This document shows, piece by piece, positions 1 through 64,000 of a stretch of 64,000 nucleotides of DNA (position 1 is the stretch's first letter; every line of letters begins with the position of its first letter). Position numbers and translations under genes: made by a program. The stretch is from Arenicola marina (lineage: Eukaryota; Annelida; Polychaeta; Arenicolidae): NCBI GenBank assembly GCA_964019135.1, contig OZ025257.1:17511971-17575970 (forward strand), given 5' to 3'. The notes beneath the pieces were generated by a model, which did no database searches, had not been told where the DNA came from, and worked only from the letters and a program-made list of their open reading frames with translations.

Positions 1-80
1 CTCTTTTAAGGGCATCATAAAAAGCGAAACGAGTCTTCAGAGTACCATATAATTCTAAATTCTAATATAATAATGTATTA
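1..80. repeat. Dispersed repeat fragment, also at 58,007-58,083
   Basis: The first 77 or so bases match 58,007-58,083 almost base for base. In Unit C that copy lies in a stretch (57,975-58,222) that Unit B lacks, so it looks like a dispersed element and not part of the receptor gene. Confidence 0.7.
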
Positions 81-1215
81 TATTAGTTTGTATTGTCTCA
101 AGCTGTATCCATTGGATTTCAAATGCTCGTGATTGATTTGTTTTTACGCAATTATGTCTCTTTCAACCTAATTTCTTGGTGAAAGACCCCTCATATTGCG
201 TATTGGATATTATTTCTCAAGAAAGAAAAGGGAATAACGGTCTTGCAAACTCGGGTTCGGGCTTAGAAGTCAAATCATTTTCTTTCCTTTGCAAATGTTG
301 TTACTTTTGCTATACTATTTCCACAGTAATAATCGTTCCAACTATTGACAGCAGCGTTTGATCACTAACACTGCTCAACTGCTGAACGCTTATATTTGGA
401 CGCTCTTACGAATCATAACGGCCCGCTGTTCGTTATGGATGCATTATGAGATATTACGAAAACTGCATTTTTGTTATCGCTTCAGTAGCTAGATGTGATG
501 GTATTCTTAAACCCTAATGCGACATCTATATGCTGGCAGGTTGGTAACCAAATAACAAAAACCTTCTCGTGACAATTGAATATGGTCAGCCGGCTGTTGT
601 TCGCCACGTGCATCAGGGAAAACATTGATATGTTCTCCGATGCGTACAGTCCATGAATTTTGGCAGGATGACGTCTGTTCTAACTGCGACATGTCTGCAT
701 TCTTAGCCAGAGTCAGAATACATATATTTGACCAAGAAAAACATATGTGGCAACAAGGTTACATTTCTTGACGGATTAAATAAAATAATAACTTGATCGG
801 GAGACTCGCATTAAGGCATGGAAGGCCGCTATCGTGTCAGCCACCATGATTCAAGAAAAATATAATTGAACTAAGAGTTCAACAAATAGTGACAAAACCC
901 TAAAAATAAACTACTGCTATATGGAAATAATACAAGCAGGTGAACATAAGAAACCTTGTAATATGATCAATACAAATAATTCCTAATAATAATAATCATT
1001 TAATCACCTGTAATTGGTCTCATTGGTGTTATTTTAACGGAAACTTTTTTACGATACACGTTGGCAAATCTAGCAGCTGACATGTGAACCTTCACAGTTG
1101 TACAATCCTCCCAGATAATTCTTGACATATAAAGTGACGCCCTTCAAACTATGCGTACAATCGTTTCTCTCACAATCAGATACAGTAAATTCTGCCAGCA
1201 AGAGCTTTGCAATGA
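81..1215. other. Non-coding stretch with one decayed RT-flank remnant
   Basis: No convincing gene is seen; the short ORFs have no splice signals or recognisable motifs. At about 570-720 there is a degenerate copy of the RT fragment plus 41-bp repeat seen at 3,340-3,430 and 52,500-52,610, recognisable from AGCCGGCTGTTGTTCGC and GTTCTCCGATGCG. Confidence 0.5.
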
Positions 1216-1219
1216 CTGT

Positions 1220-2160
1220 AATCATACTGCGTTTCGGTGCTTTTGTCATACTACCAGGAAGAGCTTCTAACTTTGGCAGAAATCAACAACACTGCATTGC
1301 AGAGCTTGTCCTAGGCATGCCGACATGCACAATTATGACCTACCTTCGGCATGTCGGAATACCGTATGGCAGGACATGTTTCATTTGCAATGCTTCATCC
1401 TAGTTTTCGCGGACGTCGGCATACGTCACGCTTATCTCGGAACGTACAGAAAATTGTTCTTTTGAATTCTATTTTATTACCCATCAAGTACATACTTATA
1501 CAATACGATTGGTGCATTACATGTAGCTGAATAAATGTACATGACCCGAATTGCTTAAATCCAATCTTGATGCTTAATCATAAAGCCATAATGCACAAGA
1601 AGAGTTGCTTCACTTGATTACATATGTCTTGGAATAAAATTTTAAATCATTCGCATCCCTCTAAACTGCTTATGATAATATAATACCCACGCTTAGTTCG
1701 ACGTAATAATACATGATTTGTCCTTTGAACGTGCATTTTATTGATCCGCCAAGATGCGTGCATGGTGGCTGTTCATATTCTTCAACATACGTGATATATC
1801 CGTGTTCACATCTGGTCGGCCCAAAAAATCGCTTAACTCTTTAAATACATGTATTACATATAAACCTAAAAACTCTGTACAAGTATATTTGAACCGGAGA
1901 AAACCAGACATATATATTTTAGATTATGCCAATACAAGTTTTTTACTACCCATATATATTAATGCATGAACAATATTTGCATAAATATCAGTCTTGTGGG
2001 GCTACATTATCTTCCAAAAAAAGGGAGTTGTAGACATTCTGTGAGGAACTTTTCAATCTACGTAGAATATTCCCTGATGCCACAACTATGAGTTGAGCCC
2101 ACATGGATCTAAGTGACAACGTCCAGGTTTGGAACCGAGTCACGAGGACTGGTAGTTTTC
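1220..2160. repeat. Left flank of methyltransferase module, Unit A
   Basis: This aligns in order with 7,440-8,503 and with 42,540-43,276 plus 51,085-51,318. It begins with degenerate 41-bp repeats (GGCATGTCGGAATAC, TATGGCAGGACATG) and continues through an AT-rich block with GAATAAAT, ending just downstream of the methyltransferase stop on the minus strand. It is probably 3' flank of the methyltransferase unit. Confidence 0.65.
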
Positions 2161-3102
2161 CTAAGTGATAGAATAAGAATTTAATCGCCCCACTGAAAAC
2201 CCTTGATTGCTTTTTGATTCATAGTTGCACTGGAATATCTCGATGATCTGCCCTGCCCTCTTGGCTGACTCCCAGACATCGCCTAACTTCTGCATCCACC
2301 CATATCTGTTATCCGGGTAGTTGTCCAGCAAGATGATGTCCACGCTGGCCATCTGCCGGAAGTTATTGAAGTCCGCGAGACACACGGAATTTGTGGCCCC
2401 CGTCGATGGATATGACGTCACACTTGACTGCGGGGTTTGCCTGGGGGAACGATGGAAGCGTTGTCGTGGAATCGCCCCACGTGACCGTCAATCTCCCTGG
2501 AAATCGTTGCTGTAGGTACTCGGCCATCGGGTGAGCGTAGTCATGTTGACCGATGTCGAAGGAATACGCAGCGGTGTTGGGATTCGCCTGCAGCCACATA
2601 GAACTACTGTAGCTACCGTTAAACCCGGTCACACACACTGTCCTGACTAACGGAGCGCGAACTATGTGCTAATAGGCGATAAACTCCTATGCACGTTGCA
2701 TTTGTGCCCTCCTTTTTGCCACCCACCGATTTCAGCCTTTCATTAAACAGATCATACTCGCTTTGGAACGGTTCCGGAAAAGGCTAATGCTTGTCAACGT
2801 TGTTGAATAAATTCTGACAATGCGTCAAGCCGTTCGGTACAAAAGAGAAGATATCATCCCAGTTCCATGTTTGTCTGAGCGGACTAACAAGACTCTCGGG
2901 TCGGCTGGGTGGCTGGAATAGTACGATGGAATCCAAGGCCGCCGTATTCCGGGAGTAACCATTGTGAACCGTGCTCTACAGACACAGGATGGCGAGGAGG
3001 ACGAGGGCTGGGAAGACGAGTCACAGACTGACTCACAGTGTTGAGGATACGCCATTTCAAACTGTGGGTAACGGGTCTGCCCGAGCTTGGCTCCTGTATC
3101 AT
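2161..3102 (-). pseudogene. Class I SAM methyltransferase-like pseudogene, copy 1
   Basis: This is a decayed copy of the intact genes at 8,504-9,448 and 51,319-52,260. Read on the minus strand it keeps recognisable pieces of the whole protein in order: N-terminal MIQEPSSG (second Met of the MMQEPSSG start changed to Ile) and LKWRI, then a TWNWDDIFSF match, VCVTGFNG in place of VCETGFNGGHSS, YSFDIG, VTWGDSTTTLP, DVISIDGGH, NFRQMASVD and FSVGRLN. The reading frame is broken several times, so only ORFs of 76-91 codons remain. The glutamate of the SAM-binding motif reads as valine. Its flanks carry the same repeats as the intact copies, so it is an older paralogue from the same tandem series, not a processed copy. 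Confidence 0.88.
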
Positions 3103-3149
3103 GTCGAATAACACACTTTAGTCTTGGCCAAATTCTTCAATCCTTATAG

Positions 3150-3620
3150 CATGGATGTAACATAGGTAAGTAATCCAAATCAATTGCATTTGCATTGATT
3201 TGCCTCAGCTGCGATATGCGATAATTGGCTAAGCCCCCACCTACCATATCCCCACCATAGACTCACATAGACCGTCAGACAACACACATGGCAATTGAAA
3301 TCGATAATTGAGCTGCGCCACAGTCGACTTAGCCGGCTGTGGTTCGCATTGTATATCAGCGAATATATTGGCATGCTCTCCGAGGCGCAATGTTCATGCA
3401 TTTGTCAGGAGGATCTCTGACCTAACTGCGACATATCGGCATTCTGGAAGGACGGAAGGTATGCTACCAGAAGGAGATTTGTCCTGACTGTGACATGTGT
3501 TATACTGCCAGGACGCCCTCTGTTCTAACTGTGGCATGTCGGCATACTAATAGCAAGAGCTTATAACTTTGGCACAGCTTATTCTAGCTGAGGCATACGT
3601 CTCATGCAGAGACGTCACTT
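3150..3620 (+). repeat. RT fragment plus 41-bp minisatellite, right flank Unit A
   Basis: At 3,345-3,400 the plus strand repeats the LINE-type peptide region YISEYIDMLSEAHC (here YISEYIGMLSEAQC). Degenerate 41-bp units of the type GACATGTGGTATGCTACCAG follow. The same pair sits on the other side of the methyltransferase module in Units B and C, so the gene is bracketed by direct repeats. Confidence 0.6.
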
Positions 3621-3669
3621 ATGGGGGACACGGGGAATAGGTAAACGGGAGCAGACTTTGGCACTAAGT

Positions 3670-3917
3670 ATTGATCTAGTTGCCCACCAGTACAAAGTCC
3701 CATACCTGTAGCCAAGGGCTCGAACGCTCGAATGCTTTTCTATGAATTGTCAAAATCAGAAACATAGACGGTCTAGTTTTCCCGTACGTTGGAATCCTTC
3801 CAGATCTATCAAGTAGTGTGAACGATCTCTTGTGGCCTCTAAAACGTACAATCTGTTGGGGAGGCGCCATTTGAATTTGTGGTTGATACATTGGCCCAAG
3901 CTAGGCTCTTGCATCAT
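3670..3917 (-). pseudogene. Extra N-terminal segment of methyltransferase family
   Basis: The minus strand from ATG 3,917 reads MMQEPSLGQ, HKFKWRLPNR and then diverges; the intact proteins begin MMQEPSSGK, HSLKWRIPNR. It lies about 0.8 kb 5' of the pseudogene at 2,161-3,102 and has its own copy of the upstream motif ATAGATGTAACGCAGGTAAG. No membrane segment or methyltransferase domain follows. It is an isolated, decaying duplicate of the cytoplasmic tail of the family. Equivalent fragments lie at 10,440-10,508 and 52,940-53,021. Confidence 0.7.
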
Positions 3918-4315
3918 ATTAACATAATAACATATCATAGTAACAGATGTAATTCTTTGAACAAATTATAAAATCCCTCCAACATAGATGTAACGCAGGT
4001 AAGATAGAGGGCAGCGGCTTGTATCACAAAATCAATGATCGACACAATGCAAGTGCAGTCAGTGCCATCATTAACACGTAAACTCAAGACATAAGCCAAT
4101 TACACTAGCATTCGTATTGCTATATCAGTAACAATCCCGTGATATGGGATGGTTGATTTGACCCCACACACTAGTCACCTCACCTCATAGACACGAGTGA
4201 CCGAACTAGACCCGTCTGACTAAACACTTGGCTACACACATGACATATCAGATTGCATGATTACGCTGATCAAAAGGACACCGAGCGGGTCTGCATGGAA
4301 CTGGGACACTTGTAA
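3918..4315. repeat. Unit-specific flank shared with 10,510-10,865
   Basis: The sequence aligns closely with 10,510-10,865 (for example CCGTGATATGGGATGGTTGA and CACGAGTG CCGA blocks in both). No coding potential is seen. Confidence 0.65.
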
Positions 4316-5090
4316 ATTAAATAAGACATTGTTCACTTTTTATTGACACAGTATCGGTAGATAGCACTTTCAGCTTGTAGTTCTCTATGATACCAGTCAT
4401 GCTCAGTAAAGCCACCGGCCGGGTGATTTCTAAATATTTGCACTGATCTGGAGTGATCGGATGACAAGTATGGGCTACTGAGAACAGTACTCTATATTTA
4501 TTGTGGTAACAGTATCTTTCCTTGCTTAAGTTTATTTCCAGTCGTATTTTGACAATCAAAATAAACACCAAATAGACCAGTAGTGCTACTTCTGCGTTTA
4601 CACAGAAGACGTTCACATATACGTATCATATTTTGGATCAACGTGTGCGTCATTTATAGTTGAAACTGGTGTGCATAACTTACTTTTAAAAGAAGTATAT
4701 ACATGTATGTAGTTTGCTTCAGTCATATCTTATCTTACTTGCTTCATAACTCATTGAAAAAATTCGCAGTTAACAAGTTAACACTTGTGGAATTACTTTT
4801 TATCACTTTGGATGGTAGGCGATTAATTGATAAGGGAAAAACACTACACAATGCACGCTTACCCTCACCAATTCCGGGGCCCCGCGGGGGCAAAATGTCT
4901 TGCCCTCGCGTGACGTGTTGCCTCTATTTGGCCTCGCCCCCAACTTTTCGCCCTAATCTAAAGTTAGAAAAACTCTCCCTGAAATTAGCCCCGAATTTGC
5001 CTCTACTTTGCCCCAAATGAAGGACAGCTTCTGAGCCGGCCCTGATCGGGGGCTAAGATATATTTTTTGGTTTAACTTTCGCATACCAAG
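4316..5090. repeat. T-block repeat, uninterrupted copy
   Basis: This copy has homologues at 11,576-11,679 plus 16,421-17,082 (split by the LINE) and at 53,036-53,340 (partial). The junction AAAGCCACCGGCCGGGTGAT at about 4,417-4,436 is the empty-site equivalent of the LINE target. A GC-rich piece at about 4,875-5,045 is absent from the other copies. On the minus strand that piece begins CAGGGCCGGCTC, which resembles an hAT-type terminus, so it may be a small hAT-like remnant (low confidence). Confidence 0.7.
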
Positions 5091-5094
5091 ATCT

Positions 5095-5975
5095 TCTTTA
5101 AACCATATCAGTATATGTCAGTATGTCGTAACCAACAAACGGCACGCACAGCTAGGCAACTATATAGGCCGCGAGGCCGCCCATTTAAATCGATAACGAT
5201 GTGTCTTTTGTGTGTGACGTCCTGTTTCATTGTTATGCACCATGTAATCATAGCAACGATTGTTTATCGAAGGGGCCGGTTTGGATCAGATTACATGAGT
5301 TCAGCGGTAAGTGGCCCTAGCTACCACTGACCCAGATTAAGTAGTGCGGTACGGCAGTTGTGAGTATAGGCGGGTCAATGGGTCTACTCTAACACACTTC
5401 CTTTGCCACTGTGGTTGTATAGACTGTTCAACTAATCGTGATTGTGGTACGTACTGCCAATCCACAAGGAATACAGTATCATTGACTTTGGGCCTTTCGA
5501 TGGCTATCATGTCTTTCCTTAAAAACTCACGCAATTGTTCATTGATGCATAGCTGCGACGTTTGCCTGCAGAAGGTAGGGGCGGAAATGTCCGTTACGGT
5601 TATCACAAATATTTGAGTTCATAAGTAATATATCGTCGCACGCCATGGTCATACACTTTAAATCTTCTGCATTCTGAAAGATATTTTATCAGGTAGATCA
5701 TTTAAAGTATCGCCTTTCTGATGAAGCGTTTTTAGTGATCATAAATGCAAACTCCAGACGCTATGTTCTCTATGGTTGATCGATAATTGAAATTACTCAT
5801 GCAGTATTTCACTCTCTTAATAAAGAATATTAGAAAACTTCGCACGAATGATATGGAGAAGCCTGAATTCGTTAACGATATATATTCATATTGGCATTGA
5901 TCTTTAGTTTAAATGGTAAGCGGAAAAATAAATATCATATAATGTATCTCGCAATAAAACTGTGACCTTTTCGGG
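5095..5975. repeat. R-block repeat, copy 1
   Basis: This is a dispersed repeat of about 0.85-0.95 kb, also found at 20,405-21,365, 53,345-54,125 and as a fragment at 26,150-26,400. Shared landmarks are TCAGTATGTCGTAACCAA, GGGCGGTTTGGATCAGATTA-type text, ACGCTATGTTCTCTATGGTT and TGCAATAAAACTG. No coding potential is seen. Confidence 0.75.
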
Positions 5976-6370
5976 GGGTTCGATGGCCGATGGGTTCGAT
6001 CTTCTGACAGAAGGCGTTTTAACATTGTGTAGTTAATGCATCAATAATGACCATAGAGATTCGAAATACGTCATGGCATAGAGGACCCATGCAAGGGGAA
6101 CACCATACTAAATGACAGATGGCTGTCAAAACTTAGATAAAACATTTCAAAACTGCCGCCTTATCAACAATAATCAATGGAAAGCAAGCGATCTCTCCCC
6201 AGTTTCGTTATGTAGGTCGCACTCTTGTAATTTAACTGCGCTCTTAAATTATGTCTGACACTCAGCCTACACTAACACAGGCACAAACTGCACTAACGCA
6301 GGCACAGCCTACACTCCGCCGAGCACATCATGCTCAGCCTACATCATATGGATTCTCTCCCGGGTCTCTA
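5976..6370. other. Non-coding, short tandem repeat
   Basis: No gene is seen. At 6,255-6,350 a short imperfect tandem repeat of the type CAGCCTACACTAACACAGGC occurs, next to the first RT remnant. Confidence 0.5.
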
Positions 6371-6975
6371 GTTAACGCAATACTTAATATTTCTCTTTAA
6401 TATCATCCTTAGAACTGGACATTTCCCAGGACAATGGTGTCTGACACTGATCACAAAACTGCAAAAGAAAGGTGTTAAGACAGATATGAATGACTATAGA
6501 GGAATATCATTCCAAACAGCATTCAGTAAGGTACTTATAATCTCTTACAGCAAGGTTATCCTCATGGGCTGATGAACATCGTTTGCGACAAAAGGAGCAG
6601 GCAGGTTACCGAAAGGGGTATTGTACAATCGATCATATTTTTTAACTCGCATATAATACAGAAATATATTTCGAGACCAAAAGGGACGCTGTTACGTACT
6701 GTATATCGATTTTTCAGCATACCAGCATGCCACATTCCGCACTATGGTATAACTTTATTGGTAAAGGTATTCGTCGAAATATAATCAATATTGTACGATC
6801 TTTTCATTCAAAATTTAATTCCGCAGAAAACAAACCCCATGGATGGCTTGCTATTTCAACTCCAGTATTGGTACACTACAAGGGTGTATGACCGCTGTTC
6901 GCCTTCTATATCAGCGAATACATTTACATGCTCTCCGAGGGACACTGTCCAGGCATGTTACTTGGGTGACAGAGA
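6371..6975 (+). pseudogene. LINE reverse-transcriptase remnant, tandem copy A
   Basis: The plus strand has ILRTGHFPGQW, KKGVKTDMNDYRGI and KEQAGYRKGYCTIDHIF-like pieces separated by frameshifts. At 6,880-6,965 the thumb-side region YISEYIYMLSE follows. These are the finger and palm motifs of non-LTR retrotransposon RTs (NDYRGI; QAGYRKG). The catalytic FADD/YADD region is not present. The next copy at 7,020-7,440 is a direct tandem duplicate offset by about 649 bp. Confidence 0.7.
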
Positions 6976-7019
6976 CACATCATACTCAGGCTATATCATA
7001 GGGATTCTCTATCTGTTGT

Positions 7020-7440
7020 CTAATTAATGCAGTACTTAGTGCCTCTTTTTAATATCATGCTTAGAACCGGAAATTTCCCAGGTGAATGGTATCAGACAAT
7101 CATCATAGAATTACGCAAGAAATGTGTTAACACAGATATGAATGACTATAGAGGAATAGCTTTATCATCGGCATTCAGATACTTACAAACCCTTAAAGAC
7201 AAGGTTATCCGCATGGCAAAAGGAGCAGTCAGGTTACCGAAAGGGGTATTGTACAACCGATCAAATTTTCCTTCTCGAGTATATAATACGAAAATATATT
7301 TTCTCGAAAGTTCAGTCAGCAATAAAAAGAAACATGCATTGACTAGCTATTTCCACTGCAGTATTGCTACGCGACAAGGGGGTGTGGTTAGTCCGTTGTT
7401 GTTCGCCTTGTATCGCATGGATGTAACACAGGTAAGATAG
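7020..7440 (+). pseudogene. LINE reverse-transcriptase remnant, tandem copy B
   Basis: One 137-codon open frame reads LFNIMLRTGNFPGEW, NTDMNDYRGIALSSAF and, near the end, TRQGGVVSPLLFALY (normally QGxxLSPLLF). It then stops in a junction, GCATGGATGTAACACAGGTAAGATAG, that also occurs in the methyltransferase 5' flanks. The middle of the domain is deleted compared with a full RT and there is no YADD box, so it cannot encode an active enzyme. The family looks different from the L1/Tx1-type LINE at 11.7-16.4 kb. The clade (CR1/Jockey/RTE-like) is not settled. Confidence 0.7.
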
Positions 7441-8503
7441 ACGGGTATGGCAGGGCACCTTTCATTTGCAGCGCTTCATCCTAACTTGATCCTAACTTTG
7501 GCACTCGATGACATATACGGCTCGTATTTCGGAACATTAGGGAAATGGTCCTTTTGACATCACACAAAGACGTTCACACGTTTATTCCATTTAATTTTAT
7601 TACCTTTTCACATATACATTTATACCAAGTAATTGATAATACCTGAATAAATATAAATAGACCATACTTTCGAAATCTCATATTGATGCGTCAATGCTAG
7701 ATCACAAGGCCGTAATGTACAAAAAAAGAAGACCGGTGGCTTTACTTGATCATCTATATTTTACGATCAACTCTAGAAACGAAACCAAAACATCCGCACC
7801 TCCCTCAATATTATATAATAATGTACAACGCACAATATTAGTCTTGTATTACATAATTTTTCCTTTAATGGTACATGTATCTATCCGGCAAGCTGCGTGC
7901 TCTGTTAATATCGACTGACAGACGTGATATACCCCTGTTTACACCTGGCCACACCAGTAGACGCTTAGCAATTAAGAGACTTTTAATTGGCGCAATGACA
8001 TGTAATCTGTTATTTTGGAAAGACACCGAAAATACAATTGCGTTCTAATGAATATGATGTCGCATCACACCACGGTGTCAATTGCACCAGGCCTAGCTTG
8101 GTTACTATACTTAACTCTAAATCTAAATATATTCTCGATTTATTAAATTCATAGCCGTAGTTCATATGACACGGTCACGCGTACACGTAAACATGACACA
8201 TTTATTTCGATGGTAATGCAGCTACAAGTTGATTTCAACCGTCAAACCCCATATATATATATTTTAGAGTATGTTAATTAAACATAATATACACATATAT
8301 ATATTAAATTTTACATGCAACATAATTATATTAATATCAGTCTTGTTAGGCTACAATTTCGTCCAACGAAAGGGTTGTGTCTACATTATTTTAGAAACTT
8401 TTTCATCTATATAGCAGATTCCTTAATGCCGCAAGTTGGACCCACGCCGACTAATGTAACAACATCCGGGGTTGCAAACGAGTCACGTGGACCGGTAGTT
8501 TCT
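7441..8503. repeat. Left flank of methyltransferase module, Unit B
   Basis: The sequence aligns with 1,220-2,160 and with 42,540-43,276 joined to 51,085-51,318. It contains no gene. It shows the state of this locus without the 7.8-kb insertion of Unit C: AAACCCCATATATATATAT at about 8,244 runs on to TACATGCAACATAATTATAT at about 8,312. Confidence 0.75.
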
Positions 8504-9448
8504 TTAAGTGATAAAATAAGGATTTAACCTCCCCACTGAAAACCCTTGATTTTTTTTCGGTTCATAGTTGCACTGGAATATCTCGATGATCTGCCCTGCC
8601 CTCTTGGCTGACTCCCAGACGTCGCCCAACTTCTGCATCCACCCGTACCTGTTATCCGGGTAGTTGTCCAGCAGGATGATGTTGTCCACGCTGGCCATCT
8701 GCCGGAAGTTATTGAGGTCCGAGAGACACACGGGGTTCGTGTGGCCCCCGTCGATGGATATGACGTCACATTTGACTGCTGGGTTTGCCTGGCGGAACGC
8801 AGGAAGCGATGTCGTGGAATCGCCCCACGTGACCGTCAATCTCCCTGGAAACCGTTGCTGTAGGTACGCCGCCATCGGGTGAGCGTAGTTATGTTTACCG
8901 ATGTCGAAGGAGTACACACTGGTGTTGGGGTTTGCCTGTAGCCACATAAAACTACTATGGCCACCGTTAAACCCGGTCTCACACACTGTCCTGACGAACG
9001 GCGCGCGGACTAAGTGGTAATAGGCGATAAACTCCTCTATGTACTTTGCACTTGAGCCCTCCTTTATGCCACCCACCGAATTCAGCCTTTCATTAAACAG
9101 ATCATACTCCCGTTGGAACGGTTCCGGAAAAGGCGAATCCTTATCAATGTTGTTGAATAGATCCTGACAATGCGTCAAGCCGTTCGGTACAAAAGAGAAG
9201 ATATCATCCCAGTTCCATGTTTGTCTGAGCGGACTGACAAGACCCTCGGGTCGGCTGGGTGGCGGGCCTAGTACGATGGAATCCAAGGCCGCCGTATTCC
9301 GGGAGTAACCATTGTGAACCGTGCTGTACAGATACAGGACCAATAAGAGGATGAGAGCTGGGAAGACGAGCCACAGACCGACTCTGTTGGGGATACGCCA
9401 TTTTAAACTGTGGGTACCGTGTTTGCCTGAGCTTGGCTCCTGCATCAT
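8504..9448 (-). CDS. Type II membrane class I SAM-dependent methyltransferase-like protein, copy 2
   Basis: This is a single-exon ORF of 314 residues starting at the ATG of MMQEPSSG. An in-frame ATG 48 nt upstream exists, but that extension is not conserved in copies 1 and 3. Architecture: a short basic N-terminal tail; one hydrophobic segment at about residues 23-44 (LWLVFPALILLLVLYLYSTV) with no signal cleavage site, so a signal anchor; a stem region; then a Rossmann-type methyltransferase domain. Visible SAM-fold motifs are VCETGFNGGHSS (motif I, ExGxxGG), VYSFDIG (acidic residue after strand 2), VTWGDST and CDVISIDGGH, which match the Methyltransf_24-like class. The substrate cannot be told. 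A Golgi or ER lumen location for the catalytic domain is inferred from the topology. No frameshift or stop is seen. It is about 85-90% similar by eye to copy 3. A decayed N-terminal duplicate lies upstream at 10,440-10,508. Confidence 0.85.
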   Translation of the reverse strand: MMQEPSSGKHGTHSLKWRIPNRVGLWLVFPALILLLVLYLYSTVHNGYSRNTAALDSIVLGPPPSRPEGLVSPLRQTWNWDDIFSFVPNGLTHCQDLFNNIDKDSPFPEPFQREYDLFNERLNSVGGIKEGSSAKYIEEFIAYYHLVRAPFVRTVCETGFNGGHSSFMWLQANPNTSVYSFDIGKHNYAHPMAAYLQQRFPGRLTVTWGDSTTSLPAFRQANPAVKCDVISIDGGHTNPVCLSDLNNFRQMASVDNIILLDNYPDNRYGWMQKLGDVWESAKRAGQIIEIFQCNYEPKKNQGFSVGRLNPYFIT

Positions 9449-9499
9449 GTTGAATGACACGTTAGTCTTGGCCAAATTCTTCAATCCGTATAGCATGGA

Positions 9500-10125
9500 T
9501 GTAGCATTGGTAAGAAATTCAATTCAATTGCATTTGCATTGCCTCCGCTGCGATATGCGATATGCGATAAATAGTGTAGCCCCCACCCACCATCTCCCCA
9601 CTATAGTCTCACATAGACCGTCAGACAACACACGTGTCAATTGAAATCGATAATTGAGCTGCGCTTGAATAAACTTAGCCGGCTGTTCGCATTGTATATC
9701 TGCGAATACATTGGTATGCTCTTCGAGGCGCAATGTTCATGCATTTGTCAGGAGGACCTCTGACCTAAGTGCGACATATCGGCATTCTGCAAGGATGAAC
9801 TTTGTCCCGTGACATGTCGTATACTACCAGAAAGACCTTTGTCCTGACTGTGACATGTGGTATGCTACCAGAAGTAGCTTTGTTCTGACTGTGACATGTG
9901 GTATGCTACTAGAAGGAGTTTTGTCCTGGCTGTGACATGTGGTATGCTACCAGAAAGAGCTTTTATCCTGACTGTGACATGTGGTATGCTACCAGAAGGA
10001 GATTTGTACTGACTGTGACCAGTGGTATACTGCCAGGACGCCCTGACATGTCGGCATACTACCAGAAAGAGCTTATAACTTTGGCAGAACTTATTCTAGC
10101 TTAGGCATGCGTCTCCTATATCTCC
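9500..10125 (+). repeat. RT fragment and 41-bp minisatellite, right flank Unit B
   Basis: A short RT-derived piece (about 9,690-9,750) is followed by about eight 41-bp units from 9,775 to 10,115. The unit reads TGACTGTGACATGTGGTATG plus CTACCAGAAGNAGCTTTGTCC. This is the best preserved array of a repeat that appears degenerate at 640-720, 1,220-1,430, 3,420-3,610 and 42,340-42,600. Confidence 0.75.
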
Positions 10126-10139
10126 TCCTCGATATATGA

Positions 10140-10508
10140 GGATTCTACAACTCATGACTTTTCTAATATGACGTCATGTGCCGGATGCAAGAATGGCTAC
10201 ACGAGGGTGGGTGGGAGATTTTATCCAGCGATTCTTGCTGCAAACCAAAGGACAATGTCGGGAAACAGGTAAACTTGACTAAGTATTGATATAGTTGCAC
10301 ATTGTGGAACTCCCACCAGTAGAAAGTCCCATACCTGTGGCCAATGGCTCGCATGTTTGAATGCTTTTCTATGAATTGTCAAAATCAGAAAAATAGACGG
10401 TCTAGTTTTCCCGTATGTTGGAATCCTTTCAGATCTATCAAGTGGTATCAACGCTCTCATTTGAATTTGTGGTTGATACTTTGGCCCAAACTAGGCTCTT
10501 GCATCAAC
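10140..10508 (-). pseudogene. Decayed methyltransferase N-terminal duplicate, Unit B
   Basis: At 10,440-10,508 the minus strand reads MQEPSLGQSINHKFK and is then interrupted. Compared with 3,670-3,917, the segment that encodes KWRLPNR is deleted. The surrounding 10,140-10,440 aligns with 52,618-52,930 and 3,660-3,830. Confidence 0.6.
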
Positions 10509-10509
10509 A

Positions 10510-10865
10510 TAATATTAACATAATAACATATCATAGTGACACACGTAATTCTTTGAACAAATTATAGAATCGTTCCAACATAGAAGTAACACACGAAAGA
10601 TATAGGGCAGCGGCTTGCATCATGCAATCAATGATCGACACCATACGTGCAGTCAGTACCGTCATTAACACGTAAACCCCAGACATAAGCCAATTACACT
10701 AGCATTCGTATTGCTACATCGGTAACAATCCCGTGATATGGGATGGTTGATTTGACCCCCACACACTAAGCACCTCACCTCATAGACACGAGTGGCCGAG
10801 CTAGACCCGTCCGACTAAACACTTAGCTACACACGTGACACACGTAGATTGTATGATTACGCAAT
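10510..10865. repeat. Unit flank shared with 3,918-4,315
   Basis: This is a non-coding sequence that matches Unit A almost throughout and ends at GATTACGC, where Unit A continues with TGATCAAAAGGACA. Confidence 0.65.
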
Positions 10866-11395
10866 AAAACCAACAAAATATTCATTGGTTGAGTGGTGTC
10901 TTTTATTATGCTATCTATATTATAGGAAAGAAGTACAGCTTCTATTTACAGCTAATTAATAATAATTCACAACGATTAATTGCTTATCACAGCAAATTTA
11001 GTACTCCGATATGTAGTCAATCACTCATCGAAAACTATAATTCAACTCGATACTTGAGGTGGAGCATCAATGGCAAATCGCAAAGGTAGCTGATCAAAAG
11101 GGCATTAACCGAAATACCAATCAGCCATATTTAACGAAAATAGCATGCGGCAAGTGCCCCCAGGCAAGCCCGCTTCTCTAGGGGCACAGCTGTGTCCATC
11201 CTAAATTCTTTAGACGCAAATCGGAAATCGACTGTAGCTTTTATCAAAATGTGTGCGCGTACAATCATAGTGTTTACGTAATTTATATAGCTTGTTCTGA
11301 CATCAAGAAAGTATGTCAACATTAAGTTGTTTCGGTTATATTTTCTAGAAGAAATGTTAGAGCATATGTCTTTTCCCGACCTTTTTCCTGATCAC
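10866..11395. other. Unit B-specific insertion, no gene seen
   Basis: About 0.55 kb is present here and absent at the equivalent point of Unit A (about 4,265). No motif, TIR or coding signal was recognised. Confidence 0.45.
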
Positions 11396-11679
11396 ATCAT
11401 CGTCCTAACGTAACCGAGCTGGTTTCCCGAGGAGAAACTACACCGAGCGGGTCTCCATGGAACTGCAACATAGAGCGGCTCTCCTGCTGGTTACGACTTA
11501 GTACGTGGAACCAGGCAAGCTGCGCCGGCAACGCAGCTAGCAAGGGAAAGGTCGCACTCCGTCTTACTTGTAACTTAAATGAAACATTGTTCACTTCTTA
11601 TTGACACAATATTGGTAGATAGCACTTTGAGCTTGCAGTTCTCTATGATACCAATCACGCTCAGTAAAGCCACCGGCCG
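11396..11679. repeat. T-block repeat, left part split by LINE
   Basis: The sequence aligns with 4,290-4,427. Its last 11 bases (11,669-11,679, GCCACCGGCCG) are the left target-site duplication of the LINE. Confidence 0.75.
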
Positions 11680-11706
11680 TTTTTTTTTTTTTTTTTTTTT
11701 TTTTTT
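11680..11706 (-). repeat. LINE poly(A) tail (27 T on plus strand)
   Basis: An uninterrupted run of 27 T directly abuts the left target duplication. This fixes the 3' end and orientation of the LINE. Confidence 0.9.
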
Positions 11707-11999
11707 CCGAAACAGGCAAGGCACGGTACATAATTCATACTCTGTCGACATTACATGAACATAGTGAGGTAGAAGTACTTCTATGCATGAAAAAACACAC
11801 AGAAAAACAAAAAACAAGGCGAAATCAAACAGAAGCTGTATCTTAATGTAGTAACCATATCACTAATCCATAATATTCAAGTCGATTGCAATTTGTCTAT
11901 GATGGGATTCCACTTATCAATCAAACATTGCTTGCATCTTTCTGACTTATCTTGTACAACTGTTTCTTCTAGCAAGTGGTAGTATTTGATAAGTTTTAA

Positions 12000-14900
12000 C
12001 AAATGTATCACATTTGGAATGGAGTTTTTCCATTTTCAAGTATAGATGTAATTCTTAACAATAATAAATATCTGATTGACCAGTATCTTGTTTTGTCCGT
12101 TTTCTAACCCTAGCATAGCTGATTTAAAATTTAAATTATCACTTATTACTTGCACATTTCTACCGTCTAGCGGTAGATAAGCTGGTCCAAAGTCGCTGTG
12201 CAACATCACATTCCCAGAACATATGTTCCAAAGTCAACCGTACACTTCAATGGTAGGCAGTACAGAGTTGTCCATGAGGTTTCTTCTGAATTAAGATTCA
12301 AGTTTTCTGCCCATTTTATTTCGTTTGTTTTCGACACTTGTAATTGTTTTACTATCACCTTATACGCCTTATTACAAATTTTGTTGTTTATCCGCATAAA
12401 ATCTAAATATTTACAGCTTACATCCGATGGTTTGGAATGCTCTTGCTGACAATACCGTCTCCATTCTTGGGGTACACCGTGAATAAGACTATAGAAGTCA
12501 GCAAAGTTTAGTTTAATATTAAACTTATGCGTAAAACTTTGCCATCCTAAAGGTGACCCGTCATCATTTAGTACATCGTTATAATATACAAGTCCCTTAT
12601 TTATAAATTCCTGCTGTCGGATAACGAGGTTGGGATTTTTCATGAAGTGGGTGTTCCCGAGAAGCATCTTAAACGGTGTTTTCGGAGGTAAGTTATTTCG
12701 AAAATGGATCCATGCTTTTACTACATCAGCCCAGAAAGGGTTAGTTATTTTTTGGCAATCTTTCAAGGATTTAGTGTCCATTTCCCAAAACAGCGATTTG
12801 TTCGTACACACCACGTCCGTGAAGAAATCTTGCCAAGCGCCGTCTGTGGTTATTAACCGACGCATCCATGTAAGTTTTAGTGATTGGAGGAATGACGGAA
12901 TATGAGTCAGATTAACACCTCCATCTTCAGCCTCCTGTGCCAAACGGGTGAGCGAGATTTTAGACTTTTTCTTACGCCATATAAAAGACCGAATCATACC
13001 CTCTAGCTGACTAATATCGGCTTTACTAGGGGAGGGGAGGACTGACAGCACGTGGACCAGTTTAGGCAAAGCCAGGGTCTTAGCAACAGCCAAGACATAG
13101 ATCAGGACATATTTTATCTCTGCCTTTTGGCTTTCTTCCCAACCACACGGCCTTCGTTTTGTCCACATTCATCTTCAAACCCGAACATTTATAAAACGAA
13201 TCAAGGATCCCTAGCGCAGCACGTAGAGATGATTCACTGCCGTCCAACAATAAGAAAGCGTCATCGGCATATTGCCCTAACTTATATACTTTCTCTCGAA
13301 TTTGGATACCTTTCACGTCAGGGCAGTTTTTGATGGCCATGGCTAGAGGTTCCACCGCAAGAATAAACAAGTATGGGGACAGGGGGTCACCCTGTCTGCA
13401 ACCTCTTTCCAGCCTAAAGAATTCAGAAAATATACCATTGTTTATGACGCAGCTGTTCGAGTCTTCGTACAACAACATATGGTGTCTTATAAACTCATCC
13501 CCAAAACCATAGGCCTGTAGAAGCTGTGTAGTATAATCCCAGCTTAAAGAGTCAAACGCCTTTTCGAAGTCAACGAATAATAATAGCCCTGTTTTGTTCT
13601 GTTCTCTTAAATAGTGCATTAAATCGTATACAATTCTAGTATTTTCTCCTATGAAGCGATTCTTTAAAAAACCTTTCTGGTCCGAACTGATGATCGTTGG
13701 TAAAATATTTTTCATCCTTATTGCAAGCACACCAGCTAGAACTTTGTAATCTGCATTAAGTAAAGTAATAGGCCTCCAATGTTTCAGATATTGTCTAGGT
13801 TTTTCTGGTTTAGGTAAACAGGTAATGATACCTTGTCTTTGTGTTATAGATAGAGTACCCTGCTGACATGCATGTCTTAGACTGTTCATCAGATGTATTC
13901 CAATGTTCTTCCAAAAGAACTTATAAACGTCTATTGGGAGTCCGTCGCTCCCTGGACACTTGTCGTTTTTCATATCCTATGTAAGTTGTTGGACTTCTTC
14001 CAAAGTAATTTCTCCATCACATATAGCCTTTTGCTGTTCTGAGAGCTGCTTTATATACTTGGAATTTAAAAACTGGTTCATGTCGCCTTTCGAAGACATA
14101 TAGTCACATTTTGAATATAATTGCTGTAACACTTATAAAAAGTCATTTGCTCGACCAAGATGTCATTTGGGTCCATCAACTCTTTGCCATTAACATCTAG
14201 CTTAGTGATTAATTTATTTATATACTTTCTTTTCTCAAGGCTGCAAAAATATCTGCTGGGCTTCTCTTCTTCCTCATAATATTTGGCCCGGGCTCGTAAC
14301 ATTGTGGCCTTTATCTTGGGGGAGCGTAGCTTTTCTAGTTCAAAACTTAACTCATCGCGCTTGGCTACCAAATCAGCGCTCTCTGCTGCATTTAGATCTA
14401 TTCTCATATCTAGCTTTTCTATATCTTGCTCTATCCCCCAAATCTGCTTGTCTGGTGTCTTTTTCTTAAACGAACTATAACTGATAGTTTTACCGCGAAT
14501 TTCCATTTTCAGCATTTCAAAAAAGAGTTGGTCGTTAATGACTTTCACACCTGGTGTCGCCCTATAGTGTTTCTCTACGTTTGCAATACAGTCTTTAATT
14601 AGCCTAACGTATTCCTTATCGTAAAACAGAGAAGTGTTTAATTTCCAGAATCCCTTCCCTTATTCAGCTGTTAGAATGTCTATATCAATAGTAGTAAGAC
14701 AATGGTCCGTTCTATACCCAGGCCGTATTGTGGCACTTTGTGTAACGGCATGCAGATCTGGAGAAGAGAGGTAAAAATCCAGCCTAGCTCGCTGCGTTTT
14801 GCACTGTTGATTGACCCAGGTGAAACGTTTAGTATCTGGGTGTATAACCCTCCAGGTATCTATGAGTTCTAAGGACTCTATCATATTAAGTACCCGGCTC

Positions 14901-15374
14901 CTAGCCTTTATATTATTTTCTCTTTTATAACCGTGTGTGTCTAGTTCCTGTTTTAATACTAAATTACAGTCTCCGCAAAGCAGCATGCTAGCGTTGCCCA
15001 TACTGTCTACTTTTTGCTGTAAGTTTTCAAAGAACTCTGGGGTGTCCTTATTTGGACCCATTCAAAGTGACATCCAATACCAGAAGATTACCAGAGTCAT
15101 CACTCTGGACACCGTGAACCTCATACTGTACGCGTTTCGTTATAATGATCGCAACGCCCCTAGACTGTGAACAGGAAGAGTTGCAAAAACACTCACATCC
15201 CCACTCGTCTCTTAAATCTGCCTGAGTTTTTGTATCAAGGTGAACATCTTGGAGACAATAGACCGATAGTTTTTGCCCCTGTAGCCATTCGCTCACATCT
15301 CTCCGTTTTGACGTTGAAGCAATACCTCGTACATTCATACATCCACATTTTATACCAGTACTCATCGGGGCCAT
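12000..15374 (-). pseudogene. LINE ORF2: endonuclease-reverse transcriptase, disrupted
   Basis: Domains lie in order on the minus strand. The APE-like endonuclease spans 15,374-14,660 (NVRGI, LQDVH, MLLCGDCN for GDFN, RLDFYL, RTDH). A linker follows at about 14,548-14,078. The reverse transcriptase spans 13,973-13,080, with NDKCPGSDG, ITLLNADYK, QKGFLKNR, FVDFEKAFD, RQGDPLSPYLF and the catalytic YADD at residues 235-238 of that segment. The C-terminal domain spans 13,168-12,206, and a cysteine/histidine motif HMFWECxxxxRLW at about 12,228-12,190 lies in another frame. Breaks visible are a frameshift near 15,055, an in-frame TAA at 14,660-14,662, a frameshift near 14,100, a TAG just before the RT segment (about 13,976), a frameshift near 13,130 and one near 12,240. 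The motif set fits the L1/Tx1 group. It is not functional. Confidence 0.9.
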
Positions 15375-15805
15375 TGATCAGTGCCGATACAATTGTGAAC
15401 CTTTCTATATATGTATTACAAAAAAAAAATATATATATATAACAAATTAATCACACACACACAAAAAAACAAAAAAACAACGAACACGCTTATATAGCTC
15501 TTATACCAGGCACTGAGTTACAAGACGGCGAGGTGCACCACCAGCCAAGGGATCGATCGAAAGACCAAGAGCACATAAACATATTATAATGTTGAGTCCA
15601 AAATGTTTGACAGGCATGAGCAACACTTTCACTACCCCGTGGCAGCAGCTCTGCGCTATACACGTACTCTCCATACCGTACCTGAAATCTGCATCAATCT
15701 CCAAACATAGTTATTCCTTGTGTACGGTCGAGATCTTTTATAGATCACCGCAGAGCTGACACTGACCACCCACAACATTCAGGGGCCGTCTCATACGTGA
15801 TATTA
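15375..15805. other. LINE inter-ORF spacer with low-complexity tract
   Basis: This lies between ORF1 and ORF2. Positions 15,420-15,480 are A/T- and CA-rich simple sequence; the rest has no recognisable motif. Confidence 0.6.
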
Positions 15806-16420
15806 TCAAAAGTCTTTCAGCCATATTTCGGGGAGAGTGGAGGCTGTTTCCACGTTGTAGGTTTTGCCATCTATGATCAGTCTGTATTTTACCACGGAAG
15901 CCCTCTTGTCATCCTTTCTGGCTGCCTTCATGATTGTCACCATGCCGTCGTTCCTCTTGCATAGGCTTAGGTACATTTTCACTAATAAACAGCTTAGTGC
16001 CCCGCAATGCTTGCTTCTTTTTCCAAACCTCTTGTCTTTCCGGGAAAAACGCAAACCTGGCGATAATAGGCCTTGGCTTCTCTTGGGCCATGCCTGGTTG
16101 GCCAACGCTGGCTTTAAGTGACTCCAGTATCTTGTTTCTCTAGGACTCTAACCCGTTCCTTCAACTTCGCGTTTTCCTCTTCCAAATCGTCAACATTCTT
16201 ATTATGGTACTCCGACGCTTCCTTCAGGCTAATCATTTCTGACGTCAAGAAGTTTATCGCTTCTTTAATTTCTGGTAAACAGTCCACTCTCGCCAAGATG
16301 TTGTCAATTGCCTCACTTGAATCTTTGGACATGTTTCCGTTGTCTCTCTCTTCTAGTGCTGCCAGATCCTGGTAGCACTCGGTAATTCGTCTTTGCTTCG
16401 TATCCTTTGGACTTTGAAGG
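15806..16420 (-). pseudogene. LINE ORF1: coiled-coil, L1 ORF1p-like, frameshifted
   Basis: The N-terminal part (about 16,415-16,114) is a heptad-rich coiled coil (for example NVDDLEEENAKLKERVRVLE). A domain resembling L1 ORF1 proteins follows in a second frame (PRPIIARFAFFPERQEVW, KLFISENVPK; 16,091-15,909). The C-terminal part (RLIIDGKTYNVE, LPEIWLKDF) is in a third frame ending at 15,806. The open frame of the coiled coil continues past the LINE end into host repeat sequence up to 16,527, so the true start is either lost by 5' truncation or is the Met of NMSKDSS. Confidence 0.8.
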
Positions 16421-17082
16421 GCCACCGGCCGGTTGATGTCCAAATATTTACACCGATCTGGAGTAATCGGACGACAAGTATGGGCTCCGATCTCCGCCAG
16501 CAATTCATGAATGCAAGTACCAATCAAAAAGGCATCTTGCCAGAGAATAGTACCTTATATTTATTGTGGTAATAGTATCTTTCCTGGCTTAAGTTGATTT
16601 TTAATCAAAATAAACACAAAATAGCCCAGTAGTGCCACTTCTCTGTTTATGCTGAAAACGTATCATATTTTGGATCAAATTGTGCATCATTTAAAATTTA
16701 AACTGGTGTGCTTAACTTACTATTAAACGAAGTATAAACATGTATGCAGTTTGCTTCAGTTATATCTTATCTTACTTGCTTCATAACTCATTAAAGAAGT
16801 TCGCAGTTAACAAGTTAACACTTGTGGAATTACTTTTTATCACTTTGGATGGTAGGCGATTAATTGATAAGGCAAAAACACTACACAATGCACGCTTACC
16901 CCCACCCACTCCTGGCCTCCTGTGGGTTGCACTTCATGGCTCGATCGCGCGCCGGGTACCAGCGCGTACATATGAGCAACCATGTATTAGGGCTAAGCGT
17001 TAACATGTCTCCTTGCTTTTTGGTTTAACTTTCGCATACAAAGTTTCAAGTAAAATGTCTAGCGCTTACAAGCCTTCCCAGA
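16421..17082. repeat. T-block repeat, right part split by LINE
   Basis: It starts with the right LINE duplication (16,421-16,431) and aligns with 4,428-4,870 and 53,036-53,340. It ends at the left target duplication of the next element. Confidence 0.75.
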
Positions 17083-17109
17083 CCTGGTAATCCCGGGATA
17101 TACCGTTTA

Positions 17110-18005
17110 TGCGTTTTTCCTTTTGCCTCCGGGCTATGGCTCCGGGCTATGGCTCCGGACTATGGCTTTGGGCTCATTTTCCGGGCTATGGCTGTCGATG
17201 CCGGGTTCAGTGCCGGGCTATGGCTCTCGGTGCCGGGCTATGGCTCTCGGTTCCGGGCTATGGCTCTCGGTGCCGGGCTATGGCTCTCGGTGCCATCTTA
17301 TGGCTCTGGGCTATGGCTTTGGGCGTCGGGCTATGGCTCTGTGCGCGAGCTATGGCTCAGTGCGCTGCGCTGAAATTGAGATCGCGAGAGTGAGATCGCG
17401 AGGGTGAAATCGCGAGAGCGAGATCGCACGAACGCGAGGGGAGATCGCAAGAAGGCGAGGGCGAGATCGCAAGAACGCGAGAGCGAGATCGCAAAAACGC
17501 AATTGCGAGGTCGCGATGGCGCGATTGCGAGATCGCGATCGCGTTATTGCGAGAGTAAAACCGCGAGATCACGAGAAGGCGAAGGCGAGATCTCGAGTTT
17601 TCGCCTGCGCGATCTAGCCCTCGCGTTTTACCGATCTCGCATTCTGGCCCTCGCGTTATCGCCCTCGCGTTCTCGATTTCAGTGCGGTGCACAGCGCCAT
17701 AGTCCAGCGCACGGAGCCATAGCCCACGCGCGGAGCCATAACCCGACGCCCAGAGCAATAGCTCGGAGCCGGCACCGAAAGTCGTAGACCGGAGCCATAG
17801 CCCGGCACTGAGAGCCATAGCCGGGAAACCAGAGCCATAGCCTGACACCCGGAGCCATAGCTCGGACCATAGCCCAGCATCGAGAGTTATATCCCGATGC
17901 CCAAAGCCATAGCCCAGCATCGAGAGTCATATTCCGATGCCCAAAGCCATAGCCCGGAGCCATAGCCCGGTTACGAGAGCCATAGCCCGGAAGCTGAGCC
18001 AGGAG
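17110..18005. repeat. Giant imperfect palindrome of GGGCTATGGCTC motifs
   Basis: The left arm (17,130-17,360) is a run of units like CCGGGCTATGGCTCTCGGTG. The right arm (17,690-18,000) holds the inverse, GAGCCATAGCCCGG, many times. The inner parts are also inverted: GAGATCGCGAGAGTG-type text at 17,370-17,520 against TCGCCCTCGCGTTCTCG at 17,590-17,670. The centre lies near 17,535 at CGCGATCGCG. ORFs on both strands (GYGSGLWL-type) are products of the repeat and not genes. Confidence 0.85.
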
Positions 18006-18023
18006 CCATTCATAAAAATGGCC

Positions 18024-18255
18024 TGACGTCACAATTTTGGCGCGCATGCGTTGTAGGTGAAAATACGGAGCCTCGTTATCGCGCAGGTGAAAACATTGCC
18101 ACGTGGTTATAAATCTGCATACAAATCTCGTGTTTTGGTGTCTTTTGTACTAGTTTTGTTCCGTGGGTTTGCGTCTGTTGTTCTTTCATTGTGCTATGCC
18201 CTAGAACTATTTGGGAACCCTACCTGGTGTAGTTAGTGTCAGGTATCCAGAAAAC
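18024..18255. repeat. Internal direct repeat of TIR element, copy 1
   Basis: The segment starting GACGTCACAATTTTGGCGCG aligns with 19,050-19,258 (GACGTCACAATTTTTGTGCG); both continue through GAGCCTCGTTATCGC. A shorter inverted relative lies at about 19,945-20,050. Confidence 0.65.
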
Positions 18256-18579
18256 TAAAAGTAGTAGAAGTGGGTGACCGTCTTCTTGGGATGAAGCCTG
18301 TTGTTATGAGTAGACCCATGCAAAAACTTAATGCAAATTTATGTAGGTCAGAATACATATTGAAAAATCATACTTTCCATTAATCCAGTGGATATCCCCA
18401 TCCCTCATTTGTTGCTGCCAAGTTCTTACCTCCTACTTGCTGACACATAATTGGAAACGTACCTAATTAAGTGGTATAATTAATTAATAAGGCCCAAAAC
18501 AAATGCATACAATGAATTCGGGGAAAGACATTTTCTCTTGCCCTCAATTTGTGGATAAAAAATATTCTTTTGGAACTTG

Positions 18580-18800
18580 ACAGAAAATTCTCTCCTTAAC
18601 AAAATGGGGGGAGGAACAGGGTGGCTCGGTTCTCTGATCTCTTTTTGGGGGTTGGCATATTCTCTGATCTCTGATTTTTTGGTTGGCATGTTCTCTGATC
18701 TTAGGCAGTATCTTTGATCTCAGAGTTTTCTCTGATCTCTGATATTTCATTTTTCCCAAGGTCTGATCTGAGATCTCTGATGTTTGTGGGCCCATGTACT
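18580..18800. repeat. CTCTGATCT short tandem repeat
   Basis: About ten irregular occurrences of CTCTGATCT or CTGATCTC lie within the TIR element. They have no coding potential. Confidence 0.6.
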
Positions 18801-19049
18801 ATGATCTTAGATTGTTTTCCACCCCCACCCCTCCCCCCCCCCCACCCCAAAAATAACCTTGCATTGAACTTGACAGAATTGCTTGAATTATAATTTGTCC
18901 TTACATTTATTGAAGATGTTGCCTTGAACTTGACGGAAAAATTACTTTCCCTCAATCCTATAACCGTGTGGTGAAAAATAATTCATATTGATTTATTTAT
19001 TTGATGGTGGGGGGGGGGTAGGGCTTTTATTTGCGTCATGGTAATGGAA

Positions 19050-19258
19050 TGACGTCACAATTTTTGTGCGCATGCAGACTAAGCGCACTGAGCCTCGTTA
19101 TCGCACCCTTGAAAACTTTCCCGCGATTACGTAAGCATAGCGTCTTTCTCAGTGTTTTCTGTCGTATTTGTCCGTGGTTTCGCGCCCGTTTTCATTTATT
19201 TAACGATGTCCTACGATTTTTTGGAATGCCTGCCTTGTGAGGCTAGTGCCAGGGGGGT
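19050..19258. repeat. Internal direct repeat of TIR element, copy 2
   Basis: This is a diverged copy of 18,024-18,255. Between here and 20,060 there are poly-C/poly-G tracts (for example 19,751-19,795) that produce spurious ORFs on both strands. Confidence 0.6.
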
Positions 19259-20404
19259 GGCTAAAAAAGGGTTATATAATGCTCTATAGATCAACACATG
19301 TTTTACCCCCAGCTAACAATAATGCTTGCCATATATTTGGCAAAAAAATAATTAAACCATTGACCGGATAGAAAAAACTTCCCTTCATTTTTCATTTCTT
19401 GGGGTAGGGGTGGGGAGGGGGTTTGCTAAACAAAAAAAGGTTACATTAATCTTGCTCCCATATTAGATAAAGACAAATTCTTGCTCTCATATTACCCAAT
19501 AAAAATAATATTGCTCCCATTGCAGCACAAATATTTGTGGCCCAAGCTAGAAATGATAGCCAAGAAATAGTTCTGCCCCAACCCCCAGCGTGGATACAGA
19601 AATTAGCAAAAGGGGACCGGGGGGGAGTCCAATAAAAGGTTGCGACCGAGGGGGAGGGGGTGCACTACAAAAGAGGGGGGTCCACACCTCAGATGGCCTA
19701 ATTTTTGCATTGAAAAACAGCATTCCTCCTCAAAAATGGAGGGAAGGTCTCCCCCCCCCCTGGATCCGCCCATGCCCCCCCCCCCACCCCCTTGTTTCGT
19801 CTTGCATATTGTGGTTGGAGCAACCCCAGACCTTGCACTGCTTCGGCATGATTTTAATTGTACAGGCAGAGCTGTATATATAGGGAAAGTACGGCGTACG
19901 ATATGGGGAGAATCAGAGCGGAACGCAAATGCTGGGCCATGTGCGTTTGTTTTCACCTGCGCTCGGTGCGCCGCCTGGCGAGTATAGTGCGCATGACTGG
20001 AAGTCCATTTCTATGAATAGCCCGGTGCCTGAGGCTGGAGCCATAGTTCGGAGCTCGAAACAGATTCCCTCTAGTGTTATTCATTTTCGCGAAAAGAGTA
20101 ACACAGTTTCGCGCGAGTGTTACCTATTTCCGTTTTGTACTTTACAAAAGGGTAAAAGATATCGCGCAAGTGTTACCTATTTTCGTTTTGCTCCTTTCAG
20201 AAAAGGCGAACGGTTTCTGATGACTTTTACCTTTTTTGCTTTTTTATTTTTCAAAACGGTAATGGGAAAAGGAATTGCCGAAACCTTTTTCTGCTTGACC
20301 TTTTGTGAAACAAGAAATTGAAAAAGGGAAAATTCTGCTTTTATAATGTTCAGAAGCAAAGGAAAAACGAAATAACGGTATATCCCGGGATTCCTGGTGC
20401 GCCA

Positions 20405-21365
20405 GCCGCCTTCTTTAAACCATATCATTCAGTATATATCAATATGTCGCGACCCAGAAACGGCGTGCACAGATAGGCAACTAGGCAGCGAGGCGGGCCA
20501 TTTAAACCGATAACCGTCTTTTGTGTGCGATGTCATGTTTCATTGTTCTGCACCAGGTAACTATGGCAACGATTGTTTATTGAAGGTGCCGCAGGGCGGT
20601 TTGGATCAGATTACAAAAGTTCAGCGGGAAGTGGCCGTATCTACCGGCAGTTGTGAGTACAGGTGGGTCTATTCAAGCACGTGCAGCGTTCACTAAATGG
20701 GTCCACCCTAAAACACTGCCTTTGCCACTGTGATTGTTCAACTAATCGTGATTGTAGTAGGCACTGCCAGTCAACAAGGAACACAATATCATTGACATTG
20801 GGGCTTTACAATGACCATCACGCCTTTCCCTAAGCTCGCGCAATTGTTGATTGATGCATAGTTGCGACGCTTGTCTGCAGAACGTAGGGACGGAAATGTC
20901 GGTTGAGATTATCCCAAATAAGTCCACAGATCTGCACTGTATCCTATGGTGATATTGTATGAGAGATTCGCGGTAGCACTAACCGAGCAAGAAAAGACAA
21001 TGACATTAACTAGATGAATTACTAGTGCGTTTGAATCCTTCGTCAATAGCAAAAGATATTTTAGCAGGCATATCATCATTTCAAGTATCACCTTTCACAT
21101 GAAGCGTTTTCACTGGTCATAAATTCAAACTCCCGACGCTATGTTCTCTATGGTTGATCGATAATTAAAATTACTCATGCAGTATTTTACTCTCTGAATA
21201 AATAGTATTAGGTTACTTCGTACGAATGATACGGAGAAGCCTGAATTCGTTAACGATAGACATCTATATTGGCATTTATCTTTAGTTTAACTGGTAAGAA
21301 GAAAAAATAAAAATCCTATAACGTAATTGAAAAATTATATTTTGCAATAAAACTGACCTGTTTGG
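20405..21365. repeat. R-block repeat, copy 2
   Basis: It aligns over its length with 5,095-5,975 and 53,345-54,125, and is directly followed by the 3' flank of the iGluR gene, as in Unit C. Confidence 0.75.
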
Positions 21366-21740
21366 GGGGTTCACATTCGCAAGACATATGCCAGTCAAAG
21401 TATTTAGGTGCAAATTGGAGCTTGCTATTGCTACAAAAATAAGTTGGATCTGTCAAAGGTTTTACAAAGTACGACGTTTCCATTACATTACGTTTCGAAA
21501 CCTATGCAGCTGATTAGGTATTAGCTCGTATATGTTATTCAGCTGAAAGCCACGATTTCCTGATCGTCGATTTATTATTTAGTATTAACTACACCTAGCA
21601 GTATGATTGTTACATTGTTACAACAAACATCATTATCGGCGAACTAATCAAGAAACATCAATCTATGCGTTAGAGATTTGTGTCAAAACGAACTATTGTC
21701 GCGGTGTTAAGTCGCCCCGTGAGTGTCGATTAACTGTCAA
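21366..21740 (-). other. 3' flank/3' UTR of iGluR gene
   Basis: It is conserved with 54,125-54,501. On the minus strand an AATAAA hexamer lies at 21,576-21,571, about 165 nt after the stop codon, and is a plausible poly(A) signal. Confidence 0.5.
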
Positions 21741-21969
21741 CTAAAGCCGTTCTCTTCTGAGGCGGCGCCACTGCGCCATGCAACACTCAACCACCAGAAC
21801 GAGGCCGGACGTGACGAGTACAGCTGCCAGTATGTAGAAGACGCCGTAGATCTGTTGCATGGAGACGACGGGCGAGCCGAGTCGGGCGGTGGCGGCATCC
21901 CCTGGTCCCCGGGGGTGGTAGCGCCTATCCCACTCCTCAATCAATGCGTGCTGCCAGGCGTCGGCAATG
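21741..21969 (-). CDS. iGluR exon 11: end of S2, M4, stop
   Basis: The acceptor CGCTAG precedes C-ATT-GCC. The exon encodes IADAWQHALIEEWDRRY, the usual amphipathic end of S2, a spacer, and the last membrane segment (IYGVFYILAAVLVTSGLVLV), then a short basic tail and TAG. Confidence 0.8.
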
Positions 21970-24900
21970 CTAGCGGACGAAGGACAAAGGTTCATTGATG
22001 TAAAAATGAAGCTTTAACGTTTCTAGGCCATTTCGTGGCAATGAGAAGGGTCACATTGAAAGTTGATAGGAGCCATGTCTCCGAAATAACCACTAACTCT
22101 TTGCGAAAAAACAAGATCCCATGGCATCTTCATCCAACAGGGACATATAGGATTCGAACAACGAACCGGATAAGCGGATGCACTAGTAATCACGTGGTTA
22201 CGGCGCGAAAAGTGGCCCGAAGACCCACTCCTAGTCATTGGGTCGCAGTGCTGCAGAGGTGCGTGATAAATTGCATGTAACGATGGCGGCTTAGATGTTT
22301 CGAAAACGGCGGAGGTACGTTAGTAACCCAAATAAGAATAACGCTCATCATGCATAACAGTAAATATAACATATTATATATAGGTAAAATTTAAAGAATA
22401 GGTTGCGTTTTCTTGTCTCAGAAAGCAGATTAATGTAGGAAGTGGTTATAACCATTATTCAACGCTGCCTTGCACCTACATGGCTGAAATGGGTTCGCGG
22501 TACTGCGAGTTCTTCTGTAGTCCTATCGATTGCTGGCTATAAATCTCTGAAGTGATTGGGAACAATTTCATCCGGGGATCAGCCGCTATGTAGGGCTTGG
22601 CCAAGCGTGATGACGTCACTAAGGCGAAGGGCTCTGATTGGACCTTGTCGAGCAAGGTGGTTATATTGAGAGCCATAATGGTGGGGTCAGTTTGATGAAA
22701 GGTAACCATTCGACTCCATAACGTCACCCAGGGCTCCGCTGTCGATGACTGCCAAGCAATCGACATTAAAAAAGGTTAAAATGTCATATATACCTATCAG
22801 GTTAGAGACGAAGATATTTTGTCACCAATACATGTTAATGTGATATTCGGGTAGAACATATCCATGCCACAGATAAACGAAAAACACAACCCACGTGGCG
22901 GACAAATATTTTTTGTATTTAAATACATCATATAATACGTATCATCAAAACGTTCCTTCCACCTTATCATTCCGTTATAAAATTGTCCATTTGTCACTAC
23001 TTTATTTACAATACAATAGTTGCTCATAAGAAGAGATGCCTTAATCATCGAAGGAACAACTTTATTCACAATACAAAAGTGGATGATATGTATGGACATT
23101 GTGATTATTAGTAAAACCGAAACAAATCATGCTATATTGGTATGCTACTTTAAATTCGATTTAAGTTACATGTAGTGGAAATACAGTGGCATGTACTTAC
23201 TGCTATTATGTTCACAAAAGAAGCTTCTCCAAGAGTTCCAAACTTGTATTCATTTTGTTTTACGAGTTCTTCCAGCGAGTTGAAGGGCAGTGTGAACTTA
23301 GGGACTGACACAAGTGCCACCATGTTGCCGAGGTAGGTGACACTCATCACTATGCAGTATAACCACCAGAAGAAGGCAGTCACGCGCCCAGAGAAGAGTC
23401 GTGGAAGACACTGCTGCGCTATCAACCAAATATTGAATATGCCATATCTTAACGTTTAACAACAAGGCCCTTTGTTTCTTTAGGTTACGTGTTGGTATTC
23501 TGTGACCCTGCAACATTTACTAAGCAGTGCTATAATTGATTTGTTTTTCAATGTGCCAAAGACAAAACTAAGATTATAATCGACTCACATTGCGCCATTA
23601 ACACTCCAAAGGCAAACCAAAGCGACTGAGGCCAGTAAGACAACGCTTGATTCCCTTCTCGCTTGCTGTGATCTGGCATGTCATTGACCAGCCAATCACC
23701 AGCCTGGTTGACCAACCACGTGACGAGCGCTCCCAGCGGTAAGGACGCCAATATACAAAGCCACACGGTGGTCGAGAAAGGCCTCAACAGGAAGTGTAGG
23801 CCATCGGGCTCCAGCGAATAAAGCCGGAACATTACAACACGGCCGTCAACATCCGTTGGAATATCGGGAAAGTCAATGACCTCGTGGCGAAGTGGATTGT
23901 GGGTCAATTGCGCGGACACAAGGTCCACTTCCTGAAATTATGATGAAATATATAAAACTCTACCCCTACAATAAAAGCTATGTTCACAATCATAAGCTTA
24001 ATACATAACATAAACATATAAATTACAGATTTTCACTAGCAAAAAGCAGATCATATATATTCATGAAGAAAAGAACGCACCACTTAATTGTTACATAAGG
24101 TAGCCTATATGAGCCTTTAATTAGATTGCAAATGAAATATATCGTGGCCGAAGTAATTGAGCCATGGTCTCATGGTTTGGATTATGTTCTCACGAAACAA
24201 TAGGAAAGCGTGCCTGATTGGAGATAACGTGACCTTTCTCTGAAGCATCCCGACGAGCCCAGTCCAACTTCCGTCTGGCTCGATACCTCCCCATGCGCCG
24301 TCAGGGGGCTCCACTAGTGTGTAACTGTCATGCAATGGTATACACGTCACTACGGTTTAACATTACATAAAGGAATGTTCATTTACCTGCCAAAGTGGTA
24401 CTCTCATCGACAACTTGAATCGAGGAAAGAGAACGCCTATTAAATGTGCCGTCATGCTGTTATTGCAGTTCATGTTTGCGAAGGTTTCCGACGTTGCCAC
24501 AAGACATGGTGTCACAGATTAAGAGTTTTAACCCTATATTATAGGTTTACGAGCAACGAGATCAAGCTTTCAGATAATATTACATTTCGGAAACATTGCA
24601 ATATCTTTATAATAAATTGAATAATTTTGGTGTCTCTTGGGCTCGGCCAGGTTTTGAGGTTAACGAGCACACATTACTAGTAGTAGTAGAGTGCGCGAGA
24701 CCGATCAGCTATCTCTTCAGCAAGTACCGTGGCCGTTGTGCAAGTCGGTGGACCAATGAGATATCCCCGGTCTAAACCAACCCAAACGGGGATCTCCACG
24801 GCTACAAATTTCAGCCTTACCATCAGATGAGGCCCGAAGCTGTGTTCCTCTGTGACCATGCCCTACCCTCCACTCGTCCCCCGTATCTGACGTACTCTCC

Positions 24901-27900
24901 CACATCGATTGCTCCCCGAAGCCATGGAGGATTGATTTACTATCTCGTGGACCTCTGGGCATGTTAATATGAGACAGCCCTTGTCGGTGAGAGAAGTGCA
25001 ACGAACGCGCACCTGGTTGACTAATAAAAGTGCATTTTTTAGAGAGAGAGTCGATTTCCGAGTCCAGATCACTCGCAATTTAATGGAAGGTCCTGTGATC
25101 ATTTTTTGGCTATTTTAAACGCGCATTCTCGTTTCTGCAAACCCTATATTGTCGGATATATCCCCGCATTTAAAAGCCAAATCTGCGTAGCGTAATAAAA
25201 TTATGAATACGTTATCAATAAAATGATAATTAAAGTAAATCTGACAAAACGTTTTTACTTAACAGCTTACCGTACGTTATAAGATTTGAGCACAACGTCC
25301 GAAATGTGTATATAGTTTCTACACCATTTTACGGATGGTGAATTCAGTAACTGGCAACGAATTTGTGTGACAAGGAAAACACTCTAAAGTCTGACACTAA
25401 AACAGGTGTCCTCTATTGTACGAAGGTTCACCGCAAGTATTTGCGATTGCTTGTAATTAATCATGTGATTAATTATGTGATTATTATCGCTTTAACTCGT
25501 GTGTTATCAGGGTTGGAATGCTCGCGACAGATGATGCGTAGCACGGCATAAAAATCCCCTCAGCATGAAGCTGATTACGTGCCACGCATTATAGTAATGC
25601 ATCACACCATATTTTCTCACCTGAAGTTGAATCTTACTGCTATGTAGTCGAGAATCTCTATGGTCCACCCTCGATATGTGACTTGGCCATCCTGGCTGAT
25701 ATCTTTGGATGTAGAGAGGGGCCACTGGAAGCAAAGTAAGAGCGGTTGGTGGATTTATAAAAGTAAAATGTCGAACTGCAAGATCCTATGTCATGACTGT
25801 AGCAAACAATATATTACAAAGCGACTAAGTACTGATTACTGTACTGATCAAACAATTGGCAATCATTCTACACATGATACAATATGACAATAGCGCGAGT
25901 GTGTGGGGCGTTAGACAATTTTATTGGCCTGACATCAAGCTGTAGCAGCCCGCCAATTTTTATTATTGGCCCGAGGCCGCAAGGCCGAGGGCGGATAATG
26001 AAAATGAATGGCTGCTACAGCTTGATGAAGGGCCAATAACATGCCTAAAGCCATGCAAAACTCGCGCTATTACTATTATTACGAGTTGAATCTAAATGTA
26101 AGGCCTTGACTTGTCTCTGCTTCTTTGGTTTAATTTCCGCATGCAACGAACAAACATTTTTGGGACTGACTTGCCGCAAATCGTAATCCTATCCACATAT
26201 AGTTGGCCAGTCGCCTTTTTGATACCATATATCGTTGCCAAGAAACATGGCACGTGCAAACTAGGCAACTAGTCATGGAAGCGGGCCATTTAAAGCTATA
26301 ACTACAATTCTACGTCATGTTTCATTGTTCTATGCAGCGTCGTTATGGCAACGATTGTCGATTGCATGGGCAGCAGGGCGGTTTGGGTCAGAATACAGCA
26401 TTTTAGAGGCCTTCAGATGTAATGCTATTGTACTAGTTAACATGACCACCAACTCGTAATAATGTTTGATATACTAATTACCAACTGATCAAGCAATACA
26501 GATCTCTAGTGTAGTGTTAGGTATCGCTATAGCTTTGTATTTAAGCATCAGGTGGTGTCCTCTTGTTTTGTGCCACTCATGGCCGAAAGAAAAAAAAGAT
26601 TAATGGTTTTATGATGTACTTTAAGCTTAGTTTCTCATGGTTGATTTAGACAGCAGAAGGACTGTAGAAAAAAGAATATTTGAATGCAGATAACCCTATC
26701 CTCGAAATATGTCGAACATGTGTAAATATGTAGAAATATGTTGTAGGGATGCTACAGAAATGCCTCACACACCATTCTCACGGGATTTCCCCGAAATGTA
26801 GGAATTAAGTTTAGACTTGTCCAGGGGATCCTACTGCTGATGACAGGAAAGATCATTTTATACGTGATGTGATCAGCAGATTATCATGGTCAATCGTTAT
26901 TTCTTATACTCCCCCTAAAATAGTCTTCTTTAAGTTTAGACTGTTTCTAGTGTTCCGATGGTCCTGTTGTCTTTCAAAAAAAGCGATATACACGAAAGCC
27001 AAATATGACTCGTAGGACGGCCAGCTCAACCAATTTCTGTAATTATTATGAACCGGGCTGAATCGCCGACTTACCGGCATCACAGCCACTACAAGACGCT
27101 TTCCGTTTAAGCCGTACTGACGATTAGGGTAGATATCCGTCTTCGTGAGGTTCTTGGATCTGACATCATATCCATATTTCCGAACCTCGACCCAGTGTAT
27201 ATTGTTGGCGGTCCAGCGCCCACTGTACAAGGTGCTTTCACATGGCGTCATCAACTGAAGTGGAAGACATTCAAGTGGTTGGCGGCAAGCCAAAACAACC
27301 CGTTGAGCCACTTCGACATTCTGATCCATAGCTCTCCGACATACCCGAATTATACCTGAGCAGTGGGCACATTAGCCCCTTAGATGGCAAATCAGCCCCT
27401 TAAATGGCATATCAGTCATTAAAGAATCAAAATCTGATATGCCTGTTGTAATGTACGGAAAGACATATAGAATAAAATGCGTTCCTTCGAGGAGGGACAA
27501 ATCAGCCATTGAAAAAAAACACCCATATGAGAAAGGAAAATTTGTCATTTTGAAAAGAAAATGACCATTCTAGAGAACGAAATTTAAACATAAATACTAG
27601 AGAGATGACTTCTAAAAATCATACAGTAACGAACACTGGATCTACATCTCCATTAGAGGCCTCCTGAGAGCGTTGATACTACTTGACAGATCTGGAAGAT
27701 GTACTTCCAAATATAATATTTTGTCACAATTTAAAACCTTCTCGCTTTGATGCCCTTGCCCCCAGGTATGGCGTTTTGCGTACCGGATCGTAATTCCAAA
27801 TTGTACAAATAGATCTAGAACTGTGGACCAAGTGCAGATTCTGCATCGGTTTACATATTTCTGACCAGTTCCCTTGGTGTTGAAACAAAAACAGATGCCC

Positions 27901-30718
27901 AAATTTCCCGCGACCCCTAGTGCAGCCATTTTACTTTCATCCAGTACATGACGACATACTTTGCGGCTCTAGGGCCTCAATACGAGTAGTTGTTTAATAG
28001 TAGTTGCTACAAAAACCTCAGACCAACACGAGGCCATATTTTCTCTTGCATATACCTTCGTTTGCCTTAGCATAGAGTCTTTTAATGACCTATACCTGGT
28101 CGTTGCCATTCGGCCAACCTTTATGCCTTGTTATTACTTCGCCAACTACCCATATTCCTTACTTCATCCCACCCTTTACCCGTCGTCATTACTTCACCCA
28201 CTGACCATATTCCTCACTTCATCCCACCCTCCATCCGTCGTCATTACGTCACCCACTGCCTCTATTCATCACTTCATGCCACACTCCATCCGTCGTCATT
28301 ACTTCACTCACTGCCCGCATCCTTCCCTCCTTCCATATGAGCAGGCACGACCGAAACAACGCTAGCACGCCGCCTTCATCTGCCTGTTGCAGTCGATCTC
28401 TGTCCATTTATTGTCACTTAGCAACCCTTTCACTCGCACCAAAGGCAAATGCGTGATTTGATTCTGTTATAAATATTTAATCATATCCCATACCTCGCCA
28501 GCCATTTGTTTTAATTGCCCTGCTATTATATTGGCTAATGCATGTATCAATTAACGCGGGTCACCCCCACAATTGTTGTATCTGTACTATTCGATTGCCT
28601 CACCGCTGTTCGGTCACGTTGAATGGCGAGGTGGTGCTGGACGGCGTGCGTTGCTATGACAGCCACGTTGATGATGTCCTGTAGGGCGGTCGATAGCCGG
28701 GAAAGGTGGGCGGCCTCAGTTAGCAGAAGCCACGAGGTGGCCCAGGTAAAGTGACCCTGTTGCTGCCACTGCCTGTCCGCCAGGTTGGCCTGTGGGTGTG
28801 CGGGGATGGAAATGGTGTGGGTCGATGTAGCAGTTTAACATAGTATATATATCAATGGCAACGTTGGGGGTGAGCGTGTAAGGGGTGTAGGGTCGGGTAT
28901 TGGGGTTGTAGGGGGGAGGTGTAGGGTGAGGTGTAGGTGGGATGTAGGGGGTGTAGGCTGTCTATCAATATCCACAGAGTAGGAGCGTTTTTAATAATCG
29001 TTTACCAGCGCTGTTACATTTTTGATGGCATTTAACAGTGTGTAATGTATTCACCATAATCAATTCTTCATATCTATATTAAACGATATGTACAAGCCTT
29101 ATTTTCGTATTTCTGTACCTAAAACGATATATAGCTATGCTTGATGTTATGGGCCTTAATATTTATCTCGTGCTTAACTAAAATTGTGATTTTAACGTTG
29201 TCTGTATTCATTTATGTCCATAGCTTTCCTTGCTGATGGAAGAATACCATTTTGAATGGCGTACCTTTACAATAATCTCGTGACAAAACACCACAGAATT
29301 CTATGTGTTATCATCATATGTGAAGACAATACATCCCGAGTGACCAATGTGTAAATCGTGGCAAAATTTATTATAGTTCTAGGGTCTTATTGGTCCAGTG
29401 AAAGGGGATCCATAGAAACTATGGATATTTATATTGAAATTGAACTTACCTGATGGAGGAGGGTCTCTATGCATTCAATGCTGCAGTGTGCGATGATGTT
29501 CCGTCCTCCGCTGTTGTAGATGAGTCGCAGGATGCCATCAGACGTGTTAGCGTAATCCGGCCCGGTAACGTGGTGGAGCTGGTACTTCCTCATGGTATCG
29601 CTCAGAGCGCGGTAACCTATTGGCGGTTCGTCTGCTTCATGCGGCCGGCGATAATAATGCAATAATTATGCATTGTAAATAATTTGTAGACGGAAAACAC
29701 GGTTTTAGTTTTAAATATCGTCCCATTAACAGATAAGCCTTGACATTAACAGGTGAACAGCTTCCGTAAACAGCTTGATTGTGATATTCGGCCCTGGTGG
29801 CTTGCCAGTATGATTTGCTGTGACTGGGTTTGTCCTTTTGACCTGATAACTTCCAAAGAGTTTAGATCATGGCTAATCTGTCATTAGAGAGTAGCAGTTC
29901 CCTTCAACTATTATGAGTTAATGAGGTGTGGTTGATGAGGTGAGGTGTATCATGAAACTGTTATGGAAATGCTAAAGTTGTTGGAGATATTAATCACGAC
30001 CTATCATTTCAGTATATTTTGCAGATTATTTTTAGTGGCTGGAAACATCTCTTTAAATAGTCATTGCGATGTTTGAACTAGTTATTTCACTGATAATCAC
30101 AATTGCTTACCTTGACTATTCCCTGTAATTATCTGTACATTATCCCAATCCATAGTGGTCAAGAATCGCAATATAACATCGTACTGATCAAGTCGCGGGC
30201 AATTTGTTTGGTTACGACTGTCTGTAATACGTGCACAGGTGCCGTATGCCGTGCATTCCGTACCGTTGGGAAGTTCTAGCTTTGAAATAAGATGTGTGGA
30301 AAGGCGCTCCGAAGAGGCGTCAATTGGAACTGAAAAGAAAACAACAAAAACTGTGTGACAAAACGACAACGGCTAATTTCCAGATGTCCTTCAGCGGCGC
30401 GCAATGCTTAAATATATTGCTTACTGCTTGAACCTAGATGCTTAAAACTGAAGCCTATACACTCCCCCTTACCTCATGGTGAATTTTCAGATATCAAGCC
30501 GATTCAAAATTGTAGAAAATACAGCAACAGATCAAAATGCTGCATACCATGAGTGGCAAGTTCATCTCGCGAAGAACATCGCTATATTTGACATGGTAGT
30601 CAGCAAGAGAACTAGAGCTAAACAGATAACTTAACTTACCGGGCAGCCAGAGGATGGCAATTCCGAAACAATAGACAATCAATGCCTGCAAGGAACGTCT
30701 TCGTGACATTTGAGACAT
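21741..30718 (-). CDS. Divergent ionotropic glutamate receptor gene, 11 exons, intact
   Basis: Exons read on the minus strand: 30,718-30,640; 30,329-30,111; 29,631-29,450; 28,789-28,604; 27,254-27,075; 25,724-25,621; 24,324-24,234; 23,931-23,589; 23,418-23,201; 22,748-22,480; 21,969-21,741. They total 2100 nt (699 residues) with every phase matching. Order: signal peptide, a short amino-terminal domain resembling only the second lobe, ligand-binding S1, M1, pore loop, M3, S2, M4. S1 keeps AQLTHNPLRHEVIDF with the ligand-contacting arginine. The M3 motif SYTANLAAF is altered to TYLGNMVAL, and the Q/R/N pore site reads alanine (VLMAQS). In S2, where receptors usually have Glu or Asp, it reads LVTSSR. 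It would be a plasma-membrane ligand-gated cation channel; the ligand may not be glutamate. The donor after exon 7 (GTCACG) is weak. The Unit C copy is a pseudogene. Confidence 0.85.
22145..22240 (-). other. tRNA-like segment with B-box, possible SINE remnant
   Basis: In the last intron the minus strand has GTTCGAATCC (B-box-like) at 22,159-22,150 and TGACTAGGAGTGGG (A-box-like) about 75 nt upstream. The equivalent in Unit C at about 54,770-54,862 is similar. No cloverleaf was established. Confidence 0.25.
22480..22748 (-). CDS. iGluR exon 10: most of S2
   Basis: The acceptor CTTGGCAG leads into SSTAEPWVTLWSRM. The exon holds ALVTSSRLAKPYI and GLQKNSQYREPIS, which align with the S2 region before helix K of iGluRs. 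The donor is GTAGGT. Confidence 0.8.
23201..23418 (-). CDS. iGluR exon 9: end of pore loop, M3, start of S2
   Basis: It encodes QQCLPRLFSGRVTAFFWW, the post-pore PRxxSGR motif and the start of M3, then the gating-motif equivalent TYLGNMVAL and FGTLGEAS of S2. The donor is GTAAGT. Confidence 0.85.
23589..23931 (-). CDS. iGluR exon 8: S1 end, M1, pore loop
   Basis: The acceptor AATTTCAG precedes EVDLVSAQLTHNPLRHEVID. M1 is TTVWLCILASLPLGALVTWL and the pore helix is SLWFAFGVLMAQ. This is the exon with the clearest iGluR signature. The donor is GTGAGT. Confidence 0.88.
24234..24324 (-). CDS. iGluR exon 7: S1 glycine/tryptophan motif
   Basis: It encodes YTLVEPPDGAWGGIEPDGSW followed by TGLVGMLQRK, equivalent to the ligand-binding YxLxxxxDGxxG...GxWxGxxGxL motif. 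The acceptor is GACAG; the donor GTCACG lacks consensus, the only weak splice site in the model. Confidence 0.8.
25621..25724 (-). CDS. iGluR exon 6: start of S1
   Basis: WPLSTSKDISQDGQVTYRGW then TIEILDYIAVRFNF matches the S1 region GxxxdlLxxiAxxlnF. It is bounded by TTCCAG and GTGAGA. Phase 2 at its end joins exon 7 to give FNF-S-YTLV. Confidence 0.82.
25891..26072. mobile_element. 182-bp hairpin MITE-like element in iGluR intron 5
   Basis: The outer ends AATAGCGCGAGT and ACTCGCGCTATT are inverted. Inverted similarity continues to CATCAAGCTGTAGCAGCC (about 25,933-25,950) and its complement GGCTGCTACAGCTTGATG (about 26,010-26,027). The loop is GC-rich (GGCCCGAGGCCGCAAGGCCG). No coding capacity exists. 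It could be a MITE or a structured repeat. Confidence 0.65.
26150..26400. repeat. R-block repeat fragment in iGluR intron 5
   Basis: The sequence GGGCCATTTAAAG and GTCATGTTTCATTGTTCT, then TATGGCAACGATTGT and GGGCGGTTTGG, follow the same order as 5,160-5,290, 20,490-20,610 and 53,425-53,545. Confidence 0.65.
27075..27254 (-). CDS. iGluR exon 5: linker into ligand-binding domain
   Basis: Sixty codons, from LMTPCESTLYSGRW to IYPNRQYGLNGKRLVVAVMP. The last part matches the GLxGkxLxVav entry into S1. The acceptor is CCACTTCAG and the donor GTAAGT. Confidence 0.82.
27642..27929 (-). other. Conserved ORF of uncertain status in iGluR intron 4
   Basis: A 95-codon minus-strand frame (and an alternative frame reading NWSEICKPMQNLHLVHSS, YDPVRKTPYLG) has an acceptor-like TTTGTTTCAACACCAAG but no good donor. 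Leaving it out keeps exon 4 to exon 5 in phase. The Unit C copy at 56,390-56,580 has stops in both frames. It may be an alternative exon or just intron sequence. Confidence 0.25.
28125..28345. repeat. 55-bp intronic minisatellite, Unit B copy
   Basis: About four units share CATCCGTCGTCATTACTTCA and a CCCTATTCCTCACTTCAT part. Unit C has about one extra unit at 56,765-57,015. It produces spurious plus-strand ORFs. Confidence 0.8.
28604..28789 (-). CDS. iGluR exon 4: amino-terminal domain
   Basis: Sixty-two codons with HFTWATSWLLLTEAAHL and LQDIINVAVIATHAVQHHLA, typical of helices in the second lobe of the amino-terminal domain. The acceptor is CACCCACAG and the donor GTGAGG. The Unit C copy (57,269-57,454) is still open over its whole length. 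Confidence 0.75.
28865..28970. repeat. G-rich TGTAGGG-type repeat
   Basis: Irregular repeats of GGTGTAGGG and GGGTATTGGGG lie in intron 3, with several runs of three to six G that could form quadruplexes. They are also present at 57,520-57,625. Confidence 0.65.
29450..29631 (-). CDS. iGluR exon 3: amino-terminal domain
   Basis: It encodes EPPIGYRALSDTMRKYQLHH and DGILRLIYNSGGRNIIAHCS, matching the strand-helix pattern of the second lobe. It is bounded by GAAGCAG and GTAAGT. Phase 1 in, phase 0 out. Confidence 0.8.
30111..30329 (-). CDS. iGluR exon 2: start of mature protein
   Basis: PIDASSERLSTHLISKLELP and then CPRLDQYDVILRFLTTMDWD, VQIITGN. The WDxVxIIxxN part corresponds to the first strand of the second lobe. 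The acceptor TTTTCTTTTCAG and donor GTAAGC are strong. Confidence 0.82.
30640..30718 (-). CDS. iGluR exon 1: signal peptide
   Basis: MSQMSRRRSLQALIVYCFGI and then AILWLP form a signal peptide with a basic n-region and a hydrophobic core. The donor GTAAGT in phase 1 joins exon 2 to give WLP-V-PIDA. It is conserved in Unit C at 59,921-59,999. Confidence 0.8.
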
Positions 30719-30866
30719 ATTCGATGGGCGCTGTCTCCAATTGGCCAGGTCGCCCACACGCTCGCTGGCTCCCCATGTGGATCGAAAGCCTTCCGCGGGT
30801 TGTGTGCGATGTGGCGTACCATTCCAGCCACCCTCGCCGGCTGGACAAACTGAATACACAGCTTTC

Positions 30867-30876
30867 CATATATAGT
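30867..30876 (-). promoter_or_regulatory. TATA box-like site upstream of iGluR
   Basis: The minus strand reads GGACTATATATGG about 150 nt upstream of the iGluR ATG. The corresponding stretch is missing from the Unit C pseudogene. Confidence 0.4.
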
Positions 30877-31044
30877 CCGTGGTATTCTGCCTGACGTTCA
30901 CGTGTTACCCCCCCCCCCCCTTCCAATCCCGGAGCCCATGCCCTGGAAGTTTCCCGCCCCACCCCACTTTTTTCCACCATGTGTCTAGCCTAACGGTCCG
31001 GGAGAGTTGGCACCAAGCTAGACCTCCGGTACTGGTTAATCATT

Positions 31045-32818
31045 GGTCCGTGCGTAAAAGACATGCGTGATGCGGTATAGTGATACGGATAACGCCGCAC
31101 GTAGACCTACGTACGTCTGTTCATCCTATGGTCTAGGGCATGACAGGGTCACATTGCCATCACAACCGCACCCCCTACGATACACGCATACCTTACAAAT
31201 TGATACATGCAAAATATACAATTATTTTTGCCTCCTTTAATGGTATTTATTCAATATTAACACAAAAAACATTAGGTCTAATCACTTTAGATGTTGAAAA
31301 TTGATATATGGCCTATACTGCCGAATCTGCAAGCTCAGCATTTTAGTAAATATTAAATGATCTTCCTTCCTCAGTCGCGACACGTGAGTCGGGAGCGGGC
31401 AAGATGGTGGGTAGATGCTGGTGGGTGGGATGGGGTGGAGTGGCTGAGGGAGGGTCGGGTGCTTCACAGGCCCTTCAGTCTTTCTTTCCGGATGTGCCTT
31501 GATCCGCTTTTAGCATTGCGACCTAAGCACCGTAAGGTGGCCGTACGATACGCCTACCATTCCACCCATTATGTCCCGCCAGTAAAAGCCCTTTCTCCTC
31601 GCGGGCTTTGCACCTCGAGCGGCCCGTCAGCAGATTGAACGGAGATCCTCTTGGATGAGAAGTCATGGCGGATCGAGCCAATTATGCAAGCTCCCCACCA
31701 GGCGGCGCTACCCAAACTCCGCTTTTACGGCTGCTGTCAACCGGGGGCAAATTTCAAGGTTCTTGAAAAACGGTCAGAATAACGAGCACTGTGTATTTAA
31801 TGCAGCAAAAACATCATGTACCCTTTCGCAAAAGTTATAATTGTGACTGAACTTTTGCTTTTTATCCTCTGACACGGTGTGTTATTAGGCTTAGGCTTGG
31901 TCCCGTTACTAATTTGCAAATATGCAAAAATGCAAAAAAAAATCCTATCAATTTGCGCAGCGCCGCCCTGGCAAACTTGTGTGAAAATGCATTGAGGCGA
32001 CAACAGAGATATAACAGAGCCCTAGCGAAGTGAATCGAAGGCAGAGAGTGGCAATTATGAATATAGCATACAACCTGGGGGCAGGGGCGTGGCGATCAGT
32101 AAAAATATGAGGGAGAGGAGGGGGGGGGGGGAGATTCAAAGTGCAAATAGCAGCCGCAACCTGCATAGTCAACGATAATTAACCGAGCACATTTTTCGCC
32201 AATTTCGTGATTGATTTTGTCGATCCCCCCCCCTCCCCCAGGATCACTCGTGCAGTAAGCAGAACCGCTTGAAAAAAGTAAAAATGGGCAGTAAAACGGC
32301 ATAAAATAAATGACATTGGCACACTGACATATTGCCAGAGAAGCAATGATAGCGTTTGTCACAGAGACATTGTTATACAAAGGTGGAACGTTATGATGTA
32401 TCGTTCCATTTAGTGTATATAATGCATGGGCTATCGCAGATAGCTTTCCTTGTACTGTGCGTATGCACTTATTGTATGGCTTTGTTCACGTCATATGTGG
32501 GTTTTCCGAGACGCCGACTATTGGGCCATTTATCACGACAGGTAATTTCAACGATGAGCTACAATTTTTAAACCGATCGATATCCCGGACTAAAATTACT
32601 TCAAACGCATATGCATGTGTGGTCTTTCCCGACTGATGATCTTTACATCTTGACGGTGCTAAACAAGAGCTATATTCCACGGGGCCATCTCGGACGTAGA
32701 AATGGGATTTATTAGAGACAACTAAGAATATTTAATTTATGCAAAGTACACAGTAGAATGGTGTCATGCCAACCCAGAATCATGGGTGTATCCAGACATT
32801 TAACAAACACTCTGATTT

Positions 32819-32870
<52 letters not shown>

Positions 32871-33180
32871 TCACCTGCTATATATATATATATTTCTATC
32901 GCCGAACGTTTATCCACAATACAGTGTAAGTATGTGCCTGGGTGATTACGCCTGGATACACCACTGCCAGTAGCAGATTCACTACCTCCAAACTCCCCAA
33001 TCCGACTATACTAAGGCAATGAAATCCTGGTTAATATAGTCTTCTAGATCTCTTCCTGTTTGTAATCACGGACCAGATACAGCTGCACGTCCCCCGGCGC
33101 ACAGAACGCTCGTGAAAGCAGCATTTAAACATTAATATTTTCCATCCTTCCAAAGGTAACACCGGTGTAGCCAAATGGGC
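31045..33180. other. Unit B-specific 2.1-kb non-coding insertion
   Basis: Unit C has only about 0.24 kb of unrelated sequence here (60,256-60,494). No gene is seen. A (TA)n microsatellite lies at 32,820-32,866 and short C/G runs at 32,118-32,132 and 32,226-32,240. Confidence 0.5.
32820..32893. repeat. (TA)n microsatellite
   Basis: About 23 uninterrupted TA units, followed by a second shorter TA tract. Confidence 0.9.
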
Positions 33181-33184
33181 TCGA

Positions 33185-33965
33185 AACTGTCGCCCACAGA
33201 GTGAAGCATAATGACTGAATTGGAGCATTCCCCCACACCACCCCTCCCTCCCGTCCCGGAGAATAAGTCATAATCCCCGCTGTCTACGTGTGCTTGGTTG
33301 GTCAGGCGCTAATCCCTTTTCTCTCATAGACAGAGTGCTAAAATTACGGAGCTCTCTGAAACGGAAATTATAGGTTTCCGTCATAACAACGGTCGTGTAT
33401 TTTACATGTACAAAATTATGTTATCACTTTACCAATAACTAACACAACCAGACAGCACGAGTAACACATCAAGACGAAGGCTGTATTCCACGTCAGGCCC
33501 CTCTTTTACAGGCAGTATACCTTGTGGCCACTGAAGGCATACACTGCAAACCCCACCTGGTTTATGACCATGAACACACATTCATCATAACGTGCCAAAC
33601 CCTATATATAACCCTGGTATAATGACCAGTACGTTACAACAACGTCAAAGAAACTGTTGAACTTCGACAATAGTTGACTGTCTCCACAGCTGTCTTAGAT
33701 GGACCGCCATGACGGCAGATGGTCCCTGTTTTACGTTTGCGTTATGTTACGTAACGTCCCACCAGGATATCCTGTACAATACTTGTGGGCTATCATCACT
33801 CTACCAATATCGGGTGTGTTGGTGGCAGTATGATAAAGGTAGTATGATAAACGTAGCTGACCGTGTGTCGATCTGTGTGATCCTACTATCGTCACCACCA
33901 TGTGTATAACAGTGTGGATTCAGTAATATATACATGTCTTATGTGTGACGCATTGCTGCCAGTAA
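33185..33965. repeat. Duplicated flank, Unit B copy
   Basis: The sequence aligns with 60,495-61,690 apart from the MITE in Unit C. The uninterrupted text GCAGTATACCTTGTGGCCAC at about 33,512 is the empty site for that MITE. No gene is recognised. Confidence 0.7.
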
Positions 33966-33969
33966 TGTC

Positions 33970-34660
33970 GTGATATATGACACATATCGTGATATATGAC
34001 TCGTATCGTGATATATGACTCACATCGTGATATATGACTGCCTCGTGATGTATATCTCACGTATCATGATATATGACATATATCATGATATATGACACAT
34101 ATCGTGATATATGACTCATATCGTGATATATGACACACATCGTGATATATGACTCATATCGTGATATATGACTCACATCGTGATATATGACTGGCCTCGT
34201 GATGTATATCTCACGTATCATGATATATGACACATATCGTGATATATGACTCATATCGTGATATATGACACACATCGTGATATATGACTCATATCGTGAT
34301 ATATGACTCACATCGTGATATATGACTGGCCTCGTGATGTATATCTCACGTATCATGATATATGACACATATCGTGATATATGACTCATATCGTGATATA
34401 TGACTCGTATCGTGATATATGACTCATATCGTGATATATGACTCACATCGTGATGTATGACCCACGCATCTTGATATATGACTCACGCGTCGTGAAGTAT
34501 GATTCACATTTCGTGATATACGACACACATCGTGATATATAACTAACATCGTGATATATGACTCACATCGTGATATATGACAAACGCATCGTGATATATG
34601 ATTCACATATCGTGATATATGACACACATCGTGATATATGACTCACATCGTGATATCGTT
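33970..34660. repeat. 19-bp satellite, expanded array
   Basis: About 35 units of ATCGTGATATATGACTCAT. A higher-order unit of about 134 bp, marked by CTGGCCTCGTGATGTATATC (34,191 and 34,325), is superimposed. Unit C retains only about five diverged units (61,690-61,795). The long minus-strand ORFs (HISRYESYIT-type) are repeat artefacts. Confidence 0.92.
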
Positions 34661-34899
34661 TAATAATTCGAGGCGACTTAATCCTCCACCCTCCCTCCCC
34701 CATTGCACGATTGAAAAGGCACTTTGGTAAAGTCAATAACAGGAGGACGTTGGTTGTGTATTCAGAACGCCTTTACCACTTTTGGTCATATCGCGTGTGT
34801 GGGAGATGGAAGGAAAACGCCATGTCCCTGGGATAATCCCTTACACTTTGCGAAGAAGGACATGGGATCTTCATCGTACGACCACAAAAGACATGATTA

Positions 34900-34982
34900 C
34901 AGCGGGGCTCGAACCACAGATCCACGTGCCGTTAGACTCTTAGGTGGCCAGAGCGCTCCACGCGAGACCGCTCTATCCCATT
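34900..34982 (-). other. tRNA-like segment with B-box
   Basis: The minus strand holds TAGAGCGGTCTCGCG (A-box-like, about 34,975) and GGTTCGAGCCC (B-box, 34,915-34,905). The spacing is about right for a tRNA-derived SINE head. It is conserved at 62,012-62,079. No paired acceptor stem was seen. Confidence 0.3.
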
Positions 34983-35334
34983 TTCAAGTGACGTAGATGC
35001 AGGTTCCGGCTTAATTGCTAAATACAGGCAGGTGAAGGATTTATATAATTATTCAGATGAACTGATGTTTTTGAAAAAGAGATAGCCAGCAGGTGTTCGG
35101 GGCGTTGCCTTAATAATGTTTGCAATGGTATTTTTAAATAAAGACATAATATGACTGCCCGTCATACAGCGCCAGCTATTCAATAACGTGAATGTACGTC
35201 ACGAAACGTTGAATGATCGTTTTTGACTAGTTCTTAATGTTTTAAAGCGTCATATTCTTGCATTGAAATTAATTAAACGATCCGGTTGATTGAACTTACA
35301 GGTTTCATCCCCAACCTTCTTTTCCAAACGCCCT

Positions 35335-35570
35335 AACCCCGGCCATGCCGCCGCTGTGCCCTCGTCCCCCTTTCCTCCGACCTGGCCCCGCCGCCGCTGT
35401 GCCTCCGTCCCCCTTACCCCGGCCCGTCTCCTCCCCCCCCCCCCCCGTCCCCATTTTCCCCGCCAGTCCCTGTTTCCCCCCCGTCCTGGCCCCGCCGTCG
35501 TACCCCTCGCCCCACCCTTCCCGTTTGCCCCGAGGCGGGAGCCCCCCATCCCCGGATGTGGCCTACATCC
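35335..35570. repeat. C-rich low-complexity tract
   Basis: It contains imperfect repeats of CCGCCGCTGTGCC and CCGTCCCCCTT. A shortened version is at 62,410-62,500 in Unit C. It produces proline- or glycine-rich spurious ORFs. Confidence 0.75.
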
Positions 35571-35701
35571 CTCGGATCGCCGCTAATCAGTTCAGAAAGG
35601 GGTCATTATGGTGTTAGAAGGACGCTTTCCTCAGAGACAAAACTTGGCGGAACATCTGTTTTAGAGCATATCGAGAATCTCGGATAGAGGCGCCCCATCC
35701 C

Positions 35702-35944
35702 TCAGAGTTTGACCCACCATCGTCCCCATCGACCACTCTTAAGGCAATAATTGCGTAAAAAGGCTGAGCCATCACGGTCACCGGGGGTCTGAAGATCGGC
35801 GCGGGCCTGGCCGAAAGCCTGCATGAGGCGAACTTCAAGTGGCAGGCGGAGTTTTGCACTGGAGCCACTTGCGAACGGTTCGATCGAGAGTCGTTGGCGG
35901 TCCGACAAGGCGAATGGACCATTTAAATGAGGCATCGTCAGCAT
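35702..35944 (-). CDS. Candidate first exon of unidentified gene, Unit B
   Basis: The minus-strand ORF begins with ATG in the context CTTACCATGC and reads MLTMPHLNGPFALSDRQRLS. The region LEVRLMQAFGQARADLQTP looks helical. The Unit C copy (62,623-62,892) keeps the frame from the ATG through DGSAFLRNY. TATATA lies 45-50 nt upstream in both. A donor-like CCCCCGGTGACC lies inside the ORF, so the coding part may end near 35,785. No downstream exon was identified and the family is unknown. Confidence 0.35.
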   Translation of the reverse strand: MLTMPHLNGPFALSDRQRLSIEPFASGSSAKLRLPLEVRLMQAFGQARADLQTPGDRDGSAFLRNYCLKSGRWGRWWVKL

Positions 35945-35988
35945 GGTAAGCGGTGTGGGATCTGGAAACCAATGTGTTCACGGGTCCA

Positions 35989-35997
35989 GTATATATG
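35989..35997 (-). promoter_or_regulatory. TATA box of candidate gene at 35,944
   Basis: The minus strand reads CCATATATACTGG about 45 nt upstream of the ATG. It is unchanged at 62,939-62,946 in Unit C. Confidence 0.45.
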
Positions 35998-36139
35998 GCT
36001 CGTTACTGGTGTTTTACTGGCGATTAGGGTCCCAGCCGGTGTGTTGACGTTGACATGGCGAAAGAATCAGTCATGTTCATAACTTCAGCTATATTCAACC
36101 ATTTGACATAACGTCCCATTGTAATGACATGTGAAACGA

Positions 36140-37155
36140 ACGTGTGTCACAATCGTACAGCAGCAGAGCGTTAGTTCAGATAATAACATGGCGAAGACCT
36201 GCGCACAACGAGTGTTATGTAATGTATTTTTTTTCTAATGCTTTAAAGGCTGAAGCGCCTTTTCCCGCAAATTTATTCAGTTCCCAAAATGAGCTCAAAG
36301 CTGAATTGAATACCCACCAATCGGGTGTGAGAAATAGGTCGATGCTATAAAAGTTTTTTTCAAAAAAATGGCGAACGCATAAACTATACTTCCAATTATT
36401 CGCAGAAATCACATATTAGGATCGAGGATACTTTGTACAAAACAGACCTCCGTGTGGGTCAAGACAACAATTTCATTAAAGATAGTTTTTGTCCGTTGCT
36501 GTCTGTAAGCCGCAAAATAATACATCTATTAGGGATTGAACGCACAACCAAACTTCCGGTTTCTTTGTGATCTGGTGGCTTTGAATGAGCCTACATTTGT
36601 ACACTCAAGCCAAATTTGCTACAATTTCACCTTTAATGAGGAGGACTGTTTGATACAGAGGTACCAAATGCTGTAACATGAGCAACCTAAGAAGACTTTC
36701 TTCCTCGTGGCATTTTTTTCTTTTGCATCCTGCCTGTCTTTCTGTAACCGGCCAATGCCACATTGTAAGGCAGTGCTTTGATGTATATATCCCACGCCAT
36801 ATCGTCCATAACGGCTGGGCTTGTGGTGAATAACACTAGCCCACACAATGGGATGGCGGTGTCAGAGGCAAACACTGGGGCAGTCGGTCGATCAATGGCG
36901 GTGCGCCGTCGGCTCTCCTTTAGATTGCTACACGGGGACAGCGGACACCGCGGGTCACCTCACAGAGAGCTGCAGATACTCAACTTCCGTGGCTTGGACA
37001 ATGGACGACTTCCTTCAAGGAATATTACCACGTCATTAAATAGACCCCATGAGACTGGCGATTCAACCTCGGTCATAACTCTTATGAGGTAGTTCTTTTC
37101 TCTTAGCCGGTAGTACGGGCGCGATGCAAATAGCAACCCGGATGCTAAAATCACG
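36140..37155. repeat. Duplicated flank, end of Unit B
   Basis: The sequence aligns with 63,080-64,000 up to the window end. Minus-strand ORFs at 36,960-37,154 and 36,687-36,875 are open in Unit B only; the latter is broken in Unit C. No family is recognised. Confidence 0.65.
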
Positions 37156-37445
37156 TTTCACTCATAAATGAAGGATTTATATATATATATATAATATTTG
37201 TCTCAGAAGAAGGTGGGTCCAACAGAGAGGCCAATTTGCATCGAGTATCAGTAGCACCTGCACTGAAATGATGACAAATATCACATAAATATAATATCAT
37301 TTGTATATTATATATCGCATGACACGCAATCACTGAACGATTCAGTATTGTTGAATATAGGGACACATACAGAATAAATAAAATTGCTGATCGATTAACG
37401 GGGATTGGCTGAGAGGGCTTAGGGGACGCTTGGGGCTCAGGCTGG

Positions 37446-37454
37446 TATAAATAG
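37446..37454 (+). promoter_or_regulatory. TATA box-like TATAAATAG
   Basis: A canonical TATAAATAG lies 127 nt upstream of a plus-strand 112-codon ORF (37,581-37,919). No other promoter element is recognised. Confidence 0.35.
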
Positions 37455-37580
37455 AAGTGGTGGAAACTATCGGACCGCTACCGTGACGTCATCATCAGCT
37501 GGAATGCGCTACCTCTATGACTAGGGCAGTGGTTAGCGTTCAACCGTTATCAGATTAATATAAAATCTGTCCTTCTGGGA

Positions 37581-37919
37581 ATGAACTTTGGTTTCATAGT
37601 TTTAATAAACAATCATGATCGCTGGTCTTTGTTTCCTCATAAACACGACCATCAACTCGATATTACTCCCCAACAGTTAGTCGTTATAGACAGTTCCAGA
37701 TACACCAGGCGACATCTATCGTCAAAAATATACACTGCGTGCTACGGGTTAGAAGCAGATTCTCGCATGCGTTTACCATGCATGCCTATGGAGTTAGTTC
37801 ATGTGCCTGGCTTCAACGTTTCTTTCGTCAGGGGAAGGTTTGTTCTATGGCATTGTTATTTACAGAACAAACACGCAAGATGTCTCCATAAACTTTCTTG
37901 TCAGTATTATATTATATAA
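37581..37919 (+). CDS. Hypothetical 112-codon ORF, doubtful
   Basis: It starts MNFGFIVLINNHDRW and ends in low-complexity AT sequence. It has a TATA-like element upstream but no recognisable domain, signal peptide or paralogue in the window. It may be a chance ORF. Confidence 0.15.
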   Translation: MNFGFIVLINNHDRWSLFPHKHDHQLDITPQQLVVIDSSRYTRRHLSSKIYTACYGLEADSRMRLPCMPMELVHVPGFNVSFVRGRFVLWHCYLQNKHARCLHKLSCQYYII

Positions 37920-40900
37920 TGGAATCACAGCTTATATGTCACTAAATTTGGAACAGTTTAATTTCCTATCTGTTCGGCTTCCCGTTCGACAATCCTGGTT
38001 GCTGCGCAACAAGGCCACTTCAGTGCACTCGGATTCGTATTGAAAAGACAGTGTATACCGATCCATATAATCGTTTTATAACAAGTTATAAATGGTACAC
38101 ATCTGGAACCAAGTTATGTTTTCTGTACAAGATATATCCCTGAATCAGATATGTAACATATCTGGACAAAATAGTCACCGATCATTATTTCCGCACTGAA
38201 GAACAGCAGCACACCGAGAATATGGCCGCTTTCCTGCCACGCGCAGCGTTGTGACAGTAGTTAGGTTCGCCGGTTGGCATTTATATCAGCTGTTTCCGCG
38301 GTTTTGATGCTTCCATCTCGTCCTTAAAATGGTATTATTTGATAGTCAAGATATTTATCTGTACAAAGTGGGCTTTGGTTTTTTTGTTGACCTATGATAA
38401 ACTGTTGAAAATTATGATAAGTCAGTACTCGCCTTTTGCATGTTATGCAGCACAGAGCGAGCTAGAGTTACCCGAAACACGCGAACGCCAGAATTTTCCC
38501 TGGAACGGTCTATTGACTGAAATTTATCTCGTGGGTAACCTCAGCTTGCCATTGAACAGTGAGCATTTAAAACTCGCGGGTTAGCGAGCTGCGGAGACGG
38601 TGGCACGTGATCGATGACAGGTATCACCCTCACAGACGCATACAACATGAAGACATATTAAATTACGTCAAAGAGCACCGGGTCAATGCTATCAACTCAC
38701 ATGGTAGAAATCGGTGATCCTTAGCCCAGCTCACTTTTCATGAAACCATTAACTGAATACGCTATTGAGAATTGCTTCACGATACGTGGCATGGTATGTC
38801 CCAGAAAACCAGAAACTCCGAGTAACGGGACTTTCTTCCAGCCTTGATCTTTAGCGCTGATGCGATATGCTCCTAGCGGGGTAGGGGGGGGGGTAGCTTT
38901 TCTCCTGCCACTTTTTGCACCCGGGTCGAATGCGTGCGCATTCATTCAGTATGCAGATTTTTGCATTTTCCCGATGCAGATTTTTCAACGTGTAATTAAC
39001 CATTCCGTTTTCGTACAATCACAGCGCTAAATATTTTTAAATATCTCAAGCTCGAAAACATATATACGGTACCATTAGCAGAGTAAATCCTGAAAGGGGT
39101 ATATTTGATTGCAAACTTCAATTTTCAAGTATGAATGATAATTCTGATGGTTAAATGTGACGCAAAGGGACTATAGGGTAAGCGGAACGCCCTCTGCGGA
39201 GGATGTGGAAACAGAGCGCTATGCAAAGCCCCGCTCTACGTGTTGGAGCTAACTAATGATTGTCAAACGAGAGTGTTGCTCATCGATACGCCGGATCCTG
39301 TGTGTTTGCTTTTTCGAGAGCTTTTAGCGACCACCATTAGGATAAGAATGTGGTCTTTAAAAACTTGTGCATATCATTACTATTTAGCTAAAGTAATTTG
39401 AGATAAACAACTTCAAATTCAAATGCATTGGCTTCAAAATCTGTCACTCTGATTCCGGAGAGACCCATGATAAATAATAAACATATCGACACACATGTAC
39501 ACCAAAAAATTCACATGACCATGCGATTGCAAAACCGTGGACACATGAGCGATAATACCGGTCCTTCAGGCCGTTTATTGATTTTTGGGGCTATGCCGGA
39601 CTCATTTCGGCCAACTATGATTGGCTTATATTTAGACTGAATTAAACACAATCCATGGGGCTCGCCGATAGGCGGCGAGTCATTCCAAACTGCCATGTGG
39701 GACGTAACGCTTCGTCCGCACAAATTTGGCACTTCGAATCCTATTTAGATGACTGTGAGAAACAACTGATGGGTCGAATGTTTCAACGACTACGTGATTA
39801 AACCATATCATCTTCGGAAAACTACCTAAGATAAGAATAACACAAAAATCGTCCTCAACGCAACGTACCGCCCGCTTTTCGATTGGCATGGTGGGGTATT
39901 ATCGCTCACCTTCCTATTTACTTTCGTAAACAACAGAGATCTGTGTGTTTTTTTCGTAACTCTGCCAGGTCTACAGACTTTATCCTTGACAAATTTAGTG
40001 CAGGCTCACCTGGCTACATATTTTAATCTCCTTATTTGCATTGTCTGGTTGCGACATGACTCACGAGTAGCCTTTTACTGTAGCAGTACTCAGTGACAGA
40101 CTGACGCTGTCTGATTGAGTTTTGCGTCACGCCGATCGCACTATCGGCCCTATTTATCGATCTAGTACCTTCAGCTCCGAAGGCGAAAGAGTACGTCAGC
40201 ACTAAATAACACATTAATATGTATAGGTGTCACCTAAATGGCGAGCGAAGTAGTACCGCCATCTGACCGTCAATGTTAAAACTTAACATGCAGGATTTTT
40301 CCATAAGAAATATTTAGATGTTTTCCATGCACCCGGATGATGCATTTGGATTCTTATTCAATTATATACAATGATATAGCATGACGTGATTATATATGTT
40401 GTGTGGGTCACCCTAGACCTCCAGTATTAACGGTACATTGTCGAAAATCTAATATTGCTATAATTTAATACCCTTAATATTGAAACAGATACAACAGAGT
40501 GATCATTAAATTTATATATTTTGAAGAGACTAGGACTCGCCAAATCAGACAGTAATATTTTCAATGGATCTATGTATTTAGATGCTATTGATATAAATAC
40601 AAATACCTGTAGAATGGCATGTTGTTTACAACACTTCCTTTATGATATTGAGATATCTCGCGAGGAAATGTGTTGATAAATTATATATATAACATTGTAT
40701 TGCATTTGTTTGCTTCTTTACAGGTAGGTACATATTATAACCCCATATATATAGATCTACTACCAAGATCAAGCACATTTTCATGAGAATATGTTGAATT
40801 GTGTATTTTCTGCTTGAACAAATCGAAGAGCTATAAGAATGGCAACTGTAATAATAACACGAATATTATATGAGACATAAAATGCTGACCCTACTTTTCT

Positions 40901-42174
40901 AACTTGGACAACATTACATACAAGTTAACGAATGTGTTTAATTTGTATAATGGCAATGAGATTAGTAAACTAATGATGATTTATTTTGGAAAGTAAAGTA
41001 AATAATATTAAATGAACTGCAAATACATGTATTAGTAGAGAATAAATACATGGTATGTACATGTAGGCAAAATGGGAAATATCACAATTGAGATATTTTA
41101 TAAAATGATTATACGTTTCAAAATCTGTATGCATACTTGTATATCATTCAATAATCCTTTACATGGCACTTTACAGACTAGCCCCCCGAACACTAAACAA
41201 TTTATCAATCAGGTATACCTTGAGCAAAGTATGCTTGTGTAGTCAACACAATGTCACACATGTCATGCCAGTAGATCTCTAATATCAAATGAATGAAACT
41301 TAAACTAGTCACTATGGTCGTTCCTAAAATCAGGGATCTTTGTTATCGTCATTAAAGAACAGTCACTCAATAGTAGATGTGAAGAATACTGACTTGTTTC
41401 TATCTACAATGCCTCGAATGCAACTGGTGTTTTCACATAAATTGCCTTTGTTAAACTGAGTTGTATTTCGCAACAAATCTGAACAAGGCAAGTAATATAA
41501 TATAGTGAGCTTAGCCTTGAAATGTTAAATGTCATGTTAGCAACTATTGATGGGCTAAGAATTTGTATACTGACTCAATGCCAGTCCATGGTAATGGATA
41601 TTGTGTAAGTTTCTATGGTCACACTGCATATGAATGGAACTGTGAAGTCCACAGATTTAATAATTTATCTCAACCACTTAGCTTTTGTCTACCAGGTTTC
41701 CTTTGTTTAATAGATTGTTATGCCAATAGATTATTTTTTCAACAGATTTAATTTTCAAGGTGAAGACCTTGGCACTTATTCAAATGCAATATTTCGTTTT
41801 TTACTTTTCCTCAATTCATGGCCGTCGTTGTGCACTTTTTATGAGTACCTTTTTTTACTTCAATTGCTTCTTTTCTTCACCAAGTTCTTTTCCATTTACA
41901 AATTATTCTAGTCAAAATAGGCAGAACATGTGGTGGTCAAAGAATTCCTTATTTGATCAACTATTGTTTTCTCCGAAAAGCCCTTGACTCTTCTACCAAG
42001 CCAATTATTATTTACTTGACTTATCTCAGCGAATTGCCTCTTTTGTCCTTTTTTTGCTTCAATGGCTTGTTTTCTCAACAAATTTGCAGTGGCTCTAAAG
42101 ATTGGGTTGCTTTTTGTGAATTTCACTTTCTTCATTCATGAATGTTTTTCCTTTCGTATCATTATCTCTCTTGT
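37920..42174. other. Gene-poor AT-rich spacer between Units B and C
   Basis: Only short ORFs without splice or domain support are seen. It is very AT-rich from about 40,240. A small hairpin, CTCGCCGATAGGCGGCGAG, lies at about 39,661-39,679. No match to other parts of the window was noticed. Confidence 0.5.
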
Positions 42175-42345
42175 ATCGAACGGCTTTGTCAGGATTTATT
42201 CCACAACACTGACAAGGACTCGTCTTGCTACGCTACAAGGGTGTATGCTTAGCCCGCTGTTGTTGGCGTTGTATATCAGCGAATACATTGACATGCTCTC
42301 CGAGGCGCACTGTCCAGACATGTTACTAGGGCGAGTTTGGTCCTA
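42175..42345 (+). pseudogene. LINE RT remnant at left edge of Unit C
   Basis: The plus strand reads LATLQGCMLSPLLLALYISE and YIDMLSEAHCPDMLLG. This is the RT motif QGxxLSPLLxALY and the segment after it. It is the best preserved copy of the fragment that flanks the methyltransferase modules. Confidence 0.7.
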
Positions 42346-43210
42346 ACTGCGAGATGCCGGCATACTGACAGGAAAAGCTTTGTCCTGACTTTGGCATAAG
42401 TCGCCATACTGTATTTCAGTGCTTTAGCCTAACTGAGACGAGTCGCCATCATATCCTGGATTTGGCAGAAGTCAAAATACTACAATTCAGAGCTTATCGT
42501 AACTTTGGCATGCGTCGGTATACCGGCAGGAAGAATTCTGTTCTAACCCCGACATGTCCGAACATTGTATGGCAGGGCTTTCGTTTGCAGCGCTGTATCC
42601 TTACTTAGACATTCGTGGGCCATTACAGCGCTTATTTCAGAACATGGAAGTGGTTCCTTTGACATAACTCAAAGAAGTTAAAACGTTTATTTCAATTTTA
42701 TTTTATTACCCTTCAGATATACATTGATACCAAGTAATTAATAATACCTGAATAAATATACATAAAAAATAATGTTGAGATTATGGCCTTATTGCTAAGT
42801 CACTAGGCCGTAGTGTGCAAGAAGAGAAGACCGGTGGCTATACTTGATCATATATATTTTATATATATATAAATATTCGAAAAGAAACCACAAACCATTC
42901 GCACCCCTCTCAATATTTTATAATTATGTACCCGCTTAGTTCGACATAATATTAACGTAGTCCGGTAATGCATCATTTTTCACTTAATGGTAGATGTATC
43001 TCTCCGCCAAGCTGCGTGCTCTGGTCATATAAACCGACAGATGTGATTTACCCCTGTTTGCACCTGGTCACTGAAGCAAACGCGTACCAATTAAAAGACT
43101 TTGAATTGACGCAATGACATGCAATATGTTTTTTTACCAAGACACCGAAATACCATTGCCTTCTATGTATGATTGAACTGTGAAATCTCATATATATGTT
43201 AATAAAAAAT

Positions 43211-43241
<31 letters not shown>

Positions 43242-43276
43242 ACCCTGTCATCAGAATTAGGCATCCCAGTTATGCG
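42346..43276. repeat. Left flank of methyltransferase module, Unit C, first part
   Basis: Degenerate 41-bp repeats (42,346-42,600) are followed by the AT-rich block that aligns with 7,540-8,240 and 1,440-1,960. The block is cut at 43,279 by the 7.8-kb insertion and resumes at 51,077. A (TA)n tract lies at 43,217-43,241. Confidence 0.75.
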
Positions 43277-43689
43277 CATATTCCAGCATTTGGCAGACCG
43301 CCATCTTAGGCAGACCAAACAGTGGTCTGCCTAATTTTCCAGAAGTCGTTACTCATGTGAACGTGTCTGATTTCTCTATATTCGGTGCTTACCGTGAACC
43401 CAGACGCCTACATAATTACAGAAACATAAAAACTTTTAATATATTCTTAATCTAATTGAACTGTGAAACATTTTAGCATCTTAGAATTACGGTCGTGTAT
43501 ATATACAAAAAGTTAAAAACCAGTCTTAAGTGCCCCCCATTAAATTCGCTATTATTTACAATTTGGGGTATATATCACAATTGTGAAGGGAGAATTATAA
43601 TATTGCTGTCTTTTCGCATCTTTTTTGACCGATCCTCATGAAGTTATGCCCAAAACATAAAAACAGGCCAATTTGTACACCATCGTGTG

Positions 43690-43821
43690 CCGCGGTGTAC
43701 ATCTTTCTGACGTGTGAACATCGCGCATGCGTACTCGCATTGTCAATACCAAAATGGCGACAGTTTAGCAGTCGAAGCGTCGCCGTCTGCACCTCATTCT
43801 CGCAAGTGGACAACAATCCAG
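43690..43821 (+). other. Candidate non-coding first exon of the gene in the insertion
   Basis: This is a locally GC-richer stretch with two CGCGCATGCG-like sites. A minimal upstream ORF ATGGCGACAGTTTAG (M-A-T-V-stop) lies at about 43,752. The exon ends AATCCAG followed by donor GTAAGA (43,822). The start is not determined. Confidence 0.35.
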
Positions 43822-44951
43822 GTAAGACTAGCTTTCATATAGTTATACTTTGCATTCGGGTAAATAGTAGATTATAGCGATCAATGTATGCCTAGTCGAA
43901 CTGTAGAAACAACGAGATAAAGTGACATTGCTGACTTTATGACCTGTGACATTGGCAATCCGATCGTTCGCCGGTTCAACACCGAAAGGCGACAAATTGA
44001 CAGTCAAACAGACGTCAAGCAACGATACAGTTTTAAATATTGCAATTTTTAGTAGATCTAATATTCTACAATATTCATGAAATGCTACAATTTTCTTATC
44101 TCGCAGTCGCTAATCCTAGTTGATCGGGTTTCAGAAATATTGTCTGCAAAGTCTATTCGTGTCCGTGACCTTGGCTTGTTCTAAATTGTTCATGAATGTT
44201 GTTGACATGGTTGTAGGCCTGAAGGTTGTTTAGGTTAGGCTAACAGGAAAGTTAGAGGGGTGGATCTAGGCCTATACTATAGGAAGGAGGTTATAGGATG
44301 GACGCACTGCCCCCCCCCCCCCCACCACCCCCTCGAAAACCTGAGCATATAGACAACTGTAAAAATCAGGCTTTTCGACGAAACAACTGATTCACAAAGT
44401 CAGTGACATTTTGTAGATCTATGCAACCCATTGCCATTGGCAGTGGCAGATCCAAGCCAAGCCGAGGCAAGCTGGCAGTGGGGGGTTATACATACTCCTC
44501 TCAAGTTAGAGGATGTCAAAGACTATTAAAGTAAAACACATTTTGATGACCCTTATTGACAAAGATATTTTTTCTCCTCAAAATCAATGCTATTTAAGGT
44601 GCAGACCAGCTCCAGCCCCAAATGAGATAATGGCTAAATGAGTGATGACATGCATATGTATCTGTTGGAGGGGGTTAGGTGGTGTTTACCATAATGAACA
44701 AAGTCATAGGTCAAAAAGGAAAAAAAATGCAACCTGACACTGCTACATGGTATAGGTAATTTCAGTGTTCATGCTACTGTCTCTTGGATAGATAGAATAT
44801 ATAGATTTAATTGCTGATTTTATTACATAGCGATATACTTATCATAAAATAAATAACCCACAGTCAACATGGTCAATATACTGGTATCATTGATGCTTAG
44901 ACCTAGTGTTGATCTGTTTGGTTATTGGAACAACCTTTTTATTTGTTTCAG

Positions 44952-44989
44952 AATTAATTTCAATGGCACTTTCAAGAGGAAAGCAGCTT
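44952..44989 (+). CDS. Candidate exon encoding MALSRGKQL
   Basis: The acceptor TTTGTTTCAG precedes a 38-nt exon with ATG at 44,963, ending in phase 0 at donor GTAAGT. It joins in frame to the 27-nt mini-exons (FKASIMPKK) and then to LKDMSPVDDARMWSGQRRL and a stop in the exon at 47,222. The predicted product is 37 residues with one mini-exon, plus 9 for each extra one. It may be an upstream ORF and not a real protein. Confidence 0.35.
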
Positions 44990-45269
44990 GTAAGTCTTAT
45001 GTATATAATTCTGAAACTTGTTTTTATTCTCACTTAATTGGTTTTGTCAAAATAGCTGTTGTGTTCTATAATTAGATATCTTATTGTTTTGACCAAGGGA
45101 TCTATTAAATTCAGTTGGAAACATGGCCAGAAATGTGGCATCTGTGTTATAGTATATAGCTATATTATTAGGCCCAGACTCTCCTTGAGTAAATAAGTTA
45201 AAGTATTATATTTATATCTATATCATAAGCATATGGGAGCAATAAGCACATGAAGCCTTTAACATGTTT

Positions 45270-46445
45270 AATCATAATTGAATTTTGTTTCTTGTTATGG
45301 CAGTATAACAATTATATGGAATAATCTGTATTTTCAGTTCAAAGCTAGCATCATGCCGAAGAAAGTAAGTATATGTATATCTGGTATATATGTACTCAAC
45401 ATTACTGCCAATATATATAAAGATAAGCAGGTTTACAATTAAATTAGTAAAATTTCTTCTGAAGTTAATCTATCATGTCTTTGGACTAATTTTAGCTTTA
45501 CCATGTTTACAGAAACAAAACCTGTTATAATGGTAAAACCTATATACAATCAACATATCATCTAATCATAATTGAATTTTGTTTCTTGTTATGACAGTAT
45601 AACAATTATATGGAATAATCTGTATTTTCAGTTCAAAGCTAGCATCATGCCGAAGAAAGTAAGTATATGTATATCTGGTATATATGTACTCAACATTACT
45701 GCCAATATATATAAAGATAAGCAGGTTTACAATTAAATTAGTAAAATTTCTTCTGAAGTTAATCTATCATATCTTTGGACTAATTTTAGCTTTACCATGT
45801 TTACAGAAACAAAACCTGTTATAATGGTACAACCTATATACAATCACCATATCATCTAATCATAATTGAATTTTGTTTCTTGTTATGACAGTATAACAAT
45901 TATATGGAATAATCTGTATTTTCAGTTCAAAGCTTGCATCATGCCGAAGAAAGTAACTATATGTATATCTGGTATATATGTACTCAACATTACTGCCAAT
46001 ATATATAAAGATAAGCAGGTTTACAATTAAATTAGTAAAATTTCTTCTGAAGTTAATCTATCATATCTTTGGACTAATTTTAGCTTTACCATGTTTACAG
46101 AAACAAAACCTGTTATAATGGTACAACCTATATACAATCAACATATCATCTAATCATAATTGAATTTTGTTTCTTGTTATGACAGTATAACAATTATATG
46201 GAATAATCTGTATTTTCAGTTCAAAGCTAGCATCATGCCGAAGAAAGTAAGTATATGTATATCTGGTATATATGTACTCAACATTACTGCCAATATATAT
46301 AAAGATAAGCAGGTTTACAATTAAATTAGTAAAATTTCTTCTGAAGTTAATCTATCATGTCTTTGGACTAATTTTAGCTTTACCATGTTTACAGAAACAA
46401 AACCTGTTATAATGATACAACCTATATAAAATCAACATATCATCT
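45270..46445 (+). repeat. Four tandem 294-bp units, each with a 27-nt ATG mini-exon
   Basis: Unit starts are at 45,270, 45,564, 45,858 and 46,152, exactly 294 bp apart and differing by only a few bases. Each contains TGTATTTTCAG, then a 27-nt segment ending ATGCCGAAGAAA, then GTAAGT. Segments are at 45,338-45,364, 45,632-45,658, 45,926-45,952 and 46,220-46,246. The third has a weakened donor (GTAACT) and GCTTGC for GCTAGC. Because 27 nt is nine codons, including any number keeps the frame. Confidence 0.9.
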
Positions 46446-47221
46446 AATTATTGACATTCTGGCCAACTAGTACTGATTACCTAAAAAAACTGGTATAAAT
46501 CTTCCTTAAAAATGATATGATTAATATTTAATTAGTTTAAAAGTACTGGATGATGGAAATTAATTATTCCCACTAAAAACATAAATATGTTAGAAGGCTA
46601 GCTAAAGTTAGGGTAATATTAAGAATACCAGTACATATATCCAGAAAATATTTGTGACATACAGTTTGTCAATTAAAGAACATGTTGTAGATAAAAGTAA
46701 AATGATATAGCAGCTAGTCCAATGATATCTTTGATAAGTTGTACATACTTAGACCAAGTATATGTTTTTTTCACACAATGAAGTAATGTAAACGAAATTT
46801 CAAGATTCCTAAAACAGGAACATGATTTTTGAAATATTTTATCAGCCTAATTCATAAAACAAAACTCACATTATAATAAACTATGAACAAATTAATAGCA
46901 GATAAAAGAAAATAGGGAATATATATATCCAGGGTAGTACATTAGGCATTTTGGAAAGACATTTTCGAATTTCCGAGAGTTGTGATATGTATATATTAAC
47001 TTTTGTAATAAAGTTAAATTAACATATAGTTAATAGTAATATAATACTTAGTATATATTCATAGAATATATATAGTTATATAGTTGCATGAATTTGGAAA
47101 TATGCCAGTTATGGTATTAAATAACCTGAACCTGCCGTTAACAGTGTCAATTGTCATGGTAATGACATTGAGAAATTATAGGTGAATGAGTGAACTTAGT
47201 TATCTGTACATTTCTCTTCAG

Positions 47222-47310
47222 CTAAAGGATATGTCACCAGTCGATGATGCAAGGATGTGGTCTGGACAAAGACGACTTTAGGATCGGCTCAGTTTCAAGC
47301 GGCGGTGGGG
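47222..47310 (+). CDS. Exon with start codon of the 141-residue ORF
   Basis: The acceptor TTTCTCTTCAG and donor GTAAAG bound 89 nt. ATGATG at 47,244 opens a frame, MMQGCGLDKDDFRIGSVSSG, that ends in phase 1 and continues through three more exons. Upstream of this ATG the same frame is closed by TAA at the exon start, so initiation must be here. A second frame, entered from the mini-exons, stops at 47,279-47,281. Confidence 0.5.
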
Positions 47311-48896
47311 GTAAAGAACATGTTTACGTTATAATAAAGCAATAATTTAAGATATGCATCCAAATCGATTGTATGATGATTACAACACAAATAATATTGT
47401 TCTATGATTTATTTATGCGTGTGGGCGCCCCAAGGTTTGTTTAAATCGGGACCACCGCACGGGATATCTTGCCCCAAGATGCCATCTTGTCGGTCAACAT
47501 AGCACTTGTAATGTCTATTGTTTACTTTTATATACCGATATTAACTAAAACTTTATCTTATCATGTTTTATCTCATTAAAGCTGTAGATATCGTGGGTTA
47601 ATTATCATTGTCGAAGCGCCTAATGCGATGTGAACCGGTAACATTTCGAATTATACGTGAAAACATGTACCGGTAGATGATTTATGATTATCTATACTTA
47701 ATTATCTATAAGAAAATATAATTATGTAATGCTTATGACCCGTTCAGTAGTGATTTGAAAGCGGATAGTGTTCTGTATAATTCTTTTATAATCTGGGGTA
47801 GGCAAACGACCATACGGAACATACGACATAAATACATTTTACAGTTATGAGTAAATGTGCCTGAGTTACCTTTTTATTAGTTTTGAAGAAGAACCGGTAC
47901 CCCTATTTTATCTAGTCAGTCTCTTTTTTTCTTTGCAAACCACTTTTAGCGAAATTACGTTATGTTTTTTAGCTTCATCTGAACCGACCAGCGCCAATTA
48001 TGAGGAAGTCACTGGTGAATATTTTTTTTTTTTTAAATACAGTAACAATATAATCTATTTGGGTCGAGATTCAGGTATAATTAAGATTGGAAAAGCTGTA
48101 CAATTAAGACCAGATATAGTTTGGTAATTAAATACTGTGTTCTGCATAATAAAGACTAGACTTGCTATTGGTGTAGTATATACATATAAATTAATGTAGT
48201 TTCAGTGAGATGGTTCAAGAAAGACACCGACTCCTCAAGGCGTCATTCGGCGACTTCTTTTCATGCAGGCCTGACGCCAAAGACAACAAAGGCAATCTTC
48301 CAAGTATGTTTCCGTTTGGCATCATATGTTAATGCATCTTTTTCCTGTGGTTGTCATCTAGTTATTTTCATATTCTACTGAAGTACACATTAACTGTTTG
48401 TGTATACGCTAAATTTAATTCCATTTAGGGTGTTTTTAATGGAAATACATTTAGGTTCTTAGTGCATAAAACTAACCTTTTCTTCATTTATTGTACGCAA
48501 TAAGTCATAGGGCATGCTGTTAAGCCACTTTTTTTGGATAAACTGGTACATCATGTGGGGAAAGTGCCGCTTTGCTATCTACATCGTCATCAAAATTTGG
48601 GCATATGATGTTTGCATGTCATTATGTATGTGGAAAATTGTTGTGTAATGCAGTTTTAACGGACATTTTAATTTCAGGCAAAAGGAGAAATTCTGCAATT
48701 CATAGCCTCACAGCAGCCTATGTGTCTCCAACAACTGACGGAAATGGCTGCATATAAGAAAACAAGAACTAAGCTCTTCAACAAAAGGAAGACAATGCGA
48801 CTAAAAATAATTCAGTCGTTACATGAACTCCTAGGTCACCCCCCTCCCTCACCATCATCTTTGATCACCTCATCTCTCACACTATCATCATCCTAG
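47244..48896 (+). CDS. Unrecognised 141-residue spliced gene
   Basis: Exons 47,244-47,310, 47,973-48,014, 48,206-48,303 and 48,678-48,896 join with phases 1, 1 and 0 without a stop, giving 141 residues. The N-terminal part is Gly/Ser-rich. The middle reads YEEVTVRWFKKDTDSSRR. The C-terminal part has a likely helical, lysine-rich region, ILQFIASQQPMCLQQL and KTRTKLFNKRKTMRLKIIQS, ending HPPPSPSS and a serine-rich tail. The last 20 or so codons and the TAG come from the start of the minisatellite, so the C-terminus is recent or variable. No family is recognised, no signal peptide or membrane segment is seen, and the basic C-terminus suggests nucleic-acid binding (inference only). AATAAA at 50,420 is the next poly(A) signal. 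Confidence 0.5.
47973..48014 (+). CDS. Exon 2 of the 141-residue ORF
   Basis: The acceptor TGTTTTTTAG and donor GTGAAT bound 42 nt encoding SSEPTSANYEEVT, phase 1 on both sides. Confidence 0.45.
48206..48303 (+). CDS. Exon 3 of the 141-residue ORF
   Basis: The acceptor GTAGTTTCAG and donor GTATGT bound 98 nt encoding RWFKKDTDSSRRHSATSFHA and then GLTPKTTKAIFQ. Confidence 0.5.
48678..48896 (+). CDS. Terminal coding exon of the 141-residue ORF
   Basis: The acceptor TTTAATTTCAG is followed by 72 codons and TAG. The coding part crosses from unique sequence into the minisatellite at about 48,830; HPPPSPSS is repeat-encoded. Confidence 0.5.
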   Translation, partial: AKGEILQFIASQQPMCLQQLTEMAAYKKTRTKLFNKRKTMRLKIIQSLHELLGHPPPSPSSLITSSLTLSSS

Positions 48897-50135
48897 GCCA
48901 CCTCCTCTCCCTCACTATCATCATCCTAGGTCACCTCTCCCTCACTCACACCATCCTAGCTCACCCCTTCTCACTATCGCCAGCCTAGGTCACCTCTCCC
49001 TCACTATCACCATCCTATGTCACCCCCTCACCTTCACCATCGTCCTAGGTCACTTCATTTTTCTCACTATCACCATCCTAGGTCACCCCCTCTCTCTCAC
49101 CATCAACCTAGGCACCTCCTTTCCCTCACTATCACCATCCTAGGTCACCCCTCCTCCCTCAACGTCACCCTTGGCCACCTCCCCTCCCTCACCATCATCT
49201 TAGGTCACCTCTCCCTCACTCACCCCATCCTAGGTCACCCCTTCTCCCTCAACATCATCTTATGGCACCTCCTCTCTCACTATCATCCTAGGTCACCTCT
49301 CCCTCACTCACACCATCTTAGGTCACCTCTCCCTCACTCACACCATCCTAGCTCACCCCTTCTCCCTCAACATCATCCTAGGTCACCTCTCTCTCACTAT
49401 CACCATCCTAGGTCACCCCCACTCCCTCACCATCATCCTAGGCACCTCCTCCCTCTCACTATCGCCATCCTAGGTCACCTCTCCCTCAATATAACCACCT
49501 TAGGTCACCCCCTCACCTTCACCATCGTCCTAGGTCACTTCATTTTTCTCACTATCACCATCCTAGGTCACCCCCTCTCTCTCACCATCAACCTAGGCAC
49601 CTCCTTTCCCTCACTATCACCATCCTAGGTCACCCCTTCTCCCTCAACGTCATCCTTGGCCACCTTCTCTCCCTCACCATCATCTTAGGTCACCTCTCCC
49701 TCACTCACCCCATCCTAGGTCACCCCTTCTCCCTCAACATCATCTTATGGCACCTCCTCTCTCTCACTATCATCCTAGGTCACCTCTCCCTCACTCACAC
49801 CACCCTCTTGCTCACCATCATCCTATGGCACCTCCTCTCCCTCACTGTCATCCTAGGTCACCCCCTCTCCCTCACCGTCATCCTAGGTCACCTCATTTTC
49901 CTCACTATCACCATCCCAGGTCACATCCTCTCCCTCACTATCACCATCCTAGGTCACCCCTTCTCCCTCACTATCACACAGCCTAGGTCACCCCCCTCTC
50001 TCACTATCATCATACTAGGTCACCCCCTCTCCCTCACTATCACCATCCTCGGTCACCCCCTCTCCCTCACCATCATCCTAGGTCAATCCCTCTCTCTCCC
50101 TATCACCATCCTAGGTAACCTAGGTCCTATCTATA
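48832..50135. repeat. CCTAGGTCACC minisatellite with 486-bp higher-order repeat
   Basis: About 40 imperfect units of 26-45 bp of the form CCTAGGTCACCCCCTCTCCC + TCACTATCACCAT. A block of about 290 bp starting near 49,027 recurs at 49,513, an offset of 486 bp. All plus frames are largely open (for example 49,017-49,628) because the unit lacks stops in several phases; these are not genes by themselves. Confidence 0.92.
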
Positions 50136-50770
50136 ATTAAATAATTTCATGAATTTCATGCTCAGTGCATTAGCTATAGCTTGTACACATATGTTTCTAA
50201 AAGACAGCATGTTTGTTAAGAATTTTATCCGCAAAATATTTGTCCTCACGGCGATTAATGGTTTGCTTCATATTGTCCTACTTCACAATTGAATCAAATC
50301 AAGTAGGAACTATGCACCATTGTGTTATTACATCAATGTTATAACTTAGAGAGCTTAGACAGTTGATCATATGATAAATTGCAAAACCATTGTATTTCTT
50401 GTAGTTAAGTTGTCAATTGAATAAAAATGACCATTATACCTACACCTGAATATCGGTTCATTCACATTTTATCGACGAGCTACCATTATCGCCCAAAAGG
50501 TCCATTTACCTCATGCAGCTCTGTATGGCATCACGTACGTCTCTTAATCTGACCTATAAGACTCCTATACTATTACGCTCGCACAACCATATATCAAATA
50601 CAAGAAATCAAATATTTCGTTTTATGCATTTTGCAATGATTGCATCTACTCTCCAAATATGAAACATTGAGATATGTTACATATGCTTCGGAATACGTAT
50701 ACCGTATTCTTCTGGTGATGAAGATGGATATATACGTGTTCTCATTGTAATTGGAATACCCGTATATACA
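50136..50770. other. Non-coding, with AATAAA
   Basis: AATAAA at 50,420 could end the transcript of the gene in the insertion. Nothing else is recognised before the subterminal repeats begin at about 50,770. Confidence 0.4.
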
Positions 50771-51074
50771 CTCGGTCTGCCTATTGATGGAATATCCGTA
50801 TATACTCGGTCTGCCTATTGATGGGATTTAAGTAAACAGCCTGGTCTGCCTAATGCCCAGCTAACACTTATATTTTTTAAGCAGACCAGATATCATGTAT
50901 ATTAGTTAAATATAAATATTGTAAGTGCTATTTACCTTGTCCTTTGTTACAGACAGATTAACTAGTCTAATGGTGCAAAGTAATACCATAAAAACATAAT
51001 CATTGACATTTGTGGAATATATTGAGATGGTCTGCCTAATGCCTAATTGTAAGCTTGGTCTGCCCAATGCTGGA

Positions 51075-51076
<2 letters not shown>

Positions 51077-51117
<41 letters not shown>

Positions 51118-51318
51118 TTATTGCATGCAACATAACTATATCAATATCAGTGTTGCCGGGCTACAATCTCTTCCAACAAAAGGGCTGTGTCGACATTCTT
51201 TGAGGGACCTTTTTTCATTATCTAATCAGCATATTCCTTAATGCCGCAAGTTGGACCCACGCCGACCTACGTAACAACATTAAAGTCTTGGACCGAGTCA
51301 CGTGGACAGGTAGTTTCT
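51077..51318. repeat. Left flank of methyltransferase module, Unit C, second part
   Basis: A (TA)n tract (51,079-51,112) leads into sequence that aligns with 8,290-8,503 and 1,960-2,160, directly 3' of the methyltransferase stop. Confidence 0.75.
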
Positions 51319-52260
51319 CTAACTGATAAAGTAAGGATTTAACCTCCCTACTGAAAACCCTTGTGTCTTTTCTGGTCGATAGTTGCTTTGAAATATCTCG
51401 ATGACCTGCCCTGCCCTCTTGGCTGACTCCCAGACGTCGCCCAGCTCCTTCTTCCACCTGCCTTTGTCCGGGTAGTTGTCCAGCAGGATGATGTTGTCCA
51501 CGCTGGCCATCTGCCGGAAGTTATTGTAGTCCGCAAGACACACTGGGTTTGTGTGGCCCCCATCGATGGATATGACGTCACACTTCACTGCGGGATTCGC
51601 TTGGCGGAACGCCGGAATCGATGTCGTAGAATCGCCCCACGTGACCGTCAGTCTCCCTGGAAACCGTTGCTGTAGGTAATCGGCCATCGGGTGTGCGTAG
51701 CCATGTTTACCGATGTCAAAGGAGTACACAGTGGTGTTGGGGTTAGCCTGTAGCCACATAAAACTGCTGTGGCCACCATTAAACCCGGTCTCACATACCG
51801 TCCTGACAAACGGCGCTCGCACTATATGGTAATAGGCGATAAACTCTTCTATGTAGTTTGCACTTGAGCCCTCCCGTATGCCACCCACCGCCTTTAACCT
51901 TTCCCTAATCTGATCATACTCCCGTTGGAATGTGTCAGGAAAAGGATTATCCTTGTCCACGTTCTTGAATAGATCTTGACAACGCGTCAGGGCGTTCGGT
52001 GCAAAAGAAAAAATATCATCCCAGTTCCATGTTTGTCTGAGTGGACTGACAAGTCCCTCGGGTCGGCTGGGTGGCGGGCCTAGTACGATGGAACCCAAGG
52101 CCGCCGTGGTCCGGGAGTAACCACTGTGACCGGTGCTGTACAGATAAAGGACGCCGAGGAGAACGAGGGCTGAGAAGACGAACCACAGACTGACTCTTTT
52201 GGGGATACGCCATTTTGAACTGCGAGTACCGGGTTTGCCCGAGCTTGGCTCCTGCATCAT
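51319..52260 (-). CDS. Type II membrane class I SAM-dependent methyltransferase-like protein, copy 3
   Basis: This is an intact single-exon ORF of 313 residues from the ATG of MMQEPSSG; the frame opens four codons earlier but only at GTG. The signal-anchor segment is at about residues 25-43 (LWFVFSALVLLGVLYLYST), followed by a proline-containing stem (GPPPSRPEGL), WNWDDIFSF, then the methyltransferase fold: VCETGFNGGHSS (about 155-166), VYSFDIG, VTWGDST, CDVISIDGGH, DNIILLDNYPD. The C-terminal IEIFQSNYRPEKTQGFSVGR is conserved with copy 2. Compared with copy 2 there is one residue fewer after LLDNYPD (KGRWKKEL for NRYGWMQKL). Absence of introns, with flanks duplicated together, argues for DNA-level duplication of an intronless gene. 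The substrate is unknown. Confidence 0.85.
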   Translation of the reverse strand: MMQEPSSGKPGTRSSKWRIPKRVSLWFVFSALVLLGVLYLYSTGHSGYSRTTAALGSIVLGPPPSRPEGLVSPLRQTWNWDDIFSFAPNALTRCQDLFKNVDKDNPFPDTFQREYDQIRERLKAVGGIREGSSANYIEEFIAYYHIVRAPFVRTVCETGFNGGHSSFMWLQANPNTTVYSFDIGKHGYAHPMADYLQQRFPGRLTVTWGDSTTSIPAFRQANPAVKCDVISIDGGHTNPVCLADYNNFRQMASVDNIILLDNYPDKGRWKKELGDVWESAKRAGQVIEIFQSNYRPEKTQGFSVGRLNPYFIS

Positions 52261-52299
52261 GACGAATAACACGCGTTAGTCTCTGCCAAATTCTTCAAT

Positions 52300-52617
52300 C
52301 CTTATAACATGGATGTAGCATAGGTAAGTAATTGAATTTAATAACATTTGCATCATTTCAGTCGGCTGCGATATGCGATATGCGATGATTGGCTAAGCCC
52401 CCACCCACCATCTCCCCACCATAGACTCACATAGAGCGTCAAACAAAACACGTGGCCATTGAAATCGATCATTGAGCTGCGCTTGAATAAGCTTAGCCGG
52501 CTGTTGTTTGCATTGCATATCAGCGAATACATTGGCATGCTCTCCGAGGCGCATTGTCCATGCATAAGTCAGGAGGAGCTCTGACCTATCTGCGACATGT
52601 CGGCATTCTGCAGGACG
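52300..52617 (+). repeat. RT fragment and degenerate 41-bp repeat, right flank Unit C
   Basis: The plus strand at 52,510-52,560 reads ISEYIGMLSEAHC, like 42,270-42,325. Only about one 41-bp unit follows, against eight in Unit B. Confidence 0.65.
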
Positions 52618-53021
52618 GAGGATTCTACAACTCCTGACTTTTCTAATATAACGTCATGTGCTGGATGCAAGAATGGCTGCACGAGGGTGGGTGGGAGATT
52701 TTATCCAGCGATTCTTGTTGCCAAACCAAAGGACAATGTCGGGAAATAAGTATTGATCTAGTTGCACATTTTGGAACTCTCACCAGTACAAAGCCCCATA
52801 CCTGTGTTCAAGGGCTTGAATGCTCGAATGCTTAAAATGTTCTAACAATTGTCAAAATCAGAAACATAGACGGTCTAGTTTTCCCGTATGTTGGAATCCT
52901 TCCAGATCTATCAAGTGGTATGAACGCTATCTTATGACCTCTAAGACGTGCAGACTTTGTTGGGGAGGCGCCATTTGAATTTGTGCTTGATACTTTGGCC
53001 CAAGCTAGGCTCTTGCATCAT
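52618..53021 (-). pseudogene. Decayed methyltransferase N-terminal duplicate, Unit C
   Basis: From ATG 53,021 the minus strand reads MMQEPSLGQ, HKFKWRLPNK and soon stops. It is the third member of the set at 3,670-3,917 and 10,440-10,508, again about 0.8 kb upstream of the intact gene. Confidence 0.65.
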
Positions 53022-53035
53022 ATTAACTTAATATA

Positions 53036-53340
53036 TAACTCATTAAAGAGTTATGAAGTTAACGCAGTTAACAAGTTAACACTTGTGGAATTACTTTTTA
53101 TCACTTTGGATGGTCGGCGATTACTTGATAAGGGTTAAAACCTGCACGATGCACGCACACTCCCACCAATTCCTGGTCTCATGTGGGTTGCACTTCATGG
53201 CTCTGTCGCGCGTCGGGTACTAGTGGGTATGAGCAGCCATGTATCAGGGCTAAGCGTTAACATGTCTCCTGCTTTTTGAGTTTAACTTTCGCATACTACG
53301 TTTGAACTAAAATGTCTAGCGCTCACATACCTTCCCATAT
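53036..53340. repeat. T-block repeat, partial, Unit C
   Basis: It aligns with 16,780-17,082 and continues directly into the R-block, giving the empty site for the 3.3-kb TIR element of Unit B. Confidence 0.7.
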
Positions 53341-53344
53341 CTTG

Positions 53345-54125
53345 TGCACCAGTCGCCTTTAAACCACATATGTATATATCAGTATGTCGTAACCAAGAAA
53401 CGCACAGCTAGACAACTAGGCAGCGAGGCAGGCCATTTAAATCGATAACCATCAAGTATTTTGTGTGACGTCATGTTTCAGTGTTCTGCGCCATGTAACT
53501 ATGGCAACCACTGTTTATTGAAGGGGTCGCATGGCGGTTTGGATCAGATTACAGTTCAGCGGCAAGTAGCCCTAGCTACCACTGAGCCAGATTAAGTAGT
53601 GCGTTGTATTGTATGAGAGTTTTGCTGTAGCACTAACCGAGCAAGAAAAGACAATGACATTAACTAGATGAATTACTAGTGTGTTTGAATCCCTCGTCAA
53701 TAGCAAAAAAATAATTACATATTTTAACTCACATAAACTAAATAATTGTGTTCATAAGTAATATATCGAAGTACGCCATGGTCATACACTTTAAATCCTC
53801 TGCATTCTGAAAGATATTTTATCAGGCATATCATCATTTCTAGTATCGCTTTTCAATTAAAAGAGTATTCACTGGTCATAAATTGAAACTCCAGACGCTA
53901 TGTTCTCTATGGTTAATCGATAATTGAAATTACTCATGCAGTACTTTAGTCTCTTAATAAAGAATATTACATTACTTCGTACGAGTGATATGGAGAAGCC
54001 TGAATTCGTGAACGATATATATCCATATTTGCATTTATCTTTAGTTTAAATGGTAAGCGGAAAAACAAATATCATATAATGTAATTGAAAATGATATCTC
54101 GCAATAAAACTTTGACCTTTTTGGG
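53345..54125. repeat. R-block repeat, copy in Unit C
   Basis: It aligns with 20,405-21,365 with internal deletions (about 150 bp near 53,600 is missing). Confidence 0.72.
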
Positions 54126-55544
54126 GTTTCACATCTCCACTCATACGCAGGACAAAGTATTTAGGGGCAAGTTGGAGCTTGCTATTCCTATAAATGAAGT
54201 CGGACCTGTCAACGGTTTTACAAGGTACGACGTTTCCATTACATTACGTTTCGAAACCTGCGCAGTTGATTAGGTATTAGCTCTTATATGTTAGGCAGCT
54301 TAAAGCCACGATTTCCTGATCGTAGATATATTATTCAGTATTATCTACACCTGGCAGTATGATTGTTACATTGTTACAACAAACATCATTATCGGCGCAC
54401 TGATCAAGAAAAATCAGACTGTATACGTTAACGAATGATTTCAAAACGAACTATTGTCGCGGTGTTGTCAAATTGTTCCATGAGTGTCGATTAAATATCA
54501 ACTAAAGCCGTTCTCTTCTGAGGCGGCGCCACTGCGTCATAAAACACTCAACCACCAGAACGAGGCCGGACGTGTGTAGAAGACGCCGTAGATCAGTTGC
54601 ATGGAGACGACGGGCGAGCCGAGGCGGGCGGTGGCGGCCATTTCGTGGCAATGAGAAGGGTCACTTTGAAAGTTAATAGGAGCCGTGTCTCCGAAATAAG
54701 CCCTTACTCTTTGCGAAAATACAAGATGTCATGGCATCTTCATCCAACATGGACATTTAGAATTCGAACCCCGAATCGAATAAGCGGATGCACTAGTAAT
54801 CACGTGGTTACTGCGCAAAAAGTGGCCCGAAGACCAACTCCCATCAGTCATTGGGTCGCAGTGTCTCAGAAGAGCTTGATAAATTGCATGTGACGTTAGC
54901 GGCTTAGATCTTGCGAAAACGGCGGAGGTACGTTCATAACATAACTAAGAATAACGCTCCTCATGCATAAACAGTAAATATAACATATTATATATAGGTG
55001 AAATGTCAAGAATAATTTGCGTTTTCTTGTCTCGGAAAGCAGATTAATGTAGGAAGTGGTTATAACCATTATTTGACGATTTGTTTTGACTGGGGTTTAA
55101 CGATGTCTTGCACCTACATGGCTGAAATAGGTTCGCAGTACCGCGAGTTCTTCTGTAGTCCTATCCTTTTTATCTAAGGACGTCAATATACAAAGCTACA
55201 CGGTGGTCGAGAAAGGCCTCAACAGGAAGTGTAGGCCATCGGTCTCCAGCGAATGAAGCCAGAACATTACGACACGGCCGTCAACATCCATTGGAATATC
55301 GGGAAAGTCAATGACCTCGTGGCGAAGTGGATTGTGGGACAATTGTGCGGACACAAGGTCCACTTCCTGAAATTATGATGAGATATATAAAACTCTACCT
55401 CTACGGTAAAAGCAATGTTCACAATCATAAGCCTAATACATAACATATACATATAAATTCCAGATGTTCACTAGCAAAAAGCAGATCATATATATTCATG
55501 AAGAAAAGAACACACCACTTAATTGTTACATAAGGTAGCTGTCT

Positions 55545-56105
55545 CCTATATGAAAATGAGTAAAGACTCAAATGTAATCAAATGTAGTCAACACATTAAG
55601 CTCATACTAACTGATCAAAGGAAATGTCTAGCCATGTATACTCCTTAAAAAAAAGTGTTGTTAAAATTCAAAGTTTTTATGACTATGTATCAAAAATGAA
55701 AGTGGCACGTTTCTTTCCGTGGGTATATACAGACGTTTATATCAATACATAAGTAAAGGATGGTCAATGTTTCAACTCGTCCTGTTTTTGTTGCCCGATG
55801 TGTCACCATAGGCGCGACCACACGTCACCATAAAGAAATATCACACAGGAACATATGTACCTAGTGGTAATGTGACTGTAATGTTGATCTTGTGTTCGTT
55901 TGAACTATTCCACTTTTGGGTCATGACGGATCGTCTCAATGCGATGGACTTTGCTATCCAAGTGATACTGATGACGTCGGATCATATGAATTTCAGCCAT
56001 TGGCCTGTATTCACTTGAGCGAAATTGATAATATAAATTCACTACAGGTACTCAATGTAAGAAAATCTTGCTCAGCAAAATAATTGTTCTAGTCGCGGAA
56101 TTACA
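55545..56105. other. Unit C-specific insertion in iGluR pseudogene
   Basis: About 0.56 kb has no counterpart in Unit B (insertion point about 24,105). There is no recognisable TIR, ORF or repeat. Confidence 0.45.
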
Positions 56106-56764
56106 ATCAAGGCTCCTTTGATTAGATTGCGAATGAAATAAATCGTGGCCGAAGTAATTGAACCATAATCTCAGGGTTTGGACTATGTTGTCACGAAACA
56201 ATAGGAAAGCGTGCCCTGATTGGTGATAACGTGACCTTTTTTTGAAGCATTCCGACGAGCCCAGTCCAACTTCCGTCTGGCTCGATACCTCCCCATGCGC
56301 CGTCAGGGGGCTCCACTAGTGTGTAACTATAATGCAATGGTATACACGACACTACGGTTTAACATTACATAAAGGAATGTTCATTTACCTGTTCCCAGGT
56401 ATGGGGTTTTGTGTACCGGATCGTAATTCTAAATTGTACAAATAGATCTAGAACTGTGGACCAATTGCAGATTCTGCATCCGTTTACCTATTTCTGACCA
56501 GTTCCCTTGGTGTTGAAGCAAGAACAGCTGCACAAATTTCCCGCGACCCCTAGTGTAGCCAATTATACTTTCATCCAGTACATGACGTCATACTTTGCGG
56601 CTATAGGGCCTCAGTACGAATAGTTGTTTAATAGTAGTTGTTACAAAAACCTCAGACCAACACGAGGTCATATGTTCTCTTACATGTGCCTTCGTTTGCC
56701 TTCGCATAGTATTTTAGTGATTTATACCTTGTCATTGCCATTCAGCCAACCTTTATGCCTTGTT

Positions 56765-57015
56765 ATTACTTCGCCCATTACCCATATTCCTTACTTCATC
56801 CTACCCTCCATCCGTCGTCATTACTTCACTCACTACCCCTATTCATCACTTCATCCCACCCTCCATCCGTCGTCATTACTTCACTCACTACCCCTATTCC
56901 TCACTTCACCCCACCCTCCATCCGTCGTCATTACTTCACTCACTACCCCTATTCCTCACTTCACCCCACCCTTCATCCGTCGTCATTACTTCACTCACTG
57001 CCCGTATTTCTCCCT
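56765..57015. repeat. 55-bp intronic minisatellite, Unit C copy
   Basis: Unit landmarks CATCCGTCGTCA occur at 56,811, 56,866, 56,921 and about 56,976, exactly 55 bp apart. It is one unit longer and more uniform than Unit B. Confidence 0.85.
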
Positions 57016-57519
57016 CCTCCCATATGAGAAGGCACGACTGAAAGCGCTAGCCCGCCGCCTTCATCTGCCTGTTGCAGTTGATCGCTGTCCATTTATTGTC
57101 AGTTAGCAACCCTTTCATTTGCACCAAATGCAAATGCGTGATTTAATCATATCCCATACCTCGCCAGCCATTGGTCTTGCTTCCCTGCCATTATATTGGC
57201 TAATGCATGTATCAATTAACGCGGGTCACCCCCACAATTGTTGTATCTGTACTATTCGATTGCCTCACCGCTGTGCGGTAACGTTGAATAGCAAGGTGGT
57301 GCTGGACGGCATGCGTTGCTATGAAAGCCACGTTGATGATGTCCTGTAGGGCGGTCGATAGCGGGGACAGAAAGGCGGCCTCCGTCAGCAGAAGCCACCG
57401 GGTCGCCCAGGTAAAGTGGGCCTGCTCCTGCCACTCCCTGTCCGCCAGGTTGGCCTGTGGGTGTGTGGGGGTGGAAATGGGGTGGATCGATGTAGCAGTT
57501 TAACATAGTATATATATCA

Positions 57520-57625
57520 ATGGCAACGTTGGGGGTGAGCGTGTAAGGGGGTGTAGGGTCGGGTATTGGGGATGTAGGGTCGGGTATTGGGAATGTAGGG
57601 GGGAGGTGTAGGGGGTGTAGGTTGT
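57520..57625. repeat. G-rich TGTAGGG-type repeat, Unit C copy
   Basis: Duplicated GGGTCGGGTATTGGG motifs; it is the counterpart of 28,865-28,970. Confidence 0.65.
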
Positions 57626-57974
57626 CTATTTATATCAACAGAGTAGGAGCGTTTTCATTTATCGTTTACCAGAGCTGTTACATTTTTGATTGCATTTAAC
57701 AGTGTGTAATGTACTCACCATAATCTATTTTTCATATCTATATTAAACTATATGTAAAAGCCTTATTATCGTATTTGTGTACCTGAAACGATATATAGTT
57801 ATGCTTGATGTTATGGGCCTTAATATTTATCTGTGCTTAACTAAAATTGTGATTTTAGCATTGTCTGTATTCAATTATGTCCATAGCTTTCCTTGCTGAT
57901 GGAAGAATACGATTTTTGAATGGCGTGCCTTTACAATAATCTCGTGACAAAACTCCACAGAATTCTATTTGTTA

Positions 57975-58222
57975 TCCTTGAAATCTGGTGCATGAGTATT
58001 CGTTCTCTTTTAAGGGCATCATAAAAAGCGAAACGAGTCTTCAGAGTACCATAGAATTCTATATTCTAATATAATAATGTACAACGCCTTCGTCTTGACA
58101 GGTATAATGGCATAGAACGTTATTGCTGTGCGGAATATATTAATATTAATTGCCAGTTCCTAGCTGCAAAAGTCCGTGTATACATTTCAACTTGCACATC
58201 CATATTGCATGGCCAAAAAACG
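57975..58222. repeat. Unit C-specific insertion with dispersed repeat
   Basis: It is absent from Unit B between 29,310 and 29,335. Its first third is repeated at the start of the window (1-77). Confidence 0.6.
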
Positions 58223-58862
58223 AGTGACCAATGTGTAATTTGTGGCAAAATTTATTATAGTTTTAATGTATTATTGGTCCAGTGGAAAGGGATCCATAGA
58301 AACTATGGATATTAATATTGAAATTGAACTTACCTGATGGAGGACGGTCTCTATGCATTCAATGCTGCAGTGTGCGATGATGTTCCATCCTACGCTGTTG
58401 TAGATGAGTCGCAGGATGGCATCAGACGTGTTAGCGAATCCGGCCCGGTAACTAGGTGGAGCTAATACTTCCTCATGGTATCGCTCAGAGCGCGGCAAAC
58501 ATTGGCGGTTCGTCTGCTAAATGCGGCCGGCCATAATAATGCAATAATTAACATTGTAAATGATTTGTGGACAGAAAGCACGGTTTTCGTGTTAAATGTC
58601 GTCCCATTAACGGATAACTTCTTGACATTAAGGCGACCGAGTACAAGAATCGAGACAAATCCTGTACGTGGTGGTGGGAGGCAATGTTAAAAGATAAATT
58701 AGGTGAACAGCTTCCGTAAACAGCTTGATTTGCGATATTGGTCCCTGGTGGCTTGCCAGTATGATTTGCTGTGACTGGATTTGTCCTTTTGACCTTCTGG
58801 TAACTTCCAAAGGGTTTAGACCATGGCTAATCAGTCATTAGAGACTAGCAGTTTCCTTCAAG

Positions 58863-59235
58863 TCTTCCGCCAAGTCAAACTAAATAAATTAAATCATGTA
58901 AACGTGTCAGTGGGATAGTTAAACAGTTTATTACGATGACGGGTTGTAAATTGGTTATTACGATTACGAAGAATGAACTGGTTGTTGCGATTATGACGAT
59001 TAAGCTGGTTATTACGATTACAATAAGTAAACCAGTTATTTCCATTATGCCAAAACCCGAATCTAAATTATATGACATACCATGGCCTGATTATAGCAAG
59101 AAGTGTCTATCGTGATCACTTAATTATCACAGAAACTTATTGACACAACCAAACTATACACACATCTGTGACGCAGTGTACATAGCGTCCTCAACTTACG
59201 ATAAGCTGTCATGCAAACAATTCCTTTTCTGACAG
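58863..59235. repeat. Unit C-specific insertion with TTATTACGATTAC repeats
   Basis: It is absent at about 29,900 of Unit B. Positions 58,925-59,040 hold four imperfect copies of GGTTATTACGATTACGA. No ORF of note. Confidence 0.55.
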
Positions 59236-60255
59236 GTGTACCATGAAAATGTTAAGCAAATGCTACAGTTGTTCGAAATATTAATCACGACCTATCATTT
59301 CAATCATGTTTTGCAGATTATTTTAAGTGGCTGGAAACATGTTTTAATAGCTTTAACAGAGTCATTGCGTTGTTTAAACTAGTTATTTCACTGGTAAACG
59401 CAATTGCTTACCTTGGCTATTCCCTGTAATTATGTATACATTATCCCATTCTATAGTGGTCAAGAATCGCAATATAACATCTTATTGATCAAGTCGTGGG
59501 CAATTGGTTTGGTTACGACTGTCTGTAATACGTGCACAGGTGCCGTATACCGTGCATTCCGTACCGTTGGAAAGTTGCAGCTTTAAAAATAAGATGTGCG
59601 GAAAGACGCTCCAAAGAGGCGTCAATTGGAACTGAAAAGAAAACAACAAAAAGTGTGTGACAAAACAACGGTTAATTTTCAGATGTCCTTCAGCGGCGCG
59701 CAATGCTTAAATATGTTGCTTACTGCTTGAATCTGGATGCTTAAAACTGAAACCTATACACTACCAGTTAGCTCAGATATCAAGCCTATTAAACACTGTA
59801 GAAAATACGGCAACAGGTCAAAATGTTGCGAACCATGAGTGTCAAGTACATCTCGCGAAGAACATCGCTATATTTGACTTGGTAGACAGAAACAGAACTA
59901 AAGCTAAACAGATGACTTACCCGGCAGCCAGAGGATGGCAATTCCGGAACAATAGACAATCAATGCCTGCAAGGAACGTCTTTGTGACACGTGAGACATA
60001 TTGGATGTGCGCTGTCTCCAAGTGGTCATGTTGCCCACACGCTCGCTGGCTCGTGCCCGTGTTTCTGTCTCCCCCATGTGGGTCGAAGGCATACTGACTG
60101 ACATTCCCGTGTTGCCCCCCCCCCCCACCCCCCACCCATCCAAGAACCCATGCCCGGGAGGTTTCCCGCCCCCACCCCACTTTTTTCCACCATCTGTCTA
60201 GCCTGAGGGTGCGGGAGAGTTGGCATCAAGCTACACCTCCGGTGCTGGTTAGTCA

Positions 60256-60494
60256 TTGATCCGTCACCTGTTATGCACTGAGGTATCTCTGCATAGCGGT
60301 GATCCTTAGCAAATGACTAATACCTAATCCCCTTAGCAGTGTATAACAAAGATGATTGCCTTTACCATGCATGGTGGCACACGAGTAACATACTGGACAC
60401 AGATTGGGGAAGATTTATCTGTATTATAGTAGAATTACACGGTCACCTGTTATGCACTCAGATATCTCTGCATAGAGGTGCTAGTGACTCTCAT
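60256..60494. repeat. Short direct repeat, Unit C-specific
   Basis: GTCACCTGTTATGCACT and then ATCTCTGCATAG occur at 60,264 and 60,442, 178 bp apart. This replaces the 2.1-kb segment found here in Unit B. Confidence 0.55.
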
Positions 60495-60824
60495 CCACAG
60501 CGTGAAGCATGATGACCGAAATGGAGCATTCCCGCACACCACGCCTCCCCATCGTCCCAGAGAATATTTCCTGATCCCCACTTTCTACGTGTGCTTGGTT
60601 GGTCAGGCGCTAATCCCTTTCCTCTCATTGACATAGTGCTAAAATTACAGGGCCCTCTGAGACGGAAATTATAGATTTTCGTCATAACAACCGTCATGTA
60701 TTTTACATGTTTAAAATTATGTTATCCCTTTACCAATAACTAACACAACCAGACAGCAACAGTCCCACATCAAGCCGAAGGGTTTATTCCACGTGAGGCC
60801 CCTCTTTTATAGGCAGTATACCTG

Positions 60825-61269
60825 GGGTGAGTTCGGATATGCGATCGGAGTAATCGGCGCGGATATTTGGAGCATGCGGACTCACTCTTTCCGCTAATAG
60901 GTGGGTCAATATTAATCGAACGCAAAATCCGCGGTCCGCGTGAATGTTGCACTTGCTGGACTGCACAAATTGTGATCGTTAAATAGCGCCATAAAATAAA
61001 TCAACGGATGCGTATTGTGTTCATTATCTTATTCTCGTTGTTATAATATTATTTACAGATTTTTGCAGGTCGCAATACTACTATATATATATTAAATGTA
61101 TTGTGCGGCCTGGAGGCCATGTTGGAAATCCCCGTGATCCTCATCTGGGTGGGGAGTAAGGTCTGGGTGTAACATGTACCACGTGACCGCCCTATCGGAC
61201 CACAATCTCCGCGTTCGGTTATGCACTCCGCGGAGTCCGACTACTCCGCTCGCATACCCGAACTCACCC
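60825..61269. mobile_element. 445-bp Harbinger-like MITE
   Basis: The TIR of about 34 bp starts GGGTGAGTTCGG and ends CCGAACTCACCC; the arms differ at three or four positions. CTG flanks both sides (60,822-60,824 and 61,270-61,272). Unit B at about 33,512-33,530 is the empty site (TATACCTTGTGGCC). A 3-bp CWG duplication within ACCWGGT and GGG-starting ends are known from Harbinger-type transposons. No coding capacity. Confidence 0.85.
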
Positions 61270-61689
61270 CTGGTGGCCACTGAAGGCGTACAATGCAAAC
61301 TCCACCTGGTGTAGGACCATTAACACACATTCATCATAACGTGCCAAACCCAATATATAAACCTGTTATAGTGACCACTACATTGCAACAACGTCTAAGG
61401 ATGTTGAACTTCGACAATAGTTGACTGGTCTCCGCAGCTGTCTTAGATGGACCGCCATGACGGTAGATGGTCCATGTGTCACGTTTGCGTTATTATGCAT
61501 AACGGCCCACCAGGATATTTTGTACAACCCTTGAGGGCTATCATCGGTCTACCAACATCAGGGGTGGCGGTATGATAAAGGTAGCTGACCGTTTGTCGAT
61601 CCGCGTTATACTCCATAGTACTATCGTTGCCACTATATGTATATTATTGTGGGTTCAGTAATATACACGTGTCTCATATGTGACCCATT

Positions 61690-61800
61690 GCTTGATACTT
61701 GACGCACATATCGTGATAAATGACACACACATCGTGATATGTGACGCACACATCGTCATGTATGACTCACGTATGGTAATATATATGATTCACACATGTT
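61690..61800. repeat. 19-bp satellite, unexpanded, Unit C
   Basis: About five diverged units (CACACATCGTGATATGTGACG-type) lie at the position where Unit B has about 35. Confidence 0.8.
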
Positions 61801-62410
61801 CAACTGCTTTACCACCCTCCCCTATTGCACGATTGAAGATGCGCTTTAGTAAATAGCAGGAAGATATTGGTTGCGTATTCAGGACGCTTTTACCACTTTT
61901 GGTCATATCGCTTGAGTAGGAGATGGAAGGAAATGTCCCCGGGATAATCCTTTACACTTTGCAAAGAACGACATGGGATCTTCATCTTACGACCACAAAA
62001 GACATGATTGCAGCAGGGCTCGAACCACAGATCCACGTGCCGTTGGCCAGAGCGCTCAATGCGAGAGCGCTCTAACCCATTTTGAAGTAACGTAGATGCA
62101 GGTTCCGGTTTAATTGCTAAATATAGGCAGGTGAAGAAATTATGTAAATATTCAGATGAGTTGATATTTTTGCAAAAATAGATAGCCAGCAGGTGTTCGG
62201 AGCGTTGATTTAATTATGTTTTGCAACGGATTTTTCAAATAAAGATATAATATGACTGCCCGTCATACAGCGCCAGCTATTCAAAGACGTAAATGTACGT
62301 CACGAAACGTCGAGTGATCGTTTGTGACTAGTTGATGTTCTTGTATTGTAATTAATTAAACAATCCGAACTTGCAGGTCACGCCCACCCTTCTTTACCAA
62401 ACGCCCTAAC
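61801..62410. repeat. Duplicated flank with tRNA-like segment, Unit C
   Basis: It aligns with 34,680-35,330. The tRNA-like piece (minus strand B-box GGTTCGAGCCC, about 62,012-62,079) has lost some bases compared with 34,900-34,982. No gene seen. Confidence 0.6.
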
Positions 62411-62622
62411 CCCAGCCAGGCCGCCGCCGTCCCCCCCATGCCTCCATCCGCCCTGGCTCCGCCGTCGTACCCCCCCCCCCCCCACCCCCCGGTTGTGGCC
62501 TACATCCCCCGGATCGCCGGTAATCAGCTCAGAAGGGTTCCATTATGGGGTTAGAGGGACGCTTTCATCAGAGACAAAACATGGCGGAACATCTGTTCTA
62601 GAGCATGTCGAGAATGTCGGAT

Positions 62623-62892
62623 TTAGGATCCCCACACCTCAGAGTTTGACCTACCATCGTCCCCACTGCCACTACTCCTAGGGCAATAATTGCGTAAAAA
62701 GGCCGAGCCATCACGGTCACCGGGGGTCTGAAGATCGGCACATGCCTGGCCGAAAGCCTGCATGAGACGAACTTCAATTGGCAGATGGAGTTTTGTACTG
62801 GAGCCACTTGCGAACCGTTCGATCGAGAGTCGTTGGCGGTCCGACAAGGCGAGAGCCTTTAATGGACCATTTAAATGAGGTATCGTTAGCAT
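62623..62892 (-). CDS. Candidate first exon of unidentified gene, Unit C
   Basis: Counterpart of 35,702-35,944. The frame from the ATG is preserved through DRQRLSIERFASGSSTK and EVRLMQAFGQACADLQTP even though 12 bases (LKAL insertion) are added, a multiple of three. The TATA element is retained at 62,939-62,946. Function unknown. Confidence 0.35.
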   Translation of the reverse strand: MLTIPHLNGPLKALALSDRQRLSIERFASGSSTKLHLPIEVRLMQAFGQACADLQTPGDRDGSAFLRNYCPRSSGSGDDGRSNSEVWGS

Positions 62893-63079
62893 GGTAGGCG
62901 GTGTGGGATCTGGAAACCAATGTGGCGAACAGGTCCAGTATATATGGCTCGTTACTGGTGTTTTACTGGCGATTTGGGTCCCAGCCGGTGTGTTGGCGTT
63001 GAAATGGCTAAAGAATCAGCCATGTCCATAACTTAAGCTATATTCAACCATTTGACATAACGTCCCATTGTAATGACAT

Positions 63080-64000
63080 GTGAAACGAACATGTATGTGT
63101 CACAATCGAGCGGAGCGTTAGTGCAGACAATAACATGGCGAAAACCTGAGCAGTATGTTGTAATGTAATGTATTTCCTTTTTCTAATGTTGTAAATACTG
63201 AAACGCCTTTCCCCGCAAAATCATTCAGTTCCCAAAATAAACTAAAAACTCAATTGCGTACCCACCAATCGGGTGTGAGAAAAAGGTCGATGCTATAAAC
63301 GTAATTGCAAAAAAAAATTGACAGGCGAACGCATGAACTATACTTATTACTATAATTATAATGAACTATCGCATGAACTCATTATTTGCAGAAATCATAT
63401 ATTAGGATCGAGGATACTTTGTCCAAAACAGACCACCGTGATCAGCACAACAGTTTCATTGAAACTTGTTTTTGTCCGTTGCTGCCTGTAAACCGCCAAA
63501 TAATATATCTATTCGGGGTTGAACGCACAACCAAACTTCCGGTTTCTTTGTGATCTGGTGGGTTTGAATGAGCCTACATCTGTACACTCAAGCCAATTTT
63601 TTACGATTTCACCTTTAGTGATGAGAACTATATGATAAAGGGGTACCGCATGCAGTAACATGAGCAGCCTAAGAAGACTTTTTTCCTCGTGTCATTTTTT
63701 CTGTGGCATCCTGCCTGTGTTCTGTTCCCGGCCAATGCCGCATTGTAAGTCAGTGCTGGTATTGATGTATATATCCCACGCTATATCGCATATAACGGCT
63801 GGGCATGTGGTGAATAACACCAGCCACACAATGGCCCTGGGATGGCGGTGTCTGAGGCAAACACTGGGGCAGTCCTGTCGATCTATGGTGGTGCGCCGTC
63901 GGCTCTCCTTTAGATTGCTACACGGGGACAGCAGACACCGCGGCTCACCTCACAGAGAGCTGCAGATCCTCAACTTCCGTGGCTTGGACAATGGACGACT
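63080..64000. repeat. Duplicated flank running off the window, Unit C
   Basis: It matches 36,140-37,010 up to the last base, so the duplication continues beyond the window. No gene seen. Confidence 0.65.

Follow-up and report, generated by a model that had tools for sequence, protein, structure and literature searches.

The window, the whole 64-kb stretch of DNA analysed here, carries a 7.84-kb insertion that is a member of a young multicopy family. Its copies are flanked by (TA)n, and we read the family as entering (TA)n microsatellites. Our overall reading, to which we give roughly even credence, is of a non-autonomous DNA transposon with asymmetric, Helentron-like ends that is mobilised in trans into (TA)n and carries an orphan transcription unit as cargo. 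An earlier note on this DNA had proposed an insertion with a spliced unit, and that view is borne out: coding exons of the element are present at 27 loci in the 867-Mb assembly (762 contigs) that we searched. A methyltransferase protein of the window has 78 hits, of which those with names come mostly from annelids (Paralvinella, Capitella, Lamellibrachia, Helobdella) and one from a cryptophyte; the host is likely an annelid-like animal.

The ends of the element were defined by reading the flanks of 22 copies in which both ends are present. The earlier note had described an element bounded by 20-bp terminal inverted repeats (TIRs) and flanked by a CAT target duplication. In the 22 copies these repeats are subterminal, lying 38 nt inside the left end and 2 nt inside the right end, and the CAT flanks are element sequence; neither claim survives the comparison. 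The outer-left 38 bp, formerly read as flank, is common to copies at unrelated loci and is element sequence in the copies compared (n = 22), one of which is without the first bases. The CA just outside the right 20-bp repeat is also element sequence, reading CC in one of 22 copies. In the 22 copies, neither true end is an inverted copy of the other. An inverted repeat with a matching 3-bp flank, when read from one copy, can thus mislead about where an element ends.

Beyond both ends of the copies lies (TA)n. Left tracts measure 4–31 units in 21 of the 22 copies; the remaining copy, whose left end is damaged, has no TA tract on that side. In two of the 22 right tracts a single G interrupts the repeat following its first unit. 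As background, outside the element TA tracts of at least four units account for 0.34% of the window. On C260, two copies are arranged head to tail and share the single TA tract between them. A fixed-length target duplication is unreadable where the flanks are TA repeats. Coordinates of the element and its parts are collected in the table.

Table. Features of the insertion and its immediate flanks, in window coordinates (strand +, − or unassigned,.).
Feature	Position	Strand	Remarks
Left (TA)12 tract, either the target microsatellite or one carried along	43218..43241	.	Tract of at least 4 units in 21/22 copies
Whole element, read as non-autonomous	43242..51078	.	7837 bp; 22-copy end comparison
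Outer left segment, 38 bp	43242..43279	.	Recurs in copies at unrelated loci
10-bp palindrome TATGCGCATA	43271..43280	.	Between left subterminal repeat and left end; read directly
Left subterminal inverted repeat	43280..43299	+	38 nt inside left end; left TIR of the earlier note
Perfect hairpin from two inverted GGTCTGCC-type motifs	43306..43334	.	DNA fold, left 104 nt
CpG-rich stretch resembling a promoter; likely non-coding first exon	43600..43821	+	
Sites presumed NRF1-like and YY1-like	43723 (NRF1), 43751 (YY1)	+	Both strings in 9/9 copies with left half examined
Exon 2 with ATG, short upstream frame	44952..44989	+	
Tandem array, 4 × 294 bp	45269..46450	+	Each unit with a 27-nt GT/AG mini-exon
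Mini-exons, 27 nt, GT/AG	45338, 45632, 45926, 46220	+	
Exon with start of 141-residue reading	47222..47310	+	
Coding exon	47973..48014	+	
Coding exon	48206..48303	+	
Last exon: end of reading, then minisatellite as putative 3′ UTR	48678..50440	+	Exon end inferred
30–33-bp minisatellite	48829..50121	+	
AATAAA in last exon	50420	+	
Five GGTCTGCC motifs, two in 34-bp tandem units	50774..51064	+	
Right subterminal inverted repeat	51057..51076	−	2 nt inside right end; right TIR of the earlier note
Right (TA)17 tract	51079..51112	.	TA tract adjoins right end in 22/22 copies

Segments of the element recur in the assembly. All copy counts are lower bounds, with copies and relatives that share only one end undercounted: a 661-bp cargo segment has 26 full-length matches at 95–100% identity (one of them from base 2) and one partial match, its remaining matches being short, and the left element end has 29 matches, 25 of which start at its first base. 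Two-ended copies are units of about 7.3 kb or more. Divergence from the consensus over 46720–48828 is 0.6–1.9% by segment. The earlier note had reasoned that repeat ends found nowhere else, together with conserved orthologues of the gene in unrelated loci, would speak for a host gene region. The test of the ends came out in favour of an insertion: the 20-bp repeat has 48 exact sites in the genome and occurs at 252 places with two or fewer mismatches, against one for a reversed control. Among the 100 of these 252 places that were listed, which include all with zero or one mismatch, eight scattered two-mismatch matches fall outside known copies, and no second element type carries the repeat. Nested inserts in loci L039 and L051 were considered as a longer autonomous form and rejected as other repeats, since they share sequence in opposite orientations; L047, with a frame that we named LINE-ORF1-like by eye, was taken for another repeat as well.

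The insertion splits a duplicated unit. The earlier note had described a repeat block that is interrupted and resumes at 51.08 kb, and homology between the split unit C and the uninterrupted unit B indeed stops near 43165 in C (8047 in B) and resumes at about 51096 (8287). Unit B had also been taken to show the uninterrupted state. This holds to the extent that B is a duplicate with no insert and with a TA tract at the site, but the empty site is not base-exact: between these points lie 114 bp in C and 239 bp in B that align poorly. Directly adjoining the TA tract on its left, a 21-bp stretch of C agrees with B at 18 of 21 positions (20 of 2000 shuffles were as good); apart from it, nothing near the insertion point in C matches B cleanly. 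The outer 38 bp of the element shows no similarity to unit B, with 768 of 2000 shuffles scoring as well. Comparing the sequence left of the TIR with unit B had seemed to favour the ends given in the earlier note, shuffles matching as well in 6 of 1000 cases for 26 bp, 16 for 36 bp, 30 for 45 bp and 406 for 70 bp, and in 64 of 1000 without the CAT. The 22-copy comparison overturned this impression.

Both end regions carry repeats and motif clusters. The two 20-bp subterminal repeats are identical at 19 of 20 positions, the single mismatch being as first described, and among 300 dinucleotide shuffles of both end regions the maximum was 16, none reaching a 20-bp repeat. The clustering of GGTCTGCC sites near the ends also holds: eight of the nine in the 64-kb window fall in about 640 bp of element ends. 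The strong hairpin in the left 104 nt lies just inside the left subterminal repeat (z −5.1; 0 of 200 shuffles equally stable). No stable hairpin is predicted at the palindrome TATGCGCATA, and the 59 nt that end the minus strand give a fold no more stable than those of shuffled sequence (z +0.78).

No transposase was recognised by eye among 54 frames of at least 45 residues, in agreement with the earlier note; three frames and joined readings were put to Pfam. Since none was recognised in the element, we infer that movement must be supplied in trans. In the mechanism that we propose, a young, non-autonomous DNA transposon would be mobilised in trans into TA microsatellites, and the machinery would be a Helentron-type Rep/helicase acting by rolling circle. 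We make rolling-circle mobilisation our first choice, tentatively and at slightly less than even confidence, because the minus-strand ends have the spacing reported for HINE elements. PMC4067079 places the subterminal inverted repeats of HINEs 2–4 nt from the 5′ end and about 38–60 nt from the 3′ end, with a palindrome some 8–35 bp from the 3′ end, no target-site change, and tandem repeats in some copies. Our element, on its minus strand, likewise has repeats 2 nt inside the 5′ terminus and 38 nt inside the 3′ terminus, with a 10-bp palindrome on the terminal side of the latter repeat; internal tandem repeats and the lack of a readable target duplication add to its likeness to Helentrons and HINEs (DINE-1 included).

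The likeness is incomplete. The repeats of the element are 20 bp, against 11–15 bp in the HINEs covered by these partial sources, and its target is (TA)n, against TT or T-rich sequence. The 3′ hairpin that the same sources lead one to expect of HINEs is not predicted here, and the element is about 8 kb with introns. Oyster HINEs in PMC7492417 have 11–12-bp repeats and T-rich targets; PMC4067079 also cites a Helitron-like family of Lepidoptera, which interrupts (GAAA)n tracts.

Helitron-like proteins are present in the genome, a further point of likeness. Matches to Helitron_like_N number 53, a figure that in places counts several fragments of a single gene, and 24 lie in open frames of at least 2000 aa. 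The 3′ regions of two Helitron-like loci show mutual similarity that ends near a GTGTCTA..TAGACAC hairpin and CACATT. Compared with the element, the 3′ ends of these two loci, from the 53 matches, show no resemblance and gave no BLAST match at 1e-5. One 13-mer with two mismatches to the left end of the element was seen at L091, beyond the 3′ end of the locus.

A cut-and-paste origin is a rival that we consider less likely than rolling circle. The element would then be a non-autonomous DDE transposon of the Mutator or another superfamily that targets TA microsatellites, its outer-left 38 bp being an acquired or degenerate extra module. Clustered motifs and inverted repeats can be transposase-binding ends. 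The 20-bp inverted repeats and the clustered GGTCTGCC motifs could play that part here. Plant MULEs are known for (TA)n targeting and for chaining through TA tracts, MuTAnT, Micron and SaTar being the TA-microsatellite-targeting plant elements described in the available portions of PMC4486113 and PMC5907723; like them, the element is non-autonomous and flanked by variable TA tracts, with some copies chained through the microsatellite. The MULEs of those portions differ in having true terminal inverted repeats, whereas the ends of our element are asymmetric, its repeats lie inside them and the real ends do not match each other in inverted orientation. Their non-autonomous forms measure about 0.2–1.9 kb, and the element sits in an animal genome. 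A cut-and-paste transposon would also have left its target duplication unreadable in (TA)n, and it lacks both a transposase recognised in the listed frames and a partner among the 100 listed of the 252 repeat places. The families named as targeting TA microsatellites in the accessible parts of PMC4486113 and PMC5907723 are all from plants; animal precedent may exist. The undescribed type of transposon that the earlier note had offered as an alternative may still apply, since these ends have been linked to no transposase gene, but the layout resembles Helentrons and HINEs, and the (TA)n targeting resembles that of plant MULEs.

The cargo looks like one complete transcription unit, with a CpG-rich promoter, short exons, a minisatellite 3′ UTR and a poly(A) signal. 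Judging from these sequence features, it is probably transcribed. The GT..AG exons, the 141-residue reading, the array of four 294-bp mini-exon units and the minisatellite are as first described. Exons 47222–47310, 47973–48014, 48206–48303 and 48678 onward reproduce the 141-residue product, and exon GC is 0.46 against 0.33 in the surroundings, with 3 of 20000 random placements as high. Across nine copies, the ATG of exon 2 is missing from two and the exon's donor consensus is changed in one; in transcripts starting at exon 2, the first ATG would open a different short frame. The mini-exon sites hold among nine copies, with one difference at the fifth base of a donor, in the third unit of the window.

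The splicing layout has largely persisted among copies. Seven splice dinucleotides are retained in 24 or 25 of 25 copies, a set that leaves out L034 and L035 and in which L015 is without the first coding exon; the exceptions are one GC donor and that exon's absence from one copy. At such divergence, this conservation exceeds chance only mildly. Of the four coding exons, two are less diverged than the introns (0.6 and 0.9% against 1.1–1.9%), and the remaining two diverge as much as introns do (1.5–1.6%). The copy at C9:7.76 Mb has no match to the later coding exons.

Relatives of the cargo were found only within the family. Protein searches with the 141-residue product in two length windows returned nothing at E of 10 or less in one and nothing at E of 1 or less in the other. 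There was no homologue in PDB sequences and none above the Pfam cut-off; a weak HAUS2 match (E 0.12 and 0.08) fell below the cut-off and was rejected. A protein search of the genome itself at E ≤0.001 yielded 75 exon matches, all placed by their coordinates inside the 27 element copies. Plasmids gave no match, viral contigs none by protein or end pattern, and Rfam none at the gathering threshold. Pack-type transposons are gene-carrying transposable elements, and ours is like them in carrying exons and introns; it differs in that DNA and protein searches of the genome found no donor gene outside the family, a more distant donor being possible. From the earlier note's transposon reading we therefore keep the non-autonomous mobile insertion and not the gene capture. 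The best reading of the cargo is an orphan passenger, and the family lets one ask whether a spliced transcription unit can be maintained by transposons when no host donor gene is detectable.

An alternative that we consider improbable makes this gene the element's own. The insertion would be an autonomous or formerly autonomous transposon of undescribed type, and its small spliced gene would encode a mobility or accessory protein. We rate just as low the chance of an undescribed animal lineage whose targets are TA microsatellites, whose ends match those of no known element and whose mobility system includes the orphan gene. The gene takes up almost the full length of the element, its matches in the genome are confined to element copies, protein searches found no homologue, and no second element type with the repeat appears among the 100 listed of 252 places, all of which would suit an own gene. 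Yet 141 residues is small for a recombinase. N to S in the reading is 2.40 in the 19 copies without a frameshift and 3.67 in all 25, against a neutral expectation of 2.92 taken from the intron spectrum, and the reading looks neutral, with no sign of selection. It is intact to the end of the aligned stretch in 18 of 25 copies; four of the seven that are not intact share one 5-bp exon deletion.

Two further explanations are very improbable. A host gene or segment duplicated with its flanks, with no transposon involved, would suit the gene-like layout and a pair of copies on C3 (21.31 and 21.62 Mb) that looks like a segmental duplication with shared flanks, but it is refuted for the family as a whole by 22 copies that stop at identical bases, in mostly unrelated flanks and at TA tracts. 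Retroposed copies of an RNA would suit three loci that retain the right part only, one of them broken at a TA tract, but no such tract adjoins the break in the other two, both ends are present in 22 copies, and introns between coding exons are present in the aligned copies (parts are missing in two), which argues against a sense-strand RNA origin.

With 22 or more two-ended copies and tandem exon arrays that vary internally, this recent family in an animal would let one ask which enzyme picks TA repeats. Mini-exon units number one, two or four in the eight copies counted. The minisatellite has about 30 to 107 units in eight copies counted, two of which are truncated on one side. The copy at C3:36.78 Mb contains 80 copies of a 61-bp unit that runs across the acceptor of exon 48206. 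The 34-bp end units number 43 in the copy at C10:2.36 Mb, against two in the window.

Helitron-like genes are present in the lugworm's own genome, some of them in long open frames. Nearly half of their matches (24 of 53) fall within frames of 2013–2345 residues, one of which has an internal stop. In both Helitron-like 3' regions read (n = 2), a GTGTCTA..TAGACAC hairpin lies close to a CACATT end.

The window also contains duplicated DNA. Three blocks share 82–86% identity at the DNA level; the two assigned a strand in the table were tested and contain Methyltransf_24 genes. On a larger scale, 20–37 kb and 53–64 kb form large collinear repeats.

Features of the window and examples of Helitron-like genes
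Feature	Position	Strand	Content
LINE-like stretch, several frames	12206–15061	(-)	reverse transcriptase domain PF00078 in one frame
Duplicated block	8504–9496	(-)	Methyltransf_24 gene
Duplicated block	51319–52272	(-)	Methyltransf_24 gene
Duplicated block	about 1.9–3.5 kb		third member of duplicated set
Helitron-like gene examples	C19:11792046; C8:19654800		own genome

Some copies of the transposon family carry expanded tandem units. The copy at C3:36.78 Mb holds 80 tandem copies of a 61-bp unit (187–5066 of stretch L052), each duplicating a 3' splice acceptor. The 34-bp end unit GGTCTGCC occurs 43 times in the C10:2.36 Mb copy (L085), versus twice in the window. Elsewhere in the genome (L045, 9500–9780), a short TA-rich stretch separates two facing right ends of the family, one of them damaged. 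Within the window's element, the intron piece 48431–48604 shows 70–84% likeness to other genome places.
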